Shown piece after piece: positions 1 to 64,000 of a DNA stretch of 64,000 nucleotides. Within the stretch, counting starts at the first letter, position 1. Every line of letters begins with the position of its first letter. Both the position numbers and the translations under genes were made by a program. This DNA comes from Sandaracinaceae bacterium (GTDB lineage Bacteria; Myxococcota_A; Polyangia; Polyangiales; Sandaracinaceae), in NCBI GenBank assembly GCA_040218145.1, contig JAVJQK010000105.1, positions 124,001 through 188,000 of the forward strand, written 5' to 3'. The notes under the pieces were generated by a model that saw only the letters and a list, made by a program, of their open reading frames with translations, made no database searches and was not told the DNA's origin.

Positions 1-1537
1 CGTTGCCGGGCCAGTCGTACTTCTTGAGCGCGATGAGCGCGTTGGGCGTGAAGCCCTTCACCTTCGAGCCGAGCTCCACCGCGTACTTGCTCAGGAGGAA
101 CTTCGCGAGCACGGCCACGTCGTCTCCGCGCTCGCGCAGCGGCGGCAGGTGCAGGTTCACCACGTTGAGCCGGTAGTAGAGGTCTTCGCGGAAGTTGCTC
201 TTCTGGATCTCCTCTTCGAGCTCGCGGTTGGTCGCCGCGACCACCCGGATGTCGACCGGCTCGCTCTTGGTGTCGCCGACCTTCATCACGATCTTCTCCT
301 GCAGCGCGCGCAGCAGCTTGACCTGCAGGTTGACCGGCATCTCGCCGATCTCGTCGAGGAAGAGCGTGCCGCCGTCGGCGGACTGGAACTTCCCGTTGCG
401 CGTCGCGATCGCGCCGGTGAAGGCACCGCGCACGTGCCCGAAGAGCTCCGACTCCATCAGGTTCTCGGGGATCGCGCCGCAGTTCACGACCACGAAGGGC
501 CCGTCCTTGCGCGGGCTCCGGCGGTGGATCTCGCGGGCGATGAGCTCCTTGCCCGTCCCCGTCTCGCCCGTCACGAGCACGTTGATGTTGGTGCTCGCGA
601 CCTTCTCGAGCTTGTTGAAGACCTCGAGGAGCGGCGGGCAGGTGCCGATGATGTCCCCGAAGCGCTTGTCCTCGAGCTGCTCCGCGAGCTGGTCGCGGTC
701 GGTCTTGAGCTGGTCGAGCAAGAGCGCGTTCTGGAGGATCAGCGACGCCTGCCCCGCGAAGATCGTCAGCACGTCGAGGCTCTTCTCCTCGAAGAGCGAG
801 CGGACGTTGTCGTTGCCCACGTAGAGCACGCCGAGCAGCTGGTTCTGCGCGATGAGCGGCGCGCACATCACGCTCGCGAGCTGCAGGTTCATCACGCTCT
901 CGGCGCTCTTGAAGAGCGTGTCGTGCAGCGCGTCGCTGACGATGAGCGGCTTGCGGCTCTCGATGACCTTCTGGAGGATCGAGTCCGAGAGGTGCTGCAC
1001 CGCGTCGGGGAGGTTCTGCTGCTGGAGGTTGCGCGCGACGGTGACCTTCGGCTCGCCGTCCTGGAGCAGGATGAGGAAGCCCTTGCCCGCGTGCGTCACC
1101 TCGATGATCGCGTCCATCAGCGCGGCGAGCTGCTCGTCGAGGCTGCTCGAGCGCATGAGCCGCTCGGAGAACTCGTGCAGCTTGCGCAGGCCGGACAGCT
1201 CCGCCTCGACGTCGTTGCCGGGCTCGCCCTCGTCGAGGCCGGTCACCTCCTCGAAGATCGAGAACTGCAGCTCCACGTCGCCGACCGTCAGCCGGTCTCC
1301 GTGCAGGACCTTGCCGCGGCGCTTCTTCTTGCCGTTGATGCGCAGCTCGCCCTTCCGATCGACCTCGGAGAGGGTGAACTCCTTGCCGTCGAAGACGACC
1401 TGCGCGTGATAGTCGGCGAGGTCGCCCTCGCGGATGGCCACGTCGTTGCCGCCGGCGCGACCGATGGAGGTGATCTTCTTGTAGACGGGGAAGACCTGAG
1501 GACGCCCCTCGGCCTTGATCCACTTCAACGACGGCAT
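1..1537 (-). CDS. FHA-GAF-AAA+ sigma54-dependent transcriptional activator (3' end outside window)
   Basis: Reading the minus strand from the ATG at 1537 gives 512 codons with no stop before the window edge, so the C-terminal HTH is missing here. Residues 1-100 look like an FHA phosphothreonine-binding domain ([10 protein letters not shown] near 24-33). Residues about 115-275 look like a GAF domain. The AAA+ sigma54-interaction domain follows, with Walker A GETGTGKE at 323-330, the sigma54-contacting GAFTGA loop at 370-375, Walker B LFLDEIGE at 391-398, and [12 protein letters not shown] near 448-459. Such proteins activate RpoN promoters, with the FHA domain reading Ser/Thr kinase signals; this class is abundant in myxobacteria. 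A VgrG gene ends 40 bp upstream on the same strand, so the two may be co-transcribed. No good Shine-Dalgarno precedes the ATG. Confidence 0.93.
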
Positions 1538-1577
1538 GGCGCGGAGGATAACCCGCCGGAGCGCGCGACGCTGGGAA

Positions 1578-3017
1578 TCAGCGGCTCGCGTCCTCCATCT
1601 CGATGAGGATGCCGCTGCGGGTGCGGATGCGGCTCTTGGTCGCCTCGGTCTGGGTCACGGGGCTCATCGTGTCGGCGTTCGGGACCGCGCCGAGGATCAC
1701 CGGGCGATCCGGATCGCCGTCGACGTGGATCAGCGCCACCTCGCACCCGATGTGCAGCGGCAGGTGCATGCCGTAGTCGGGTCCGCTCGAGGCCTGCGTC
1801 ATGCGGACCCAGCGCGAGGCGCGCCCGCCCGGCTCCGCGAGGCGATCGAAGGGGAGCAGCAGTCGGTAGCGGCCGTGCTCGTCGATCGGCGCCGCCGCGC
1901 CGTCGACCTCCCCGTCGACCACCGCGTGCATGAAGCCCGCGATCTTCGGCTTCGGGGTGACGCGCGCGGGCCGGAAGGGCACCGCGAGGGGGATGGCGTC
2001 GAAGCGCTTCTCGTAGCCGCCGTCTTCGCCCGGGAAGCGCTGGGTGATCCCGACCACCAGGTACTCGAGGTCGAGGTCGCCGCTCGGGTAGCCGCTCAGC
2101 AGCAGCTTGTGGCCGGGAGAGAGGCCGGGCAGATCGGTCCCGCCCGCGTAGCGCTGCGCGCCGGCCATGCGCTCCTCGGCCCGGACCCGCGCCATCCACG
2201 CGCCCTCGCTCGGGTCTTTGATGTGCTCGCCGTACGCGTGCACGGTGCCGTAGCCGGTCGCCTCGTCGGCGGGGGCCTCGCCCTCGGGCACCACCTGCGG
2301 GTGGCGCCAGTTCCAGTCCTTGAGGTCGACCTTCGCCGGTCGGATCTCGTGGGTCCGCGACAGATCGTGGATGGTGCCGGCCTGCCCGCGGGTGCCGGCC
2401 TCGCGGAGCGCGTAGGCCACCGTCTCCCAGCCCTCGAGCGCGACGCTGGCGCTCGCGGAGTCGACGAGCACCATCTTCTCGCCGTCCGGGAGCTGCTCGA
2501 AGAAATAGGCGACGCCCCAGTGCTCGAGCAGGCGCTGCACGAAGGCCAGATCGCTCTCCTCGTACTGCACGACGTACTCGCGCTCGGGATAGGTCTCGGT
2601 CAGGCGCGACTCGTAGGTGATCCCGTGCTCCTCGAGCACCTTCATCGCCACGGCGGGCCCGCTGAGGTCCTGGAAGATGCGCGAGCCGTACGCGAGCTCG
2701 AGCCGCGAGAAGCTCGGCACGAGCTCCGCGCGGTAGACGGCGCGGCTCGGCTCGATCATCGGCTCGAGCGTGATCCGCCGCAGGACGCCGTGGATCTCGT
2801 GATCACCCAGCTCCCCATGCGCGATCGTCGCGTGCGCGGGCTGGGTCAGCAGCTGGGCGATCACGTCCTCGCTCCAGCCGTTGTCGGCCTCGACCTCGAG
2901 CGTGAGCGTGTACGCGTAGGGCGCGCTCATCGCCTCGCGGCCCTCGAGCCCACGGAGGACCACGGACTCGGCGGAGACGTCGGCGGCGGTGTCGAAGCGC
3001 AGGGTCAGGTCGGTCAT
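1578..3017 (-). CDS. vgrG: Short VgrG-like type VI secretion spike protein without needle
   Basis: This 479-aa protein begins like VgrG/TssI (gp27-like ring domain). The family's [22 protein letters not shown] region is recognisable, here written [16 protein letters not shown]. It continues to the gp5-like OB fold, with the typical [14 protein letters not shown] segment near the C terminus. It stops about 25 residues after that, so the beta-helical needle of full VgrG (650 aa or more; compare 33566-35563) is absent. The stop lies 40 bp before the sigma54 activator gene. It may be a minimal spike or an adaptor that pairs with another spike tip. No T6SS sheath or baseplate genes are in the window. 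Family assignment is firm; function of the short form is inferred. Confidence 0.85.
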
Positions 3018-3113
3018 GGTCCGCCGAGCCTACCGCCGTCGCGCCGTCCTCCGGACGAAGATTTCGGGAAGCTCGACGGGCGGAGCCCCAAAGCTCAAGA
3101 TGGCCACGGGTTC

Positions 3114-4421
3114 ATGCTGCGGTCACTCTACTGGGTCGGCAGCGCGCTCGGCGCGCAGCGGTTGCCACCCGGCGCGCTCCGCGCGCTCCAGCTTCAGCGT
3201 CTCCGGCGCATGATCGCGCATTGTCAGCAAAACGTGCCATTCTACGGCGCGCTTTGGGCGGAGGCCGGCGTCGGCGCGGCGGACCTGCGCACGCTCGAGG
3301 ATCTCGCGCGCTTCCCCATCCCCGATCGCCGCGCGCTCGAGGAGGAGCCCGAGCGGCTGGTCGCGCGCCCGCACCTCGGGCTCTACCGCGCCGGGGCCGG
3401 CCACATCCGGCGGTCGGGCGGCTCGTCGGGCGGGCCGCAGCTCGAGGTGCACGCGGACGCCGCCTCGTGGGCGCGCCTCGACGGCTTCTACTTCCGCGCG
3501 CTGCGCGCCGTCGGCTACGACCCGCGCGTCTCGATGGCGTACTTCTGGGGCGCGCCCCTGCCTCGCCGCGGCCTCGCGCGCGCGGGGCTGATGATGAAGG
3601 TCGGCGTGCCGGCCCACCTCGACGAGGAGAGCCAGCTCCTCATCCTGGAGCAGAACCCCGGGATCTGGTGGTACTACCACCCCACGAGCCTCTTCCCGCT
3701 CGCCAAGCGCTTCGGAGAGCGCCTGCGCGCGACGTCGCCGCGCGGCGTCATCAGCCACGCGGAGCTGCTCCCGCGCTCGATGCGCGCCGCGATCGAGGCC
3801 GCGCTGGGCGTGCCCGTCTACGACCAGTACGGGACGAGCGAGTTCAACCGCATGGCCTGGGAGTGCCCGGCGCGCCGCGGCTACCACATCGACGCCGACA
3901 GCGTGATCCTCGAGGTCCTCGGCGACGACGACCGCCCGGTGGCGCCCGGGGAGACGGGGCGCGCGGTCGTCACGGGGCTCATCAACCAGATGATGCCGTT
4001 GATCCGCTACGAGCTCGGCGATCTGGTCGTCGCGTCCGATCGACGCTGTGAGTGCGGGCGGACGCTCCCGATGATCGAGGGCATCGAGGGGCGGGCAGCC
4101 GACGTGGTCACGCTGCCCGGCGGCGGGCGCCGCACCCCGCGAGAGCTGCTCGAGCCGTACGGGGGGCTCGACGGGCTCGAGCAGTACCGGATCGTGTTCG
4201 AGGGCCCGGCCGAGGCGCGCTTCGAGTTCGCGAGCTCCCGCGAGGAGGTGGCCTCGCTCGAGCGCGCCATCCGCGACGCGTTCGAGGCCTCGTGTCCGGG
4301 CGTGGCGCTCTCGCTGCGGCGGGTCGACGCGCTCGAGAAGGCGCCCACCGGCAAGCGGCGCATGGTCTCTCTGGCCGACGGGGTCGCGGGCGGCGCGTCC
4401 GCGCCCCGGTTCGTCGAATGA
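3114..4421 (+). CDS. CapK/PaaK-like adenylate-forming ligase
   Basis: 435 aa, matching the phenylacetate-CoA ligase/CapK family in length and motifs. The phosphate-binding loop is SGGSSGGP at 101-108, the DQYGTSE adenine/Mg region lies near 236-242, GLINQMMPLIRYELGDL follows, and the lysine-bearing KAPTGKRRMV is near the C terminus. A CxCG pair (CECGRTLPMIEG) is also family-typical. These enzymes adenylate carboxylic acids, and CapK members act in polysaccharide or envelope synthesis; the substrate cannot be read here. The ATG at 3114 is chosen because homology starts at MLRSLYW. The stop overlaps the next ATG (ATGA), implying translational coupling with the dioxygenase. It is divergent from vgrG across 96 bp. 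Confidence 0.85.
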   Translation: MLRSLYWVGSALGAQRLPPGALRALQLQRLRRMIAHCQQNVPFYGALWAEAGVGAADLRTLEDLARFPIPDRRALEEEPERLVARPHLGLYRAGAGHIRRSGGSSGGPQLEVHADAASWARLDGFYFRALRAVGYDPRVSMAYFWGAPLPRRGLARAGLMMKVGVPAHLDEESQLLILEQNPGIWWYYHPTSLFPLAKRFGERLRATSPRGVISHAELLPRSMRAAIEAALGVPVYDQYGTSEFNRMAWECPARRGYHIDADSVILEVLGDDDRPVAPGETGRAVVTGLINQMMPLIRYELGDLVVASDRRCECGRTLPMIEGIEGRAADVVTLPGGGRRTPRELLEPYGGLDGLEQYRIVFEGPAEARFEFASSREEVASLERAIRDAFEASCPGVALSLRRVDALEKAPTGKRRMVSLADGVAGGASAPRFVE

Positions 4422-5272
4422 GGGGTCGAACGACCGAGCGGGTGACCCTTCAGCTCGGCCGCGTGGTCGAGCCGGGACCGGCGCCGCTGCTGTCCGTGGA
4501 CCAGCGCGAGGCGTTGCACGCGGACGGCTTCCTCGCCCTCGACGCGCTGCTCGAGGCGGCCGCGATGAGCCGGCTCCGGGCCCTCCTCGAGGGGCTGCTC
4601 GCGCGCCGCGCGCCGCGCGACGACGGCATGCGCTTCGACTACCTCTCGCCCGAGGAGCGGCCGGCGGGGGACGAGCGTCTGATGCAGCAGCTCTTGCCGT
4701 TCGACTACGAGCCGGCGCTCTTCGAGACCCAGCTCTTCGAGCGCGGCGCGCGGCTGGCGCGCGATCTGCTGGGTACGCCGATCCTCTATCGCGGCTCGCA
4801 CTACATGGAGAAGCCCCCGCGCGGCGGGCCGGCCACGCCGCTCCATCAGGACGAGGCGTTCTGGGAGCCCGCGCATCGGCACGAGGCGATCGGGATCTGG
4901 GTGCCGCTCGAGGGCGCGGACGAGGCGAGCGGCTGCATGGAGTTCGTGCCCGGCAGCCATCGCGCCGAGGCGCTGCTGCCGCATCGGCCGGTCGGCGGGG
5001 ACCGCAGGGTGCACGGGCTCGAGCTGGACGGCGTCGCGATCGATCCCGCCCGCCGCGTGCGCTGCCCCGTGCCGACGGGGGGCGCCACGGTGCACCACTG
5101 CCGCGTGGTCCACGGGAGCGGGGAGAACCGGAGCGAGCGGCCGCGCCGGGCCCTCGTGCTGAACTTCGAGACCACGCCCGTGCGCCTCGAGACCCCGCGC
5201 GAGGTCCCGTGGCAGCAGACCGCGAGCGAGCTGGCGGCCCGTCGCGCCGCGCGCGGCATTCAGCTGCCGTAG
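4418..5272 (+). CDS. Phytanoyl-CoA dioxygenase (PhyH) family Fe(II)/2-oxoglutarate oxygenase
   Basis: 284 aa starting at an ATG that overlaps the upstream stop by 4 bp. The Fe(II) facial triad is visible: H143-x-D145 in PLHQDEAFW and the distal His232 in VVHGSGENRS, with Arg238 as the likely 2-oxoglutarate anchor. The order and spacing are those of PhyH enzymes, which hydroxylate lipids, small acids or natural products. Coupling to the adenylating ligase suggests that one acid or acyl substrate is activated and hydroxylated, which is inference. The 3' end overlaps the convergent GH57-like gene by 13 bp. Confidence 0.88.
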   Translation: MRGRTTERVTLQLGRVVEPGPAPLLSVDQREALHADGFLALDALLEAAAMSRLRALLEGLLARRAPRDDGMRFDYLSPEERPAGDERLMQQLLPFDYEPALFETQLFERGARLARDLLGTPILYRGSHYMEKPPRGGPATPLHQDEAFWEPAHRHEAIGIWVPLEGADEASGCMEFVPGSHRAEALLPHRPVGGDRRVHGLELDGVAIDPARRVRCPVPTGGATVHHCRVVHGSGENRSERPRRALVLNFETTPVRLETPREVPWQQTASELAARRAARGIQLP

Positions 5273-6435
5273 CAGGCGGCGAGCGCGGCTTCGGCCTCGT
5301 CGAGTAAATCACGGAGCGCGTGGAGGCGGACGAGGAAGGGCTCGCGGGTGCGTCGCAGGTACTTCCAGAAGGTCAGCGCCGCGTCCTCGCAGGGGAGGAG
5401 CGCCGCGTCGATCGCCTGGAGGCGCGCCGTCGCCTCCACGGCGCCGCTCGCCTTCGCCCGCTGCGAGAGCCGCACGAAGCGCTCCTGCACCTCGCCCAGC
5501 TGCCGCAGGCAGACGTGGTCGTCGGGCGTGGTCGTCCAGGCCGAGAAGTCCACGAGGCTGGTGCCCGCCGGGAGGTAGCGCTCGCTCGCCCCCGCCCGCC
5601 GCGCGTCGACCGCGTCGCTCCCGAGCACGAAGCGCACGCCCGCCTCGCTCAGCGCCTCGAGGCACGCGCGGTAGCTCTCCAGGGTCCGCGGGCGCACCCG
5701 CTCGCCGTCGTCGCCGAGCACGAGGAGATCCGCGCCCGAGTCGTAGTGCGCGCCGACCGCGTCGACGAAGGCGCCGATGCGCTCGGGCCGGTGGAGCGCG
5801 CCGCGCTGCGTGTCCACCAGGTCCCAGCTCAGGGCGTGGTGGCGCAAGAGGGCATGGACGGTCTCGTCCCCGAACGTCAGGCGGTGCACGAGGCCGAGCT
5901 CGCGCGCGGCGACGAGCGGTGAGAGGTCGGGGGCGAGCACGCGGTGGCCGCGCACGCGCTCCTCACGCCACGACGGCCGCACGGAGCCCTCCACCGCGGC
6001 GGCGCTGTCGACCGCCACCCAGTCCACGCCCTGCGCGGCGACCAGCGGCACCAGCCAGTGCGCCCACCCGAGATCGGTGGGCCAGAAGCCGCGCGGGCGC
6101 GCGCCGAGGATCGCGCGCTTGGCCTCGACGTCGGCCTCGATCTGCCGCCGGGCGCGATCGTGCGGCATCGTCGGCAGCATCGGGTGGAACTTGCCGGACG
6201 CGACGAGCTCCACGCGGCCGGCCGTGGCGTCCTCGCGCACCGCCTCCACCCACCCGGGGGCGAGCGTGGCGAGGCGCTCGAGCAGGCCTCCGCACACGTT
6301 GAGGGTGAAGGGCACGTCGAGCTCGCGGTGCAGCGCGAGCAGCGGCGCGTAGCTCTCGACGTGCTGCGCCTCCAGCTCTGCGTCGGGCACGAAGAAGGGC
6401 TGGTGGACGTGCCAGATCAGCGCGAGATCACGCAT
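5260..6435 (-). CDS. GH57-like protein with Asp at the usual nucleophile position
   Basis: 391 aa. Glycoside hydrolase family 57 signatures are present in order: HQP at 11-13 (region 1), GRVEL around 73-77 (region 2), GFWPTDLGW at 116-124 (region 3) and LGDDGE at 240-245 (region 4, containing the acid/base Asp). In active GH57 amylases, branching enzymes and glucanotransferases, region 3 carries a Glu nucleophile (WPSE or WLxE type). Here the aligned residue is Asp121. The ATG at 6435 is used because the beta-strand ALIWHVHQP must be near the N terminus; a GTG two codons upstream is possible. It overlaps the upstream glycosyltransferase by 8 bp, suggesting a glucan-related operon. Activity is uncertain. 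Confidence 0.85.
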   Translation of the reverse strand: MRDLALIWHVHQPFFVPDAELEAQHVESYAPLLALHRELDVPFTLNVCGGLLERLATLAPGWVEAVREDATAGRVELVASGKFHPMLPTMPHDRARRQIEADVEAKRAILGARPRGFWPTDLGWAHWLVPLVAAQGVDWVAVDSAAAVEGSVRPSWREERVRGHRVLAPDLSPLVAARELGLVHRLTFGDETVHALLRHHALSWDLVDTQRGALHRPERIGAFVDAVGAHYDSGADLLVLGDDGERVRPRTLESYRACLEALSEAGVRFVLGSDAVDARRAGASERYLPAGTSLVDFSAWTTTPDDHVCLRQLGEVQERFVRLSQRAKASGAVEATARLQAIDAALLPCEDAALTFWKYLRRTREPFLVRLHALRDLLDEAEAALAACYGS

Positions 6436-7585
6436 CGACACGTGCCCCACGAGCGAGGGCGTACTCGCGCGCGACCTCGCCCCCGACGCGATCCCAGGAG
6501 CACGTCTCGGCGCGCGCGCGCGCGGCGCGGCCCATCGCCTCGACGTCGCCCGCGAGCACGCGGATCGCCGCCGCCGCGAGCTCTCCCCCGTGCGGCGGGC
6601 AGACGAAGCCGTCGACGCCGTCGCGGACGAACTCGGGGGCGCCGCCGAGGCTCGACGCCACCGCGGGGGTGCCGCAGGCCATCGCCTCGAGCGTGGACAG
6701 ACCGAAGGGCTCGTACACCGACGCGCTGACGAACGCGTGCGAGCGTCGGTAGAGGTCGCGCAGCGCCGCGTGGCGCACATAGCCGTGCAAGGTCACCGCG
6801 TCGCGCAGGCCGCGCCGGTCGATCTCCGCCTCGAGCGCCGCCCGCCCCGGACCGTCGCCCGCGATCTCGAGCCGCGCACGGGGCATCGCCTCGCGCACGC
6901 GGGCGAAGGCGGCGAGCAGCAGGTCGAGCCCCTTCTGTTCGCTGAGCCGGCTGACGGAGAGCAATGTCGGGACCTCCGCCCGCCGGCCGCCGGGCGAGAA
7001 GGCCTCGAGATCCACGCCGTTGAGCACGACCCCGACGCGATCGGCGTCCACGTCGTACTCTCGCTCCAGGAGATCGGCGACGTAGCGGCTGGGCGCGACC
7101 ACCCGGGACGCGAGCCGGAGCCCCAGGGTCTCGAGTCGGACCTTGGCGCGCAGGGGGACGTCGTGATTGGCGTAGGTGAAGCCGAAGCGGAGCGGGAGGT
7201 GCGCGCTCGTCACCACGGCCGCGCCGCCCCGCGCGAAGGCGGCGGCGGGCAGGGCGCCGTACCAGTCGTGCAGGTGGAGCAGATCGAAGGGGGCCTCCCA
7301 GAAGGCGCCGCGGGGCCGCGTCATCGCTCTCGACACGTCGGCGTCACAGAGCACGGTGCGTCCGTCGAGCGCCGCGAAGTCGACGTCGACCGGCTCGACG
7401 CGCACGCCGGCGCGGGCGTCGCCCTCCACGGCGCGGGGCGGGTCGTCGGCGTAGCGCTCACCGCGCACCACGATCACCCCGACCTCGTTCGCGTGCGCCT
7501 GACGCGTCGCGAGGTTCTCGAGGAAGGTCGAGATGCCCCCGATGCGCGCGGGCGGGTATTCGCCAGCGAGATGCAGGATGCGCAT
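6428..7585 (-). CDS. GT4-family glycosyltransferase, glycogen-synthase-like N terminus
   Basis: 385 aa from the ATG at 7585 (a codon 15 bp upstream is also in frame). The N-terminal MRILHLAGEYPPARIGGIS has the Gly-rich donor-binding loop of GT-B synthases. The C-terminal half has the GT4 pattern LSVSRLSEQKGLDLLL, GDGP, and the EPFGLSTLEAMACGTPAVASSLGG motif with the E-x7-E nucleotide-sugar site. It probably transfers an NDP-hexose, perhaps glucose. The downstream gene starts inside its last codons and is GH57-like, a pairing seen in alpha-glucan metabolism. No transmembrane segment, so cytoplasmic. Confidence 0.88.
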   Translation of the reverse strand: MRILHLAGEYPPARIGGISTFLENLATRQAHANEVGVIVVRGERYADDPPRAVEGDARAGVRVEPVDVDFAALDGRTVLCDADVSRAMTRPRGAFWEAPFDLLHLHDWYGALPAAAFARGGAAVVTSAHLPLRFGFTYANHDVPLRAKVRLETLGLRLASRVVAPSRYVADLLEREYDVDADRVGVVLNGVDLEAFSPGGRRAEVPTLLSVSRLSEQKGLDLLLAAFARVREAMPRARLEIAGDGPGRAALEAEIDRRGLRDAVTLHGYVRHAALRDLYRRSHAFVSASVYEPFGLSTLEAMACGTPAVASSLGGAPEFVRDGVDGFVCPPHGGELAAAAIRVLAGDVEAMGRAARARAETCSWDRVGGEVAREYALARGARVDA

Positions 7586-7653
7586 GGCCGTACGTAGCAT
7601 CGCCGATCGTCCCCCGGTTTGGGAGGGTGCATGGGACGGTGTATGGGAGGGCG

Positions 7654-8904
7654 ATGGACGACTGGCAGCGGACGGCGCAGGAGATCGAGGGGCTCGAGCA
7701 CGTCCCGCGCGGGGTCATCGCCTACATGCGCGCCGGCCACGCGAGCGCGTACCCGCCGATCTTCGAGAGCGCCTCGGGGGTGTACGCGACCGCGGCCGGG
7801 GGACGCCGCTACCTCGACTGGGTGATGGGCAAGGGGCCGCTGACGTTCGGGCACGCGCGCGAGGAGATCGACCGCGCGGCGTTCGAGGCCGCGCGTCGCG
7901 GGCAGCTCCGGCCCGGCCTGAGCCCGGACTACGGCGCGGTCGCGGCGCAGCTCGCCCGGCTCGTCCCGCCCATGCGCTCGAGCGCGTTCGCCAAGAACGG
8001 ATCGGACGCCGTCGCCATCGCTCTCCGCCTCGCGCGCGTCTTCACCGGGCGCGGCTGGGTCCTCAGCAGCGGCTATCACGGCTGGGACGAGCGCGTGTCG
8101 CCCTCGGGCGCGGTCGACGCGACCCTGCCGGCGCGCGACGCCGGGGTGGCGGACTTCGGCTACGACCTCGAGCGGCTCGCCGCGGTGCTCGCCGCCGACG
8201 GCGATCGCGTCGCCGCGGTGCTCGTCAGCCCGGAGCCCGCGTTCCTGGGCGCGCCGTTCCTGGAAGAGGTGGCGTCCCTCGCGCGCGGCGCGGGCGCGCT
8301 CTTCTGCGTGGACGAGGTGCGCTGCGGCTTCCGGGTCGCGCCCGGCGGCGCGCACGCGCTCTTCGGGGTGGAGCCGGATCTCGTGTGCCTGAGCAAGGGG
8401 CTGACCAACGGCTACCCGCTCGCCGCGGTGGGCGGTCGTGAGGACGTGATGGCCTCGAGCCGGGACACGTTCATCTTCGGCACCTACTACGGCGAGGCGG
8501 CGTCGCTCGCGGCGGCCCGCGTCTGCCTGGCGCTGACCGAGGCCGAGCGGCCGCACGAGGCGATCGCGGCCGTCGGCGCGCGGCTGTCGGAGGCGATGGA
8601 CGCCGCGTTCGCGGAGCACGGGGTCCACGCGCACGTGCTCGGGCCCCCGTCGATGCCGACCTTCCTCTTCGCCGAGCCCGAGGACGAGGCGCGCTTCTTC
8701 GCAGGCGCGGTCGACGCGGGCGTCCTCTTCTTCCAGGACGACGCGCAGTGCCCCTCCGCCGCGCACGAGGCGGCCCACGTCGACGAGACGCTGCGGGCGC
8801 TGGGCCCGGTGCTCGCGGGCCTCGGCCGCCCCGCGCGGCCCGCGTCTGCGAGCGCGGAGACCATCGACCGCTACGCGCGTCGGCGTGGGATCCTGCGCGG
8901 CTGA
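7654..8904 (+). CDS. Class III aminotransferase, glutamate-1-semialdehyde aminomutase type
   Basis: 416 aa from the ATG at 7654, preceded by a GGGAGG ribosome-binding site at 7645-7650. It shows fold-type I class III features: YPPIFESASGVY near the N terminus, KNGSDAVAIALRLAR, YHGWDE, the cofactor-binding DEVRCGFR, and the PLP lysine K248 in LSKGLTNGYPLAAVGG. The sequence resembles GSA aminomutase-like enzymes used in sugar or secondary metabolism more than HemL itself, so I give no symbol. It is divergent from the glycosyltransferase across 68 bp. The substrate is unknown. Confidence 0.87.
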   Translation: MDDWQRTAQEIEGLEHVPRGVIAYMRAGHASAYPPIFESASGVYATAAGGRRYLDWVMGKGPLTFGHAREEIDRAAFEAARRGQLRPGLSPDYGAVAAQLARLVPPMRSSAFAKNGSDAVAIALRLARVFTGRGWVLSSGYHGWDERVSPSGAVDATLPARDAGVADFGYDLERLAAVLAADGDRVAAVLVSPEPAFLGAPFLEEVASLARGAGALFCVDEVRCGFRVAPGGAHALFGVEPDLVCLSKGLTNGYPLAAVGGREDVMASSRDTFIFGTYYGEAASLAAARVCLALTEAERPHEAIAAVGARLSEAMDAAFAEHGVHAHVLGPPSMPTFLFAEPEDEARFFAGAVDAGVLFFQDDAQCPSAAHEAAHVDETLRALGPVLAGLGRPARPASASAETIDRYARRRGILRG

Positions 8905-8923
8905 GTCGGGACGGAACGACGAA

Positions 8924-8950
8924 CGCCCCGAGGCCGAAGACCTCGGGGCG
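8924..8950. terminator. Perfect 10-bp hairpin between convergent genes
   Basis: CGCCCCGAGG and CCTCGGGGCG flank a 7-nt loop, lying 19 bp after the aminotransferase stop and 42 bp after the nrdJ stop. There is no T tract on either strand, so it is a candidate bidirectional terminator or 3' stabiliser, not a canonical intrinsic terminator. Confidence 0.6.
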
Positions 8951-8992
8951 CCGTCGTCTCATGACTGAGACTGGGCTGTCAGGACCCGCAGC

Positions 8993-12307
<3,315 letters not shown>

Positions 12308-12376
12308 ATCATCCTCCCGCCATCAACAGCTTCGACAACACCCGCTCCGAGAGCACCCACGCGCACGTGTCCCCGT

Positions 12377-12396
12377 CCGATGGATCGCTCCATCGG
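12377..12396 (-). other. Hairpin in the nrdJ leader
   Basis: CCGATGGA and TCCATCGG form a perfect 8-bp stem with a 4-nt loop, flanked by a C4/G4 pair. It lies about 70 nt upstream of the nrdJ GTG and downstream of the candidate promoter, so it would be in the 5' untranslated RNA. Role unknown. Confidence 0.5.
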
Positions 12397-12498
12397 GGTA
12401 GACCCCTTCCATCCCGGCGGCCGGTGGCCTCCAGGCTGGTCGTTAGCGATGGCCGGCTCAGCGAGAAACCAGGCCGCGTCTTCCGGAACAGCTCCCGT

Positions 12499-12548
12499 CC
12501 ACAACCAGTGGGGATGCTTTCGCGTCCCCCCCACAACCCATGGTGTGG
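12499..12548 (-). promoter_or_regulatory. Pair of NrdR-like boxes
   Basis: On the plus strand two copies of CCACAACC begin at 12499 and 12531, exactly 32 bp apart. The second sits in an imperfect palindrome (CCACAACCCATGGTGTGG, 12531-12548). NrdR repressor sites are paired 16-bp palindromes with CACA/TGTG-like ends, spaced by about three helical turns, upstream of ribonucleotide reductase genes. The position just downstream of the candidate -10 suits a repressor. The assignment is by pattern and context only; the first box has a weak right half. Confidence 0.5.
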
Positions 12549-12557
12549 CGAAGGCCC

Positions 12558-12586
12558 GGAGTACCGGCCGGCGCGGGGTGGGTCAA
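12558..12586 (-). promoter_or_regulatory. Candidate sigma70-type promoter of nrdJ
   Basis: On the minus strand TTGACC (12581-12586) and TACTCC (12558-12563) are separated by 17 nt. The -35 element matches consensus at 5 of 6 positions; the -10 is poor. The NrdR-like boxes begin 10 bp downstream, overlapping the expected start site. Confidence 0.4.
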
Positions 12587-12935
12587 GGGCCCTTTTGGAG
12601 CCCCGATGTCGATTTCTGAATTGACTCGTGATTTCCATGGCTTGCCTGTGTATCTCACCGGAAACCGACCCCCACTTCGGGGCCTGTGGGCGAGACGTAT
12701 CAGTGACGACCCAAAACGCATGCACCGTCACGTAAGGTCACTGCGTGAAACCTACTACTGGTTGTGGTGCGGCCCCAAAAAAGTGGCAGATGTGGGGTGG
12801 GTGGCGTCTGTTCAGGTCATGGCTCGCAGAAGAGACCGCGTCCAGTTCGCGACGGATCAGACGTGCGACCGGGGCTCGACGGATCCGTCGCGATCGCTCC
12901 CGTCACAATCGGTCACATGCTGGAAATCATGGAAG

Positions 12936-12968
12936 AAAAAACGCCGACCCGCGGGCGCGGTGTCGGCG
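12936..12968 (-). terminator. Intrinsic terminator of the 13066-13551 gene
   Basis: Reading the minus strand, a strong GC hairpin (CGCCGAC paired with GTCGGCG, plus an inner C/G-rich pairing, 12942-12968) is followed directly by six T residues (12936-12941). This is a canonical Rho-independent terminator about 100 nt after the stop of the small membrane protein gene. A second, T-less 7-bp hairpin lies at 13025-13044. Confidence 0.8.
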
Positions 12969-13065
12969 TCGATCTCCCCTCGCGAGCCCCTCGATCGGAC
13001 GATCTGGGGGCTCTCCAGGGGCCTCCGACGGGTGAAACCGTCGGTCTGTCTCAGAACGGGTGTCG

Positions 13066-13551
13066 TCAGGCGGGGACGCGGTGCACGACCACACCGTCCG
13101 GACGACGCTCCTCGCCCCGACGCTTCCGGGGGGTGTAGTCGTACTCGTAGACGTGGATGTGCCGGGCGGACTCGGTCTCTCGGGTCTCCGACGGAAGCCG
13201 ACTCGGCGAGCGCAGCACGTGGAGCAGCCAGTAGGTCGGGACCGCGACGGGCGCGGCCACGAGGAACGCGGCGCCCCAGGTCAGCTTGTGGCGGCGCTCG
13301 AGGTTCGGGTTCCGCATCAACAGGTGCCCATAGATGAGCAGCGTGATGAACTGGGCGAAGACGTGGGTGTACGCCAGGATGGGCAGCGTCTCGTAGAGGA
13401 GGGCGCTGCTCCCGGTGATCGCGCCGAGGATGCCCACCGTCGCGAGGGCCATCAACAGCGCGAGCGGGACGATGGCGAGGAGCCCGTACCCGGCGCGGCG
13501 GCTCGATGACCAGGTCCACGGCATGACTTTGGAGACGAATTCGGTGTGCAT
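13066..13551 (-). CDS. Small integral membrane protein, unknown function
   Basis: 161 aa from the ATG at 13551. Three or four hydrophobic helices are evident: about residues 18-40 (LLAIVPLALLMALATVGILGAI), 45-65 (TLPILAYTHVFAQFITLLIYG) and 80-100 (WGAAFLVAAPVAVPTYWLLHVL). A basic cytoplasmic tail with SARHIHVYEYDYTPRKRRG follows. I do not recognise a family. It appears monocistronic, with its own terminator. The upstream neighbour is the divergent AIM24 cluster. Confidence 0.7.
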   Translation of the reverse strand: MHTEFVSKVMPWTWSSSRRAGYGLLAIVPLALLMALATVGILGAITGSSALLYETLPILAYTHVFAQFITLLIYGHLLMRNPNLERRHKLTWGAAFLVAAPVAVPTYWLLHVLRSPSRLPSETRETESARHIHVYEYDYTPRKRRGEERRPDGVVVHRVPA

Positions 13552-13727
13552 GACTCGGCTACGCACCACGATCCGTTCCAGTCGCCCGCCCCGCGCCCGC
13601 AGCGGCTCCAATCGAGGCACATCGCCACGCCCCTGCGAGACCGCCCCAGCGCGCCCTGGCTGAACCCCTCCCTCATTGCCAACCGGCGCCGCGCCGCGGT
13701 ACATACCGGCCGACGATCGGGGGACGC

Positions 13728-14486
13728 ATGCAAGCGCAAGCAGCTCAGCCCTCTGGGGGCCAGCCCGCGGCGGGCAACCTTTCGACGGGCGTCGCGCACG
13801 AGATCACCCACGGGCCTTCCTTCGCCATGCTCCGCGTGGACCTGCAGCCGGGTCAGACGCTGGTGGCCGAGGCCGGCTCGATGGTGGCGCGCCACCAGCA
13901 CGTGGGCATGGAAGTGAAGATGAACGCGGGCCGCAGCGCCGGGCTGTGGGCGATGATGAAGGCCTTCGTCATCGCGGTGATCCGCAAGCTGGTCGGCGGC
14001 GAGACCTTCTTCGTCAACCACTTCACCGTCCCGCAGCCGGGCAGCGTGTGGGTGGCGCCGACGATGAGCGGGCAGGTCACGCACCGCCGGCTCGCCGGGG
14101 AGACGCTCACCCTCTCGAGCGGCGCCTACGTCGCGTCGGTCGGTGACGTCGACATGAAGATGAAGTTCGGCGGCCTCCGGTCGATGCTCGCCAAGGAGGG
14201 GGCGTTCTTCCTCCAGGTCGGCGGGCACGGCGACCTCTGGTTCAACAGCTACGGGGGCATCGAGGCCATCGACGTCGACGGGCCGTACATCGTCGACAAC
14301 GGCCACCTCGTCGGCTTCGAGGGCAACCTGCGCTTCGACATCAAGGGCGCGGGCGGCGGGCTGATGGGCCTGATGGCGTCCGGCGAGGGCCTCGTCTGCG
14401 AGTTCAACGGGCAGGGCCGCGTGTACATCCAGTCGCGCAACCCCGCGACGCTCGTGGACTGGCTCACGCGGATCATGCCGGGCTGA
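13728..14486 (+). CDS. AIM24 family protein, copy 1 of 3
   Basis: 252 aa from the ATG at 13728. AIM24/TIGR00266 hallmarks are ITHGPSFAMLRVDLQPGQTLVAEAGSMVA, GGETFFVNHFT, SSGAYVAS, GAFFLQVGGHGDLWFNSYGGIEAIDV, NGHLVGFEGNL and GEGLVCEFNGQGRVYIQSRNP. The fold is a beta sandwich related to TRAP; in mitochondria the family affects inner-membrane organisation, and in bacteria the role is unknown. Relative to copies 2 and 3 it has about 20 extra N-terminal residues rich in Gln/Ala/Gly. It begins an apparent operon with copies 2 and 3 (gaps 11 and 5 bp). Confidence 0.9.
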   Translation: MQAQAAQPSGGQPAAGNLSTGVAHEITHGPSFAMLRVDLQPGQTLVAEAGSMVARHQHVGMEVKMNAGRSAGLWAMMKAFVIAVIRKLVGGETFFVNHFTVPQPGSVWVAPTMSGQVTHRRLAGETLTLSSGAYVASVGDVDMKMKFGGLRSMLAKEGAFFLQVGGHGDLWFNSYGGIEAIDVDGPYIVDNGHLVGFEGNLRFDIKGAGGGLMGLMASGEGLVCEFNGQGRVYIQSRNPATLVDWLTRIMPG

Positions 14487-14497
14487 GGGGGAGAGAC

Positions 14498-15184
14498 GTG
14501 CCGCAGATCGACATCGGATACCGCCCCGCGCACTCGCTCGCCAAGGTCACGCTGCAGGCCGACGAGTCCATCGTCGCCGAGTCCGGCGCCATGGTCGGCA
14601 TGAGCACCAACGTGCAGATGCAGACCCAGTCGCAGGGCGGCCTCATGGGTGGGCTCAAGCGCATGTTCGGCGGCGAGTCCTTCTTCCGCAACACGTTCAC
14701 CGCGCAGAACGGGCCGGGCGAGGTGCTCCTGGCCCAGGCGCTCTGCGGGGACATGGCCGTCCTGCCGATGACGCCGCAGGGCTACTACATCCAGAGCTCG
14801 GCCTACGTCGCCTCCACACCCGACGTGGAGGTCACCACCAAGACCGGCGGCTTCAAGGGCTTCTTCAGCGGCGCCGGCGTCTTCATCCTCCAGGCGACGT
14901 CGCCGCAGCCCGATCACGGGCAGCTCGTCGTCGGCGCCTTCGGCGGGCTCGAGCCGCTCACCTGCGACGGCAACATGGTCATCGACACCGGTCACCTCGT
15001 CGCGTGGGACGCGAGCCTCCAGTACTCCATCGGCAAGAGCGGCGCGGGCTGGATCGCCTCGTGGCTCTCGGGAGAGGGCCTGGTCTGTCACTTCAGCGGC
15101 CAGGGCCGCATCTGGATCCAGTCGCGCAACCCGGGCGAGTACGGCCAGTCGGTCGGCTCGATGCTCCCGCCGAGGAAGGGCTAG
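14498..15184 (+). CDS. AIM24 family protein, copy 2 of 3
   Basis: 228 aa from a GTG at 14498 with a GGGGGAGAG ribosome-binding site just upstream. It has the same block order as copy 1: ADESIVAESGAMVGMSTN, GGESFFRNTFTAQNGPGEVLLAQ, IQSSAYVASTPDVEV, GFFSGAGVFILQATS, DTGHLVAWDASLQYSI and SGEGLVCHFSGQGRIWIQSRNP. No signal peptide. Divergence from its neighbours is large enough that this is an old triplication, perhaps forming a hetero-oligomer (inference). Confidence 0.9.
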   Translation: MPQIDIGYRPAHSLAKVTLQADESIVAESGAMVGMSTNVQMQTQSQGGLMGGLKRMFGGESFFRNTFTAQNGPGEVLLAQALCGDMAVLPMTPQGYYIQSSAYVASTPDVEVTTKTGGFKGFFSGAGVFILQATSPQPDHGQLVVGAFGGLEPLTCDGNMVIDTGHLVAWDASLQYSIGKSGAGWIASWLSGEGLVCHFSGQGRIWIQSRNPGEYGQSVGSMLPPRKG

Positions 15185-15189
15185 CCGTC

Positions 15190-15873
15190 GTGCGCTACGA
15201 GATGAAAGACAAGCCCGACTTCACGATGGTGAAGTTCACCTTCGACCAGCCGGGGGAGCAGGTCGTGGTCGAGTCGGCGGCGATGGTCGCGCGCTCGAGC
15301 AGCATGCGCATGGAGACGAACATGCGCGGCGGCATGCTCGCGGCGGCCAAGCGAAAGCTCATGGGGGGCGAGAGCCTCTTCCAGAACACCTTCACCTCCA
15401 GCGCGCCCGGCGAGACCCTCTACGTCGCGCCCGCGCCCGAGGGGGACGTCGAGGCGCTCGAGCTCGACGGCTCCACCCCGATCATGATGAGCAGCGGCGC
15501 CTACCTCTGCTCTTCACCGACCGTGCAGCTCGACACGAAGTGGGGCGGCGCGAAGGGCTTCTTCAGCGGCACCGGCATGTTCCTCCTCAAGGCAGAGGGC
15601 ACGGGGCCGGTCTTCTTCTCCTGTTATGGCGGCATACACGCGGTCGACGTCGGACCCGGCGGCTACATCTGTGACACCAGCCACGTCGTCGCCTTCACGG
15701 GCGGCCTGCAGTACGACGTGCAGAAGATCGGCGGCATCAAGAGCCTGTTCTTCAGCGGCGAGGGGCTGGTGTGCAACTTCCAGGGCCAGGGCCGGCTCTG
15801 GATCTCGACCCGCAACCCGTCCTCGCTCGCGTCGTTCATCCAGCCGTATCGACCGGTGCAGCGCTCGAACTGA
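15190..15873 (+). CDS. AIM24 family protein, copy 3 of 3
   Basis: 227 aa, starting at GTG 15190, 5 bp after the stop of copy 2 (ATG at 15202 is an alternative). Conserved blocks are EQVVVESAAMVARSSSM, GGESLFQNTFTSSAPGETLYVAP, MMSSGAYLCSSPTVQLDTKWGG, GTGMFLLKAEGTG, DTSHVVAFTGGLQYDV and GEGLVCNFQGQGRLWISTRNP. The next gene starts 1 bp after its stop, so the exported nucleotidase-like barrel protein is probably the fourth gene of the operon. Confidence 0.9.
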   Translation: MRYEMKDKPDFTMVKFTFDQPGEQVVVESAAMVARSSSMRMETNMRGGMLAAAKRKLMGGESLFQNTFTSSAPGETLYVAPAPEGDVEALELDGSTPIMMSSGAYLCSSPTVQLDTKWGGAKGFFSGTGMFLLKAEGTGPVFFSCYGGIHAVDVGPGGYICDTSHVVAFTGGLQYDVQKIGGIKSLFFSGEGLVCNFQGQGRLWISTRNPSSLASFIQPYRPVQRSN

Positions 15874-15874
15874 C

Positions 15875-18301
15875 GTGCGCCTCTGCGTCTCCTTGTCGGT
15901 CCTCCTCGCGACGCTGGCCGTCGTGGCGCCGGCGCGCGCGCAGCGGATCCAGACCATCGCCCGCGTGATCGCGACGAGCGACGTCGACGGCCGCTTCGCG
16001 CGCCCGATCTGCGATCGCGGCGACGACCTCCGCGCCTCCGATCACGCGGCCTTCACGTATGCGCTTCACCGCACGGCGCGTGATCCCGACCAGCCGATGG
16101 TGGTCGACATGGGCGGGCTGCTGACCCCGCACGGGGTCGCGCGCTACGCGGCGGCCGAGCGCCCCAGCTCGCTCGCGGTGATGGTGCGCGACCTCGGCTA
16201 CCGCGCGCTCGGGTTCGGGCTCAACGATCTCGCGGCGCCCCGAGAGGGCATGCTGAACGTCGTCCGCGAGCTGCGCGAGCGGGGCATCCCCATGATCGCC
16301 TCGAACCTGCGCTGCGGGGAGGAGGCGGCGGCGCTCTGCGAGCTGCTCGTGGACGCGAGCGACGGCCCGTCGATGCACGTGGTCAACGGTCGGCGCATGG
16401 CGGTGCTGTCGGTGCTGCGGACCAACGCGACCGATCTCGTGGCGCCCGATCGAGCCGGGGGCGTCCACTTCGATCCTCCGAAGGAGACCCTCGAGCGCCT
16501 CACGCGGCTCGCGCGCGATCAGGGCGCGGAGTTCGTCATCGCCATCGTCGACGCGCAGATCGCCGGGGGCCCGATCGCGCTCGCCACCGAGCTCGGCGAC
16601 TCGCGCAACAGCCCGAACCTCCTGCTCGTGTCGGGCGACGACGACATCCTCTTCGCGCGCCCGTCGACGGTGCGACCGGTGCTCGTCGGCACGCCCACCC
16701 AGGACGCGGTCGAGGTGCGCATCCGCGAGAGCAACGAGATCCGCGACGGCTACGAGATGCTCGCGCAGCCTCTCGAGGGCCGAGGCATCACCGTCGGCGA
16801 GCCCGTGCTCGACTGGATCGACCGCATCGGGGAGAGCTACTGCGCCGCGTGGGGGCGGCCTCTCGCGGGCGGACGGATCGCCGCGGACGAGGAGATGACC
16901 TTCGACGCCATGCTGGAGCTCGTCGCGCGCATCATGCGTGAGCGCACCGGCGCGGACGTCGCGGTCCTCAACCGCCAGGCGCTCGACGGGCGGTGGCGGC
17001 CGGCGCACGCCGACGCGCTGACCGCGAGCGACGTCTTCATCGCCATCGAGTACGACGAGCCGCTCGAGGTCGCGGCGGTCAACGACACGTGGTTGACGCG
17101 GCTCGCGCGCGCGGCGCAGGACGGCGGGCGCTTCGTGACGCCGGGGCTGACCTGGACGGGCACCGGGGCCGCGACCCGGGTGAAGGTGGGCGGTCACGCG
17201 ACCGAGGGCCGCGCGAGCTACCGCGTCGTGACCATCCGGTTCCTGGCCGCGGGCGGCGACGGGCTGCTGCCCGCGCTCCCGTCTGGCTCGAGCTGGGAGA
17301 TCGTTCCGTCCGGAGGGCAGGGCGACGACGACGAGACGGCGACGCTCCGCAACGTGGCGCTCGACCACTTGCAAGAGCCGAGCGACCAGGATCCCCGTCA
17401 GGCGCTCGGAGATCCGGACGCCACGCTCGAGTGGATCTTCCGCGCCGACGCGGATCTGACCTTCGCCGGCTCGAGCATCGACAACCCCCAGCGCCGCTGC
17501 CCGTTCGATCCTCTCGATCCGCCGCCGGACGCGAGCGTGACTTGCGATCCGATGAGCGGCCTCGTGGTCGACGCCGAGGGGAACCCGACGAGCGCCTACT
17601 CGACGACCCAGCTGACGCAGTCGGACGTGATGACCTTCGGCTTCAACCTGGACCTCGCGGCCAACGCCGCGGCGCCCGACTGGACCTGGCAGAACACGGG
17701 GAGCGTGCTCTACCGGACCGCGTGGACGGAGACGGCGCAGACCTTCACCGAGGCGGCCGATCAGATCCGGGCTCGCTCCGCGCTCTCCTGGCGAGGCCTG
17801 CGCAGAGGCGACGCGGAGCTCTGGTACCTGCCCGATCCGACCGTCGACCTCTTCATCGAGTCGGAGATCACCGAGCCGGACAACCGGGACTACCACTGGT
17901 TCCTGACGCGTCCCACGCTCGGCTTCCGCTTCCAGCTGCGGGACAAGCTCCAGCTCCAGCTCAACGGCGGCTTCCAGGTCCAGCTCTTCGACCCCGAGCG
18001 CGAGGTCGAGCCCGGTGTCGGCGCCACCCTGACCCTGCAGCCGTGGGATCTGCTGAAGGTCGAGAGCCGCTTCGCGCGCCTCGGCTTCACGTTCGATTAC
18101 TTCCTCGCCGATCTCGGTGACGACAACCGAGGCGCGCTCCGTGGCTCGCTCGACGCCTCCTACGATCTCGCGGGTCCGCTCGCGCTCGCGTTCCGGATGG
18201 AGCTGCTGCTGCAGCACGAGCGCAACCAGGACGTCGGCGCGGCGGTGAGCATCACGGCGGGGATCCGCCTGGGCAGCCTGGGCCGCGCCGTCGGGCCCTG
18301 A
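15875..18301 (+). CDS. Exported 5'-nucleotidase-like pseudoenzyme fused to a beta-barrel-like C terminus
   Basis: 808 aa from GTG 15875, with a signal peptide (LSVLLATLAVVAPARA, cleavage near residue 22). Residues 25-550 follow the layout of UshA-type metallophosphoesterase/5'-nucleotidases, including the C-terminal domain (DVFIAIEYDEPLEVAAVND). However, the metal-ligand motifs are changed: ATSDVDG at 33-39 replaces NDxHG, DMGG at 78-81 replaces DxGD, GLND at 115-118 replaces GNHE, and SGDDD replaces GGHTH. Residues about 590-808 alternate polar and hydrophobic residues with aromatic belts and end in a strand, like an outer-membrane barrel. Function unknown, likely non-catalytic. It converges with the ExbB-like gene at 4 bp. 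Confidence 0.72.
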   Translation: MRLCVSLSVLLATLAVVAPARAQRIQTIARVIATSDVDGRFARPICDRGDDLRASDHAAFTYALHRTARDPDQPMVVDMGGLLTPHGVARYAAAERPSSLAVMVRDLGYRALGFGLNDLAAPREGMLNVVRELRERGIPMIASNLRCGEEAAALCELLVDASDGPSMHVVNGRRMAVLSVLRTNATDLVAPDRAGGVHFDPPKETLERLTRLARDQGAEFVIAIVDAQIAGGPIALATELGDSRNSPNLLLVSGDDDILFARPSTVRPVLVGTPTQDAVEVRIRESNEIRDGYEMLAQPLEGRGITVGEPVLDWIDRIGESYCAAWGRPLAGGRIAADEEMTFDAMLELVARIMRERTGADVAVLNRQALDGRWRPAHADALTASDVFIAIEYDEPLEVAAVNDTWLTRLARAAQDGGRFVTPGLTWTGTGAATRVKVGGHATEGRASYRVVTIRFLAAGGDGLLPALPSGSSWEIVPSGGQGDDDETATLRNVALDHLQEPSDQDPRQALGDPDATLEWIFRADADLTFAGSSIDNPQRRCPFDPLDPPPDASVTCDPMSGLVVDAEGNPTSAYSTTQLTQSDVMTFGFNLDLAANAAAPDWTWQNTGSVLYRTAWTETAQTFTEAADQIRARSALSWRGLRRGDAELWYLPDPTVDLFIESEITEPDNRDYHWFLTRPTLGFRFQLRDKLQLQLNGGFQVQLFDPEREVEPGVGATLTLQPWDLLKVESRFARLGFTFDYFLADLGDDNRGALRGSLDASYDLAGPLALAFRMELLLQHERNQDVGAAVSITAGIRLGSLGRAVGP

Positions 18302-18305
18302 TCGA

Positions 18306-18677
18306 TCAGACCTCGGCGGGTCGCGTGTCGGCGACGCGGCCGGGCTCGTGCCCCCCGCGCAGGTGCGCGACGAGCAGGCAGAGCATCGTCAGCATCGAGA
18401 TGATCAGCGCGGCGACGAGGTTGTTGAGCGCCTCGTCCAGCCCGACGAGGAACAGCCCGTCGTCGCCCGCGGTCTGGATGTACTCCGCCGCGGCCTGCAG
18501 GCCCGTGACCGTGCCGAGCGCGCCGGCGGCCAGGGTCAGGCCTATCAACCAGGCCGCGGTGGTCACCCGGCGGCGTTCGGGGCTCCGGATCTGGCGAACG
18601 CCCACGAAGAGCGCGGCCAGACCGAAGGCGAGGGTGGGAATGATGCCGAAGCCGGCCTCGTGAATGAACTGAAACAT
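18306..18677 (-). CDS. Small MotA/TolQ/ExbB-like membrane protein
   Basis: 123 aa from the ATG at 18677, with AGGAGG 5 nt upstream. There are three hydrophobic segments (FGIIPTLAFGLAALFVGV, TAAWLIGLTLAAGALGTVTGL, ALNNLVAALIISMLTMLCLLVAHL). The GTVTGL motif followed by a GL-x-EAL-x-NL helix resembles the proton-channel region of ExbB/TolQ/MotA, although the protein is about half their length. No ExbD/TolR partner is adjacent. It may be a channel subunit or a structural relative; moderate confidence in the family. Confidence 0.62.
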   Translation of the reverse strand: MFQFIHEAGFGIIPTLAFGLAALFVGVRQIRSPERRRVTTAAWLIGLTLAAGALGTVTGLQAAAEYIQTAGDDGLFLVGLDEALNNLVAALIISMLTMLCLLVAHLRGGHEPGRVADTRPAEV

Positions 18678-18727
18678 GTGTCCTCCTGCCAGCTCCGACA
18701 GCCGACCGTCGGACGCGTTCCGACGTT

Positions 18728-19120
18728 CTATTCGCGGAAGACGCAGCCCATCGCGGTGCCGCCCGCGCCGCGCACCTCGAGCTCCACGCAGCTGTAGGCG
18801 GGCACGGCGGCGGTGGTGTCGGTGGCCGCTTCCGCCGGCCGGCACTCGGCGTCGCTGCCGCACTCGACGACGCAGATGCCGCCGTCCGTCTCGACGCAGC
18901 GGCTCCCCGCGAGGCAGTCCTCGTCGGAGTCACAGCCGTTGGCGCAGTACCCCGCGGGCCAGTTCTCGCCGTCCCGACACACGGACTGGATGTCGCAGTC
19001 CGCGCTCGTGACGCAGGCGCCACCGACCCAGTCGCCGCCGTTCCCGACCGCGCTGTTGCAGCCGACGACGGCGAGGGCGACGAGGGGCAGCATCCACCAG
19101 GCGAGTCTCTTCTCGAGCAT
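18728..19120 (-). CDS. Cys-rich lipoprotein
   Basis: 130 aa from the ATG at 19120, with AAAGGAG 6 nt upstream. The N terminus is a lipoprotein signal with lipobox VVGC. The mature part holds evenly spaced Cys pairs (CVTSADCDIQSVCRDGENW, CDSDEDCLAGSRC, CVVECGSDAEC), a pattern common in secreted myxobacterial proteins that form disulfide knots. Probably anchored to the outer or inner membrane and exposed to oxidising conditions. No known function. Confidence 0.75.
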   Translation of the reverse strand: MLEKRLAWWMLPLVALAVVGCNSAVGNGGDWVGGACVTSADCDIQSVCRDGENWPAGYCANGCDSDEDCLAGSRCVETDGGICVVECGSDAECRPAEAATDTTAAVPAYSCVELEVRGAGGTAMGCVFRE

Positions 19121-19264
19121 TCCGCTCTCCTTTCGGCGCGGGGGTGCCGCGCGAGGCGCGGATCCTACGCAAATCACGGCGGATTTGTCGAGTGGTGGAA
19201 AATACTACCCCGGGCGGCCGTATAGTGTGGTTTGCTTCCCCGGAACAGTGAGAGAGGAGTCCGC

Positions 19265-19603
19265 ATGGGTGACAAGAAACTGAAGGACGAAGACATCTCG
19301 AGTGAGCGCCGCGTGGGTCGGCGTGGTGCCCTCGGCATCCTCGGCGTCGGCCTGGCCGGCAGCGCCGTCGCGGTGGCGGCGGGCGTGGCGGCTCCTGCGC
19401 CGGCGGCGGCCAAGGCGAGCGACAGCGACTCGGGCGGCGGCTCCGATCCGGCCGGTCGCGGTCGCACCGGTCACACCGATCGTGACAGCGGCTCGCAGGC
19501 GGACGCGGCGGGCCGAGGCGTCTGCGCCGAGCGTGGTCACACCGACAGCGACACCGGCGGCAACGCCGACGCTGCAGGTGGCGGTCGCGGTCCCTGCCGC
19601 TGA
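19265..19603 (+). CDS. Tat-exported Gly/Asp-rich repeat peptide
   Basis: 112 aa from the ATG at 19265 (GAGAGGAG upstream). Residues 15-45 carry a twin-arginine signal (RRVGRRGALGILGVGLAGS) with an Ala-rich c-region ending near APAAA. The short mature part contains two copies of a GHTDxDxG...ADAAGxGRG unit separated by a Cys, and ends in PCR. No domain is recognised. Low-complexity Tat substrates of this kind may be cofactor-binding or crosslinked peptides, which is speculation. A TATAGT hexamer at 19221-19226 may be its -10, but no good -35 is seen. Confidence 0.6.
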   Translation: MGDKKLKDEDISSERRVGRRGALGILGVGLAGSAVAVAAGVAAPAPAAAKASDSDSGGGSDPAGRGRTGHTDRDSGSQADAAGRGVCAERGHTDSDTGGNADAAGGGRGPCR

Positions 19604-19646
19604 TCTGAGAGCCGGAACCTGAGCGCGCCGCGGGCGTCTCGTCCCC

Positions 19647-20306
19647 GTGCGCCGCGGCTCCGCCCTCGCGATCGCGTCGGTCGTCCTCTTCGTGACGGCC
19701 GGCGCGTTCGTGCGTCTGGCCCGCCCCGCGCCGCCGAGGGTCCGGGCGGGGCTGACCAAGGGCGCACCAAAAGACGTGACCCCCGCCTGGTTCGGTCACT
19801 GGATCTGGAGCGCCGCGATCGAAGGCGACGAGATGGTGACCCGGATCACGCCTTCGGACCTCGTGACCAAGGTCGGGCCCACGGGGTGGCCGGGCTGCCC
19901 GCCAGGCATCGTCTGCACCCGTCACGGTGTGCGCAGCCTGGTGTTCGGCGAGGACGGCACGTTCCTCTATGCCGCGCACCCGTGGACCTCGTCGGACTTC
20001 CAGCAGCGCGGCAGCTGGATCGACGGCGCCGTCCAGGTCGACAGCAGCTTCTCCTGCGCGCACCCACGCTGGCGCGCCCCACCCACGCCGCTGACCCCCG
20101 TGCACGCCGAGCGCCGCGGCGCCCGCCTGTGGGTCGCCATCGGCCACGACGAAGACGCCCCGCTCCCCTTCGCACCGCGACCCACGGGCCGCTGGTGGGT
20201 CTTCCGACGCGTCAGCCGCAGCCGCTTCGCCGCGCTCTTCCCGCGCCTCTGCCAGCCCGAGCCCAGCGCGTCCTGCCACTGGCTCTGCTTCGCGCCCCTA
20301 CCCTGA
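19647..20306 (+). CDS. Membrane-anchored hypothetical protein
   Basis: 219 aa from GTG 19647. Residues 5-25 (ALAIASVVLFVTAGAFVRL) form a single signal-anchor; the remainder is extracytoplasmic, with many Trp and two probable disulfides (CPPGIVC, CQPEPSASC...C). No family recognised. It lies 43 bp after the Tat peptide gene and could be in its operon. A long hairpin follows its stop. Confidence 0.6.
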   Translation: MRRGSALAIASVVLFVTAGAFVRLARPAPPRVRAGLTKGAPKDVTPAWFGHWIWSAAIEGDEMVTRITPSDLVTKVGPTGWPGCPPGIVCTRHGVRSLVFGEDGTFLYAAHPWTSSDFQQRGSWIDGAVQVDSSFSCAHPRWRAPPTPLTPVHAERRGARLWVAIGHDEDAPLPFAPRPTGRWWVFRRVSRSRFAALFPRLCQPEPSASCHWLCFAPLP

Positions 20307-20322
20307 CATCGGCTGCGACGAC

Positions 20323-20382
20323 GGGGACGATCCTATTCATTCGTCATACTCGCGAGAATGACGAATGAATAGGATCGTCCCC
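20323..20382. terminator. Long perfect inverted repeat between convergent genes
   Basis: Two 25-bp arms (starting GGGGACGATCC and ending GGATCGTCCCC) are perfectly complementary and enclose a 10-nt centre that itself pairs (CTCGCGAG). The arms include AT-rich CTATTCATTCGTCAT, unlike the surrounding GC-rich DNA. It sits 17 bp after a plus gene and 9 bp before the end of a minus gene, so a bidirectional terminator or a mobile hairpin element (REP-like) is likely. Confidence 0.75.
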
Positions 20383-20391
20383 GAGCCGCCA

Positions 20392-23300
20392 TCAGAGGCG
20401 GCGTGGGGGGAGCACGGTCATCTCGCCGGGGCGGCCGAGCGGGTAGGCGATGGCGCCGAGGCCGCGGAGGTCGCCCGTCACGGTGAACGCGAGGGGGAGT
20501 GAGATCGTCTGGGTGGTGCCCGCGGCCATCGGGCTCAGGCGGAGGCGGAGGAAGCCGGGCTCGCGCGGCTCGACCGAGGCGACGGAGCTGCCGCGGCCGA
20601 TGGAGGCGAGGAGGGCGTCGGTCGCTTCCACGCCAGCCGGGAGCTGGAGATCGAGCACCGCGGCGTCGGTCTCCTCGCGCGCGGTGACGCTCAGCTCGAG
20701 CGCGGCGAGGGTGCTGCCGTCCCCGGGGTCGCCCTCGACCGCGAGGGTGAAGGGCCCGTCCTGACGCGGGGCGAAGGGCCGGTCCATCGCGGCCTCCACC
20801 CGCACGAACGCAGAGCCCTCGAGCGGCTCGACGACGACCCGGTGACCGCCCGCCCCGGTGGGGAGCGGGAGCACGGCGCGGCCGCCCTCGAGATCGAGCT
20901 CGCGACGGGACCCGTCGATCGTCACCGCCACGCGCGCGCCCTGGCCGAGCGCGCCGTAGCTGCCGGCGGCGAGCATCCAGAAGAGCGCCTCGCCGCCCGC
21001 CCGCTGCGCGACGTGATCGCGCGCGAGCCCGCCCCGGAGGAGCCGGGCCGAGAGCGCGGCGTCGCCCACCTGGTGCGCGGCCACGGCCAGGGCCAGGGTC
21101 GCGGCGAGAGACTCGGCGGCGTGGTCCATGCGCTCGGAGGGAACGACGCGCGCCCCGCCGTCCGAGGTGTCCCGGAGGTGGGCGGCCGCGCGCTCGAGCA
21201 TGGCGCGCCCGTACGCGTCGCGCGGATCGGCGAGGAGCAGCGCGGCCGCGGCGCGGGCGAGCAGGGTCGGCTCCTCGGGGTGAGCGCGGAGAGTGCGCCG
21301 CAGGCCGCGCTGCAGCTGGCTCGCGAGCTGCGCGAGCGGGTCACCGCCGCCGTTCACGGCCGGCACGCCGCCCGCCGCGAGCGCCCCGAGGGTGGCCGAG
21401 GCGGTGCGCACCGCGTCCGGGTCGGGCAACGGGAGCGACGCGTGGCGCGGCATCGTGACGCGGATCCGGCTCAAGGCGGCGCGCGCGTCCTCGTCGTGCG
21501 GATCGGCCCCGGCCCACGCGACCGCCGCGGCCGCGCTCGACAGGAGCGGGAGGCGACCCTGGACGAGCCCGTTCGGATCCTGCGCCCGCAGGAGGCGAGA
21601 CCACAGCGCCGGGTCCGAGCGCCGACCGGCGAGCGCGTTCGAGAAGGCCACCAGCGCCGGATCGTCCTCGCGCGCGTCGGCGAGGTCCGGGTCGGCCGCG
21701 AGCGCGTCGGGGGCGAGCAGGACCACGCGGCCGCTCGCGCGGCGGGCGTCGCTCGGGACCGTCAGCGAGAGGCGCCAGGGCCGGTCGCGGACCAGGCCCG
21801 CGCTGCGCAACCGCAAGGGGTGATCCCCCGTCACCACGCGGGTGGGCCAGCGCGCGCTCCGCACGGCGGCGCCGTCGGGGCCGAGGAACGCGAGCGACAG
21901 CGCCCCGCGGCCGGGGTCCCGCTCGGGGGCGATGGAGACGGAGAAGGTCGTCGCCTCGCCCGCCCGCAGCACCAGCTCGTCGGGCGCGTCGGCGCGCAGG
22001 CGGCGCCCGCTCGCCTCGAGCCGCACGGGCTGAGCGCGGTCGGTGACGTTGGTGACGACGACGTCGAGGGACACGTCCTCGCCCGCGCGCAGGCGCAGGG
22101 TCTCGGTCACCGGGCTCTCGACGATGAGGGGTGAGCCGGCCAGCGCGGAGGCGACGTCGGTCGCGCCCCAGCCCGCGTCGGTGAACGCGACGGCCACCGC
22201 GCCCCAGGTGCGCGGCTCCTCGTCGAAGCTGAGCCGCACCTCGCCGCCGGTGGCCGGCAGACGCACCAGCTCGCCCCCCGCGCCGTCCCCGGGGTGCGCG
22301 GGGCGACGCAACGCGAGCGGATCCGCGGGCGGCTCGAACACGCTCGGCAGCGAGCCCCAGAGCTGGGCCGCGAGCTGGGCGGCGGGCGCGCTGGACTGCG
22401 AGGGCACTCCTCCTGCGCGGGCCTGTGGCTCGACCTGCTGGAGCAGCTCCACGCTCGCCCGGCCGAGCTCCATGCCCTCGAGCCGGGCCACGAGCAGGTC
22501 CTCGCCCACCGCCTCGGCGTAGGGCGTGCCGCTCCGCAGGATGCGCCGCGTCGGGTCGACGAAGTCGTCGCCGCTCCCGTACCGGCCGTCGGGCCCGGCG
22601 CTGATCAGCTCCCAGGATCCGAGCGGGTCGACGAAGCCGAAGCGCGAGCTGCCGCGGGCCGGCACGAGCCGGAAGGGGCGGCCCCAGCCGTCGACGAGCA
22701 TCTGCTGGGAGACGGCGCCGACGCCCGGGACGGGCTGGCCCATGAGCTGACGCATCCACTCGGAGGGATCGCCGAGCCGACTCCAGGGCAGGTCGAAGCC
22801 GTGCTGCTGCACGAAGAAGCGGAGCGCGAGCAGGAGCCGGAAGAGCCGCTCCCGGGTGATGCGCCGCGCGACGTTGTCGTAGCTGAGCTGCGGATCGAAG
22901 CGCTGGAGCTGCTCGATGGTGAGCGGGTCGCCGCCGAGCCCGGTCGCGCCGGCCGAGCCGAGCGAGCCGCTCTCCGCCACCGACTCGAGGATCTGCCCGT
23001 TGAAGGTGAAGCCGCGCGGGCCCTGCACGGCCACGTCCTCGGTGCGCTCGGGGATCGACGCGGCGACGTACTGCTCCAGGGCGCGGAAGATCAGCGCGAG
23101 CCGGCCGGTCACGAAGCGCGCGCGGGTACGCCACGGATCGTTGAGCAGCCCCTCCTGCTCGGGGTTCGCGGGCGCGGGCACGGCGACCGGGCGCCCGGCG
23201 CGCAGCACGGTGGGCGCCGCGACGTCGGGCGTGGTCCGCGCGGCGAGGGCGGCGAGCAGGAGCGGCGCGCGGGCGCTGCCGAGATCGCGTCGCAGATCGC

Positions 23301-25077
23301 CGAGCGGGTGGCCGCGCTCGAGGCGCGCCGCGAGCGCGCGGGCCTCGTCGACCGACGCCGCGACCACGTACGCGCTGCGGGTCCCAGCCGCGCCGCCGAA
23401 GCGGAGACGCGTCGTGCCGTCGGGGTCCAGCTCCGCGTCGACGGTGGCGGGCTCCGCGGGCAGCACGAGCACGCTGGTGGAGCCCCCGCGCGCGACCACG
23501 CGGGTGTCGCCCACGAGCACCCGCGCGCGCACGGTGAGAACGCCGCTCGCGTCCTCGGGCAGGGCGATCTGCGCGCCGCGCTGGTTGGGCGCGAGCAGGG
23601 CATGGGCGATCGCGTGGGGACCGTTCAGGACGGAGAGCGCGACGGGGGCGCGCGCCGCGCCGCGGACCCGCGCGACCTCGACCTCGAGCGACCCGCCGCT
23701 CGTCACGACCGGCTGCGCCACGCGCACCCGGGCCGCCGCGTCCGGATCGAGCGGGAGGCACGCGCTCGCCTCGGCGCCGCCCGCCACCTGATACGTGATG
23801 GCGGTCGCGGTCTCGCCCCCGCAGCGGTCGCGCGTGGCGTCCGGCGCGCCGGGCAGATCCACGTCGAAGGTGGCGACGCCGTCCTCGTCGGTGCTGCCGC
23901 GGAGGTCGCCGGCCGCCAGGCGCACGCCGGTCATTCGCACCGGCACGCCGGCGCCGGCCGGGCGGCCGTCGGGGCCGACGACGCGGATCCACACGCGCCC
24001 GCCGAGCTCCGGGCTCAGGGCCCCGCCTTCGACCGCGAGCGCGGCGGCGTGCTCGTCGGCCGCGACGCGGATCGTCGCGGCGCCGCTCGCCTGCCCCCAG
24101 CCCTCGCGCGAGGCGACGACGGTGACGGCCACGTCGCGGACGCCGCTCGGCATCGCGGGCGCGCGCCAGGCGAGCTGGGCGTGCCCGCGGGCGTCGGTCC
24201 GGGCGAAGCGGTCCGGGTCTTCGCGGCGCGCGCCGCCGAGGGTGACGGTGGCGCCCTCGATCGGGCGGCCGTTGCCGCTCCGGACCACGACCTCGAGCGG
24301 GACGCGCTGGCCGGGCCGCACGAGCGCGGCTTCTGGCGCCACGGCCACGAGGAGCGGCGGGCCGCTCGGCTCGGTGACCTGCGCGCCCGCGTTCGCGCGG
24401 ACCGGGTGATCGTCGGCGCCCGCGCGCGCCTCGACGCGGACGGGGCCGCCGACGTCGTCGGGCACGCGGAAGGTGTGGGCGAAGAGCCCGGCCTCGTCCG
24501 TGGTCACGCTCGCCGGCGCGTCGACGGGGCGACCCGCCGCGTCACGCAAGGTGAGCTGCACGGCCTGCGACGCGAGCGGGCGCGCCGAGGCGGCGACCGA
24601 GAGGCGCCCGAACACGCGGAGCGGTCCGTCGGGCGCGACCTCGGTGCGCGCGACGTGCACCTCGATCGCCTCCTTGGGCGTCACCTGCACCGGCAGCTCG
24701 AAGCGGCGCTGCACGTCGCCCGCGCTGACCACGCGGATCACGACCAGGAAGCCGTCGGGCGCGTCGCCGGGGATGGGCAGCACGAGCTCCGCGCGTCCGA
24801 ACGCGTCGGTCTGGAACGAGCGCTCCTCGGTCTGCGCGAGGCTGGTCGCGACGTGGACGGTCGCGCCGGGGGCCGGCCGCAGGTCGCTCAGACCCAGGAC
24901 GTCGTACGCGGTGACGAGCCAGCGGATGTCGCCGCCGCGCGGGGCCGAGGTGGCGCCGTCGATGGCGAGCTCCACGCCGCTGACGCTGCCCTGCCGGATG
25001 CGGATCCGCGCGGACTGCGCGTCGGCGACGCTGGTGAGCAGCAGCAGAGTCACGAGGGTGTAAGTGAGCTTGTGCAT
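20392..25077 (-). CDS. Macroglobulin-like exported protein with GspG-like insert (paralogue B)
   Basis: 1561 aa. Signal peptide LTYTLVTLLLLTSVADA at residues 4-20; GGGGGAGGG lies 7 nt before the ATG. The N-terminal 640 residues are serial Ig/MG-type beta domains (phrases such as RPVDAPASVTTDEAGLFAHTF and GRPIEGATVTL). Near residues 790-845 a segment DGWGRPF...SAGPDGRYGSGDD copies the calcium-binding end of GspG major pseudopilins. Residues about 950-1130 match an alpha-2-macroglobulin MG7-like region (RTWGAVAVAFTDAGWGATDV), followed by an alpha-helical TED-like region without the thioester CxEQ. It starts 3 bp after its larger paralogue, in one operon. It probably acts in the periplasm or outside the cell. 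Confidence 0.72.
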   Translation of the reverse strand: MHKLTYTLVTLLLLTSVADAQSARIRIRQGSVSGVELAIDGATSAPRGGDIRWLVTAYDVLGLSDLRPAPGATVHVATSLAQTEERSFQTDAFGRAELVLPIPGDAPDGFLVVIRVVSAGDVQRRFELPVQVTPKEAIEVHVARTEVAPDGPLRVFGRLSVAASARPLASQAVQLTLRDAAGRPVDAPASVTTDEAGLFAHTFRVPDDVGGPVRVEARAGADDHPVRANAGAQVTEPSGPPLLVAVAPEAALVRPGQRVPLEVVVRSGNGRPIEGATVTLGGARREDPDRFARTDARGHAQLAWRAPAMPSGVRDVAVTVVASREGWGQASGAATIRVAADEHAAALAVEGGALSPELGGRVWIRVVGPDGRPAGAGVPVRMTGVRLAAGDLRGSTDEDGVATFDVDLPGAPDATRDRCGGETATAITYQVAGGAEASACLPLDPDAAARVRVAQPVVTSGGSLEVEVARVRGAARAPVALSVLNGPHAIAHALLAPNQRGAQIALPEDASGVLTVRARVLVGDTRVVARGGSTSVLVLPAEPATVDAELDPDGTTRLRFGGAAGTRSAYVVAASVDEARALAARLERGHPLGDLRRDLGSARAPLLLAALAARTTPDVAAPTVLRAGRPVAVPAPANPEQEGLLNDPWRTRARFVTGRLALIFRALEQYVAASIPERTEDVAVQGPRGFTFNGQILESVAESGSLGSAGATGLGGDPLTIEQLQRFDPQLSYDNVARRITRERLFRLLLALRFFVQQHGFDLPWSRLGDPSEWMRQLMGQPVPGVGAVSQQMLVDGWGRPFRLVPARGSSRFGFVDPLGSWELISAGPDGRYGSGDDFVDPTRRILRSGTPYAEAVGEDLLVARLEGMELGRASVELLQQVEPQARAGGVPSQSSAPAAQLAAQLWGSLPSVFEPPADPLALRRPAHPGDGAGGELVRLPATGGEVRLSFDEEPRTWGAVAVAFTDAGWGATDVASALAGSPLIVESPVTETLRLRAGEDVSLDVVVTNVTDRAQPVRLEASGRRLRADAPDELVLRAGEATTFSVSIAPERDPGRGALSLAFLGPDGAAVRSARWPTRVVTGDHPLRLRSAGLVRDRPWRLSLTVPSDARRASGRVVLLAPDALAADPDLADAREDDPALVAFSNALAGRRSDPALWSRLLRAQDPNGLVQGRLPLLSSAAAAVAWAGADPHDEDARAALSRIRVTMPRHASLPLPDPDAVRTASATLGALAAGGVPAVNGGGDPLAQLASQLQRGLRRTLRAHPEEPTLLARAAAALLLADPRDAYGRAMLERAAAHLRDTSDGGARVVPSERMDHAAESLAATLALAVAAHQVGDAALSARLLRGGLARDHVAQRAGGEALFWMLAAGSYGALGQGARVAVTIDGSRRELDLEGGRAVLPLPTGAGGHRVVVEPLEGSAFVRVEAAMDRPFAPRQDGPFTLAVEGDPGDGSTLAALELSVTAREETDAAVLDLQLPAGVEATDALLASIGRGSSVASVEPREPGFLRLRLSPMAAGTTQTISLPLAFTVTGDLRGLGAIAYPLGRPGEMTVLPPRRL

Positions 25078-25080
25078 GGT

Positions 25081-28000
25081 TCAGCCCTCCCCCGGCACGA
25101 GGCGCTCGAGGAGTGGGATGGGTGGCGGCAGGCTGGGGGGATCGTCGGACTGCTCCATGTCGGGCGCGTCCGGCTCGGGGCCCTCGTCGGGCAGCTCCAC
25201 GGCGCGTGACGGGAGCACGCTGACCGGCAGGACCTCGGCCGTGTCGGGGCCGAGCGCGTCGTAGACCACGGCGCCGAGCCCGCGGAGGGTGCCGCCGACC
25301 GACCAGCGCACGGGCAGCGGCAGGCGCACCCACGCGGCGGGCGCGAGGGGGCGGAGCGGCAGGATGAGGGTGCGGCCCTCCTGATGCGCCTGACCCGCGA
25401 GGTAGCCGGCGAGGGCCTCGCGGGTCGGCTCGTCGAGCTCCGCGCCGGCGGGCAGCTCGATCTCGACGATCGGCCGGGTGAGGATGCGCGGCCCACGGTT
25501 CTGCACGCGGAGCGCGACGCCGGAGCGGGTGTCGCGCGCGCCGAGCTCGCCTTCGATCTCGAGCGCGATCGGCGCGCGGCGACGCGGCGCGGCGTCCCAC
25601 GGCAGGCCGTAGCTCAGCGCGAGGTGCGCGAGCGCGACCGCGCCATCGGGCAGGGTCACGGTGAGGGTGTGCGCGCCGGGCTCGCCGAGCCGCTCGAGCA
25701 CGGCGAGGGTGACCGCGCCCTCGCTCGTCGTCTCGACGGGGCGGCCGTCGAGCGCGATCTCGGCTTCGCTCACCCCGGGCGCGAGCCGGCCGGCCGCGGC
25801 GCTCGCGAGCGCCAGCTCCACGCCCTGGAACCAGGGAGGGGGGAGGATGTCGCCGCGCAGGTCGCCCCGGACGTCGATGGGCCGCGGCGCGGTGAGCTGC
25901 ATGTCCACGAGGCTGCGCACGAGCGCGAGGGCCTCGCCGCGTTGACCCAGCGCGAGGCGGGCCAGGGCGAGGAGCGCGGTCGGCTGGGCGCGCGGCTCGT
26001 GCCCGCGCTCGGCCTCGGGCTCCACCCACGCCATGTCGCCGACGCGGATCACGTGCCGCTCGGCGCGGCGCGCCATCTCCACCGCCCGGTCGCGGTCCTG
26101 GCCGTCGAGCGCGAGCGCGGCGGCGGCGCGGGCCCAGACGAGCGGGGCGTCGGTCGCGCTCGCGGCGTGGCCGGAGGCGATCTGGCGCAGGCGGCGCCGG
26201 GTGCGCGTGAGGTCCTCACGCAGGGCGGGCCGACGCGCCGCGTCGATGGGCGAGAGCGCGAGGAGCAACCAGGCGGGCTCGTCGCCGAACGCCTCGGGCT
26301 GCATGGTGCGCATCGCCTCTTCGGCCGGGAGCCGCTGGCTGACCGAGCGGAGCGCGCGCGCGGCGTCCTCGTCGTTCACCCGGTCGTCGCCCCAGAGCGC
26401 GGCCAGGGCCAGGGCGCTGCGGAGCGGGTCGCGCAGCCGCTCGCGCTCGTGATCTTCGTAGCTCACCCACTGGAGCGCGGTCTCCTCGACCGCCTCCGGC
26501 AGCCCCTGGCCGGCCATCGTGAACGCCCAGCCCGCCCAGAGCGGGTCGCCCGTGGTCGGGTCGCCGAAGAGGTGCGCGCCGACCGTGAGCCGGAGCTGCC
26601 CCGGGCCGCGCGCGCTCGCCTCGTCGGGCACCTCGATCTCGATCGTCTGCGCGCCCTCCATCAGGCGGGTCCGCCGGTCGCGGGCCGTGCGCGCGTCGGC
26701 GAGCACACGGATCGGGCGGCGGACCGCGTCGAGCGGCGCGCCCTCGTCGCGGGCCACGCTGACCACCAGCGCGCCCTCGCCTTCACCCGTGAAGCGGATC
26801 TGCGCGACCACCTCGCGCGCCTCGTTGGCGGGCAGCTCGGTCGGCTGTGGCTCCGGGGTGGGGAACTGCAAGTCGCCTTCGGCCTCGATCAACAGGCGCA
26901 CCTGGATCGGCGCGTCGGTCCGGTTCTCGATGCGGATGGGGAGGCGCATCACGTCGCCCGCGGTGGCGGTCTCGGGGATCGGCGCGTCGATGAGCACCTC
27001 CTGGTCGACCGAGAGCCGCCCCATCGCGCTCGTGGTCCAGCCGGTCGCGGTCCAGGCGATGGCCTCGAGCCGGTAGGTGGTGAGCGCGTCGGCGAGGGGG
27101 ACCTCGACCGTGGCCGCGCCGCCCTCGAGCGGGACCTGACCGACGTAGAAGAGAGTCGCCGGGAAGTCCTCGCGGATCAGCGCGCCCATCGCCTGCGCGC
27201 GGGTGTCGGCCTCGTCGCCGTCCTCGTCGTCGCTCATCCGCGCGTCGAGCTCGAACGCCGCCTCCTCCTCGGGCATCGCCTCGTCCGCGGCCGGGCGGCG
27301 CCTCGCGCGGCTCGGCGCGGGCGCCGCCGCCTGCAGACCGCCGAAGCTCCCGGCGCTGCCGCCGCCGCCCTCGGCCGTGGCATCGAAGGCAGCCCGGACT
27401 TGGATGTTCTGCGCGACCATGTCGTCCGAGAGCTCGCTCCCCGAGGACGACACCGGACCCTGCTGCTGCTCCTCGTAGGCCGCGAGCGAGAGCCGGTCGT
27501 AGGCCTGCGACATGCGCGTGAGCACGTGGGACGCGGGGGCCAGCGCGGCGAAGCGACGCATGAGCTGCTCCTCGCCGCTCGAGACCGCGTAGGGCGTGCC
27601 TTCGGGCACCGCGCGCGCGAAGGGATCCTTCACGTCGTCTGCGCTGCCGAGCCGGCCGTCGGCGCCGGGCGAGGCGAGCTCCCAGTCGAGGGCTCGCTCG
27701 CTGAGCGCGATCGCCGGCCGCCCGCTGACGCGGCGGAAGACGTAGGCGTTGCCCCAGGGGTCGACGAGATCGCTCGGGGGCACCATGCCGAGCTGCACCA
27801 GGGTGCCGAGCCAGCGCTCGGGCGGGAGGTTCGCGCTCGCCCGCTGCGCGTCGCGGTTGTCGGGATCGGTCAGCCGGAGCAGCGCGAGCAAGAGCCGCGA
27901 CAGCCGCTCGCGGGCCACGCGCCGCGCCACCGTCTCGAAGGAGAAGCCCGGGTCGGCCCGCTCGATCATCGCCACCGTGATCGGCTCGCCCCCGAGGGTG

Positions 28001-30255
28001 CGCGCGTAGGTGTCCGAGAGCTGACGCGCGGCGATGAGGTGCGCGATCACGTCCGGGTGGAAGCCCCGCCCGCTCACGATCGGCGCGCGGTCCGCCGCGT
28101 CGGGGCCCATCGCGCGGACCGCCTGCTCGAGCACGCGCTCGATCGGCGCGAGCCCGCGGCGGAGCATCTCCTCCCGGAGCGCGACCGGATCCCGGAGCAC
28201 GCCGCGGCCCATCTGTCGGCCCGGCGAGTAGGCGCCGTGACGCGACGAGCGCCAGTAGGGCGGCTCGAGCGGCGCGGGCGCGGGCGGCTCGGGATCGATC
28301 GAGAGCATGCCGCTCAGCGAGGCGCGGAGGAGCCGCGCGTTCACCTCGTCGGCCGGCTGCTGCGCCGCCTCGTGCAGCGCGCCCGACATCCAGCGCAGAT
28401 CCCACGGACCCTCGCCGCCGTGCGCGGCCTCGTCCCGCACCAGGAGCGCAGCCCACGCGGGGTCGCTCGCCGCCGTCGCCTGCAGGCCCACGCGGGCCGT
28501 CTCGCGCACGAGGTAGCGCTCGCGCTCGGGCGCGACCTGCAGCCCGAACGCGCCGCGGGGGCGCACGATCACCGCGTCGAGCGCGCCGACCCCGAAGGCC
28601 ACCGCGCCCGGCTCGTCGGGCTGCTCGCTCGTGTTGTCGAGCCGCGCGGCGCGGGCCCGCACGTGCACCACGCCGACGAGATCCGCCGGCAGGTCCAGCG
28701 TGCCGCGGCTCGCGCGCCCGTCGACCCAGGCGAACGCGACGGCGCGCCCCGAGAAGAGCGCCTCGATCAGCACGGGTCGGCCGCGCACGGAGGGGCGCCG
28801 CGTGACCTCGACCTCGAGCGCCGCGCCCGCGTCCACGATGGGCGCGCCCACGACCGCGGCGTTGAGCTCCGCGTCGCCGCTGACCTGCGCGCACACCCGC
28901 GAGACGCGCGGCGGATCCGTCTGGACCTCGACCTCGAAGGTCGTCGCCACCTGCCCCGCGCAGCTCCCGCCGTTCATGCGCGCGGCCGCGCCGCGGGGGA
29001 GCGTCATCGTGACCTCGGCGAAGCCCTTCGCGTCCACGCGCGCGGTCTGGCTCCCGCCGCGCAGCCCGGGCCCGCGCACCTCCACCTCGGTGCCCTCCCG
29101 GAGCGGCCTCCCGCGCGGATCGCTGACGCTGAGGTAGACCGTGGACGGAACCTCGGGCACGAGCGCGCCTCCGCGCGGGGTCGCGCTGACGATCACCGGG
29201 GTGCGCGCCATCAGGTAGGTGCGCTGCACGGTGAGGGTGCCGTGGGCCGCGTGCACCACGCGCGCGACCATCGTCTGGGTGCTGACCTCGCCGCTCAGGA
29301 AGGCGGGCGCGGTGACCTCGAAGGCGGCCGCGCCGTCCCGACCCGTCGTGAGCGTCAGCGGCTGCGCGCCCGGCTGCACCCGCAGCTCCACGTGGGCGCC
29401 GCGCACGGGCGTGCCGCTCGGGGTGCGCGCCACCACCCGCCCGCGGAGCGTGCCGCCGGGCCCCACCAGCGCCACGCCGTCGTCGTCGGCGCCGCGCAGG
29501 CTGATCTCCGCGAGCAGTCGCTCCACCGTGCGCTCCCACACCTGCACGCCGCGCTGGGCCGTGACGCCGGGCGCGTCGAGCAGCTCCGCCTGGACGCGGT
29601 AGGGCCCCGGCTCCGCGCTCTCGGGCAGCGTGAGGCTCGGGTGCACCACGCCGCTCGGCCCCGTGGTCTCCTCGGCCGTGGCGAGCGGCTGCCCGCGCAT
29701 GTCGAAGAGGGTCAGCTTCACGCGCCGCCCGCTCAGGGGCGCCGGGTTCCGCTCGCCGCGCACGCGGAGCCAGGTCCGCACGTCTTCGCCTGGCTGGTAG
29801 CGGTTCCGGTCCGTCAGGAGATCGAGGGCGAGATCCGAGCGGGTGTGGAGCGGGAAATGAAAGCGCCGGCCCGGCTGTCCGGAGCGATGCACGACGAGCT
29901 CGAGCCGGGAGTCGGCGAGCGCCTCGGCGGGGAGATCGATCGCCACCGTGAAGCGCCCGCCCGCCTCCGTCCGCGCCTGCGCGCGGCCGTAGGTGCGGCG
30001 CGTGCGGCCGTCGCGCGCGGTGATCTCCACGTCGACCTCGAGCCCGGCGCGGGGGCGGAGGTCGGCGAGGCCGTTCACCTCGTAGCCCACGCCGGTCAGC
30101 GTCAGCGCGTGGCCCCGCTCGCCGTGCGTGGCCCCCGTGAGGGCCAGCTCGTAACCGGCGGGCGCGCCCGACGCAGTGGGCTCGGCGTGCTGGGCGTGTG
30201 CGGTGATAGAGAGCGCGCTCAGCGCGGCGAACGTGACGAAGCCTCTCAAATCCAT
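25081..30255 (-). CDS. Macroglobulin-like exported protein with GspG-like insert (paralogue A)
   Basis: 1724 aa with an N-terminal signal (FVTFAALSALSITAHA). MG2-like YQPGEDVRTWLRVRG occurs near residue 151 and further MG domains follow. A GspG-like DPWGNAYVFRR...GADGRLGSADD lies near 825-870. A low-complexity acidic/Gln/Gly stretch covers about 930-1025, in the place of the protease bait region, followed by FPATLFYVGQVPLEGG (MG7) near 1030. The TED-like helical domain near 1190-1450 lacks CxEQ, so no thioester trap is expected. The C-terminal GTLRGLGAVVYDALG block is shared with paralogue B. The ATG abuts GGGGAG with almost no spacing, unusual for Shine-Dalgarno use. Bacterial relatives are periplasmic protease traps; here an inhibitor or scaffold role is inferred. 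Confidence 0.75.
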   Translation of the reverse strand: MDLRGFVTFAALSALSITAHAQHAEPTASGAPAGYELALTGATHGERGHALTLTGVGYEVNGLADLRPRAGLEVDVEITARDGRTRRTYGRAQARTEAGGRFTVAIDLPAEALADSRLELVVHRSGQPGRRFHFPLHTRSDLALDLLTDRNRYQPGEDVRTWLRVRGERNPAPLSGRRVKLTLFDMRGQPLATAEETTGPSGVVHPSLTLPESAEPGPYRVQAELLDAPGVTAQRGVQVWERTVERLLAEISLRGADDDGVALVGPGGTLRGRVVARTPSGTPVRGAHVELRVQPGAQPLTLTTGRDGAAAFEVTAPAFLSGEVSTQTMVARVVHAAHGTLTVQRTYLMARTPVIVSATPRGGALVPEVPSTVYLSVSDPRGRPLREGTEVEVRGPGLRGGSQTARVDAKGFAEVTMTLPRGAAARMNGGSCAGQVATTFEVEVQTDPPRVSRVCAQVSGDAELNAAVVGAPIVDAGAALEVEVTRRPSVRGRPVLIEALFSGRAVAFAWVDGRASRGTLDLPADLVGVVHVRARAARLDNTSEQPDEPGAVAFGVGALDAVIVRPRGAFGLQVAPERERYLVRETARVGLQATAASDPAWAALLVRDEAAHGGEGPWDLRWMSGALHEAAQQPADEVNARLLRASLSGMLSIDPEPPAPAPLEPPYWRSSRHGAYSPGRQMGRGVLRDPVALREEMLRRGLAPIERVLEQAVRAMGPDAADRAPIVSGRGFHPDVIAHLIAARQLSDTYARTLGGEPITVAMIERADPGFSFETVARRVARERLSRLLLALLRLTDPDNRDAQRASANLPPERWLGTLVQLGMVPPSDLVDPWGNAYVFRRVSGRPAIALSERALDWELASPGADGRLGSADDVKDPFARAVPEGTPYAVSSGEEQLMRRFAALAPASHVLTRMSQAYDRLSLAAYEEQQQGPVSSSGSELSDDMVAQNIQVRAAFDATAEGGGGSAGSFGGLQAAAPAPSRARRRPAADEAMPEEEAAFELDARMSDDEDGDEADTRAQAMGALIREDFPATLFYVGQVPLEGGAATVEVPLADALTTYRLEAIAWTATGWTTSAMGRLSVDQEVLIDAPIPETATAGDVMRLPIRIENRTDAPIQVRLLIEAEGDLQFPTPEPQPTELPANEAREVVAQIRFTGEGEGALVVSVARDEGAPLDAVRRPIRVLADARTARDRRTRLMEGAQTIEIEVPDEASARGPGQLRLTVGAHLFGDPTTGDPLWAGWAFTMAGQGLPEAVEETALQWVSYEDHERERLRDPLRSALALAALWGDDRVNDEDAARALRSVSQRLPAEEAMRTMQPEAFGDEPAWLLLALSPIDAARRPALREDLTRTRRRLRQIASGHAASATDAPLVWARAAAALALDGQDRDRAVEMARRAERHVIRVGDMAWVEPEAERGHEPRAQPTALLALARLALGQRGEALALVRSLVDMQLTAPRPIDVRGDLRGDILPPPWFQGVELALASAAAGRLAPGVSEAEIALDGRPVETTSEGAVTLAVLERLGEPGAHTLTVTLPDGAVALAHLALSYGLPWDAAPRRRAPIALEIEGELGARDTRSGVALRVQNRGPRILTRPIVEIELPAGAELDEPTREALAGYLAGQAHQEGRTLILPLRPLAPAAWVRLPLPVRWSVGGTLRGLGAVVYDALGPDTAEVLPVSVLPSRAVELPDEGPEPDAPDMEQSDDPPSLPPPIPLLERLVPGEG

Positions 30256-30359
30256 CTCCCCGTGTGACGCATCGAGCCGGCTGAAGGTCTGCCGCTTCTA
30301 CCACGCGCTCCTCCTGCCCGACGGTGTGAGGATCGGCGAACGAGCTATCTTGGGACGGC

Positions 30360-30800
30360 GTGTTCCGCGGCGTCTCCAACTCCGAGCTCGGGCTGGCCGT
30401 AGGGGTGTTCTCCGGGGACAGCAACACCGACGCGGACTACGCCCGGTACGTCGAGTGGCTGTCCGACCTGCTCGCGCGCCACCGACACCTGGCGAGGCCG
30501 GTCCTCGTCCAGATCGTCGAGCGAGGCAACCCCGTGCCCAACGCGAGGTGGCGCATCCGCATCGCGGAGGCGGCCCGGGCGGTGCCGTCGGACGCGCTGT
30601 TCGTCCTCGTGAGCGACTCCGCGCTGGTCCGGGGGACCGCGCGGGCCATCGGCTGGCTGGCTCCGAGAGCGTACGAGATGCGCGTCTGCGCGGACATCGA
30701 GGAGGGCCTGTCGGTGGTCGAGGCGTGGCGGGGCGTCGCGCTCCCCGAGCTGCGCGAGCTCCACGATCGCGCCTGCGGTCGCGTCGGCCAGGCGCTATGA
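30360..30800 (+). CDS. STAS/SpoIIAA-like small protein, copy 1
   Basis: 146 aa from GTG 30360. It is about 60% alike to the next gene throughout (VFSGDxNTxxDYARYVxWLSxLL, RGNPVPNAxWRxRIAxAAR, LVSDSxxVRGTARAIGWLAPRxYEM). The alternating strand/helix order and the VRGTARAIGWLAP helix resemble the SpoIIAA-like (STAS-type) proteins common in Proteobacteria and Myxococcota. These act as antagonists or as cofactor- or lipid-binding switches; partners are unknown. Cytoplasmic, no motifs for catalysis. Divergent from the macroglobulin operon across 104 bp. Confidence 0.65.
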   Translation: MFRGVSNSELGLAVGVFSGDSNTDADYARYVEWLSDLLARHRHLARPVLVQIVERGNPVPNARWRIRIAEAARAVPSDALFVLVSDSALVRGTARAIGWLAPRAYEMRVCADIEEGLSVVEAWRGVALPELRELHDRACGRVGQAL

Positions 30801-30807
30801 TCGGCCG

Positions 30808-31230
30808 ATGTTTCGCGGCGCGTCCGATCCGGTGCGCGAGCTCGCCGTCTGCGTGTTCTCGGGCGACGAGAACACCGAAGACGACTACGCGCGGTACGTG
30901 GACTGGCTGAGCCAGCTCCTCGGCCGCTACGCCACGGCGGAGAAGCCCGTGATGGTGCAGGTGGTCGACCGCGGCAACCCCGTCCCGAACGCGAAGTGGC
31001 GGGGCCGCATCGCCGACGCGGCGCGCCAGGTGCCCCCGAGCGCGCTCTACATCCTCGTGAGCGACTCGACGATCGTCCGCGGCACGGCGCGGGCGATCGG
31101 GTGGCTCGCTCCGCGCGACTACGAGATGACGGTGTGCGCGAGCTTCGACGAGGCGGTCTCGACCGCGGAGGCCTGGCGCGGCGCTCCCCTGCCCTCCCTC
31201 GTCGCGCTCCACGAGGAGGCCCGTGGCTGA
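30808..31230 (+). CDS. STAS/SpoIIAA-like small protein, copy 2
   Basis: 140 aa from the ATG at 30808, 7 bp after copy 1. It shares the full pattern of copy 1 with the same MFRG start and appears to be a tandem duplication. Differences cluster in the central strand and the C-terminal helix. Its last codons overlap the GTG of the GNAT gene by 8 bp, so three genes are probably translated together. No function can be assigned beyond fold resemblance. Confidence 0.68.
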   Translation: MFRGASDPVRELAVCVFSGDENTEDDYARYVDWLSQLLGRYATAEKPVMVQVVDRGNPVPNAKWRGRIADAARQVPPSALYILVSDSTIVRGTARAIGWLAPRDYEMTVCASFDEAVSTAEAWRGAPLPSLVALHEEARG

Positions 31231-31738
31231 GCTCCTCGTCCGGCGCGCCGTTCCCGAGGACGCCCCGACCCTCGCCCGGGTGCACGTCGCCGGTTGGTCG
31301 TGGACCTACCGCGGCGTGCTCCCCGACGCCTACCTCGACGCGCCCGAGCGGCGACCTCGCCGTGAGGCCCAGTGGCGCGGGCTGCTCGAGGACGGCCAAT
31401 CCATCTTCCTCGCCAGCCGAGGCCCCGACGTGCTCGGCCTCGCGTCCGTCGGGACCAGCCGCGACGAGGACGCGAGCGACGAGGTCGGCGAGCTGTCGGC
31501 GATCTATCTCCGCGACGCGTCGCTCGCGGGCCGAGGCGTCGGCCGAGCGCTCATGGACGCGGCCCTCGACGCGCTCCGCGCCCGCTTCCGAGAGGCCACG
31601 CTCTGGGTGCTCGACACGAACGAGCGCGCCCGCCGCTTCTACGCGCGCACCGGCTGGCGCCTCGACGGCGCGACCAAGACCGAGACCGTCGCCGACACCC
31701 CGCTACCCCACGTCCGCTACCGCATCGCCCTGGGCTGA
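31223..31738 (+). CDS. GNAT-family N-acetyltransferase
   Basis: 171 aa. The GNAT core is clear: VRRAVPEDAPTLARVHVAGWSWTYRGVLPDAYL at the start, the strand ELSAIYLRDASLAGRGVGRALMDAAL with the acetyl-CoA pyrophosphate loop (R/Q-x-x-G-x-G/A type, here AGRGVGRAL), and the LWVLDTNERARRFYARTGWRLDG motif. Acetylates an amine of an unknown small molecule or protein. The GTG start at 31223 overlaps the STAS-like stop. Confidence 0.9.
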   Translation: MAELLVRRAVPEDAPTLARVHVAGWSWTYRGVLPDAYLDAPERRPRREAQWRGLLEDGQSIFLASRGPDVLGLASVGTSRDEDASDEVGELSAIYLRDASLAGRGVGRALMDAALDALRARFREATLWVLDTNERARRFYARTGWRLDGATKTETVADTPLPHVRYRIALG

Positions 31739-31791
31739 AGCCCCTCGCGCCTCTCTCCCCTGCATCGGGGCGCCGTGCTACCGCTTCGCAC

Positions 31792-32568
31792 GTGAAGCTG
31801 CGCACTTCGCTTCTCGTCTCCACCTTCCTCCTCGCTGCCACGAGCGGGACGGCGGGCGTGTGCGCGGCCGACGAGTCGGCGGTGCACGACGCGGCGCTCC
31901 GCTTCGCCGCGCAGCGCTGGCGTTGCGAGGACGGCCGCCCGACGGAGGTCCAGGTGGTGGAGACGGGGCCGGGGGAGGGCTTCGCGGGGGTTCGCACGGC
32001 GTGCCACCGCGAGCTCGACGGCGCCTACAACTACGCCGCGAGCGTGCTCCGGGTCCGCGGCCAGCGTGTGGACTTCGCGGTGATCCCCGGGCACGACGCT
32101 CGCGGGCTGTTCAACGTCGACCTCGAGGCGAGGGGCGGTGTCGTCGAGCTGGGCTTCGGGGTGCTGTACCGCGGCCTCGGCGACGCGGGCTGGCATCAGC
32201 GGTTTCGCTGGGACGGACGTGGGTTCGCGCTCCAGGAGGCGCGCTCTCGCGCGGGCGGCGGCGTCTACCCCGACCCGCTGGGTCCGTGGCCGATCGAGGG
32301 GCCGCCGTCCCGGGTCTGTCGACCGGTCCTCAGGTCCCTCCCGGGCACTCCGGCGCGAGTGCGGGTGCGCGCGATCCGGCCTGGAGGCTCGAGCGTCGGG
32401 CGCTTCGAGATCGCCGAGGCAGGCTGCGACCCGGGGGGCGAGGACACGTTGCGCTGCGGCGCTGTGGAGTACGGGGCCGTGGCGCGCGGGCGCGAATGGG
32501 TGGTCCTGCGCATGGATCAGCAGGGCCAGCGCGAGGTGTTCCGCATGCCCAGGGGATGTGCGCTGTAG
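31792..32568 (+). CDS. Secreted hypothetical protein
   Basis: 258 aa from GTG 31792 with a signal peptide (LRTSLLVSTFLLAATSGTAGVCA). The mature protein has about six Cys, no repeats, and no recognisable domain; C-terminal strands include EWVVLRMDQQGQREVFRMPRG. It ends 6 bp before the convergent lipoprotein gene. Confidence 0.6.
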   Translation: MKLRTSLLVSTFLLAATSGTAGVCAADESAVHDAALRFAAQRWRCEDGRPTEVQVVETGPGEGFAGVRTACHRELDGAYNYAASVLRVRGQRVDFAVIPGHDARGLFNVDLEARGGVVELGFGVLYRGLGDAGWHQRFRWDGRGFALQEARSRAGGGVYPDPLGPWPIEGPPSRVCRPVLRSLPGTPARVRVRAIRPGGSSVGRFEIAEAGCDPGGEDTLRCGAVEYGAVARGREWVVLRMDQQGQREVFRMPRGCAL

Positions 32569-32574
32569 CGCGGT

Positions 32575-32901
32575 CTACCGGTAGAGCAGCTGGTCGCGGC
32601 AGCTGGGAGGCAGCGTGAAGCTGGGATCGTCGAACTCGCCGCACGTGAGCGCGCCCAGCTGAGGGAGGCACTCGTCGTAGAACGAGTCGGCGTCGCGGAG
32701 CTCCACGATCTCGGCGCACTCGACAGGGAGCAAGCGGCGGAAGTCGTCCTCGGTGGCCTGGCGATCGTAGCCACATCGCTCGGCGACGTCGCCGATGGTG
32801 GTGATCACGTCCTCGCAGGCCACCTCGCCCACGTTCTGCGAGCAGCCAGCGGCGAGCGCGAGGGAGCACGAGACGAGGAGCGCGCGCGTGAAGGGTTGCA
32901 T
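32575..32901 (-). CDS. Small lipoprotein, unknown function
   Basis: 108 aa from the ATG at 32901. The lipobox is LAAGC at residues 16-20 after a basic, hydrophobic N terminus. The mature 88 residues are acidic with six Cys (VACEDVI, ERCGYD, VECAEI, DECLPQL, LTCGEF, PSCRDQ), suggesting three disulfides and a helical, saposin-like small fold; this is inference. Confidence 0.65.
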   Translation of the reverse strand: MQPFTRALLVSCSLALAAGCSQNVGEVACEDVITTIGDVAERCGYDRQATEDDFRRLLPVECAEIVELRDADSFYDECLPQLGALTCGEFDDPSFTLPPSCRDQLLYR

Positions 32902-33004
32902 GGCGCGAGTCGATCACGCCGGTGAGTGACTGTCAAGGAGCCTGTGCTGCTGTCAGCCTCGCGAGCGGTGGTCGGTGCTCACGTGAGCGCGAGGGTCTCG
33001 TTGA

Positions 33005-33562
33005 TCACCCGGAAGGCGCGATCGTGGATCGCCCGGCGAGCACGCCGATGTCGAGGTCCACGCGCACCAGGCCGTTGAAGGCGCCCCGCGGGTCGCGGTG
33101 AAAGAGATCCAAGGCGCGGTGGGTCTCGGTCCCGCCGGGCGCCTCGAGGGCCTGGAAGGAGGCGGGCGCCTCGAACGCGAGCGTGTCGAGCAGCGTGTGC
33201 GGGAGATGTGCCTCGACCGTCCGGCGCTCGCTCGGGCGCGAGACCCGGAGCGCGTGCGTGTGGTCGTCGATCCAGATCTGCACGGGCGCGGATTCCGCGG
33301 GCTCGCCGCCGGGCGCGTACGCGTCGCCGCTCACGACCACGTCGGCCTTCGGCTCGAACGGGGCGAGATCGCTCTCCTGCCGGACGCTCGTCTCGTCCGG
33401 CGCGCCCCAGTACTCGTCCTTCACGCTCACCGACTCCTGCTCGCACGCGATGCGAAGCGTGCGCTCGTCCTGCAGCTCGTAGGTCGCCTCGATCACCACC
33501 ACGTCGTGGAGCTCGCCGGAGGGATCCCGAGACTGGAACGGCGAGTGACAGCGAATGTCCAT
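33005..33562 (-). CDS. DUF2169-like T6SS-associated protein, short or truncated
   Basis: 185 aa starting 3 bp after the VgrG stop. The sequence follows the N-terminal half of DUF2169 proteins: DVVVIEATYELQDERTLRIACEQESVSVKDEYWG, then SVRQESDLAPFEPKADVVVSGDAYAPGG and a VQIWIDDHTHALRVSRP block. DUF2169 proteins are typically near 300 residues or more and sit beside VgrG, where they are thought to help load effectors. Here the usual C-terminal half is missing. A second reading frame after about 33050 contains HDRAFRVINETLALT and ends at 32979, so a frameshift near the 3' end is possible. Confidence 0.7.
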   Translation of the reverse strand: MDIRCHSPFQSRDPSGELHDVVVIEATYELQDERTLRIACEQESVSVKDEYWGAPDETSVRQESDLAPFEPKADVVVSGDAYAPGGEPAESAPVQIWIDDHTHALRVSRPSERRTVEAHLPHTLLDTLAFEAPASFQALEAPGGTETHRALDLFHRDPRGAFNGLVRVDLDIGVLAGRSTIAPSG

Positions 33563-33565
33563 CGC

Positions 33566-35563
33566 TCAGTTCAGGTGGATGAGCGAGCCGGCGACGAAGA
33601 CGTCCCCGCTGGCGGTGAACTTGAACTCGGTGCCCTCGATCGAGATCTTCCCGTCCGACTGCATGAGGATGCGGGACGCGCCGCAGCGGAGCTCGAGCGA
33701 GACGCCCGCGGTGAGCGTGTGGGTGAGCCCGACCCGGACCGAGCGGTGCTTGCCGATCTGGGTCTTCTCGTCCTCGACGACGCCGGCCGTGCGGTTGGCG
33801 CCGACCATCACGCTCTCGTTCGCGCCGACCGAGCGCGAGCGGTTCGAGCCCACGTTGAGCGTCTCGTTCACGCCGACGTTCTTGGTCCGGTTCTTCGCCA
33901 CCGTGACGCTCTCGTCGTTGCCGACGGTGCGGGTGCGGTTGCGCACGACGTTCTGCGTCTCGTCGTGCCGCACGTCGCGGTAGAGGTCGTTCTCGATGAC
34001 CGTGTTCCAGTCCTTCTCGCCGTGGACCCAGATCTCCTCGTCGCCCTTGGAGTCGTCGAAGCGGAGCTCGTTGTATCCGTCGCCGCCGGGGTAGGAGTTG
34101 GTCTTGAAGGTGCTGACCATCTTCTTCTCGGGCAGCGGGTAGGGGACGGCGTTGTCGCCGTGGTAGACGCAGCCCGTCACGAGCGGCCGATCGAGGTCGC
34201 CGTCGATGAAGGAGACCACGACCTCCATGCCGACGCGGGGGAGCACGAAGGCGCCCCACGCGTTGCCCGACCAGGTCTGCATGCAGCGGATCCAGCAGGT
34301 CGTCTTCTCGTTCATCTCGCCGACGCGGTCCCAGTGGAACTGCACCTTGACCCGGCCGTGCTCGTCGGTGTGGATCTCCTCGCCGGGCGGCCCGGTGACG
34401 ATCGCGGTCTGGAGCCCGTGCACCCGCGGGCGCGCTCGAACGCGCTGCGGTCGGTAGGGGACGTCCGCGAGCACCACGGTCATCTCGTTGTCGTAGTACT
34501 GCGCGCTGCCTGCGCCGTGTGCGAGCGCGTGCGCGCCGATGCGATGGGTGGCGCGCACGATCGCGTACTCCGCGTTGAGCGAGACCGCGACGTGCCCGTT
34601 GAGCGCGTAGCGGAGCCCGCTCCGCACCGCGCAGACCGTGCTCTTGGCGTGGAAGAGTCGCGCGTCTCGCCACTGCGCGTCGCGCCGCATCTGCTGCTGG
34701 TCCGTGACGTCGTGGGCGCGGTAGGCGAGCTGGTACTCGTGGAGGGTGAGCTGCTCGTCGTGCTGATACGACTCGCGGGTCGGGCCGAACGAGCCGCCGT
34801 CGGGGCCGTCTCCCGGGCGCTCGCCCGACGCCTCTCCCTCGATGAGCACCGACGGGTGGGTCCAGTCGAAGTGCCGCGTCTTGACCTGCGTGCCCGTCAG
34901 GCGCGTGGCCGGCTCGAAGGCGCGCACGTACTCCTGCTCGATCAGCCCGCCGCCCCCGACCGCGTCGGCGTACTCGAGGAGCCCGCCGTCGATCAGCGGG
35001 TGCTGCTGCGACGCGTCGAAGAGCACCAACCGCTCGGCGTCGTCGCCGGCCTCGAAGCGGTAGAGGATGCCCTCCTCTTCCATGAGCCGGTGCACGAACT
35101 CGAAGTCGCTCTCCTGGTACTGCACCGTGTACTCGCGCTTCGGGTAGGTGCGCTCGACCTCGACGACCACCTCCCGCCCGTACTCGGCGAGGGCCTCGCT
35201 CAGCACCTCCTCGAGGATGGTCGGGACGCTCTTCTCCTGGAAGATGCGCGAGTCGCGCCCGTGCCGGAGCACCGCGAGCGCCGGCTCGATCACGAGGCGC
35301 GCGCGCGGGTCCTCGTCGTGGTCGTGGCGGATGCGGACCGACGAGACGATCCCCCCGTACACGTTCTCCGTCAGACCACGTCGCAAGGTGACCGACGCCT
35401 TGCTCCCGAGGAGCTCCAGGGGGTCGATCCCGTGGAGCTCCGTCTGGATGTCGACGATCGCGACGTAGGGCTCGTTCAGGGCTGACCGCACGGTCGCCCC
35501 CTCGACGGTCCAAGGCACGCCGACGCTGGCCTCGGAGAAGAAGATGGCTTCGACTTGATTCAT
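33566..35563 (-). CDS. vgrG: Full-length VgrG (TssI) type VI secretion spike protein
   Basis: 665 aa from the ATG at 35563 (an in-frame GTG lies 9 bp upstream). The gp27-like part contains YQESDFEFVHRLMEEEGILYRFEAG. The gp5 OB fold has GEEIHTDEHGRVKVQFHWDR, CWIRCMQTWSGNAWGAFVLPRVGMEVVVSFIDGDLDRPLVTG. The C-terminal needle from about residue 520 shows repeated NxTxxVGxNExxxV units (NRTRTVGNDESVTV, NRTKNVGVNETLNV and others), the triple-stranded beta-helix signature. No extra C-terminal effector domain is fused. The DUF2169-like gene 3 bp downstream is a probable adaptor. No immunity-like gene is obvious next to it. Confidence 0.93.
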   Translation of the reverse strand: MNQVEAIFFSEASVGVPWTVEGATVRSALNEPYVAIVDIQTELHGIDPLELLGSKASVTLRRGLTENVYGGIVSSVRIRHDHDEDPRARLVIEPALAVLRHGRDSRIFQEKSVPTILEEVLSEALAEYGREVVVEVERTYPKREYTVQYQESDFEFVHRLMEEEGILYRFEAGDDAERLVLFDASQQHPLIDGGLLEYADAVGGGGLIEQEYVRAFEPATRLTGTQVKTRHFDWTHPSVLIEGEASGERPGDGPDGGSFGPTRESYQHDEQLTLHEYQLAYRAHDVTDQQQMRRDAQWRDARLFHAKSTVCAVRSGLRYALNGHVAVSLNAEYAIVRATHRIGAHALAHGAGSAQYYDNEMTVVLADVPYRPQRVRARPRVHGLQTAIVTGPPGEEIHTDEHGRVKVQFHWDRVGEMNEKTTCWIRCMQTWSGNAWGAFVLPRVGMEVVVSFIDGDLDRPLVTGCVYHGDNAVPYPLPEKKMVSTFKTNSYPGGDGYNELRFDDSKGDEEIWVHGEKDWNTVIENDLYRDVRHDETQNVVRNRTRTVGNDESVTVAKNRTKNVGVNETLNVGSNRSRSVGANESVMVGANRTAGVVEDEKTQIGKHRSVRVGLTHTLTAGVSLELRCGASRILMQSDGKISIEGTEFKFTASGDVFVAGSLIHLN

Positions 35564-35802
35564 CGTCTTCACTGCAGACGTGGCCTGAAGCCCGTCCCTC
35601 CCACATCGCCCTACGCGACAGGCGCAGAGTCGGATCGAGCTTTTCTACCATGCCCCCGAAATCGGATGGGCCTCGGGAGACGGCGCGATCACGGGGAGCG
35701 TGGCGCGGAGCTCAGACCCAGGCGATCGTCATGTCGTAGCGGTCCGCGTCGACCCTCACGCGGCGCTTGCCGGAGGTACGGGCTCGAGAGGTCGGTCGCG
35801 CG

Positions 35803-36648
35803 CTATCGGGGGGGCAGCGGAGCGAGGTCGTCCGGCACGCTCAGGTGGAAGTGGAAGCGGTGCAGGGGGTTGTGCATGCGCATCGCGTGCGAGAACGGCG
35901 TCTCGAGCCCGCGCTCGCGGTACCACTCCCGGAACGGGTGAATCAGGTCCGGGTCGTTGTAGTAGATGCGGATCCGGCCGTCGGCGCAGGTGGCGAGGAT
36001 CTTCGCGAGGTCCATCACTCGGGCCCGGAGGGCGCGGACCTCGCGTCGGCTCCGGTGCGCGTAGTTGTCGGGGTAGCGCCGGCCCCCTTCGTTCCGCGCG
36101 ATCATCGCCTCGAGGAGGTAGAGGTCCACGTCCACCCCGCGGTCGTGGGTCTGGTGGCGCGGCCCGGGCGCGTCGAGGTCGCCTACGGTCAGGTGCTCAC
36201 CCGGCCAGCGGCGCTGGTACTCGGCCGCGGCGGTCAGCACCAGCGAGACGAGCCCCGGGCGCGCCCAGCGGTGGTCGTCGGTCGTGTTGCGCCAGATCTC
36301 GTAGAGCTCGCCCGGTGGGTCCGGCAGGCGCCAGCGGCACGCCGGGTAGGGCCGCCCCGCCGCGCAGCCCTCGGTCTGCTCGATCTCGAGCTGCGGCTGT
36401 CGACAGACGTAGTCCTCCGAGGCGGGCGGGCGGGCCAGCTCGCCCCGGGAGTCGTACCGCCACGCCGCGTCCACCACGCCCGCGTCTTCGGGGGCCGGAG
36501 CTCCCGCGTCGGTCGGGGTCGGCGCGGGGATCGGCGACGGCTCCTCGCGCGCCTCGCCGACGAAGTGGCCGCTGGCCGCGATCCCGATCGCCACGAGCGC
36601 GGCGATCGCGATCGGTGCGCCGACTCTCAGCCACGTGCGCCCGGACAT
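35803..36648 (-). CDS. M74-like (MepA-type) murein endopeptidase with N-terminal anchor
   Basis: 281 aa. Residues 10-28 (GAPIAIAALVAIGIAASG) form a membrane anchor, followed by a Pro/Asp/Ala linker to about residue 60. The catalytic region has GPRHQTHDRGVDVDLYLLEA (zinc ligands His and Asp) near residues 160-180 and HRFHFHL near 265, the arrangement of LAS-type endopeptidases such as MepA, which cut DD cross-links in peptidoglycan. A C7 run at 35808-35814 directly precedes the stop; loss of one C would extend the protein by about 30 residues. Possibly in an operon after the TetR and DUF genes (57-bp gap). Confidence 0.75.
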   Translation of the reverse strand: MSGRTWLRVGAPIAIAALVAIGIAASGHFVGEAREEPSPIPAPTPTDAGAPAPEDAGVVDAAWRYDSRGELARPPASEDYVCRQPQLEIEQTEGCAAGRPYPACRWRLPDPPGELYEIWRNTTDDHRWARPGLVSLVLTAAAEYQRRWPGEHLTVGDLDAPGPRHQTHDRGVDVDLYLLEAMIARNEGGRRYPDNYAHRSRREVRALRARVMDLAKILATCADGRIRIYYNDPDLIHPFREWYRERGLETPFSHAMRMHNPLHRFHFHLSVPDDLAPLPPR

Positions 36649-36705
36649 CGCGGGGCACGTAGCGAGAGATCGTCGGACGCGCCACCCACCCCACCAGTCC
36701 GACGA

Positions 36706-37236
36706 TCAGGCGGACGTGTCGATCGCGAACCAGAGCACGAGCTTCGGGCTCGGGCGCGCCTTCCACATCGCGGGGCCGAGGAACAGCTCCGGGCCGACCT
36801 GGCGCAGCTCGTCGTGGATCTGGCGGATGAGCCACGGGTTCTCGGGGCGGTCGTAGTCGAGGAGGATCGCGCGCTCTCCGTCGATCTCGGAGCGACCGAA
36901 GCGGAGGTGGAAGGGGAACTGATCCCCGAGCAGGGTGACGCGATTGATGCCGTCGCCGGTCTGCCCATCGAAGGAGCGGAAGCTCTTGCCGCGCCACGGG
37001 AATCCGTCGGCGCGGGCGAAGGCGGCCAGGGCCTCGCGGTGCTGCTCGAACGGCGGGATGACGGTGAGCATGCGGCCGCGCGGCGCGCCGTCGAGGGCGT
37101 CGAGGGTGTCGGGCACGCTGGCGTTCACGTAGCGCTCGTGCAGCTCGGCGACGGTCATCGCGGCGAGCTCGTCGACGTGCGGCGGGCGCGCGTGCGTGTC
37201 GGGCGTCCGGGTCGTGGTCGTGGCGGTCTGGCTCAT
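36706..37236 (-). CDS. Hypothetical protein co-transcribed with a TetR regulator
   Basis: 176 aa. Its ATG overlaps the TetR stop (ATGA), so it is translationally coupled. A Thr/Pro-rich N-terminal 22 residues precede MTVAELHERYVNASVPDTLDAL, and the body has a beta-rich pattern (GINRVTLLGDQFPFHLRFG, ERAILLDYDRPENPWLIRQI, LVLWFAIDT). I do not recognise the family; the fold looks lipocalin-like or DUF4334-like. It is the likely target function of the adjacent TetR, for example lipid or xenobiotic handling (inference). Confidence 0.65.
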   Translation of the reverse strand: MSQTATTTTRTPDTHARPPHVDELAAMTVAELHERYVNASVPDTLDALDGAPRGRMLTVIPPFEQHREALAAFARADGFPWRGKSFRSFDGQTGDGINRVTLLGDQFPFHLRFGRSEIDGERAILLDYDRPENPWLIRQIHDELRQVGPELFLGPAMWKARPSPKLVLWFAIDTSA

Positions 37237-37868
37237 GGCTCCGGCTCCTTCGGTGTCTCGTTCGCCGGATCCCCCCGGCGCACTGCGTTCCAGGCGCAGC
37301 TCTCGGCTTGCGCAAAGAGCGCGTCATCGGCTTCGAGGTGGCCCAGGCGCGCGGCCTTCATCAGCCCGGAGAAGACCCCCCAGACGATCGCGGCGAGCGC
37401 CTCGGCCGGCATGGCGCGGGTGAGCTGCGCGCTCCGGCCGTGCGCGAAGAAGGCCAGCACCGGGGCGAGGGCTTGCCGCTCGCGGGCCAGGTTGTCGGCG
37501 TCGAGGTAGGGCTGGTGGTGGTGCAGCTCGAGGAAGTCGAAGACCTCGGGCCGCGCGCGGAAGTAGCCGACCATGCGGTGGAAGAACGCCCGGTGTTGCT
37601 CGCGCGGCGTCGCGTCGAAGGCGAAGTCCCGGAGCAGCGCGTCCATCAGCTCGGCCTTGCACTGGCGGTAGAGCGCGTTGACCAGCTGCTCCTTGCTCTC
37701 GAAGTGACGGTAGGGCGTGCCCGCAGCCACGCCGGCTCGCTCCGCGAGGGCGGGCATGCTCGCGCCGTGGAAGCCGCGCTCCGAGAAGAGACCGAGCGCG
37801 GCGCGGAGGATCTGCGCCCTCGTCTCCGAGCTCGCCTTCTCCACGCTCTTCTGCGCCGCCCGAGGCAT
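37233..37868 (-). CDS. TetR/AcrR-family repressor
   Basis: 211 aa from the ATG at 37868. The N-terminal HTH is typical: RAQILRAALGLFSERGFHGASMPALAERAGVAAGTPYRHFESKEQLVNAL (residues about 18-66). The ligand domain is helical and contains a His-rich stretch (ELHHHQPYLD) that might bind metal or form part of the pocket. An operator-like inverted repeat lies 7 bp upstream of the ATG, indicating autoregulation of this gene and the coupled hypothetical gene. Confidence 0.92.
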   Translation of the reverse strand: MPRAAQKSVEKASSETRAQILRAALGLFSERGFHGASMPALAERAGVAAGTPYRHFESKEQLVNALYRQCKAELMDALLRDFAFDATPREQHRAFFHRMVGYFRARPEVFDFLELHHHQPYLDADNLARERQALAPVLAFFAHGRSAQLTRAMPAEALAAIVWGVFSGLMKAARLGHLEADDALFAQAESCAWNAVRRGDPANETPKEPEP

Positions 37869-37874
37869 CCACCA

Positions 37875-37896
37875 TTGTGTGAACGACCTCTCACAA
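37875..37896. promoter_or_regulatory. TetR operator
   Basis: TTGTGTGA and TCTCACAA (7 of 8 complementary) flank a 6-bp spacer, a 22-bp inverted repeat just upstream of the TetR start codon. Position and symmetry fit a TetR-family autoregulatory site. Confidence 0.6.
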
Positions 37897-37996
37897 GGTG
37901 TCAAGTCAGCGATGGAAACAGTAATATGGATGCGAATGATCGTTCACCATCGCGATGCAGCTCCACACACGGCTTGCGAACGGGTAGGGTCGGGCC

Positions 37997-38482
37997 GTGT
38001 CGGACCTGGACCAGACCATCATCGCGCCGCCGCCCTTCATCGAAGTGGAGCTGGTCTACGAGGCCGGCCGCGCAGGGCTCACCGGTCGCGGCTGGTGCGC
38101 GCTCCAGATCTGGACGCTCAACCGCGTCTACGACGTCGACTGGGGCATGCGCTGCTTCTGCGTCACAGATCGCGCGACGGACGCGCCCATCCCCGGCCAT
38201 CAGCTCCTGAACGCCAAGCTCACCGGCGGTCAGAAGCGGGACGGCCACCAGCTCGAGCTGCTCTACCCCGTGCCCGCGCCGGGCGTGGCCGCCGTGTTCG
38301 AGGTCGGCGAGGGGAAAGCGGCCGAGTACGTGACGACGAGCGAGGTCAGCCGCGTGGTGATGCGCGTCCGTGTGATCTCGGTGACGGAGGAGCTGAAAGA
38401 GCCCTCCTGGAAGGGCCTCTCGGGCTCCTTCGAGGTGCCGCCTGAGCTCGGCGGGACCCGGCCGGGGCACTCCGAGAGTTAG
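37997..38482 (+). CDS. Hypothetical cytoplasmic protein
   Basis: 161 aa from GTG 37997. No signal or membrane segment. The central part is beta-rich (GRGWCALQIWTLNRVYDVDWGMRCFCVTD, RVVMRVRVISVTEEL) and it ends in a Gly/Pro-rich tail. No family recognised. Codon use is like its neighbours, so it is native. Confidence 0.6.
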   Translation: MSDLDQTIIAPPPFIEVELVYEAGRAGLTGRGWCALQIWTLNRVYDVDWGMRCFCVTDRATDAPIPGHQLLNAKLTGGQKRDGHQLELLYPVPAPGVAAVFEVGEGKAAEYVTTSEVSRVVMRVRVISVTEELKEPSWKGLSGSFEVPPELGGTRPGHSES

Positions 38483-38507
38483 GGCGAAATTCCCGCCCGG
38501 CGGCGCG

Positions 38508-38535
38508 TTGACAGCGCACCGACCATGCATATACT
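38508..38535 (+). promoter_or_regulatory. Promoter of the tRNA gene
   Basis: TTGACA (38508-38513) and TATACT (38530-38535) are separated by 16 bp and end 13 bp before the tRNA. This is the best housekeeping sigma-type promoter in the window. Confidence 0.85.
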
Positions 38536-38548
38536 CCGCCGTCCTCGC

Positions 38549-38622
38549 GCCGATGTAGCTCAGGTGGCTAGAGCGGGCGTTTCATACGCGCTAGGTCAGT
38601 GGTTCGACTCCACTCATCGGCA
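38549..38622 (+). tRNA. tRNA-Met (anticodon CAU)
   Basis: 74 nt fold into a cloverleaf: acceptor GCCGATG/CATCGGC, D stem GCTC/GAGC, anticodon stem GGCGT/GCGCT with loop TTCATAC (CAT at 38583-38585), T stem AGTGG/CCACT with TTCGACT loop, discriminator A. The acceptor pairs G1-C72, so it is not the formyl-initiator type with a 1-72 mismatch. The CAU anticodon could also be modified to read Ile AUA; elongator Met is more likely. The 3' CCA is not encoded. Confidence 0.93.
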
Positions 38623-38630
38623 CTTCTCAC

Positions 38631-38666
38631 GGCCCGGAGCGCTCTGCTCCGGGCCTTCTCTTTCTC
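38631..38666 (+). terminator. tRNA terminator
   Basis: GGCCCGGAGC and GCTCCGGGCC form a perfect 10-bp stem with a 5-nt loop, followed by a pyrimidine-rich TTCTCTTTCTC. It lies 8 bp after the tRNA and just before the GGDEF protein gene. Confidence 0.82.
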
Positions 38667-38689
38667 TGGCCTCTCTCACGTGCAGGGCG

Positions 38690-40132
38690 ATGACGACCGC
38701 CATTCGAAGAGCGCCGTTCCGGGTGGCGCTGGCCGCGTGCATCGCCGCGGCCGCAGCGGGATCCGTCCTGTCCGTCGCCGCGCTCGCCATCGCCGGGGTG
38801 GCGGCGCTCGACCCGTGGTGGTGGGCGTCGCTCGTCGCGGCGGCGCTCGCGGGCGCCTTCGCCGCGGCCTGGGTGGTCCGGCGCGCCTTCGGCCGGCGGC
38901 TGGCGCTCCTCGCGGAGCTGCTCGATCGGCGCGTGGAGCGCTCGGGCTTCCTCGACCGCGTGCCGGATCTCGGCGACGACGAGGTGGGGCAGATCGCGCG
39001 CTCCCTCAACGCGCTGCTCGCCCGCATCACGACGCTCCAGGGCGACGTCATCGACCGCAGCCGTGAGCTCGAGGCGACCCAGCGCGCGCTCGAGCTGGCG
39101 GAGGAGCTGGCGCAGAAGCAGCGCGAGCTCGAGCAGCGCCTCCGTGAGCGCGCGCTCCTCTTCGAGGTGCTGCGGGAGAGCACGTCGAGCCACGATCTCG
39201 ATCGCGTGCTGCGCATGCTGGTCGAGCGGATCGGGCCCGCGCTGCGCGCGTCTCGCCTGGCCGTGCTCCTGCGGGACGACGACGGCCGCTACGAGGTGCG
39301 GGCCGCCCACGGGTTCGAGCCGTCGCCGATCGGGGAGCGCCTGGCCCGCCCGAGCGGGGGCCCGCTCGCGATCGACCGCGGCATGATGCTCGTGCCCGAC
39401 GTCTCTCGTGCGCCCGACGCGGTCGGCTTCTGGGACGCGCTCCCCACGATGGGATCGTTCGCCACCATCCCCATCTCGCACGGCGGAGACGAGATCGGCC
39501 TGCTCGTCATCACGCGCTCGGCCGCCGACCCGCTCGGCGACGTCGAGGCGCGCTACCTCGAGGCCGTCGCCGACCAGGCGGCGCTCGCGATCCACAACGC
39601 CCAGCTCATCGCGCGGCTCGAGGCCCTGAGCACCCACGACGAGCTGACGGGGCTGCCCAACCGGCGCCTCTTCTGGCGGCGGGTGAGCCGCGCCCTGGCC
39701 CGGGCCGAGCGCTACAGCCACTCGTTGAGCGTGCTCGCGGTCGACGTGGACCATTTCAAGAGCCTCAACGATCGTTGCGGTCACGCGGCGGGCGACGAGG
39801 CGCTCCGCGCCATCGCGGTCGCGCTCACGGACGAGATCCGCGAGGTCGACACCGCCGCGCGCGTGGGCGGCGAGGAGCTCTGGGTGCTGCTCCCGGAGAC
39901 CGACGAGCAGGGCGCGGCGGAGGTGGCCGAGAAGCTCCGCGCCCGCATCGCGGCGCTCGACGTGACCGGCGCGGACGGCCAGCCGCTCGGTCACCTCTCG
40001 GTCAGCATCGGCGTGGCCACCCGGCTCCCGGGCGAGGCCGCGCGCGCGCTCCTCGATCGGGCGGACGGCGCGCTCTACGTGGCGAAGCGCGCCGGGCGCG
40101 ACCGCGTCGAGTCGGTGCCGCCGGCGGCGTGA
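38690..40132 (+). CDS. Diguanylate cyclase with HAMP-like linker and GAF domain
   Basis: 480 aa from the ATG at 38690. Two adjacent TM helices (about residues 12-35 and 42-65) with almost no periplasmic loop, then a HAMP/coiled-coil stretch (ELEATQRALELAEELAQKQRELE, 120-155). A GAF domain follows (about 165-315), then a GGDEF domain from STHDELTGLPNRRLFWRR. The active site reads RVGGEELWVL (GGEEL near 393-397), which keeps the catalytic Glu pair but has Leu for Phe. No RxxD inhibitory site is evident just upstream. Makes c-di-GMP, probably in response to a GAF ligand. It converges with the cNMP-binding gene. Confidence 0.92.
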   Translation: MTTAIRRAPFRVALAACIAAAAAGSVLSVAALAIAGVAALDPWWWASLVAAALAGAFAAAWVVRRAFGRRLALLAELLDRRVERSGFLDRVPDLGDDEVGQIARSLNALLARITTLQGDVIDRSRELEATQRALELAEELAQKQRELEQRLRERALLFEVLRESTSSHDLDRVLRMLVERIGPALRASRLAVLLRDDDGRYEVRAAHGFEPSPIGERLARPSGGPLAIDRGMMLVPDVSRAPDAVGFWDALPTMGSFATIPISHGGDEIGLLVITRSAADPLGDVEARYLEAVADQAALAIHNAQLIARLEALSTHDELTGLPNRRLFWRRVSRALARAERYSHSLSVLAVDVDHFKSLNDRCGHAAGDEALRAIAVALTDEIREVDTAARVGGEELWVLLPETDEQGAAEVAEKLRARIAALDVTGADGQPLGHLSVSIGVATRLPGEAARALLDRADGALYVAKRAGRDRVESVPPAA

Positions 40133-40153
40133 GGCTCGCGCCTCGGCACCCGG

Positions 40154-41101
40154 CTACGGGATCGTCGGGAACGAGGGCGGCGGGGCCTCGGCCGCCCGCT
40201 CCAGGAGCGCGAGCAGGCCGGCGGCGAAGGCCTGCAGGACCTCGAGCGCGAGGTCGGGGTGATCTTCCCAGACGTCCACCGTCAGATCGCGCCCCATCGA
40301 GAGCGCCACGAGCCCCTCGCCCACCTCGGCCGAGTACCAGCGCGGGACCTGCCCCAGCGCGTCGAGGCCGCCCGCGAGATCTCCCGCGCCCAGCTCGAAC
40401 GCGAGGCCGTCCTCGGTGCGACAGCGCAGCGTGCCGCAGACGATGGCGAGGGCGTCGTCGGCGCGGTCGCCGACCTTCCACACCACGCGGCCGGGCTCGG
40501 CGCGGATCTCCTCGGCCCCCTTGGCCAGCTCCGCGAGGCTGTCGATGCGGCCGGCGCCGAAGGCGAGGGTCCGGCGGAGGAAGAAGATGCGCTCCACCAG
40601 ATCGAGGGCCTGGGCCGGGCACTGATCCCCCGCGCTGCTGCGGGTGGGGAAGCCCGCGCTCGGCGGGAGGCGGCGCCGGAGCTCGACGTTCTCGCGCGCG
40701 AGCTCGCGGATGACGGCGAGCAGGATCGGGAAGCGATCCTCGAACAGCTCCTCCAGATCCTCGGCGTGCAGCTCGAGCACGACGGAGTCCCGGGTGGCGA
40801 GGCAGTCGTAGCCGCGCGGATCGCGCGCGAACGCCGCGAGGCCGCCGACGCCCGAGCTCTCGCGATAGAGGCCCAGGCGCTTGCCGCCGCGGCTCAGCGC
40901 GAGCTCGCCTTCGAGCACGAGCAGCACCGTCTGGATGGGCTGGCCCTCCGTGAACACCTGCTCGCCCACGCCGATGCGGCGGGGCCGGGCGATGGCGGCC
41001 AGGGTCACGAGATCGCGCGTCGGCAGCTCGCTCCAGCCCGGGAAGCTGCGCATCGCGACGAGCCGCTCCACGCGACCGACGAGGGGCTCAGGCGAGGACA
41101 C
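40154..41101 (-). CDS. Protein with two cyclic-nucleotide-binding-like domains
   Basis: 315 aa from GTG 41101. The first cNMP-like beta-roll covers about residues 15-130 (GEQVFTEGQPIQTVLLVLEGELAL, then GVGGLAAFARDPRGYDCLATRDSVVLEL). A degenerate second roll covers about 185-300 (GRVVWKVGDRADDALAIVCGTLRC). The consensus phosphate-binding GE-x-x-A-R is not intact in either, so ligand binding is doubtful. No DNA-binding domain. It overlaps the transporter-HEAT gene by 14 bp; in related bacterial NTT-like proteins HEAT and cNMP domains are fused on one chain, so this is probably its cytoplasmic regulatory subunit. Confidence 0.78.
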   Translation of the reverse strand: MSSPEPLVGRVERLVAMRSFPGWSELPTRDLVTLAAIARPRRIGVGEQVFTEGQPIQTVLLVLEGELALSRGGKRLGLYRESSGVGGLAAFARDPRGYDCLATRDSVVLELHAEDLEELFEDRFPILLAVIRELARENVELRRRLPPSAGFPTRSSAGDQCPAQALDLVERIFFLRRTLAFGAGRIDSLAELAKGAEEIRAEPGRVVWKVGDRADDALAIVCGTLRCRTEDGLAFELGAGDLAGGLDALGQVPRWYSAEVGEGLVALSMGRDLTVDVWEDHPDLALEVLQAFAAGLLALLERAAEAPPPSFPTIP

Positions 41102-43844
41102 CGCGCATCCCTCTCGGCGCGAGCAGCTCGAGCGCGCGCGCGACGACCTCGCGCGCGAGCCCGGTGGCGCCCTCGTTGGCGTCGCGCAGCGGCTCGGCGA
41201 GCTCCGTCAGGCCCAGCTCGCCCACGTGATGGGCGACGATCGACCGCACCGCCTGGCTCTGATCGTCGAGCATCTCGCGCAGCAGCGCCTGGTAGCCGTC
41301 CGGCAGCGGTCCCAGGCTCGTCGTCTCGCGCACCCGGCGGAGTCTGTCCTCGTCCGGCGCGTCGTCGAGCAGCGCGTCGAGGGTGGGTGAGAGGCTCAGC
41401 CAGGTCAGCGCCCCGAGTAGCTCGCGGCTCTCCGCGCGCAGCCGCCGCGAGCCGTGGCGCAGCGCGTGGGTGATCCGCCGCAGGTCCTCTCGAGGGTGTG
41501 CGAGCGCGATGAGCCGCACCGCCCGATCCAGCGCCTGCTCCTCCTTCTCGCGCAGGGCCGAGGCGAGCAGCTCGCCGCCGCGGGTCCGGAGCGACTCGTC
41601 TTCGGCGTGCGCGCGCGCGACCATCACGCGCCGGGCGAGCATCTCCGCCGCGCGCTCCAGGTTCTTGCGGACGCTCGCCTCGAGCCGCCCCTCGTCGAGC
41701 CTCAGGCTGGGGAGCTTCTCGCGCAGGGACAGCAGCCCGCGGAGGATCTTGTACCGGACCCAGCCGTCGGGCTCGTGGTCGAGCCGCTCGAACAAGATCT
41801 CCGCCGCGCGCGGGGTCCCGAAGCGAGAGATGCTCCGCGGGAGGTGGCCGCGGACCTGCCGCGGGAGCGACCGATCGTCGAACGCGCGATCGAGCGCCTC
41901 GAGGGCGTCCTGCCCCAGCGCCATCAGGGCGTCCCGGCTCTCGTGGCGGGCGCCGCGCGGGCCGAGCCAGCCGATCAGGATGGGGAGCGCGTCGGGATCA
42001 CGGATGCCCGCGAAGCCGCGCGCCAGCTCCCGACGCAGCTCCGGCGTCGCGCCCCGCGTGAGCTCGTGGAGCACCGGCGCGAGGCTCCGGTCCCCCTGCA
42101 GCCGGATCGCGCGGGCGAGCGCGACCTGCACCTCAGGCTCGTGGCTCTCCACGCACTCGTCGATCTCCGCCCGCGCTTCACCGTCCGCGTCGAGGCCGCG
42201 CGCGACCAGCGCCGCGAGCACCGACGCCCGGACCGCGGGGGGGTGGCCGCCCTGCAGCTCGCGGTGCAGCTCGTCCTCGCTCATCACGCCGCTGAGCGCG
42301 CGCATGGCCGCGGCGCGGATCTCGTCGTCCTCGCGTTCGAGGAGACGACGCGCCACCGACATGAAGTCCGTGCGCTCGCCGTCGCCGAAGAGCTCGAGCG
42401 CGCGCAGGACCACCGCGCGCGAGGGGTGATAGAGGAGGAGCGCCGGGATGAGGCGGGTCCGCCCGTAGTCGGCGAGCACGTCGAGCGTGGCCAGCACCTC
42501 CTCGTCGCGCTCGCTGTTCAGCGACTGCATCAGCGACTCGAGCGAGCCGAGGTCCAGCTGGGGCACCTCGGCCCGCGTCTCCACCGTGCCCGCGCGGAGG
42601 TTCGCGCGGAACAGGTCCAGGTAGGAGCGGCGCAGCGTGAGGGCGAGCACCACCCAGCCGACCGCGAGCGCGCCGACCGCGATGGCCAGCTGCTCGCTCT
42701 GGAGCCCGACGAACCCGGCGCCGAGGATGGCCAGCGAGCCGAGCGCCTGCCCACCTCGCTGCCCGAGCGAGTCGATCACGGTCTTGTAGCGGTCCCGGAT
42801 CTCTCGGCTGAGCGGGAGGTACAGGAGCTCGAACGCGGAGCGATGCAGGGAGTGGCGGAGCGCCCCATCCGCGCCGCGGAGCGCCATGGCGGGGTAGAGC
42901 ATCGCGCCGGCCGCCCCCGCGATGAGGGCGCCGACCGCGCCCATCGCGAGCAGCGCCGGCAGCACGACGAGGGCGCGTGTGGCGCCGAGGGCGCTGAGGA
43001 GGCGCGGCGCGATCGCCAGCTGCACCACCAGCGAGACCACGTTGAGCACGAGGTAGAACTGGCTGAAGAACGGTCCGAGCTCGGCCGTGCTCAGCTCGCG
43101 GTCGATCGTCGCCTTGAAGACGTAGTCGACCATGATCGCCGTGATGGACGTCAGGGCGACGAGGAGCAGCAGCCGGCCGACGTAACCGCGGCGCCCGCGC
43201 ACGGACTGCTCGTCCGGCTCGCTGCGCGTGGGCTCGGCCGCCACGGGCTCGGGGCTCGGGACGCAGAGCCCGGGGATGGCCGCGGTGATCGCGAGCAGGC
43301 CCGCGCCGACGAGCACCAGGCCACGCGGAGGCAGCCAGCCCTGCGCCACGCTGGCGATGGACGCGCCGGCCACCGCGCCGAGCGAGCCGCCGGCCGCGAT
43401 GCGCGCGTACAGCTGCCTCGCCTCCGCGACGGTGAAGAGGTCGGCCAGCAGCCGCCAGAACTGGGCCACCGCGAACGTCGCGACCAGCCCCGTCCAGATG
43501 TAGAAGGCGTGGGCGATGAGGAACGTGTCCTCGTCGAAGCCCACCCAGAAGCAGACCGTGCCCCCGGAGGCGAAGAGCAGGGTGAAGACCGAGATGCGGC
43601 GCTTGTCGAACCGCTCGATCAGGAAGCGGTCGATCTGCGCGGCCACCCAGGCGGCGGCGGCGATGCCCAGATACGTGAAGGGCAGCTGCTCGGCGGGGAG
43701 GTGGGTGAGGAAGAGCGCGTCGCGCGCGACCTCGAGGACCGTGTGCCCCGCCAGGAGCGTGAAGAGAGTCGCCGCGGCCGCCAGCGCGTGGCGGCCGTTC
43801 TCGATGCCGTGGCCCGGCGAGAGCCTCTCCAGAAAACGGCGCAT
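41088..43844 (-). CDS. NTT/MFS-like transporter fused to HEAT repeats
   Basis: 918 aa. Residues 1-420 have about 11-12 hydrophobic helices in the pattern of ATP:ADP antiporter-like (NTT, MFS superfamily) proteins (GHTVLEVARDALFLTHLPAEQLPFTYLGIA, VAQFWRLLADLFTVAEARQLYARIAAGGSLGAVAG). Residues about 430-918 are helical HEAT-type repeats (VLRALELFGDGERTDFMSVARRLLEREDDEIRAAAMRALSG and similar). The substrate may be a nucleotide, but specificity cannot be read. It overlaps the cNMP-binding gene, forming a two-gene unit. An unusual inverted-repeat structure lies upstream (43937-44035). Confidence 0.82.
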   Translation of the reverse strand: MRRFLERLSPGHGIENGRHALAAAATLFTLLAGHTVLEVARDALFLTHLPAEQLPFTYLGIAAAAWVAAQIDRFLIERFDKRRISVFTLLFASGGTVCFWVGFDEDTFLIAHAFYIWTGLVATFAVAQFWRLLADLFTVAEARQLYARIAAGGSLGAVAGASIASVAQGWLPPRGLVLVGAGLLAITAAIPGLCVPSPEPVAAEPTRSEPDEQSVRGRRGYVGRLLLLVALTSITAIMVDYVFKATIDRELSTAELGPFFSQFYLVLNVVSLVVQLAIAPRLLSALGATRALVVLPALLAMGAVGALIAGAAGAMLYPAMALRGADGALRHSLHRSAFELLYLPLSREIRDRYKTVIDSLGQRGGQALGSLAILGAGFVGLQSEQLAIAVGALAVGWVVLALTLRRSYLDLFRANLRAGTVETRAEVPQLDLGSLESLMQSLNSERDEEVLATLDVLADYGRTRLIPALLLYHPSRAVVLRALELFGDGERTDFMSVARRLLEREDDEIRAAAMRALSGVMSEDELHRELQGGHPPAVRASVLAALVARGLDADGEARAEIDECVESHEPEVQVALARAIRLQGDRSLAPVLHELTRGATPELRRELARGFAGIRDPDALPILIGWLGPRGARHESRDALMALGQDALEALDRAFDDRSLPRQVRGHLPRSISRFGTPRAAEILFERLDHEPDGWVRYKILRGLLSLREKLPSLRLDEGRLEASVRKNLERAAEMLARRVMVARAHAEDESLRTRGGELLASALREKEEQALDRAVRLIALAHPREDLRRITHALRHGSRRLRAESRELLGALTWLSLSPTLDALLDDAPDEDRLRRVRETTSLGPLPDGYQALLREMLDDQSQAVRSIVAHHVGELGLTELAEPLRDANEGATGLAREVVARALELLAPRGMRGVLA

Positions 43845-43936
43845 GGTCCCGCCCGGAGTATGGACCGTGATGGTCCATCGCGTCGCTTCTGCGTCAGCGC
43901 CGCTCTAGAGAGGCGCTCCGCCTACCTCCCGTCGCC

Positions 43937-44035
43937 TGCCGTTTCCTGCGATTCCTGGACCGCGTTGCTTCCTCGGTCACGTGCTGAGAGCACGCTCCCT
44001 CGTCGCGCCTTGCCCAGAAACCGCAGGAAACGGCA
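43937..44035 (-). ncRNA. Structured intergenic element (candidate leader RNA or operator)
   Basis: Two perfectly complementary 14-bp arms (TGCCGTTTCCTGCG at 43937-43950 and CGCAGGAAACGGCA at 44022-44035) enclose 71 nt. Inside are two more hairpins: GACCG/CGGTC (43958-43978) and CGTGCT-gag-AGCACG (43980-43994). The result is a closed multibranch fold, 93 nt upstream of the transporter gene and 78 nt after the sigma-factor stop. No known RNA family is recognised. It could equally be a DNA site or a terminator-like element. Confidence 0.5.
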
Positions 44036-44113
44036 TGCTCGGTCCGGCAAGCGGTTCGACTCTCTGGCACCCCGTCGCGTTCTTCGGCGGCGGGGCGGAG
44101 AGTCAGCGCGGGA

Positions 44114-44935
44114 TCAGGCGGCCAGGGCGTCGCGCGCGCAGGCCCGCGCCATCGGCGCGGCCTTGGCCTTCTCGAGGGCCTTGCGCATCTTCAGCAGCGC
44201 CTTGGCCTCGATCTGCCGGACCCGCTCGCCGCTGACCGAGAGGGCCTCGCCGATCTCGCGGAGGCTGCGACGCTCGTCGCTGAGCACGCGCTCCTTGACG
44301 ATGCGGCGCTCGCGCGCGTCGAGCACCGAGAGGGCGTGCTCGGCCAGCTCCATCGCGACGCGACGGCGCTCCTCCTGGGCCGCGGCCTCCTCGGGCGTGG
44401 CGTGGTCGGCCGGATCGTGGCCCGCGCGCGGGTCGTCGACCGCGATCGGCACGTCCGGGTAGCTCAGCTCGTGCTGCACCGCGAGGACCTCCTCGACGCT
44501 CACCTCGAGCACCTCGGCGAGCTCCTCGGCGGTCACGTGGTCGCCCTTCTTCTGCTCCATCTGGCGCGCCGTCTTGCGGAGCCGCTGGCGCAGCTTGCGC
44601 ATGTTGCGGGTCTTGCTCGGCGTCACCATGCGGCGGTTCGCGCGGACGTAGCGCTGCATGTAGTAGCGCACCCACCAGCGCGCGTAGGTCGAGAATCGCG
44701 TGCCGCGCTCCGGATCGAACCGGCCGGCCGCGTCGAGGAGACCCACGAAGCCTTCGTGGATCAGGTCCTCGCGCGGGGCGCCGGGGCGTCCGTAGCGCTT
44801 CGCCATCGCCGCGACGAGCGGGCGGTGGCGCACGACGAGCTCGTGCAGCGCCCTCGGGCAGCCGTTGCGCAGCCGCTCCGTCAGCGCTTGTTCTTCTTCA
44901 CGGGTCAAGGCATCTCGGCGTTCGGTCATCGTCAT
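44114..44935 (-). CDS. RpoH-type (sigma32-like) alternative sigma factor
   Basis: 273 aa from the ATG at 44935 (GGAGG about 10 nt upstream). Region 2 is clear: EDLIHEGFVGLLDAAGRFDPERGTRFSTYARWWVRYYMQRYVRANRRMV. Region 4 HTH is SLREIGEALSVSGERVRQIEAKALLKMRKAL. Region 1.1 is absent, as in RpoH/SigB-C-D-E of myxobacteria. The RpoH-box position holds a Lys/Arg-rich RNMRKLRQRLRKTARQ instead of the enterobacterial sequence. It directs stress- or development-specific transcription. Divergent from the fusion enzyme across 160 bp containing a short palindrome. Confidence 0.9.
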   Translation of the reverse strand: MTMTERRDALTREEEQALTERLRNGCPRALHELVVRHRPLVAAMAKRYGRPGAPREDLIHEGFVGLLDAAGRFDPERGTRFSTYARWWVRYYMQRYVRANRRMVTPSKTRNMRKLRQRLRKTARQMEQKKGDHVTAEELAEVLEVSVEEVLAVQHELSYPDVPIAVDDPRAGHDPADHATPEEAAAQEERRRVAMELAEHALSVLDARERRIVKERVLSDERRSLREIGEALSVSGERVRQIEAKALLKMRKALEKAKAAPMARACARDALAA

Positions 44936-45026
44936 GGGTCCCCCCCTCCGCAACCGCGATGCCAGCCGGATCGAGTGGGCGAGGCGCCCAAACGCGGCCG
45001 GATGTGCGATGGCGTTTTCCCCCGCC

Positions 45027-45043
45027 CGTGGCGATTCGCCACG
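45027..45043. promoter_or_regulatory. Palindrome between sigma factor and fusion enzyme genes
   Basis: CGTGGCGA-T-TCGCCACG, 8-bp perfect arms with a 1-bp centre, mid-way between divergent start codons. Candidate operator controlling one or both genes. The regulator is unknown. Confidence 0.45.
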
Positions 45044-45095
45044 CGCACTCCGTCGACCTTTCCTCGGCCGGTCTCGCTGCTAGCATCCGCGCGAC

Positions 45096-48000
45096 ATGCA
45101 AGCGCGCGGCGACTTCATCGACGGGAGCTTCCACGCTCCCACCGGAGACACTTTCACGAGCCACGACCCCGCCCGAGGCGGTCAGGTCGTGCTGGAGACG
45201 GCGGGCTCGCCCGAGCGCGTGGGCCAGGCCTGCGAGGCCGCGGCCGCCGCCCAGCCCGCGTGGGCCGGCCTCGACTTCGACGCCCGGCTCGCGGCGCTGA
45301 TGCGCTTTCGCGCCGCCCTCGCCGAACGCGAGGATGGGCTGAGCGAGGCGATCAGCCGCGAGATGGGCAAGATCCGGAGCGAGGCCCGGACGGAGATCAA
45401 GGCGCTCGTGGGGCGCTTCGCCCTGGTCGAAGGCCAGGTCCGCGCGGAGCTGAGCGGCGGCGCCATCCCGGGCTTCCCGGCCGAGGTCATCCGCTACCGA
45501 CCCCACGGCGTGGTCGGCGTGCTCGGCCCGTTCAACTTCCCCCTGCACCTCTGCCACGCGCACGTCGTGCCGGCGCTCCTCCTGGGCAACACGGTCGTGA
45601 TCAAGCCGAGCGAGATCACGCCCCTGTCCGGGGAGCGCTACGCGGAGGCGGCCCAGGCGGCCGGGCTGCCGCAGGGCGTCTTGAACGTGGTGCAGGGCGG
45701 CGGCGCGGTCGGCGCGGCCATCGTCGCGAACCCGCACGTGCGCGGCCTCGCCTTCACCGGCTCCTGGGGCACCGGGCGGCGCATCTCCGAGGCGGCGCTC
45801 GACCGGCCCGACATGCTGCTCGCGCTCGAGATGGGCGGCAAGAACATGTGCGTCGTCCGCGAGGACGCCGACCTCCGGCAGGCCATCCACGAGGTGATCA
45901 CGAGCGGCTACCTGACCACCGGCCAGCGCTGCACCTGCTCCGACCGCGTGCTCGTGCACCGCAGCCTCGCCGGGCGGCTCGTCGACGGCCTGCGCGCGGT
46001 GCTGGCGGAGCTGTCCTTCGGAGACCCCGAGGACCCGGCCTCGTTCGCCGGCCCGCTCGCCACGATCGCGGCGCGGGATCGCTTCGTGAAGACCCTCGAG
46101 CAGGCCCGCGCGAAGGGCGCCGAGCCGATCGTCCCCGGCGGCGCACGTGAGGGCGGGGCGTTCGTCGCGCCCTCGCTCCACCGCCTGGCCGACGGAGTGC
46201 ACGAGCTGGCCGGATACACCGACGAGGAGCTCTTCGGCCCCGATCTCTGCGTCGAGACCTTCGATGACGACGACGAAGCGATAGCGGCGCTCAACGCGTC
46301 GCCCTACGGCTTCGCATACAGCATCTTCACCCAGGACCTGGAGCGCTTCGGCCACTACGAGCGGCAGGTGCGCACCGGGATCCTCAACCGCAACCGGAGC
46401 ACCAACAAGGCCAGCCCGCGCCTGCCCTTCGGCGGGGTGAAGAAGAGCGGCAACTTCCGTCCCGCGGGCGCCTGGGCCGGGCGCAATCTCGCCTATCCCA
46501 TGGCGGAGATCCACAACGGCGCCGGGGTCTACGACCGCCACGCGCACATCGAGCCGCTCCTGCCGGCGAGCGACCTGGACCAGCTCGAGGCGCAGCACGC
46601 GGGCGAGGAGGAGGCGGAGCTCCGTCGCACGCTCTTCGACACGCCGCGTCCCTTGCAGGTGCTCCTCCCCGAGGGAGGGGAGCTGCCCGAGTCCGACGCG
46701 CTGCACGAGCGCTTCTACGCCGGCGACCGCTACGTCAGGGGCGAGAAGAAGCCGCCGGTCTTCGACCACCTCCGCTCGAAGGGCCCGTGGATGGTCTCCA
46801 TCGACGAGGCGCCGATGAGCGTGATCGACGGGATGAGCCAGACGGCGACCATCCCGGCCGGCTTTGGCGCCGACGCCATCGTGCGCGCCTACGTGGAGGG
46901 CGACTTCGGCGACGCGCCGCTGAGCAGCGGGGACACTACGCTCGGCGACGACCCCCACGCGCTCGCGTTCGCCGAGACCCTGCGCGGGCTCGCCCCGGGG
47001 CTGCCCACGGTGAGCTTCGTCAACAGCGGCGCGGAGGCGAACGAGAAGGCTTACGCGCTCTGCCGGCTACAGAAGCCGGAGCGCACCAAGCTGCTCGCGT
47101 TCGAGGGCAGCTTCCACGGCCGCACGATGCTCGCGCTCTACGCGAGCTGGAATCCGTCCAAGCGCGTGCCCTTCCAGATCGCCGGCTACGAGGTCGACTT
47201 CGCGAAGGCCCCTTCGCGGGAGGTCTTCGAGGACGGCGAGCCCATCGAGCCCGAGGGCTGGACGGAGGTCTGGGGCGGCGGCGACGTCGAGGCGGCCAAA
47301 GCCCGCTGGGGCAGCTCCCCCGACCCGCTCCTCGCGGCCGAGGTCGCCGCGCTCGCCGACGTGGACGAGCGCCTGGCCACCGAGACGCACTTCGCGGTCG
47401 TGATCGAGCCCATGCAGAGCGAGGGCGGCGATCGATACGTCAGCGCGCGCTACCAACGCGCGCTCCGGCTGCTGACGCGCGCCCGCGACGTGCCGCTCGT
47501 CGTCGACGAGGTGCAGTGCGGCTTCGGCCTCGGGGGACCGTTCCTCTGGCACCAGCGCTTCGGCTACGTCGACCGCGACGGTCAGCCCGACACGCCGGAC
47601 TGCGTCTGCTTCGCGAAGCGCGCGCAGGTCGGCGTGTGCATGAGCGTCTTCGAGGACCCCGAGCCGACGAGCGCCTTCCCCGCCTCGCTCGCGCGCGGCC
47701 GGTTGCACGCCGAGAGCGTCGGCGACGGCAGCGACGCCGCGCGCATCGAGGCCCTCGTGCGGCCGCGGCTCGAGGCGCTGCATCGGCGCTGGAGCCACCG
47801 CATCGAGAACCCGCGGAGCGAGGGCTTCGCGCTCGCCTTCGACGTGGCCGACTCGGACACCCTGATGGCCTACCTCGGCCAGCGCTTCTGGCGCGGCGTG
47901 GTCGTCTTCGGCGCGGGCTCGCGCACGGTGCGTTACCGGCTGAACAGCAGCTTCGACGCGCGCACGCTCGACACCCTCTTCGAGTCCATGCAGCGCTCGC

Positions 48001-49679
48001 TCGCGTGGATCGAGGCGCACCCGGGTAAGAAGCCGCCGGCGTGGGAGGACTTCGCGTCCGGCCGGACGGACGACGTCGCCGCGCCGCCGGTCACCGTGCG
48101 GGTGGCGGACCCGGCGGAGCGCGAGGCGCTGATGGAGGCCATCGTCGCGCTCGAGGCCGAGGTCTACGAGCCGGCGCGGCGGGACAGCCCGGAGCGCCTC
48201 GGGCTCGCCTTCGCCGAGGGCGGCGTGGCGGTGATCGCGGAGACCGAGGAGAGCGGCGACAAGCGGGTGATCGGCACCGCGCTCGCCGCCCCGCTCGAGG
48301 CGGTCGAGGGCGTCGACGGGGCGGACCGCGACCCGATGCGCGGCCGGCACAACACGCTCTACTCCCTCGCCGTGACCGTGCACCCGGACTACCAGGGGCA
48401 CGGGATCGGGCGACGGCTGAAGCTGGCGCAGCTCACGCAGGCCCGCGCGATGAAGAAGGACGGCGCCGGTCGCTACCGCCACGTCACCGCGCGCAACCGC
48501 TTGCCCGACGCGAGCTCCATGGCGCGGCTGAACGACTCGCTCGGCGCCTACACGGTGTTCCTGCTCGAGGGTCAGTACGAGGGCGACGGGGTGGCGCGCT
48601 ACTACCGCCAGCCGCTCGGCCGCTTCGAGCCGGATCCCGTGCGCGTCGTCGAGCGGAGCGCGCCCACGCACGACCTCGCGGCGGGCATCGCCAGGCCCTT
48701 CGCCGCTCCGCCGGCGTCGCTGGTGAAGCTCCACGAAGCGGGCGCGCTCTACGGCCCGACCGTCAACAAGGTGACCGTGCTCAACTACCTCACGCCCGCG
48801 GTGGTCCGCGCGACGGAGTGGGTGGGCGCGCTGACGCCCAGCTTGCCGCACGCGTATCTCTGCTCGAGCCGGGACGAGACCGTCGACAAGTCGGTCCGCG
48901 TGCTGCGGTGGCACCGCCCGCACGCCCAGAAGGTGATCTCCTTCGAGGGCACCTACGTCGGCCACACCGCGTCGGGCGCCCGCTCGATCAGCGATCCGGC
49001 GACCCACGCGCAGGGCGCGCCCTACTTCGACTGGCCTCGCGTGCCGCACCCGGCTGACGGGCTCGACGAGAGCCTGTCCGCGCTCCGGAGCGAGATCGAG
49101 CGCGCCGGCGGCGGTGATCAGGTGTTCGGGCTCTACCTCGAGGTGGTGCAGGAGCGAACCGGCCGCGTCGTGCCCGACGCGTTCTGGCCCGCGCTCGCGG
49201 AGCTGCGCGCGGAGACCGGCGTGCCGGTGGTCGTCGTCGAGACGGCGAGCGCGTACTACCGCTCGGGCCGAGGCGCGTTCGCCCTGGACGGGATCGACTT
49301 CCAGCCGGACCTGATGATCTGGTGGACCGGCGGGCAGCTCGGCTTCGTGCACGTCACCACGCCCTACCTCGTGAACAAGCCGCTCACGCTCGTCAGCACC
49401 TGGGACGGCGACGAGCTGAGCCTCGTCCAGGCTCACCACCAGCTGCGCGCGGCGCGCGGGCTGGATCTGCAGCCGGCGATCGCGGCGCTCGACGAGGCGC
49501 TCGCCGGGGTTCGGAGCCGTGGCCTGGGCCTGCACCGCGTGCTCGAGGGCGTCGACGCGACGCGTCTCGAGGCGGCCGGGATCCGCGGGCGGCGCCTGCC
49601 GGGAGATCGCCTGGCGGTCACGCTCCAGCTGGACGCCGCCGCCGCGCAGGCACAGGCCCTGCGCGACGCGTTGGGTTGA
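45096..49679 (+). CDS. Four-domain fusion: ALDH, class III aminotransferase, GNAT, second aminotransferase-like domain
   Basis: 1527 aa in one uninterrupted frame. Domain 1 (about 1-490) is an aldehyde dehydrogenase closest in motifs to succinylglutamate-semialdehyde dehydrogenases, with Glu245 (LEMGGKN) and Cys279 (GQRCTC). Domain 2 (about 540-985) is a class III aminotransferase with [25 protein letters not shown] and PLP Lys841 (CFAKRAQVG). Domain 3 (about 1005-1190) is a GNAT with [21 protein letters not shown]. Domain 4 (about 1210-1527) repeats the aminotransferase layout ([12 protein letters not shown]), but the lysine position reads WWTGGQLG, so it is probably a structural or regulatory pseudo-domain. 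A channelled route for diamine, ornithine or lysine breakdown (transaminate, then oxidise, with N-acylation) is inferred. Confidence 0.85.
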
Positions 49680-49685
49680 GCCGGG

Positions 49686-50447
49686 TCAGGGCGACGGCGG
49701 GCACTCGCCCACCGACGCCACGCTGACGCCCGCGTTGGCGGCCATGCACCCGTTCGAGTGGGTGCGGCCGTCGCAGCCGCAGACGGGGTCGTAGAGCGCG
49801 GTGCAGAAGTCGGGGCGCCGCGCGCACATGCCCGTGCCGGCGCAGTCTCCGAGCGCCTTGCCGCAGAACTCCATCGGCCCGCAGTCGCGGTTGGTGGAGC
49901 AGCCGCCGGTGCTCGGGCCGCCGTCGGCCACGCCGCCGTCCGCGGTGGTCGGACACGCCCCGCGCCTGCCCCGGCTGGTCCCGGCCGCGTTCGCGAAGCA
50001 GTCGTTGTCGTAGGTGACCATGTCGCAGCCGCAGACGGGGTTCACCACGTCCGGGCAGCGCGAGGGCTTCTCGGTGCACTCGCCGTCGAGGTCGCACGCG
50101 ATCTGAAGGCAGAACTCCGTCCCGGCGCACTCCGCGTTGGTGCGGCACGACGTCGGGCCGGCGTCGACGCCCGAGTCGGTGGACAGGCCGGCGTCCTCGT
50201 CGACGGGGCCCGCGTCGTCCGCGGCCGCGTCCTCGCCCACGCTCGCGTCCTCGTCGCCAGCGCTGCCGGAGTCGGCTTCACCGGCGTCGGGATCGGTCGC
50301 GCCGGCGTCCGTCGCGGCGTCCATGCCGACGCTCGGGCCCGCGTCGCGGTCGCCCCCCGCGTCGGCGTCACCCCCGCCGCCACACCCCAGGAGACCGACA
50401 CCCATGAGCGCCCCCACCACGAGCCCCAGGCTTCCGCGATTCATCAT
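49686..50447 (-). CDS. Kazal-domain lipoprotein
   Basis: 253 aa from the ATG pair at 50444-50447. Lipobox LLGC follows a hydrophobic signal. An Asp/Ala/Gly low-complexity linker spans about residues 25-100. Then two Cys-rich units, each ending in a Kazal-like core: VNPVCGCDMVTYDNDCFANAAG and YDPVCGCDGRTHSNGCMAAN. Kazal domains inhibit serine proteases; the reactive-site loop cannot be assigned with certainty. It probably sits on the cell surface and guards against proteases of the cell or its prey. Confidence 0.82.
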   Translation of the reverse strand: MMNRGSLGLVVGALMGVGLLGCGGGGDADAGGDRDAGPSVGMDAATDAGATDPDAGEADSGSAGDEDASVGEDAAADDAGPVDEDAGLSTDSGVDAGPTSCRTNAECAGTEFCLQIACDLDGECTEKPSRCPDVVNPVCGCDMVTYDNDCFANAAGTSRGRRGACPTTADGGVADGGPSTGGCSTNRDCGPMEFCGKALGDCAGTGMCARRPDFCTALYDPVCGCDGRTHSNGCMAANAGVSVASVGECPPSP

Positions 50448-50540
50448 CCGGCGGGCGTAGCAGAGCGCGCCGGGTGCCGGCAAGGCGAGGTGCTGGCCGG
50501 CCGCGCCGTCCTCGACGAGGCGTCGACCCGCGAGCAGCCG

Positions 50541-51323
50541 TCAGGGCGCGGGGGCTGACGGAGGCGTGTCCGGGACCGCCCGGGGCTCCGGGCGGGGCGT
50601 CGTCAGCCAGCCCGGTCGCGCGCCTGGGCGGTACACGACGCGGTAGTCGTCGTCGCCCGCGGGCCAGCCGAGGAACACGTCGGGCCCGACCTGCTGGAGC
50701 ACGAGCACGGTGAGCCGCTCGCGCTGGCCGCGTCGCATGCCGACCGCGATCTCCCAGCGCTCGCCGTCGCGCCCGAGGCCGGCCGCGCTGCCCTCGTGCA
50801 CCTGCTCCCCTTCGCGCATCTCGGCGCGATCCCCGCGAAGTTCGAAGAAGACCAGGTCCCCGTCGTCGGGCTCCTCCGCCACCCACCGGCCCTGGAGGTC
50901 TGGCGGCACCGGCCCGGCGCGCCGCGCCACCGCGAGGTCGTCGTCGCCCTCCCGGAAGACGAGCGCGCGCCCGGGCCCGGTGAAGCTCCAGAAGAGCGTG
51001 ATCGCCTCCGTCTCTCCCGCGCGCGAGAGGCGCAGCCGCTTCATCCCGCCCTCGGCGTCGAGCACCGAGACCTGCGCCTCGGGCTCGTTCGTGCGGGCGG
51101 AGCGGGCGGTGCCCTCCCCGTCCGAGAGATCGAAGACCACCTCCACGTCTTCGTCGTCGATCTCGCTCAGCATCCAGCGGCCGTCGAGGCTCGGCGGAGG
51201 CGGACGGCGCGCCGTCACCGTCACCTCTCCGGAGGGCTCCGGGCAATCGGCCACGACCCGGGGCGGCGGGGTCGGGCTGGAGGCGCATCCGAGGAAGAGC
51301 AGGCTGAACAGAGCGCGTCGCAT
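50541..51323 (-). CDS. Lipoprotein with repeated beta-rich modules, unknown function
   Basis: 260 aa from the ATG at 51323. Short signal with lipobox LFLGC. The mature protein has two similar beta modules, each beginning with LxGRWxxxExDD (LDGRWMLSEIDDEDVEVVFDL near residue 45; LQGRWVAEEPDDGDLVFFEL near 145). This resembles the lipocalin-like GxW start of small calycin domains. The C terminus is Pro/Arg-rich. No enzymatic motif seen. Confidence 0.65.
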   Translation of the reverse strand: MRRALFSLLFLGCASSPTPPPRVVADCPEPSGEVTVTARRPPPPSLDGRWMLSEIDDEDVEVVFDLSDGEGTARSARTNEPEAQVSVLDAEGGMKRLRLSRAGETEAITLFWSFTGPGRALVFREGDDDLAVARRAGPVPPDLQGRWVAEEPDDGDLVFFELRGDRAEMREGEQVHEGSAAGLGRDGERWEIAVGMRRGQRERLTVLVLQQVGPDVFLGWPAGDDDYRVVYRPGARPGWLTTPRPEPRAVPDTPPSAPAP

Positions 51324-51351
51324 GGCCCGAGAGTAGCGCGTCGCGGCCCGG

Positions 51352-52122
51352 TCAGACGGCCGAGCGACGCACGAACCGGTAGAGCGCGGCGGGGCGGTGG
51401 TCGACGTCGCGCTGGCGCTCGCCCGTCGCCTCGAGCTGTCCGGACGCGAGCATGCGGCGGCGGAAGCTGTCCTTGTTCAGCGGACGGTCGAGCACGACCT
51501 CGTGCACGCGCTGGAGCTGGCGCAGGGTGAAGCGCGGAGGGAGGAGCTGGAACCCGATCGGCGTGTAGTCGAGCTTCCCGCGGATGCGCTTGACCGCCAT
51601 GCCGAGGATGTCCGCGTGGTCGAACGCAAGCTCGGCCGGCTCACCGTCGATCGACACGTCCACCGGCCCGCCCGTCTCGCCCTCCCAGGGCACCGCGAGG
51701 CGCGCCGTCAGGGCGGGGTGTTCCTCCTGGTCGATCGCCTCGAAGCGCTTGGCGTCCACCAGCGCGTAGTGCGCCACGGTGACGACGCGGGTCCGCGGGT
51801 CGCGCTCCACCGCGCCGAAGGTGTAGAGCTGCTCCAGGAAGACGTCTCGCAGCCCGGCCTTGGTGAGCAGCACGCGCTCGGCCGCCTCCTCGATCGACTC
51901 GTCCATGCGCACGAAGCCGCCGGGCAGGGCGGCCGCGCCGTCCCAGGGGTGCTCGGTGCGACGCACGAGGAGGGTCGCGAGCGCGTCGTCCACCACGCTC
52001 AGGAGCGCGACGTCCACCGTGAGCGACGGGCGCTCGTACGCGCTCGCGTCGTAGCCGGCGAGGAACTCGGCTTCGGTCTGGGGCTTCTTCGGTCGGCGTC
52101 TCTTGGGGGGTGACTTCGGCAT
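51352..52122 (-). CDS. NrtR-like Nudix-fold regulator
   Basis: 256 aa. A Lys/Pro-rich start is followed by a Nudix fold (about 35-165). The Nudix box region GGFVRMDESIEEAAERVLLTKAGL keeps its glycine and first Glu but has lost the REUXEE catalytic glutamates (RVLLTK instead). The C-terminal 70 residues form a winged helix (FTLRQLQRVHEVVLDRPLNKDSFRRRML). This combination is that of NrtR, an ADP-ribose-sensing repressor of NAD salvage. No NAD genes are adjacent, so the target is unknown. It is divergent from a small Tat lipoprotein. Confidence 0.85.
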   Translation of the reverse strand: MPKSPPKRRRPKKPQTEAEFLAGYDASAYERPSLTVDVALLSVVDDALATLLVRRTEHPWDGAAALPGGFVRMDESIEEAAERVLLTKAGLRDVFLEQLYTFGAVERDPRTRVVTVAHYALVDAKRFEAIDQEEHPALTARLAVPWEGETGGPVDVSIDGEPAELAFDHADILGMAVKRIRGKLDYTPIGFQLLPPRFTLRQLQRVHEVVLDRPLNKDSFRRRMLASGQLEATGERQRDVDHRPAALYRFVRRSAV

Positions 52123-52159
52123 GTTCGCGCGCTCGAGCGTCCGAGGGCATCATCGAGAG

Positions 52160-52651
52160 ATGGATCTCGGACCTTGTACCGCATGCGCGCGCCACGTCCG
52201 CCTCGATGAGATGCGCTGCCCGTTCTGTGGTTCCGCCGCGCTCGCGCGCCCCGGCGCCGTCCGGACGGTGAGCCGGCGCGCCTTCACCCGCGCCGCGGTC
52301 TTCGTCGGCGCGGCGGTGCTCGGCGCCTGCGGCGGCGACGAGATCGCCTACGAAGGCGAGGAGACGGGGACGGGCGGCGGCGAGGAGACCGACTTCGCCT
52401 CCGACACCGACGCCGATGGTTCGGACCCGCAGACGCGCGAGCATGACGAGCGCCAGACGCAGCAGATCCAGGAGCGGGAGCGGCAGGCGGAGGAGCGCCG
52501 GCTCCGTGACGAGCGCGCGATGGAGGAGCTCGAGCGGCAGCGGGAGCTCGAGGAGCAGGACTGGCGCGATCAACGCCGGCACCGGAACCCGTGCGTGGAC
52601 GGCGTGTGCCCGCCCTACGGCACGCCGCCCGCGCGCGACCTGCTGGTCTGA
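52160..52651 (+). CDS. Zinc-ribbon/Tat-signal hybrid lipoprotein
   Basis: 163 aa from the ATG at 52160. Residues 6-24 hold CTACARHVRLDEMRCPFCG, a zinc-ribbon-like four-Cys motif. This is followed by a twin-arginine segment SRRAFTRAAVFVGAAVLGACGG ending in a lipobox-like LGAC. The mature part is acidic and Gly/Thr-rich, then a charged coiled coil (about 100-145, ERERQAEERRLRDERAMEEL) and a two-Cys end (NPCVDGVCPPYG). A cytoplasmic zinc ribbon before a Tat signal is odd; it may act as a folding checkpoint. Confidence 0.65.
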   Translation: MDLGPCTACARHVRLDEMRCPFCGSAALARPGAVRTVSRRAFTRAAVFVGAAVLGACGGDEIAYEGEETGTGGGEETDFASDTDADGSDPQTREHDERQTQQIQERERQAEERRLRDERAMEELERQRELEEQDWRDQRRHRNPCVDGVCPPYGTPPARDLLV

Positions 52652-52704
52652 GCTGGCGCGTCCGAGCTGGCAGACGCGCGGCGGCCGGTGCACGCTCCGT
52701 TCGT

Positions 52705-53811
52705 ATGGAAGTCCTGACGATCCCCTCCGGTCTCGACGCCCGCGGCCGTGGGCGCGTGCACGGCGAGCACTTTCGCGCGCGCATCCACGAGATCGCGCAG
52801 CTCCGCCTCGAGCTCGCCCTCTCCCAGGGCAAGTTCGCGTCCTCCATGGAGGTCGTCGAGACGGCGCGGCTGCACCTGCCGGTGCTCGAGGGCTTCGACG
52901 CGCCGCTCCACGCGGAGCTGCTCGGGATCGCCGAGGGCGCCGACCTCGACCCGGCCAAGCTGGTGGTGCTCAACCACTACACCGACCTGAAGGACGTCGA
53001 CCCGAAGCGGCTCGATCCGTCGAAGGGCGGGGAGGGCACGGGCAACGAGGACGAGGACTGCTCGGTCGTGCTCGCCGGCACCCCGGAGGGCGTGTTCCTG
53101 GCGCAGACCTGGGACATGCACGGCAGCGTCGAGCCCTACGTGTGCCTGCTGAGCCTGCCCGAGCACGACGGCCGGCCGGCGCTCCACACCTTCACCATCA
53201 CGGGCTGCCTCGCCCTCGCGGGCATGAACGCGCACGGCGTCGGGGTGAGCATCAACAACCTCAAGTCCCACGACGCGCGGGTCGGCGTGGTCTGGCCCGC
53301 CCTCGTCCGGCGCCTGCTCGCCGAGGACAACGCGAGCGCGGCCAAGCACGTGCTGATGACCGCGCCGATGTCGAGCGGCCACCACTACGCCATCTGCGAC
53401 GGCGAGCGCGGCTATGGCGTGGAGACGAGCGGCGAGAAGAAGGCGGTGATCTTCGACGCCACCTTCGCGACCGAGCCCGGCGCCCGCCTCATCCACACCA
53501 ACCACTGCGTCGACCCCGGCGTGGCGTCGGTGAGCTGGGTGAGCGACTGGTCGACGAGCTACGACCGGCACGACTGGCTCACCCGTTCCGTCGAGGCGCG
53601 GGCGATCGAGGGGCGCGACGACCTCTGGTCACGCCTCGCCACGCACGAGGGCTACCCCCGAAGCGTCTGCACGCACCTCGCGAGCGACGAGCAGCCGCAC
53701 GCGATGAAGACCTGCGGCGCCATGCTCTGCGACTTCGGCAGCCGGACCCTCTACGCCCACCATGGTTGCATTCACGGCGTCATGCCGACGCCCTTCGGGT
53801 TCGACGCGTGA
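52705..53811 (+). CDS. Acyl-CoA:6-aminopenicillanate acyltransferase-like (C45) Ntn hydrolase
   Basis: 368 aa from the ATG at 52705. Motifs of the C45 penicillin acyltransferase family are visible: the presumed autoprocessing cysteine C119 in DEDCSVVLA, then WDMHGSVEPYVCLL and ITGCLALAGMNAHGVGVSINNL. In this family self-cleavage before the Cys yields an N-terminal nucleophile. Substrates range from beta-lactams to amino-acid amides, so the true one is unknown. The next gene starts at GTGA overlapping its stop. Confidence 0.86.
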   Translation: MEVLTIPSGLDARGRGRVHGEHFRARIHEIAQLRLELALSQGKFASSMEVVETARLHLPVLEGFDAPLHAELLGIAEGADLDPAKLVVLNHYTDLKDVDPKRLDPSKGGEGTGNEDEDCSVVLAGTPEGVFLAQTWDMHGSVEPYVCLLSLPEHDGRPALHTFTITGCLALAGMNAHGVGVSINNLKSHDARVGVVWPALVRRLLAEDNASAAKHVLMTAPMSSGHHYAICDGERGYGVETSGEKKAVIFDATFATEPGARLIHTNHCVDPGVASVSWVSDWSTSYDRHDWLTRSVEARAIEGRDDLWSRLATHEGYPRSVCTHLASDEQPHAMKTCGAMLCDFGSRTLYAHHGCIHGVMPTPFGFDA

Positions 53812-55049
53812 GCGAGGAGCCCTTCTTCTTCACCTGGAGCGTCCAGCGGGACGCTAAGGGGCTCGAGATCGTCGGCGGCGAAGGCGCGTTCTTCGACACC
53901 GCGGACGGAGAGCGCTGGCTCGACTTCGGGAGCCTCATCTATCACGCCAACCTCGGCCACGGGCACGGCCGAATGGTCGAGGCGATCAAGGCGCAGGCGG
54001 ACCGCCTCTGCCTGACCATGCCCAAGGCGATCTACCCGGAGAAGCGCGCCCTCGCGCAGAAGCTCCTCGAGCTGGCTGGGCCCGAGTACGGGAAGGTCTT
54101 CTTCACGCTCGGCGGCAGCGAGGCGAACGAGAACGCGCTCAAGATGGCGCGTCTGTTCACCGGGCGGCACAAGACCATCAGCCGCTATCGCAGCTACCAC
54201 GGGGCGTCGATGGGCGCGCTCTCGCTCACCGGTGACTACCGCCGGCCGCCGCTCGAGCCCGGGCTGCCCGGCGCGGTGAAGATGCTCGACTGCTACTGCG
54301 ACGCCTGCCCCTTCGGCAAGACGGTCGACACCTGCGCGCGAGAGTGCGCCACGCAGCTCGACGAGATCCTGCCGATGGAGGCCAACGTCGCCGCGGTCTT
54401 CCTCGAGAGCGTCCCGGGCGCGAACGGCGTGCTCATCCCGCCCGACGACTACTGGCCGAAGGTGCGCGAGGCCTGCGATCGGCACGGCGCGCTGCTCGTG
54501 GCCGACGAGGTGCTCTGCGGCTTCGGCCGGACGGGGAAGTGGTTCGGCTACCAGCACTGGGACGTGTTGCCGGACATGATCACCGTCAGCAAGGGCCTGA
54601 CCGGCGGCTACGGCGTGCTCGGCGCGGTGATCGTCAAGCGGCACGTCGCGGACTTCTTCGAGGAGCGCACCCTGCTCGCGGGTCTCACCCACTACGCGCA
54701 CCCGCTCGGGGTCGCGGCCGCGCTCGAGGCGATCGCGGTGTACGAAGACGAGGGCCTCATCGAGCGCGCCGCCGCGCTCGGCCCGAAGCTCCTCGCCGCC
54801 CTGCGCGAGCTCGCCGTCTCCGAGCCCCGCGTCCGCCACGTCCGCGGCCTCGGCTTGCTCGCCGCGCTCGAGCTCGACGCCGACGACGCGACCCTCGCCC
54901 GTCTCGCCGGTGAGCTCGCCGCCCGCCGCCTCTACGTGCACGTCCGCTCGCGCGAGAAGACCCTCGTCATCGCGCCCCCGCTATGCATTCAGGAAGAATC
55001 GTTGCACGACGGGGTCCGCCGCATCGCGGACGCGCTCGGGTCAGTCTGA
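53808..55049 (+). CDS. Class III omega-aminotransferase
   Basis: 413 aa from GTG 53808, overlapping the upstream stop by 4 bp. Fold-type I features are LDFGSLIYHANLGHGH, FFTLGGSEANENALKMAR, YRSYHGASMGALSLTGD, VADEVLCGFGRTGKWFG and PLP lysine K262 in TVSKGLTGGYG. A five-Cys cluster (CYCDACPFGKTVDTCARECA) lies after the YHG motif and might bind metal or form disulfides; it is found in some of these enzymes. Coupled to the C45 acyltransferase, hence probably acting on the amine released or acylated by it. It converges with the AraC gene (9-bp overlap). Confidence 0.88.
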   Translation: MSEEPFFFTWSVQRDAKGLEIVGGEGAFFDTADGERWLDFGSLIYHANLGHGHGRMVEAIKAQADRLCLTMPKAIYPEKRALAQKLLELAGPEYGKVFFTLGGSEANENALKMARLFTGRHKTISRYRSYHGASMGALSLTGDYRRPPLEPGLPGAVKMLDCYCDACPFGKTVDTCARECATQLDEILPMEANVAAVFLESVPGANGVLIPPDDYWPKVREACDRHGALLVADEVLCGFGRTGKWFGYQHWDVLPDMITVSKGLTGGYGVLGAVIVKRHVADFFEERTLLAGLTHYAHPLGVAAALEAIAVYEDEGLIERAAALGPKLLAALRELAVSEPRVRHVRGLGLLAALELDADDATLARLAGELAARRLYVHVRSREKTLVIAPPLCIQEESLHDGVRRIADALGSV

Positions 55050-56027
55050 CGGGCCGGCCCTCGGGAACCAGCGTCGCGTGGCCCGCCGCAGGACTCGCGC
55101 GTCCGCGAAGCCGAGGCGGGCGGCCAGCGCGTCCTGGGTGAGCGACTCCTCGACCGAGAGGCGCGCGAGCTCGTCGCGACGGACGGCGTCGAGCAGCGCC
55201 CGGAACGAGGCCCCCGCCTCGGCCAGGCGTCGGTGGAGGGTGCGCTCGCTGACGCCGCATCGTCTGGCGACGGCGGCTGCGCGGGTGTCGCGCTCGCCGA
55301 GCGCCGCGCGGAGCTCGAGGCGGACCCGCTCGGGCCAGCTCTGCGCGCGCATGGCATCACGCTCCGCCAGGAGGGTGGAGGCGTGGGCGAGCACGATCGG
55401 GCCCAGGCCGGGCTCGAGGGGGGCGAGGTTCGGGAGCGCGAGGTGGTCGCGGTCCATGAGCAGCTCGGTCGCGGGCTGCTCGAACGAGACTGGACACCGG
55501 AAGACGTCCTCGTAGGCGCCGAGCGGCGCGCGCGGGCGATGCGCGAACCGAACGGCGAGCGGAGAGAAGTCGCTGCCAGCCAGGATGCGCGCGGTGCCCA
55601 CCATGTCGGCGAGGTGGAACTCGAGCGTCGACGCCAACGCTGGCGCCTCCGGGGTACGGAGCGCGACCGCGCCGCGCCCGACGACCTGCTCGAACGTGAA
55701 CGCGTCGGTGACGAGCGGCCAGAAGGCGAGCATGGTCTCGATCGCGCCGCCCATGGTGGAGGCGGTTCGACACGCGAAGGCGACCGCGCTCTGACCGTGG
55801 GCCGGCGCGAGGGCCCCGCACCGTGCGGGAAACGCCGGGCCGAGCGCGCGGGTCGCCGTGTCGAGCATGCGCCGCACGTCGGCGGCGAGCACCACGCGCG
55901 CAGGGAGCGCGACGTCGCGCCCGCGCACGTCTGGGGGCAGCGGCAGCTCGAGGCCCTCGCGACCGGCGGCCGAACGGACGTGGTGTGCGCTGAGCGCGGT
56001 CTCGGTTGGCAGCGAGAGTCCGGTCAT
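55041..56027 (-). CDS. AraC-family transcriptional regulator
   Basis: 328 aa from the ATG at 56027 (a TTG at 56093 would add 22 residues). The C-terminal two-HTH domain contains AAVARRCGVSERTLHRRLAEAGASFRALLDAVRRDELARL and a second helix pair with ALAARLGFADARVLRRATRRW. The N-terminal 200 residues resemble the AraC-type ligand-binding domain of OruR/ArgR-like regulators (arabinose-binding N-terminal family). Two near-identical 17-bp direct repeats, 21 bp apart, cover its start codon region and may be its operator. Confidence 0.88.
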   Translation of the reverse strand: MTGLSLPTETALSAHHVRSAAGREGLELPLPPDVRGRDVALPARVVLAADVRRMLDTATRALGPAFPARCGALAPAHGQSAVAFACRTASTMGGAIETMLAFWPLVTDAFTFEQVVGRGAVALRTPEAPALASTLEFHLADMVGTARILAGSDFSPLAVRFAHRPRAPLGAYEDVFRCPVSFEQPATELLMDRDHLALPNLAPLEPGLGPIVLAHASTLLAERDAMRAQSWPERVRLELRAALGERDTRAAAVARRCGVSERTLHRRLAEAGASFRALLDAVRRDELARLSVEESLTQDALAARLGFADARVLRRATRRWFPRAGPSD

Positions 56028-56043
56028 TGGCAGCGAGGGTCCG
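56006..56043. repeat. Two 17-bp direct repeats with a 21-bp period
   Basis: TTGGCAGCGAGAGTCCG (56006-56022) and TTGGCAGCGAGGGTCCG (56027-56043) differ at one base. A 21-bp step equals two helical turns, the usual arrangement of AraC-family half sites. The repeats span the proposed AraC start and the short gap to the divergent lipoprotein-like gene. Confidence 0.6.
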
Positions 56044-56078
56044 TTCGTCCCTGGCGGAGGCCACGCAGGCTGTTCGGC

Positions 56079-56519
56079 ATGATCGAACGCCAACCTCTCT
56101 CGTTGCTTCTCTCCATCACGGGTCTCGGCGCCCGCGATGGCTTCGCGAGCCCAGACCCCGACGCCACGACCCCGTGGGGGAACGACGCCGGGACCGGCGG
56201 CGTGGCCAACGCGGGAGTCGAGCCTCCCGACGACGACACGGGCGCCCCGGCGGCGCCCGACGCGGGCCCCGCCTGCCCACGAATCCTCGGCACGTGGGAA
56301 CTGACCGGGACCCGCGCCACGCGCCGCTGCGTCATCGACCCGACCGGCTGCGACGGCAGCGTGCCCTTCGAGGGAGCCGTCACGGCCGCGGGCGAGGTGT
56401 CCTTCTCCGGGCCACCCGGCTCCTGCACGGGCGCTGTTCGCGGGGATCGCTGCGATGGGTCCTGCACGGGGCTCGGCGGCTTCGTGTGCACGTACTCTGC
56501 CATGCGAGCGGGGTCGTGA
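56079..56519 (+). CDS. Secreted Cys-containing hypothetical protein
   Basis: 146 aa from the ATG at 56079, divergent from the AraC gene (51-bp gap). The N terminus (PLSLLLSITGLGARDGFA) is a weak signal peptide. A Pro/Asp/Gly-rich linker leads to ILGTWELTGTRATRRCVIDPTGC and further Cys (SCTGAVRGDRCDGSCTG), a small beta domain with about six Cys. Its stop TGA shares its A with the next ATG, so the two are translationally coupled. Confidence 0.6.
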   Translation: MIERQPLSLLLSITGLGARDGFASPDPDATTPWGNDAGTGGVANAGVEPPDDDTGAPAAPDAGPACPRILGTWELTGTRATRRCVIDPTGCDGSVPFEGAVTAAGEVSFSGPPGSCTGAVRGDRCDGSCTGLGGFVCTYSAMRAGS

Positions 56520-56866
56520 TGCGGACCGCGGTATGGATGATGCTCACGGTCGCCTCGGCCGCGCTGCTCGCCTCGGGTTGCAATGGGGCGAGCTGCGAGA
56601 CGCTGTGCCGCGAGGCGCAGGACCGCGACTGCACGACGATCCGCGGTGACTGCGGGAGGGCCTGCGCGGGCCTCGCCGCGGCGTCGGCGAAGGCGGGGTG
56701 CGGCGCGGAGGAGGAGGCCTATGTGGGCTGTTCGGGGGGCGGCGATGTCTGCTCCACCGACGCTCGCTGCGGGGGCCAGGAGACCGCGCTCGGCAACTGC
56801 CTCGCCCCGTTCTGTGCGGCGAACCCCGGCGACCCGGACTGTCGGACGGTGGTCGGCGCTTTCTGA
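56519..56866 (+). CDS. Cys-rich lipoprotein
   Basis: 115 aa. Lipobox LLASGC follows MRTAVWMMLTVASAA. The mature chain has about 13 Cys in helical spacing (CETLCREAQDRDCTTIRGDCGRACAGL), a pattern seen in many small myxobacterial lipoproteins. It is coupled to the preceding gene by a TGATG overlap. A 42-bp perfect palindrome follows the stop. Confidence 0.65.
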   Translation: MRTAVWMMLTVASAALLASGCNGASCETLCREAQDRDCTTIRGDCGRACAGLAAASAKAGCGAEEEAYVGCSGGGDVCSTDARCGGQETALGNCLAPFCAANPGDPDCRTVVGAF

Positions 56867-56881
56867 CGCATCGAGCGGACG

Positions 56882-56923
56882 GTGGCCACCGCTTCACGCT
56901 CCGGAGCGTGAAGCGGTGGCCAC
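56882..56923. terminator. Perfect 42-bp palindrome
   Basis: GTGGCCACCGCTTCACGCTCC is followed directly by its exact reverse complement. It lies 15 bp after the lipoprotein stop and 38 bp before the pirin start. There is no T tract. Most likely a terminator or RNA-stabilising hairpin; a regulator site is possible. Confidence 0.65.
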
Positions 56924-56961
56924 GCTTGCGTACAGAAGGTGACGGCTCCACGGATCGGCGC

Positions 56962-57960
56962 ATGACGATCCTCGAGCGCGTGCCCCTCGGCTTCCCGTGG
57001 AAGACCTGGGATCCCTTCCTCTTCTGCGTCCATCACCTCGACCGCTACCCCGAGGGGGACGCGCGCATGGCGCCGAAGGCGTCGCTCGCGGGCCGTCGCC
57101 TCGGGATGGACTTCGACGGTAAGGACGGCTGGAGCATGTACCACGGCGAGGTGGTGCCCGGGTTCCCGGCGCATCCTCACCGCGGCTTCGAGACGGTCAC
57201 CATCGCGCGGCGCGGCTACATCGACCACGCGGACTCGCTCGGCGCGACGGCGCGCTTCGGGCACGGTGACGTGCAGTGGGTCACCGCCGGCAGCGGGGTC
57301 GTGCACTCGGAGATGTTCCCGCTCGTGCGACAGGACGCGCCGAACCCGACCGAGCTGTTCCAGATCTGGCTCAACCTGCCGCGCGCCTCGAAGATGGTCG
57401 CGCCCCACTTCACGATGCTCTGGAGCGAGCAGATCCCGAGGCTGGTCGAGGACGGAGTCGACGTCGCGGTGGTCGCGGGCGCGATCGGAGAGCACCGGCC
57501 CCCCTCGCCGCCGCCGGACAGCTGGGCCGCCCGAGAGGACGCGGACGTGGCCATCTTCACGCTGAAGCTCGCGCCCGGCGCGTCGTTCACCCTGCCGCCT
57601 GCCCGGCCTGGGACGAACCGCGCCGTCTACTTCTTCGGCGGTGAGTCCCTGCGGCTCGGCGACGAGGCGCTCGCGCTGGGCAGCGGCGCGCGCGTGACGC
57701 CCGACGAGGCGCTGACGCTCTCCAACGGAGGCGCGGAGGCGGAGGTGCTCGTGCTGCAGGGCCGCCCGATCGGAGAGCCGGTGGTCCAGCACGGGCCCTT
57801 CGTGATGAACAGCAAGCAGGAGATCCAGCAGACGTTCCTCGACTACCAGCGCACGCGCTTCGGGGGCTGGCCCTGGGACGACGACGCGCCGGTCCACCCG
57901 CGCGAGCGCGGCCGGTTCGCGATCCACGCGGACGGGTCGGAGGAGCACGCGGACGGGTAG
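56962..57960 (+). CDS. Pirin-family protein
   Basis: 332 aa from the ATG at 56962. The cupin metal site is visible: HPHRGFETVTI near residue 71 and SGVVHSEMF near 112-120 give the His/His/His/Glu set. The usual FQIWLNLP follows. The second cupin half lacks metal ligands, as in the family. Pirins are iron-binding quercetinase or redox regulators; the exact role is unknown. The last 20 residues are Asp/His/Gly-rich. Confidence 0.92.
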   Translation: MTILERVPLGFPWKTWDPFLFCVHHLDRYPEGDARMAPKASLAGRRLGMDFDGKDGWSMYHGEVVPGFPAHPHRGFETVTIARRGYIDHADSLGATARFGHGDVQWVTAGSGVVHSEMFPLVRQDAPNPTELFQIWLNLPRASKMVAPHFTMLWSEQIPRLVEDGVDVAVVAGAIGEHRPPSPPPDSWAAREDADVAIFTLKLAPGASFTLPPARPGTNRAVYFFGGESLRLGDEALALGSGARVTPDEALTLSNGGAEAEVLVLQGRPIGEPVVQHGPFVMNSKQEIQQTFLDYQRTRFGGWPWDDDAPVHPRERGRFAIHADGSEEHADG

Positions 57961-57992
57961 GCGGGGGAGGCCGCGGAGGGCATGCTGCGGCC

Positions 57993-59534
57993 ATGCGCTT
58001 CCCCTCCCTCGCGTTGTCCGCCGCCCTCCTGCTCGCCGGGTGCGGCGGGGAGGCCCTGTCGCTCACCGCCACCGCGACGAGCGACGTCTCCGACGACCCC
58101 GGCTTCGCGCCGAGCGCTCCCGACGCGCGCCTGCTCCGGGTCGATCTGCGGCTCGAGAACCGGAGCGGGCGCACGCTGCCGCTCAGCGCCTCGCTCTTCC
58201 GGCTCGATCCGGTCGAGGGCGCGAGCGTGACCGGGGCGTCGACCAGCGCGTCCCTCGAGCGCTCCTGCGTGCCGGCCGGGGGCGTGCTGCCGCCCGGGCG
58301 CGACCTCGAGTGTGGCGTCGCCTTCGAGGTCGGCGCCGGCTTCGAGCCCGCCTCGATCACCTTCTCGGTCGACGAGCTGAGCGCCTCGTCTCCCGTGCCT
58401 CCGCTCGGCGGCCCGGTCCCGGACGCAGGCCCCGTCGACGCGGGGCCACTCTCGCCGAGCAACGAGCTCGACATCCTGTTCCTGGTCGACGACTCGAGCT
58501 CGATGAGCGAGGAGCAGCAGTCGCTCGCGTCGGCGCTGCCCCGGCTCATCTCGGTCCTGTCCACCGGCGACTTCGACCAGGACGGCCTCACCACGGGGCC
58601 GGACGACTTCCCGCCCGTCTCGAGCGTTCACGCCGGCGTGATCACCACCGACATGGGCACGGGTGGTCACTCCATCCCGACCTGCCGGAGGCCGGAGTTC
58701 GGTGCCGACGGCGTCCTCCGCACCGAAGGCCGCCCCGACCCGCCGGGCTGCGCCGAGGCGTACCCGGCCTTCCTGACCTACGCGCCGCCGGGCGGCCTCA
58801 CCGCGAGCGAGTTCGCGCGAGACGCGGCCTGCGTCGCGCAGGTCGGCACGGGAGGCTGCGGGTTCGAGCAACCCCTCGAGGCGGTGCTCAAGGCGCTCTC
58901 GCCCGCGGCGGCGACGGCGTGGACGCGCGACGGGTACGCGCCCCCCAGCTTCCACCTCGGGAGCCTGGGTCACGGCGACGGGGCCAACGCTGGCTTCGTG
59001 CGCGACGGCTCGGCGCTCGCCGTCGTGCTGCTGACGGACGAGGAGGACTGCTCGGCCGCGGATCCCAAGCTCTTCGATCCCGCGGACCCCGACTACGGCG
59101 CCACCGATCTCAACCTGCGCTGCTTCGTGCATGGCGACGCGGCGTTGCATCCGGTGCAGCGCTTCGTGGACGGCCTCGTCCAGCTGCGCCGGCACCCCGG
59201 GCGGCTCGTCTTCGTCCCGATCGTCGGCATCCCGCTGGAGACGGCGGCCACGGCGGGAGGCACCCCGAACTGGGAGCGGCTCGCCTCCGAGGACGAGTCG
59301 GCCCGCCACCCCGCGCTCATCGAGCGCATCGACGAGGCCGAGCCCTACCGACTCGTGCCGTCGTGCAACCTACCGGGCCGCGGGGTCGCCTTCCCGCCCA
59401 TCCGGATCAGCCGCGTCGCGCAGGGCCTCGACGCCCTGGGCGCGCAGGTGACCGTGCAGTCCATCTGTCAGGAAGACCTCACGACCGCGACCGAGGAGCT
59501 CGTGATCCAGATCCGCCGCGCGCTCGGGCGGTGA
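57993..59534 (+). CDS. vWA-domain lipoprotein
   Basis: 513 aa from the ATG at 57993. Lipobox LLAGC near residues 13-17. Residues 20-130 form a beta domain resembling DUF4352/TRF2-type accessory folds. A Pro/Asp-rich linker follows. The von Willebrand A domain from about 160 has LDILFLVDDSSSMSEEQQ (MIDAS DxSxS) and later VVLLTDEEDCSA. Several Cys pairs suggest disulfides. Probably a surface adhesion or assembly protein. Its 3' end overlaps the convergent EGF protein gene by 56 bp. Confidence 0.88.
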   Translation: MRFPSLALSAALLLAGCGGEALSLTATATSDVSDDPGFAPSAPDARLLRVDLRLENRSGRTLPLSASLFRLDPVEGASVTGASTSASLERSCVPAGGVLPPGRDLECGVAFEVGAGFEPASITFSVDELSASSPVPPLGGPVPDAGPVDAGPLSPSNELDILFLVDDSSSMSEEQQSLASALPRLISVLSTGDFDQDGLTTGPDDFPPVSSVHAGVITTDMGTGGHSIPTCRRPEFGADGVLRTEGRPDPPGCAEAYPAFLTYAPPGGLTASEFARDAACVAQVGTGGCGFEQPLEAVLKALSPAAATAWTRDGYAPPSFHLGSLGHGDGANAGFVRDGSALAVVLLTDEEDCSAADPKLFDPADPDYGATDLNLRCFVHGDAALHPVQRFVDGLVQLRRHPGRLVFVPIVGIPLETAATAGGTPNWERLASEDESARHPALIERIDEAEPYRLVPSCNLPGRGVAFPPIRISRVAQGLDALGAQVTVQSICQEDLTTATEELVIQIRRALGR

Positions 59535-61677
59535 AGACCAGCGCGACGAGCGCGAGCAGCCAGATCCAGCGCGGGGTCGGGGTGGAGCCGCCCGCGCGGC
59601 AGCTGCACGCGCCGCCCGTCAGGATGGGCGGGTCGCTCGGGTCCACGCCGCCGTCGGGGCTGCACGCCGTCGTGCACGTGCCGACCACCGACGCGCCGGG
59701 CAGGCCGCCGCCGGGATCGCAGATCTCGCCCATGTCCACGACGCCGTCGCCGCAGTAGGCGAGGTGGCAGGTGACGCGGCAGCCGTCGGCCGCGGTGTCG
59801 GAGTTCCCGGCGCCGTCATCGCACTCCTCGCCCGTGTCGGTCACCCCGTCGCCGCACGACGCGAAGTCGCACGTGGTGCGGCAGCCGTCGACCGCGGTGT
59901 CGGAGTTGCCGGCGCCGTCGTCGCACTCCTCGCCCGCGTCGATGAGCCCGTCGCCGCAGGTGTCCGTGCACATCGAGGTGCCGCCCGCGAAGGGCTCTCG
60001 GCAGGTGTAGCCGGCCTCGACGTCGCAGCGCGCGTCGCAGCCGTCGCCCGCCGTCGTGTTGCCGTCGTCGCACGCCTCGCCGGGCCCGCGCGAGCCGTCT
60101 CCGCAGGCGACGACGCACTCCCCGCTCACCGCGTCGCGCGTGGTGCCGACGCGGCACACGCAGGTCGCCTCGGCGCCGATCTGGTTGACGCAGTCCTCGT
60201 TGAGCCCGCAGCCGTCGGTGCCGCGCGCGCACTCGTCCACGTCCACGCAGGTGAAGCCCGAGCCGGCCCAGAAGGGCGCCCGGCAAGCGCACGAGTAGCT
60301 GCCTGGCTGGTTGGTGCAGTCGGCGTTCGGGTCACACGCGTCCGTGCCGCGCGCGCACTCGTCGATGTCGACGCAGTTGCGCCCGTTGCCGTCCACGTCC
60401 TCGTAGCCGGGGTTGCAGGTGCAGAACCAGCTGCCGTCGGTGTTGGTGCAGGTCGCGTCGCTGCTGCACAGGGACACGCCCGGGTCGAGGCACTCGTCGA
60501 TGTCCACGCACAGCGGCTGAGGCGCGCCCGCGCTCTGGTAGCCCGCGTTGCAGTTGCAGCTCCACGAGTCCGGCGCGGCGGGCGGGGTGCTGCCGAAGCA
60601 GGAGCCGGGGCCGCAGCGCGTCGGATCGTCGCCGCACTCGTCGACGTCGACGCACGTGGTTCCGTCGTACCGGAAGCCAGCGCTGCAGGTGCACGTGTAT
60701 CGGTCGCCGTCGAGGTGCGGGACCCGGTTGGTGCAGGTCGCGCCCGCGCCGCTCCCGATGCCGCACGGATCGCTTCCGTCGGTGCACTCGTCGATGTCGG
60801 CGCAGCCCGTGCCGGAGGTCCTCCCGTCGCCCGTGTACCCGGTGGGGCAGTCGCAGCGGAAGGGCGGCGCGCCCGCCTGGGGGACGCAGGTCGCGTTGGG
60901 CGTGTTCACGCAGTCCTCGATGGCGGGCGCGCACCCGCTCACGCAGAAGAGGCAGCGCCCTCCCGAGGCGGGCATCGTGCAGGCCTCGTCCGGGTCACAG
61001 TCACACGTGTAGTTGCCGGTGAGGTTGCGACAGGTGCCGACGCCGCAGTTGATGGGGGCCTCGGTGCACTCGTCGATGTCCCGGCACTGCGGGGGCGTGC
61101 GCGAGACGATGGAGTAGCGGTTCCGCATGCCGCCGGCCCAGTCGTGGCTGGAGGTGCGCAGGTGGCTGACGCCCGTGAACCCCGCGGCGCAGGAGCAGTC
61201 CCAGCGGCCGTTGCTGTAGACGTCGACGCAGCGCCCCCCGGACGGGCCGGCCGTGCAGTCGTTGAGCGCGGGGATGCTGCAGAGGTTCTCGGACGGGGCG
61301 TCGGAGCTCACGCCAGGGCTCGCGTAGCCGGTCACCTGCGAGGCGGGGTAGGTCCAGTTGGCGAAGGGATCGCCGAGCTCCTGACCGGTGGTCCAGCCGT
61401 CGCCGTCATGGTCGAAGCGGGCGAGCGACGCCCTCCACACCGAGCTCCCGTCGCGAATCGACGCGCAGCTGTTCATCGCGCCCGGCAGCAGCGCGTTGAA
61501 GTCGTCGCCGAAGTCGTTGAAGCACGGCGGCGTCGCACAGCCGCCACCGCCGCTGGCGTTGTTGTGGCACGTCAGGCACCCCGCCGAAGTGGAGGGCACG
61601 TAGTCCAAGTACTCCGGACACGCGAGCGCGAGGCCAGGCAGCGCCCAGACCAGCACGCACGCGATCAACCCCCGCAT
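59479..61677 (-). CDS. EGF/DUF4215 Cys-rich surface protein with MYXO-CTERM-like tail
   Basis: 732 aa from the ATG at 61677 (GTG 9 bp upstream also in frame). Signal peptide GLIACVLVWALPGLALA, then a single haem-type CxxCH (GCLTCHNN) near residue 35. Six calcium-binding EGF-like repeats begin with D-I/V-DEC (about residues 205-510), followed by four DUF4215-type repeats (CGDGxxxxGExCDDGN). The C terminus has Cys-Ser-Cys, a short hydrophobic helix (WIWLLALVALVFTA) and a basic tail, the MYXO-CTERM sorting pattern. Exposed on or released from the outer surface; probable adhesion role. Confidence 0.9.
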   Translation of the reverse strand: MRGLIACVLVWALPGLALACPEYLDYVPSTSAGCLTCHNNASGGGGCATPPCFNDFGDDFNALLPGAMNSCASIRDGSSVWRASLARFDHDGDGWTTGQELGDPFANWTYPASQVTGYASPGVSSDAPSENLCSIPALNDCTAGPSGGRCVDVYSNGRWDCSCAAGFTGVSHLRTSSHDWAGGMRNRYSIVSRTPPQCRDIDECTEAPINCGVGTCRNLTGNYTCDCDPDEACTMPASGGRCLFCVSGCAPAIEDCVNTPNATCVPQAGAPPFRCDCPTGYTGDGRTSGTGCADIDECTDGSDPCGIGSGAGATCTNRVPHLDGDRYTCTCSAGFRYDGTTCVDVDECGDDPTRCGPGSCFGSTPPAAPDSWSCNCNAGYQSAGAPQPLCVDIDECLDPGVSLCSSDATCTNTDGSWFCTCNPGYEDVDGNGRNCVDIDECARGTDACDPNADCTNQPGSYSCACRAPFWAGSGFTCVDVDECARGTDGCGLNEDCVNQIGAEATCVCRVGTTRDAVSGECVVACGDGSRGPGEACDDGNTTAGDGCDARCDVEAGYTCREPFAGGTSMCTDTCGDGLIDAGEECDDGAGNSDTAVDGCRTTCDFASCGDGVTDTGEECDDGAGNSDTAADGCRVTCHLAYCGDGVVDMGEICDPGGGLPGASVVGTCTTACSPDGGVDPSDPPILTGGACSCRAGGSTPTPRWIWLLALVALVFTARARGGSGSRAPRSRS

Positions 61678-61732
61678 GACCGACACGCCGGCATTGTGAT
61701 CGAGCCGGGGCTCGCCGCCAAACGAACCGCGG

Positions 61733-61761
61733 TTGACCTACTGGCCTTTGTTCAATAGCTT
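61733..61761 (+). promoter_or_regulatory. Candidate promoter of the pectinacetylesterase-like gene
   Basis: TTGACC (61733-61738) and TAGCTT (61756-61761) with a 17-bp spacer, 32 bp before the start codon. The local sequence is AT-richer than its surroundings. Confidence 0.45.
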
Positions 61762-61793
61762 GTGTCGGTTTCGAAGACGGGTCGGGAGGACAC

Positions 61794-63059
61794 ATGGTCG
61801 ATCGAGCTTGGGGGAGCGCGGTGGCGGTCGCGCTCATGGTCCTCGCCGGATGTGACGGCGGTGAGGTGGACGGGGTGGACGCGGGGACGACCCCGGGTCG
61901 CGACGGCGAAGTGGCGCCGCCGATGGACGGGGAGGTGGACCGCGACTCCGGTCCGCCGCCCGCCATGGGCTGCGGCAACGGCACGATGGATCCGGGGGAG
62001 GAGTGCGACGACGGCAACACGGCGCCCTTCGACGGGTGCCAGCCGGATTGCACGCTGTGGGAGGCGGCGGCCGGGGAGCCCCTCGTGCCCGACGCGCCGC
62101 GCACCTGGCAGTACTTCGAGATCGAGGGCGCGCAGTGTCGCGACGGGAGCCCGGCGGGCATCGCCATCAGCGTCAACCCGGACTCGGACGGCGTGCTGAT
62201 CTTCCTCGAGGGCGGCGGCGCGTGCTTCAACGAGCAGTGCGAGCGCATCACGACGGACACCGTCTACCGCGAGCCGACCGGCGGCATCTTCGACCGGGGC
62301 AACGCGGAGAACCCGGTCGCCGACTGGAGCATGGTCTACGTGCCCTACTGCACGGGGGACGTCTTCGCGGGCAACAACCCGGGCGCCACCGTGCCCGGCG
62401 TGCGCGAGCCCCAGAACTTCGTCGGCTACGCCAACATGGGGCGGTTCATGCAACGCCTCGTGCCGACGTTCCGGGAGGCGAGCCGCGTGCTCCTGACCGG
62501 CGTCAGCGCGGGCGGCTTCGGCGCCGCGGCCAACTACCAGCAGGTGGCCGACGTCTTCGGGCCCGTGCAGGTCATGTTGCTCGACGACTCCGGCCCGCCG
62601 ATGTCGAGCGAGGTCGTCGCGCCGTGCCTCCAGCAGCAGTGGCGGGAGATCTGGAACCTCGACGACACCATCCTCGCGGACTGCGGCGCCGACTGCCCGG
62701 ACCCGAACGACTGGATCCTCGACTTCTCGGTGCACCTGATGCAGCGCTACCCGGACCGTCCGGCCGGGCTCTTCAGCAACACCGAGGACTTCATCATCCG
62801 CGGCTTCTATGGCTACGGGCGCAACGACTGCATGCCCGGCTTCTTCCCGAACGTGCCGGCCGACGAGTTCCGCGCCGGGCTCGAGGCCTTCCGCGCCACC
62901 TCCGAGGCGGAGGGCGGAGTGTTCCGCACGTTCTATACGCCGGGCACGACCCACACCTGCATCTCCGGCAGCTGCTTCTACGAGACGCTCTCCGGCGCCA
63001 CCATGGCCGGCTGGGTGGGCGAGCTGATCGCAGGCACCGCGTCGCATGTCGGCCCCTGA
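61794..63059 (+). CDS. Pectinacetylesterase/Notum-family lipoprotein
   Basis: 421 aa from the ATG at 61794, with GGGAGG 5 nt upstream. Lipobox LAGC; a Gly/Asp linker; one DUF4215 unit (CGNGTMDPGEECDDGN). The alpha/beta-hydrolase-like part has FLEGGGACF (oxyanion loop), GVSAGGFGA with the nucleophile near Ser238, and TTHTC with the probable catalytic His near residue 386. These match the pectinacetylesterase/Notum family, which deacetylates polysaccharides or lipoproteins. Possibly used on prey or plant polymers. Confidence 0.87.
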   Translation: MVDRAWGSAVAVALMVLAGCDGGEVDGVDAGTTPGRDGEVAPPMDGEVDRDSGPPPAMGCGNGTMDPGEECDDGNTAPFDGCQPDCTLWEAAAGEPLVPDAPRTWQYFEIEGAQCRDGSPAGIAISVNPDSDGVLIFLEGGGACFNEQCERITTDTVYREPTGGIFDRGNAENPVADWSMVYVPYCTGDVFAGNNPGATVPGVREPQNFVGYANMGRFMQRLVPTFREASRVLLTGVSAGGFGAAANYQQVADVFGPVQVMLLDDSGPPMSSEVVAPCLQQQWREIWNLDDTILADCGADCPDPNDWILDFSVHLMQRYPDRPAGLFSNTEDFIIRGFYGYGRNDCMPGFFPNVPADEFRAGLEAFRATSEAEGGVFRTFYTPGTTHTCISGSCFYETLSGATMAGWVGELIAGTASHVGP

Positions 63060-63117
63060 CGCGCGCTTGGCGCTGGCGAACATCATGCCCGAGCGACCTG
63101 TGCTATAGGCGCCCACC

Positions 63118-64000
63118 ATGGGTGGGTCGCTGCTCGAAGTCTCGTCACAGGAGGGCGCGCGTCGCGTGGCCCTCCGCTACCTCGACCAGGCGTCCAAGGC
63201 GTCCGAGCGGCTGCACGACACCGACGACCCCGGCGCGCTCCACGACTTCCGGGTCGGGCTGCGCCGGCTGCGCTCGTGCCTCCGCGCGTACCGTGAGATC
63301 TTCGGGGACCGCCTGGCGAAGAAGCAGCGCTCGCGGCTCGGCAAGATCGCGGGGCGCACCAACCCGGGCCGCGACGCGGAGGTCCAGCTCGAGCTGGTCA
63401 CCAAGCTCGGCGCGCGCGCGGCGCCGCACGAGCGCCCTGGCGTCACGCTCGTGGCCGATCAGCTAGAGAGGCAGAAGGACGAGGCCTACGCGCACGTCCG
63501 CGACGAGCTGTACCGGCGCTTCGCCAAGCTGCAGACGTCCGTCCGCGAGGAGCTCTCGGTCTACTCCGTCACCTACCGGGTCGGCGAGGCGCGCCGTGAG
63601 CCGCGCTTCTGTGAAGCCGCCGCCGACGCGATGGAGGTCGAGCTGGACGCGCTCAGCGGCGCCCTCTCCCAGGTGAAGGGCATCGAGGACGAGGCGATCG
63701 CGCACGACGCCCGCATCCACGGCAAGCGCCTGCGCTATCTGCTCGAGCCGTTCCGGGGGGAGAAGGATCTGGCCAAGCCGCTCGTGAAGCGGCTCAAGGC
63801 GCTGCAGGATCTGCTCGGCGACCTCAACGACCTGCACAACCTCGCGGCCACCGTCGGAGAGACCCTCGAGGCCTCGGCGCTCGAGGGCGCGCGCCGGCTC
63901 CGCGAGGCCGCGACCGGGGTGGGCGGGGAGCTGCACGAGGAGCTGGCCGCGGACGAGCGACCCGGCCTGGTCGCCCTCCTCCAGCGCACTCATGGCGACC
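63118..64000 (+). CDS. CHAD-domain protein (3' end outside window)
   Basis: At least 294 codons from the ATG at 63118, still open at the window edge. The first half has LHDFRVGLRRLRSCLRAYREIFGD and the second ARIHGKRLRYLLEPFRG followed by LKALQDLLGDLNDLHNL, the two conserved His/Arg/Lys helices of the CHAD domain. CHAD binds inorganic polyphosphate, often with CYTH partners. No CYTH domain precedes it here. Confidence 0.92.
   Translation, partial: MGGSLLEVSSQEGARRVALRYLDQASKASERLHDTDDPGALHDFRVGLRRLRSCLRAYREIFGDRLAKKQRSRLGKIAGRTNPGRDAEVQLELVTKLGARAAPHERPGVTLVADQLERQKDEAYAHVRDELYRRFAKLQTSVREELSVYSVTYRVGEARREPRFCEAAADAMEVELDALSGALSQVKGIEDEAIAHDARIHGKRLRYLLEPFRGEKDLAKPLVKRLKALQDLLGDLNDLHNLAATVGETLEASALEGARRLREAATGVGGELHEELAADERPGLVALLQRTHGD

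Follow-up and report, generated by a model that had tools for sequence, protein, structure and literature searches.

The window, the whole 64,000-nucleotide stretch of Sandaracinaceae DNA analysed here, contains a palindromic element in a 269-bp intergenic region (43845-44113) between a sigma-factor gene and a transporter gene. The two genes are co-oriented on the minus strand, and the element lies in sense with both. Farther along, positions 45096-49679 form one open frame of 1527 aa, which by eye starts like an aldehyde dehydrogenase and goes on into an apparently aminotransferase-like region. The features of the locus are as follows.

44114..44953, minus strand: upstream gene, a sigma-70 family sigma factor (Pfam Sigma70_r2/r3/r4)
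41088..43844, minus strand: downstream gene, a transporter with HEAT repeats, of the MFS / TLC ATP-ADP type (Pfam HEAT_2, MFS_1, TLC)
43908..44064, minus strand: whole ERIC-like mobile element, 157 bp, GAGAG...CTCTC (ends common to copies; empty and filled sites within the species; end-to-end fold)
44044..44064, minus strand: first terminal inverted repeat, GAGAGTCGAACCGCTTGCCGG (end conserved in copies)
43908..43928, minus strand: second terminal inverted repeat, pairing with the first (end conserved in copies; pairing in the fold)
43937..44035, minus strand: inner palindrome, the repeat first noticed here, with a 14-bp perfect outer stem (folding, stem check)
43972..44002, minus strand: core hairpin CGAGGGAGCGTGC-TCTCA-GCACGTGACCGAG, common to several phyla and, with changes, to ERIC (exact pattern match at G000:C105:167972-168002; alignment, covariation)
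44065..44066, minus strand: flanking dinucleotide CA, candidate target duplication, unlike the other side (read from the sequence)
43906..43907, minus strand: flanking dinucleotide TA, candidate target duplication (read from the sequence)

A first-pass annotation had described an inverted-repeat element at 43937-44035. Its perfect 14-bp outer stem is present (43937-43950 pairs with 44022-44035), and both the size it gave for the intergenic region and the 93 nt between the repeat and the transporter start (43844) are correct. Its boundaries were too narrow, however, since the 99 bp sit within the 157-bp element, and its three-way-like fold is replaced by one continuous ladder hairpin that runs end to end on the minus strand. 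This strand of the whole element folds at -100.8 kcal/mol, with the first base paired with the last and short internal loops at intervals. For 43937-44035 the minus strand reaches -64.5 kcal/mol (z -8.2) and the plus strand -46.3 kcal/mol (z -4.4), and none of 200 shuffles folded equally well on either strand. In a GC-rich stretch such as this one, the energy by itself is not exceptional, as 2 of 799 segments of 99 nt reach -64.5 kcal/mol; the most stable of the sampled 99-nt stretches, 27281-27379, folds at -70.9 kcal/mol. A three-way-junction RNA on the plus strand was rejected, since the minus strand folds far better. Rfam gave no family above the gathering threshold at 43850-44120, nor at the core in 18 other loci. 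The sole Rfam match above the gathering score in the window is a tRNA gene at 38549-38622 on the plus strand.

The element is repeated in its own genome. A 111-bp query matched 19 places in assembly G000, 15 of them near-complete and 4 partial; this is a lower bound, with 40 of 53 candidates scored, and several of the copies are at contig ends, where some may be collapsed. Both ends are common to the copies, and similarity stops beyond them. A second genome of the same species, G102, has 13 matches, and the nine longer ones (L283-L291) were compared with G000. Three (L283, L285, L291) correspond to filled G000 sites. The two sides of L289 match two different G000 copies, and this locus is probably an assembly chimera; L290 lies at a contig end. 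The remaining four (L284, L286, L287, L288) matched none of the compared G000 loci. When their joined flanks were searched in G000, an element-free site was present in all four cases. Two of the junctions are clean: the empty site GGGCAGGTG corresponds to GGGCA-[element]-CAGGTG in G102, a 2-bp duplication of CA, and the empty site GCGCTACTCTG to GCGCTA-[element]-TACTCTG, a 2-bp duplication of TA. The third empty site has TC in G000 where the G102 flanks have CA, and the fourth is diverged. Because the copies found only in G102 have empty counterparts in G000, two of them with clean duplications, the insertion polymorphism between these conspecific genomes establishes that the element is mobile. 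As to direction, we infer that G102 gained the copies and not that G000 lost them precisely. The dinucleotides that flank the window copy itself differ from one another. Like MITEs in general, the element has terminal inverted repeats and a target-site duplication and is without a transposase gene. The polymorphic insertions make mobility testable in this species.

Other repeats lie close to some of these copies. Another family (CCGAAATGCTTCAGCATTTCGTCGTCGG...) is found repeatedly just upstream of the element, in the left flanks on contigs C91, C143, C37 and C120 of G000, which suggests nested or composite repeats. A second miniature element, with ends GACTACTTGGTCACAT..., occupies L023 1530-1684 (G000:C128); the corresponding site in G102 (L292) is empty, and the duplication is CTAG. 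Ends of the GACTACTTGGTCACAT family also abut copies of the ERIC-like element on C6 and lie near a copy on C90.

These observations bear on the original suspicion that the locus encodes a regulatory RNA. The part of that suspicion which stands is that of a conserved, structured element, with covariation in its core and arms that pair in cis. If the transporter gene had a cis-regulatory or small RNA of its own here, this would account for the strong structure, for its place 93 nt ahead of the start codon and for its sense orientation relative to both neighbours. However, what lies there is a mobile repeat with copies dispersed at unrelated sites, and when the family was searched with the transporter as a guide, the DNA of the element proved not to be conserved at the orthologous position beyond this species. 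We therefore consider an RNA belonging to the transporter gene very improbable.

How far does the element extend beyond this species? With a 160-bp query, 6 of 96 genomes matched, the source genome included. G042 (in 8 listed places), G081, G003 and G033 matched over the centre only, and the match in G051 looks spurious by eye. When 84,980 species genomes were scanned for exact matches to the core pattern, the central ~30 nt, CGAGGGAGCGnnC-loop-GnnCGTGACnGAG, appeared in at least 120 genome stretches. Among the matches listed, core-bearing records carry labels that we take to represent at least seven phyla. The labels of 80 of these stretches were considered, and the records used later include ones labelled Bacteroidales, Clostridia, Chloroflexi, Myxococcales/Sandaracinaceae, Lysobacterales, Acidobacteria and Dormiibacterota; most of the hosts are metagenome-assembled genomes, and single taxon labels may be wrong. 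Folding of every sixth core copy with enough flank placed the cores in longer imperfect palindromes, the arms of which differ yet pair in cis. A covariance model of 65 copies matched 18 of 187 Myxococcota genomes (E<=0.001) and 9 of 198 genomes from the phylum of G101 (E<=1e-4), with 19 copies in G101 itself. The same kind of count gave 46 copies in G033, 28 in G042, 14 in G000, one each in G081 and G006, and none in G003 or G001. The distribution is thus uneven, and some hosts carry many copies.

Target duplications are not of one length. The flanks in G042 show a 5-bp CTNAG duplication rather than one of 2 bp; among the 25 of 34 copies that could be parsed, 18 have identical flanks, against a permutation mean of 9.3 (0 of 20,000 permutations were as high). 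Core-less MITEs with the G042 arms were sought and rejected: the paired arms are ~108 bp apart with the core between them, and the clearest shorter pair (C235) also bears the core. An autonomous relative in cis was likewise rejected: across 120 loci, the surroundings of the core show no recurrent ORF family, and the largest cluster comprises 5 loci at distances of 1.5 to 5.6 kb.

Conservation of the structure was assessed in an alignment of 65 copies. Near-duplicate removal reduced 117 copies with enough flank to 76, of which 11 that appeared less palindromic or odd were dropped by eye (L048, L062, L067, L077, L092, L108, L119, L121, L127, L134, L158). The core pairs in 98.2% of cells, a figure to which the search pattern contributes by fixing most core letters, so that only the N positions and the flanks are informative. 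Double changes occur in 37 cells, compared with 8.5 in shuffles, and the covariation score is 0.207, compared with 0.069 (0 of 500 shuffles). Pairing in the core is kept through compensatory changes across phyla. Two apical pairs that are free of the search pattern show two-sided changes, in 12 and 10 sequences, respectively, and were never broken. The arms pair as well. At 22-45 nt outside the core, the best partner of a left arm is the right arm of the same copy in 45 of 76 cases, and this own pair ranks in the top 5% in 60 of 76, where ~1 and 4 are expected, with a mean pairing energy of -24.2 kcal/mol for own pairs vs -10.8 kcal/mol. By 45-75 nt this signal is nearly lost (own pair best in 4 of 76).

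All 65 copies have a G.T pair at the base of the apical stem, letters that the search pattern fixes, with GA facing GA alongside. Enterobacterial copies, which were found without the core pattern, also have the G.T base and the GA/GA. On the GA-rich strand only, G.T is a standard wobble; hence, selection may act on that strand in its single-stranded form, as RNA or DNA. The outer arms in G033 and in G096/G097/G101 are often specific to the copy within one genome, still pair, and by eye are often terminator-like. Such arms would be compatible with insertion into a hairpin that was already there and equally with inverted copying of the flank. By eye, the outer arms of G033 copies L197-L202 and of the G097 copy L184 vary between copies yet pair, and the right arm alone is often a small terminator-like hairpin.

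First described in 1991, ERIC underlies a typing PCR in wide use. We know of no mobilising enzyme identified for it. In the available portion of a 2024 review (PMC10969869), ERIC is placed only in Enterobacteriaceae and Vibrionaceae, and the table of PMC2229807 gives it 5'-TA-3' termini along with a target-site duplication. With a copy from G096 as the query, BLAST returned weak matches in the gutM-srlR intergenic region of Salmonella and, among 5,426 E. coli genomes, nothing at E<=1; since E. coli is not reached by BLAST, the link to ERIC rests on the core plus structure. The Salmonella sequence itself has relatives in 5,376 of the 5,426 E. coli genomes, at a median of 11 places, and agrees with the ERIC2 and ERIC1 primers at 19/22 and 15/22 positions, respectively (primers as given in the accessible part of PMC10573385). 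Judged by this match to published primers, the gutM-srlR repeat is an ERIC.

Model R1, a covariance model built from 65 non-enterobacterial copies without any enterobacterial sequence, matched the gutM-srlR repeat with E 9.1e-5 and gave three matches at E<=0.01 on a 728-kb Salmonella record, the best at 4.5e-7. On 200 kb of E. coli K-12, its best match and the only one below 0.01 was in metR-metE (E 0.0064, modest taken alone), which is also the sole BLAST match to ERIC in those 200 kb. The next K-12 matches (E 0.08 and 3.6), to a short hairpin, are probably noise. The metR-metE ERIC has the same ladder fold, with GGGAGCTTAC-TGAA-GTAAGTGACC.

Together, these comparisons lead us to read the window copy as a copy of a non-autonomous, ERIC-type miniature mobile element, with a probability of roughly 0.77. 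Like ERIC (IRU, RU-1), the element is intergenic, dispersed and non-autonomous and forms a closed imperfect hairpin in the range of ~127-157 bp; at 157 bp in a single closed hairpin, the window element is 30 bp above 127. Both have the apical motif GGAGCkTAC..GTAmGTGAC with its closing G.T and tandem GA loops, and both have flanking AAGGCG / AACGCAGC motifs in one order. The 2-bp duplications found here at two of the four empty sites, one TA and one CA, may correspond to the TA termini and duplication tabulated for ERIC in PMC2229807. Unlike ERIC, the element has a host outside Enterobacteriaceae and Vibrionaceae, its core in the window copy reads GAGGGAGCGTGC where ERIC has CCAGGAGCTTAC, and its terminal arms (GAGAGTCGAACCGCTTGCC... 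in the window copy) are entirely different from the enterobacterial ATACCCTAAATAATTCGAGTTGCAGG... ends. Agreement of the window copy with the ERIC primers is limited to 11/22 and 13/22 positions. We do not call the element ERIC outright because of the unrelated terminal arms, the poor primer matches and the variable duplication length. A literature search for ERIC-like elements in other phyla found none by title or abstract start, in a collection that largely leaves out subscription papers, and a search with the core string returned unrelated papers only.

The differences just listed would also suit a MITE that is specific to this lineage and belongs to an ordinary IS family, its core having come to resemble that of ERIC because stable GA-flanked hairpins arise by convergence. 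Such an origin agrees with the contrast to ERIC in arms, hosts and duplication length, and with the failure of BLAST with a related copy to reach E. coli. Convergence of this kind would nonetheless have to produce the same apical motif, including the closing G.T and GA/GA loops, between the same flanking motifs in one order, as well as the significant cross-matches of R1 to Salmonella, and we regard it as unlikely.

REP and REPIN elements, which are associated with RAYT, also have a GA-flanked intergenic stem-loop, and the apex of the element may resemble the REP hairpins of Pseudomonas. Such a resemblance and two Y1_Tnp matches in G000 would be in keeping with an element of the REP type that depends on a RAYT (Y1) transposase for its movement. 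However, the REP unit is much shorter than the element, and target duplications, here of 2 bp and in G042 of 5 bp, are not expected of the Y1 family. Moreover, Y1_Tnp (PF01797) is present in only 3 of 11 genomes searched, whereas the exact core is present in 9 of the same 11. Movement by RAYT is thus hardly credible. YPAL/RU-2 of Yersinia resembles the element in being palindromic and mobile and in having targets near dyad symmetry, as far as the consulted part of PMC2229807 describes it, but differs in having 3-26 bp duplications and internal inverted repeats; the YPAL sequence printed in Table 1b of PMC2759123 is by eye without the core, and YPAL was rejected. The Correia/NEMIS, RUP and CIR MITEs in the table of PMC2229807 are also small intergenic repeats, many with inverted-repeat ends and TA termini; they are tabulated there from other genera.

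For an ERIC-type element, we propose that an enzyme supplied in trans would move the element by way of its terminal inverted repeats, its core hairpin, or both, and that the core hairpin would be read in single-stranded form, as DNA or RNA. At the window locus, the hairpin would form part of any transcript that reads from the sigma-factor gene into the transporter gene, and there it could alter mRNA stability. The nearest precedent comes from Yersinia, where ERIC is reported to affect mRNA decay through an RNase E site, in the portion of PMC10969869 that was available. The orientation of other copies bears on RNA function more generally. In low-GC relatives, where the element lies past the 3ʹ end of a gene, the well-folding strand is antisense to that neighbour in 12 cases vs 1 (p 0.003), so read-in transcripts would carry the poorly folding strand; this argues against an RNA function in 3ʹ UTRs there. 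High-GC genomes have the same antisense orientation in 8 cases vs 4, which is not significant, and a cruder ORF call over all 76 copies gave 21 vs 4. The window copy is oriented oppositely, such that a transcript from the sigma-factor gene would carry the well-folding strand.

More speculatively, mobile palindromes of a single class could extend over many bacterial phyla, with ERIC as their enterobacterial branch. Such a class would share a conserved, strand-specific, tandem-GA core that widespread machinery reads in single-stranded form, with arms, target duplication and probably transposase exchanged between lineages; in some genomes, the arms would be copy-specific and built from a flanking terminator hairpin. 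We put this forward tentatively and consider it somewhat doubtful as a whole. If the ERIC core is present across phyla, the distribution of the core offers a direct route to the enzyme that moves ERIC, and ERIC-PCR bands from distant bacteria may need to be re-read.

Copies also occur in tandem. One array, at L070 3073-3488 on a record labelled Chloroflexi, has four copies at 128-bp spacing; another, at L187 in G101, has three copies spaced at 135 bp. In E. coli K-12, between cysP and ucpA (L271 43706-43726), an isolated GAGCGTAC-ACATA-GTACGTGA hairpin equals the apex of the element, without a surrounding BLAST match to ERIC.

Follow-up and report, generated by a model that had tools for sequence, protein, structure and literature searches.

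An ALDH-Aminotransferase-GNAT-Aminotransferase Fusion in Myxococcota: a Probable Composite PLP Site and a Candidate Route for Diamino Acids

Introduction

An open reading frame in the genome of a Sandaracinaceae bacterium (contig JAVJQK010000105.1) joins an aldehyde dehydrogenase (ALDH), a class III aminotransferase (AT1), a GNAT domain, and a second aminotransferase-like domain that lacks the PLP lysine (AT2). This arrangement raises the question of what the lysine-less domain contributes and which substrate such a chain would process. The DNA analyzed here, referred to as the window, is a stretch of 64,000 nucleotides. A literature search for this architecture, for genes of the pathway, and for a pseudo-dimeric class III aminotransferase returned no description, most subscription journals lying outside its reach. 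As an overall explanation, we consider a composite PLP site and a diamino-acid pathway, with beta-lysine as a tentative substrate, to be probable and the best available.

Results and Discussion

Domain architecture and distribution of the fusion

The frame shows strong GC3 coding bias (0.74/0.50/0.96). Pfam places Aldedh at residues 16 to 462 (E value, 4e-116), Aminotran_3 from residue 553 (8e-48), and Acetyltransf_1 at residues 1016 to 1126 (3e-5), and a second Aminotran_3 match lies within residues 1190 to 1527 (39.3 bits; cutoff, 30.5). Aminotran_3 (PF00202) scores 163.6 bits over the whole protein and 133.5 bits over the AT1 part alone (cutoff, 30.5), and the GNAT domain scores 29.0 bits with PF00583 (cutoff, 20.7). 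The first-pass annotation, made from the letters alone, had read four domains in one 1,527-aa frame, a view borne out by the frame itself, by Pfam, and by homologues. Glu245, Cys279, and Lys841 lie where it had put them, and the Thr that it had noted in WWTGGQLG is Thr1411, which in the alignment stands opposite K300, the PLP lysine of L-lysine epsilon-aminotransferase (LAT; Table 1). Domain searches recover all four of its assignments: a putative AstD-like ALDH, an apparently active class III aminotransferase, a GNAT domain, and a lysine-less second aminotransferase.

Table 1. Features of the fusion gene and its neighbors in the window (residue limits are the refined, approximate ones)
Feature	Position	Strand	Basis or remark
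ALDH-AT1-GNAT-AT2 fusion ORF	45096..49679	+	1,527 aa, without internal stop
ALDH domain, AstD-like (residues 7-473)	45114..46514	+	AstD models; AstD structures as top PDB matches
ALDH Glu245	45828-45830	+	Residue named in the first-pass annotation
ALDH Cys279	45930-45932	+	Residue named in the first-pass annotation
AT1 (residues 493-985), class III aminotransferase, Ser-Thr loop missing	46572..48050	+	Pfam, LAT structure, profile alignment, conservation table
AT1 Asp804	47505-47507	+	Asp to PLP N1
AT1 Lys841	47616-47618	+	PLP lysine
GNAT domain (residues 993-1185)	48072..48650	+	Pfam, alignment, model
AT2 (residues 1196-1527), lysine-less class III aminotransferase half	48681..49676	+	Pfam; profile aligned along LAT 71-443; conservation
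AT2 Thr1411	49326-49328	+	PLP-lysine position
AT2 loop STWDGDELS (residues 1434-1442)	49395..49421	+	Equivalent of LAT S329-T330
C45/AAT-family Ntn hydrolase	52591..53811	+	PF03417, 3e-12; 48% to operon C45, orthologous to the conserved partner
AT3, complete class III aminotransferase	53808..55049	+	PF00202, 1.7e-82; 55% to operon AT3

A misassembly or frameshift, which the first-pass annotation had itself named as a possible undoing of its reading, is rejected by the homologue search, since homologues elsewhere carry the same intact frame. All nine own-family genomes searched, the window's among them, have the frame intact, the other eight at 54 to 71% identity. Dozens of other Myxococcota also encode the fusion; the scan across genomes relied on two short peptide patterns, which distant forms could escape. 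About 33 loci from a second genome collection, which includes some of the same genomes, show this domain order too. Among distant relatives, some encode the ALDH as a gene of its own upstream (separate yet adjacent in four loci), and others lack an ALDH in the vicinity. One genome encodes an ALDH-GNAT protein adjoining an OpuAC-type transporter, a neighbor that does not help to fix the substrate.

Complementary residues in AT1 and AT2

AT1 holds the Schiff-base lysine K841, D804, and the phosphate loop G645-A646 in one domain, all conserved. Compared with Mycobacterium tuberculosis LAT, it keeps every PLP-site residue that comes from one subunit (Lys841, Asp804, Gln807, Arg676, and Glu776), together with the equivalents of the carboxylate-binding Arg170 and Arg422, and G645, A646, F673, H674, R676, E771, E776, D804, V806, Q807, K841, and R946 are each conserved in 41 or 42 of 42 sequences. 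AT1 falls in the ArgD/LAT group, scoring 97.1 bits with the L-lysine 6-transaminase equivalog TIGR03251, for which 520.8 are required. The one-chain AF2 model of the fusion has a pLDDT of 90.6 and a pTM of 0.91; when the whole model was submitted to VIA-align, which aligned AT1 only, LAT was the closest solved structure (Z, 31; 2.3 Å over 396 residues).

The AT1 profile alignment has a gap at the LAT segment NSTWGG, the Ser-Thr loop. In LAT, Ser329 and Thr330 of this loop contact the PLP of the other subunit (PMC9780415). AT2 has the loop, all 42 sequences being identical from S1434 to L1441 (S1434 and T1435 included), and at the positions of LAT Gly128, Ala129, Arg170, Glu243, Asp271, Gln274, and Lys300 it has R, D, H, R, V, A/T, and G/T. 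This complementary pattern, AT2 loop included, extends to a distant group at about 37 to 45% identity. At the sequence level, the pair thus departs from the symmetric homodimer of class III aminotransferases, the loop being found only in AT2 and the lysine only in AT1. A PLP lysine hidden elsewhere in AT2, a further objection anticipated by the first-pass annotation, is rejected: the only invariant lysines are K1225 and K1265, neither of which lies at the K300 position.

Judging from these residues and from the one-chain AF2 model, AT1 and AT2 very probably form an intramolecular pseudo-dimer of the LAT/GABA-aminotransferase type, in which each chain has a single composite PLP site. The two domains would fold back onto each other, AT1 contributing the Schiff-base lysine, the Asp for N1, the phosphate loop, and the substrate arginines, and AT2 contributing the Ser-Thr loop, which an ordinary dimer takes from the partner subunit; the second, mirror-image site would be dead. 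This pairing geometry is the most likely one, and AT2 would then provide an indispensable half of a single active site. The alternative, that AT2 is a catalytically irrelevant pseudoenzyme serving stability, channeling, or regulation while AT1 homodimerizes between chains, is consistent with the loss of the lysine and of PLP-binding residues from AT2. It is nevertheless improbable, given that neither site of an AT1-AT1 dimer would have the Ser-Thr loop and that the loop is invariant in AT2. The earlier suggestion that the fourth domain dimerizes with or regulates the second is half right: pairing is likely, and a merely dimerizing or regulatory part is not supported, because AT2 keeps exactly the PLP-contacting loop that AT1 has lost.

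Substrate clues in the ALDH and GNAT domains

The best ALDH matches among NCBIfam models are those for AstD, at 395 and 387 bits, below the cutoffs of those models (for the equivalog TIGR03240, 386.6 bits against 579.3 required), and AstD structures head the PDB matches. The domain is 38% identical to Escherichia coli AstD and 33% identical to GabD. Succinate-semialdehyde dehydrogenase (SSADH) binds the substrate carboxylate through two arginines; as in AstD, both are absent here, GabD MITRK and FRNAGQTC corresponding to LCHAH and LTTGQRC, with Ala and Leu in place of the arginines.

The GNAT domain has an intact acetyl-CoA motif, QGHGIG (expected loop, Q/R-x-x-G-x-G), and a pLDDT of 93 in the predicted model. 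Foldseek returned ArsN, RimI, and phosphinothricin acetyltransferases, a mixture of small-molecule and protein N-acetyltransferases with no clear winner, and NCBIfam gave only weak RimI and AAC(6') matches. The NCBIfam model for AblB, the beta-lysine N-acetyltransferase, matched neither the window's domain (E values up to 1) nor any of 30 members (up to 0.01).

Conserved operon partners and a candidate pathway

Partner genes were counted at 45 loci with 5 kb of downstream sequence. Within 6 kb on the same strand, AT3 was found at 34 of these, the C45 hydrolase at 30, CoTA at 30, and CoTB at 20; three own-family loci lack the partner genes within 10 kb. In the window, the AT3 start codon overlaps the C45 stop (GTGA), and CoTA/CoTB lie on another contig of the same genome. 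CoTA and CoTB belong to the pcaIJ/scoAB 3-oxoacid family and reach its cutoffs. The closest PDB relative of AT3 is taurine:2-oxoglutarate aminotransferase (6jix). The C45 partner exceeds the NCBIfam C45 cutoff, and its sole PDB relative found is the acyltransferase 2x1c/2x1d.

With somewhat better than even confidence, we infer from domains and gene neighborhood that GNAT, AT1, and ALDH catalyze consecutive steps on a diamino acid, after which the operon partners continue. GNAT would acylate one amine, blocking later cyclization of the semialdehyde; AT1/AT2 would transaminate the other, terminal amine; and the AstD-like ALDH would oxidize the acylated semialdehyde. The C45 hydrolase could then deacylate the product, AT3 transaminate the freed beta-amine to give a beta-keto acid, and CoTA/CoTB form a 3-oxoacyl-CoA for thiolysis. 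The general idea of a channeled diamino-acid route, put forward in the first-pass annotation, is supported. The kind of chemistry that it proposed partly holds; its order (transaminate, oxidize, then N-acylate) does not. An early acylation and a later deacylation fit better because the nearest ALDH relative, AstD, uses an N-acylated semialdehyde and because the operon has an amidohydrolase. The acidic AT2 loop residues D1437, D1439, and E1440, which have no counterpart in LAT, might serve to bind a free ammonium; that would point to AT1 acting ahead of acylation.

Because a 3-oxoacid CoA-transferase and a taurine/beta-amino-acid-type aminotransferase are conserved, a beta-amino acid is pointed to, and not the polyamine or GABA route also raised in the earlier reading. 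We tentatively propose beta-lysine, which would pass through 3-aminoadipate and 3-oxoadipate to succinyl-CoA and acetyl-CoA. The window's own genome has a lysine 2,3-aminomutase-like gene; co-occurrence with KamA was dropped as a test for beta-lysine, since 335 of 379 Myxococcota genomes have KamA-family matches and the comparison does not discriminate. None of the operon loci yielded a KamA-like gene, and the operon has no lysine-handling gene. More doubtful is the full scheme of an undescribed Myxococcota-wide pathway, in which one chain would perform beta-lysine N-acylation, omega-transamination at the composite PLP site, and aldehyde oxidation, with deacylation, beta-transamination, and CoA transfer then leading to 3-oxoadipyl-CoA.

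Alternative pathways

Barker's work on Pseudomonas reportedly describes a beta-lysine pathway that would use exactly the same gene set; a literature search found no text on it. GNAT would form N6-acetyl-beta-lysine, AT3 3-keto-6-acetamidohexanoate, and CoTA/CoTB its CoA ester, with thiolysis to 4-acetamidobutyryl-CoA and deacetylation to GABA by C45, leaving AT1/AT2 as GABA aminotransferase and ALDH as SSADH. AT1 does resemble GABA aminotransferase as well as LAT, and the CoA-transferase and the taurine-type AT3 fit. That the cluster encodes this pathway is unlikely, however, as the ALDH is AstD-like and lacks both SSADH arginines and the fusion would tie the pathway's opening step to its two final ones.

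Less likely again is an AST-like core, with GNAT acylating the alpha-amine of ornithine or lysine and AT1 and ALDH acting as AstC and AstD toward N-acyl-glutamate or N-acyl-aminoadipate. AstD is the nearest ALDH relative and AT1 belongs with ArgD/LAT, but AT3 and the 3-oxoacid CoA-transferase are left unexplained and the AstD equivalog cutoff is not reached. The AST pathway itself is rejected because AstA (PF04958) is absent from the window's genome, two control genomes being positive. A Puu-like route for putrescine, cadaverine, or 1,3-diaminopropane via N-acetyl derivatives would share the logic of masking, oxidation, and unmasking, and a GNAT, an ALDH, and a C45 hydrolase are all present in the operon, but it is highly unlikely, as no 3-oxoacid would form for the CoA-transferase and AT1 keeps the LAT carboxylate-binding arginines.

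Implications and comparison with known systems

If the composite-site reading is true, the fusion would illustrate clearly how, in nature, the halves of a class III aminotransferase can degenerate in complementary ways: a homodimer with two symmetric sites would have become a pseudo-dimer of one chain and one site, with an acyltransferase placed between its halves and an ALDH added from the operon. The operon also provides gene candidates for a diamino-acid route (beta-lysine being the best guess), to whose enzymes, to our knowledge, no genes have been assigned.

Among known systems, AstD shares the GQRCTC and SGNxRP motifs with the ALDH domain, which differs in being fused to AT-GNAT-AT in a genome without AstA. 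The Puu pathway masks, oxidizes, and unmasks an amine. AT3 is a putative aminotransferase of the taurine type. CoTA and CoTB resemble PcaIJ/ScoAB but are coded beside the fusion operon, and the C45 partner resembles the acyl-CoA:6-aminopenicillanate acyltransferase family but stands in a catabolic context. AT1 resembles LAT (Rv3290c; PDB 2cin) and mitochondrial GABA aminotransferase in its fold and in the full set of PLP and substrate residues that a single subunit provides; LAT, however, is a homodimer with two equal sites, whereas in the single chain here one site is divided between the halves, each keeping only the residues that it contributes. A lysine-less half that nonetheless completes the site also occurs in serine palmitoyltransferase (LCB1/LCB2) and the glycine decarboxylase P-protein, fold-type I PLP enzymes that belong to families other than class III aminotransferases and have no ALDH/GNAT fusion.

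Architecture and distribution of the fusion gene

The fusion reading frame, whose third-position GC content (GC3) is of the coding type, encodes an AstD-like aldehyde dehydrogenase (ALDH), a class III aminotransferase (AT1), a GNAT domain, and a lysine-less aminotransferase-like domain (AT2). ORF reading, Pfam, and the same gene in homologues bear out the single four-domain frame described in the first-pass annotation. The domain search proposed there recovered all four domains: Pfam matched the first three on the full protein, and a separate scan of residues 1190-1527 identified that segment as another class III aminotransferase. The residues it had named are also present, namely Glu245 and Cys279 (ALDH, catalytic) and Lys841 (AT1), all kept in homologues, as well as Thr1411, which replaces the PLP lysine of AT2.

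All nine Sandaracinaceae genomes searched, including the window's own, carry the gene, as a single near-full-length match in eight and as two stretches within one open frame in the ninth (G007). Its presence in these genomes and in relatives rules out an artefactual fusion. Two conserved peptides, searched against 84,980 species genomes, gave 49 loci, whose records carry the label Myxococcota, Deltaproteobacteria, or an unspecific MAG lineage. In about 33 of these loci a single frame encodes all four domains; in 6, AT1-GNAT-AT2 occurs with no ALDH fused to it. An AT2 profile matched 49 genomes out of 379 from Myxococcota (E ≤ 2e-65).

The relatives split into two groups, one close and one more distant (about 37-45% identity). 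Distant-group loci differ in how the ALDH is encoded: L085, L090, L091, and L093 have it as a gene of its own immediately upstream of AT1-GNAT-AT2, L092 has an ALDH fragment upstream, and L088, L095, L096, and L097 have it fused. Such a "Rosetta stone" arrangement points to joint function of the ALDH and the three-domain protein, and the fusion probably arose from an operon. An ALDH-GNAT fusion and two decayed relatives were also observed; aminotransferase motifs, including STWDGD, were looked for in the latter two and not found.

Features of the window and of homologous loci (L numbers)
Feature	Position	Strand	Remarks
ALDH-AT1-GNAT-AT2 fusion	45096-49679	+	single frame, 1527 aa
AT2 loop	49395-49421		invariant acidic D1437, D1439, E1440
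C45/AAT-family Ntn hydrolase (C45)	52591-53811		3 kb downstream of fusion, with intervening genes
Class III aminotransferase (AT3)	53808-55049		complete; start overlaps C45 stop
NrtR-type Nudix regulator	51352-52122	-	between fusion and C45-AT3
TLC ATP/ADP translocase/MFS-like transporter	41088-43844	-	fused to HEAT repeats; 918 aa
FHA/SpoIIE-type phosphatase, L033	6337-8175	-	divergent, just upstream of fusion; equivalents, about 20 loci
ALDH-GNAT fusion, L102 (G009:C18)	6733-8790	-	685 aa, no aminotransferase domains; 53% and 44% to window domains; adjoins OpuAC-type ABC transporter
Decayed relative, L099	5998-8991	-	GNAT well kept (52-53% in L099 and L098); CoA-transferase genes adjacent
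Decayed relative, L098	2710-7008	+	CoA-transferase genes adjacent

A predicted composite PLP site

The nearest PDB relative of AT1 is the Mycobacterium tuberculosis lysine ε-aminotransferase LAT (Foldseek ranks 1-4; Z 31, 2.3 Å over 396 residues for the AT1 model). Both LAT subunits contribute to each site: Gly128, Ala129, Phe167, His168, Arg170, Glu238, Glu243, Asp271, Val273, Gln274, Lys300, and Arg422 come from one, and Asn328, Ser329, and Thr330 from the other (PMC9780415). AT1 keeps every one-subunit residue in 41-42 of 42 sequences, and its profile has a gap at LAT NSTWGG. In the AT2 profile alignment, which covers LAT 71-443, STWDGDELS falls on S329-T330-W331 and WW(G/T)GGQ on F298-G299-K300. 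Across the 42 sequences, AT2 replaces Gly128 with Arg, Ala129 with Asp, Arg170 with His, Glu243 with Arg, Asp271 with Val or other residues, Gln274 with Ala or Thr, and Lys300 with Gly or Thr; the loop residues Ser and Thr, which LAT takes from its other subunit, are kept in all 42. Sequences of the distant group divide these residues between AT1 and AT2 in the same complementary way (AK[RK]A in AT1, STWDG[DE] in AT2).

AT1 and AT2 are mutually homologous (hhalign probability, 98%), and an AlphaFold2 model of the 1,035-aa AT1-GNAT-AT2 chain reached a pLDDT of 90.6 and a pTM of 0.91. From sequence and model together, AT1 and AT2 are strongly predicted to build one composite site between them as an intramolecular pseudo-dimer. 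The acidic residues of the AT2 loop lie in the stretch expected to approach PLP, where LAT has Gly, Asn, and Leu.

Operon partners and candidate pathway

In the conserved operon, the fusion is followed by C45, AT3, and the CoA-transferase subunits CoTA and CoTB. At the 45 loci with 5 kb or more of downstream sequence, a same-strand search over 6 kb found AT3 in 34, C45 in 30, CoTA in 30, and CoTB in 20; a few Sandaracinaceae loci have no partner genes nearby. In the window's genome, operon-type CoTA and CoTB lie on another contig (67% and 72%). The nearest relatives are taurine:2-oxoglutarate aminotransferase for AT3 and succinyl-CoA:3-ketoacid CoA-transferases for CoTB. The Nudix gene may be unrelated or a regulator. 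The phosphatase gene, at loci often labelled Kofleriaceae or Deltaproteobacteria, is possibly mere synteny.

An acyl-removing hydrolase, a β-amino-acid-type aminotransferase, and a 3-oxoacid CoA-transferase suggest a route from a β-amino acid through a β-keto acid to a CoA ester. β-Lysine fits tentatively as the substrate: it would be N3-acylated, ω-transaminated, and oxidized, and deacylation would then give 3-aminoadipate, which would be transaminated to 3-oxoadipate for CoA transfer. The window's genome has a lysine 2,3-aminomutase-like gene, which is weak support because such genes are near-universal in Myxococcota. The same gene set also accommodates a β-lysine route of the kind reportedly worked out by Barker in Pseudomonas, with AT1 and the ALDH as its last two steps; however, the ALDH lacks the arginines of succinate-semialdehyde dehydrogenase (SSADH), and we therefore prefer N3-acylation first.

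Comparison with known systems

The ALDH is nearest to AstD, yet falls under the AstD equivalog cutoff; like AstD, it lacks both SSADH arginines. AT1 retains LAT Arg170, Glu243, and Arg422, the set used for carboxylate-bearing ω-amino substrates. The GNAT domain keeps the acetyl-CoA loop and resembles small-molecule and N-terminal acetyltransferases. In arginine catabolism, AstA, AstC, and AstD act consecutively, acylation first masking one amine. By analogy, GNAT, AT1, and ALDH would, with moderate confidence, catalyze consecutive steps if acylation likewise comes first.

No description of the ALDH-AT1-GNAT-AT2 architecture was found in the searchable literature. Other fold-type I PLP enzymes already provide cases in which one partner half lacks the lysine, so the fusion would not be categorically new.
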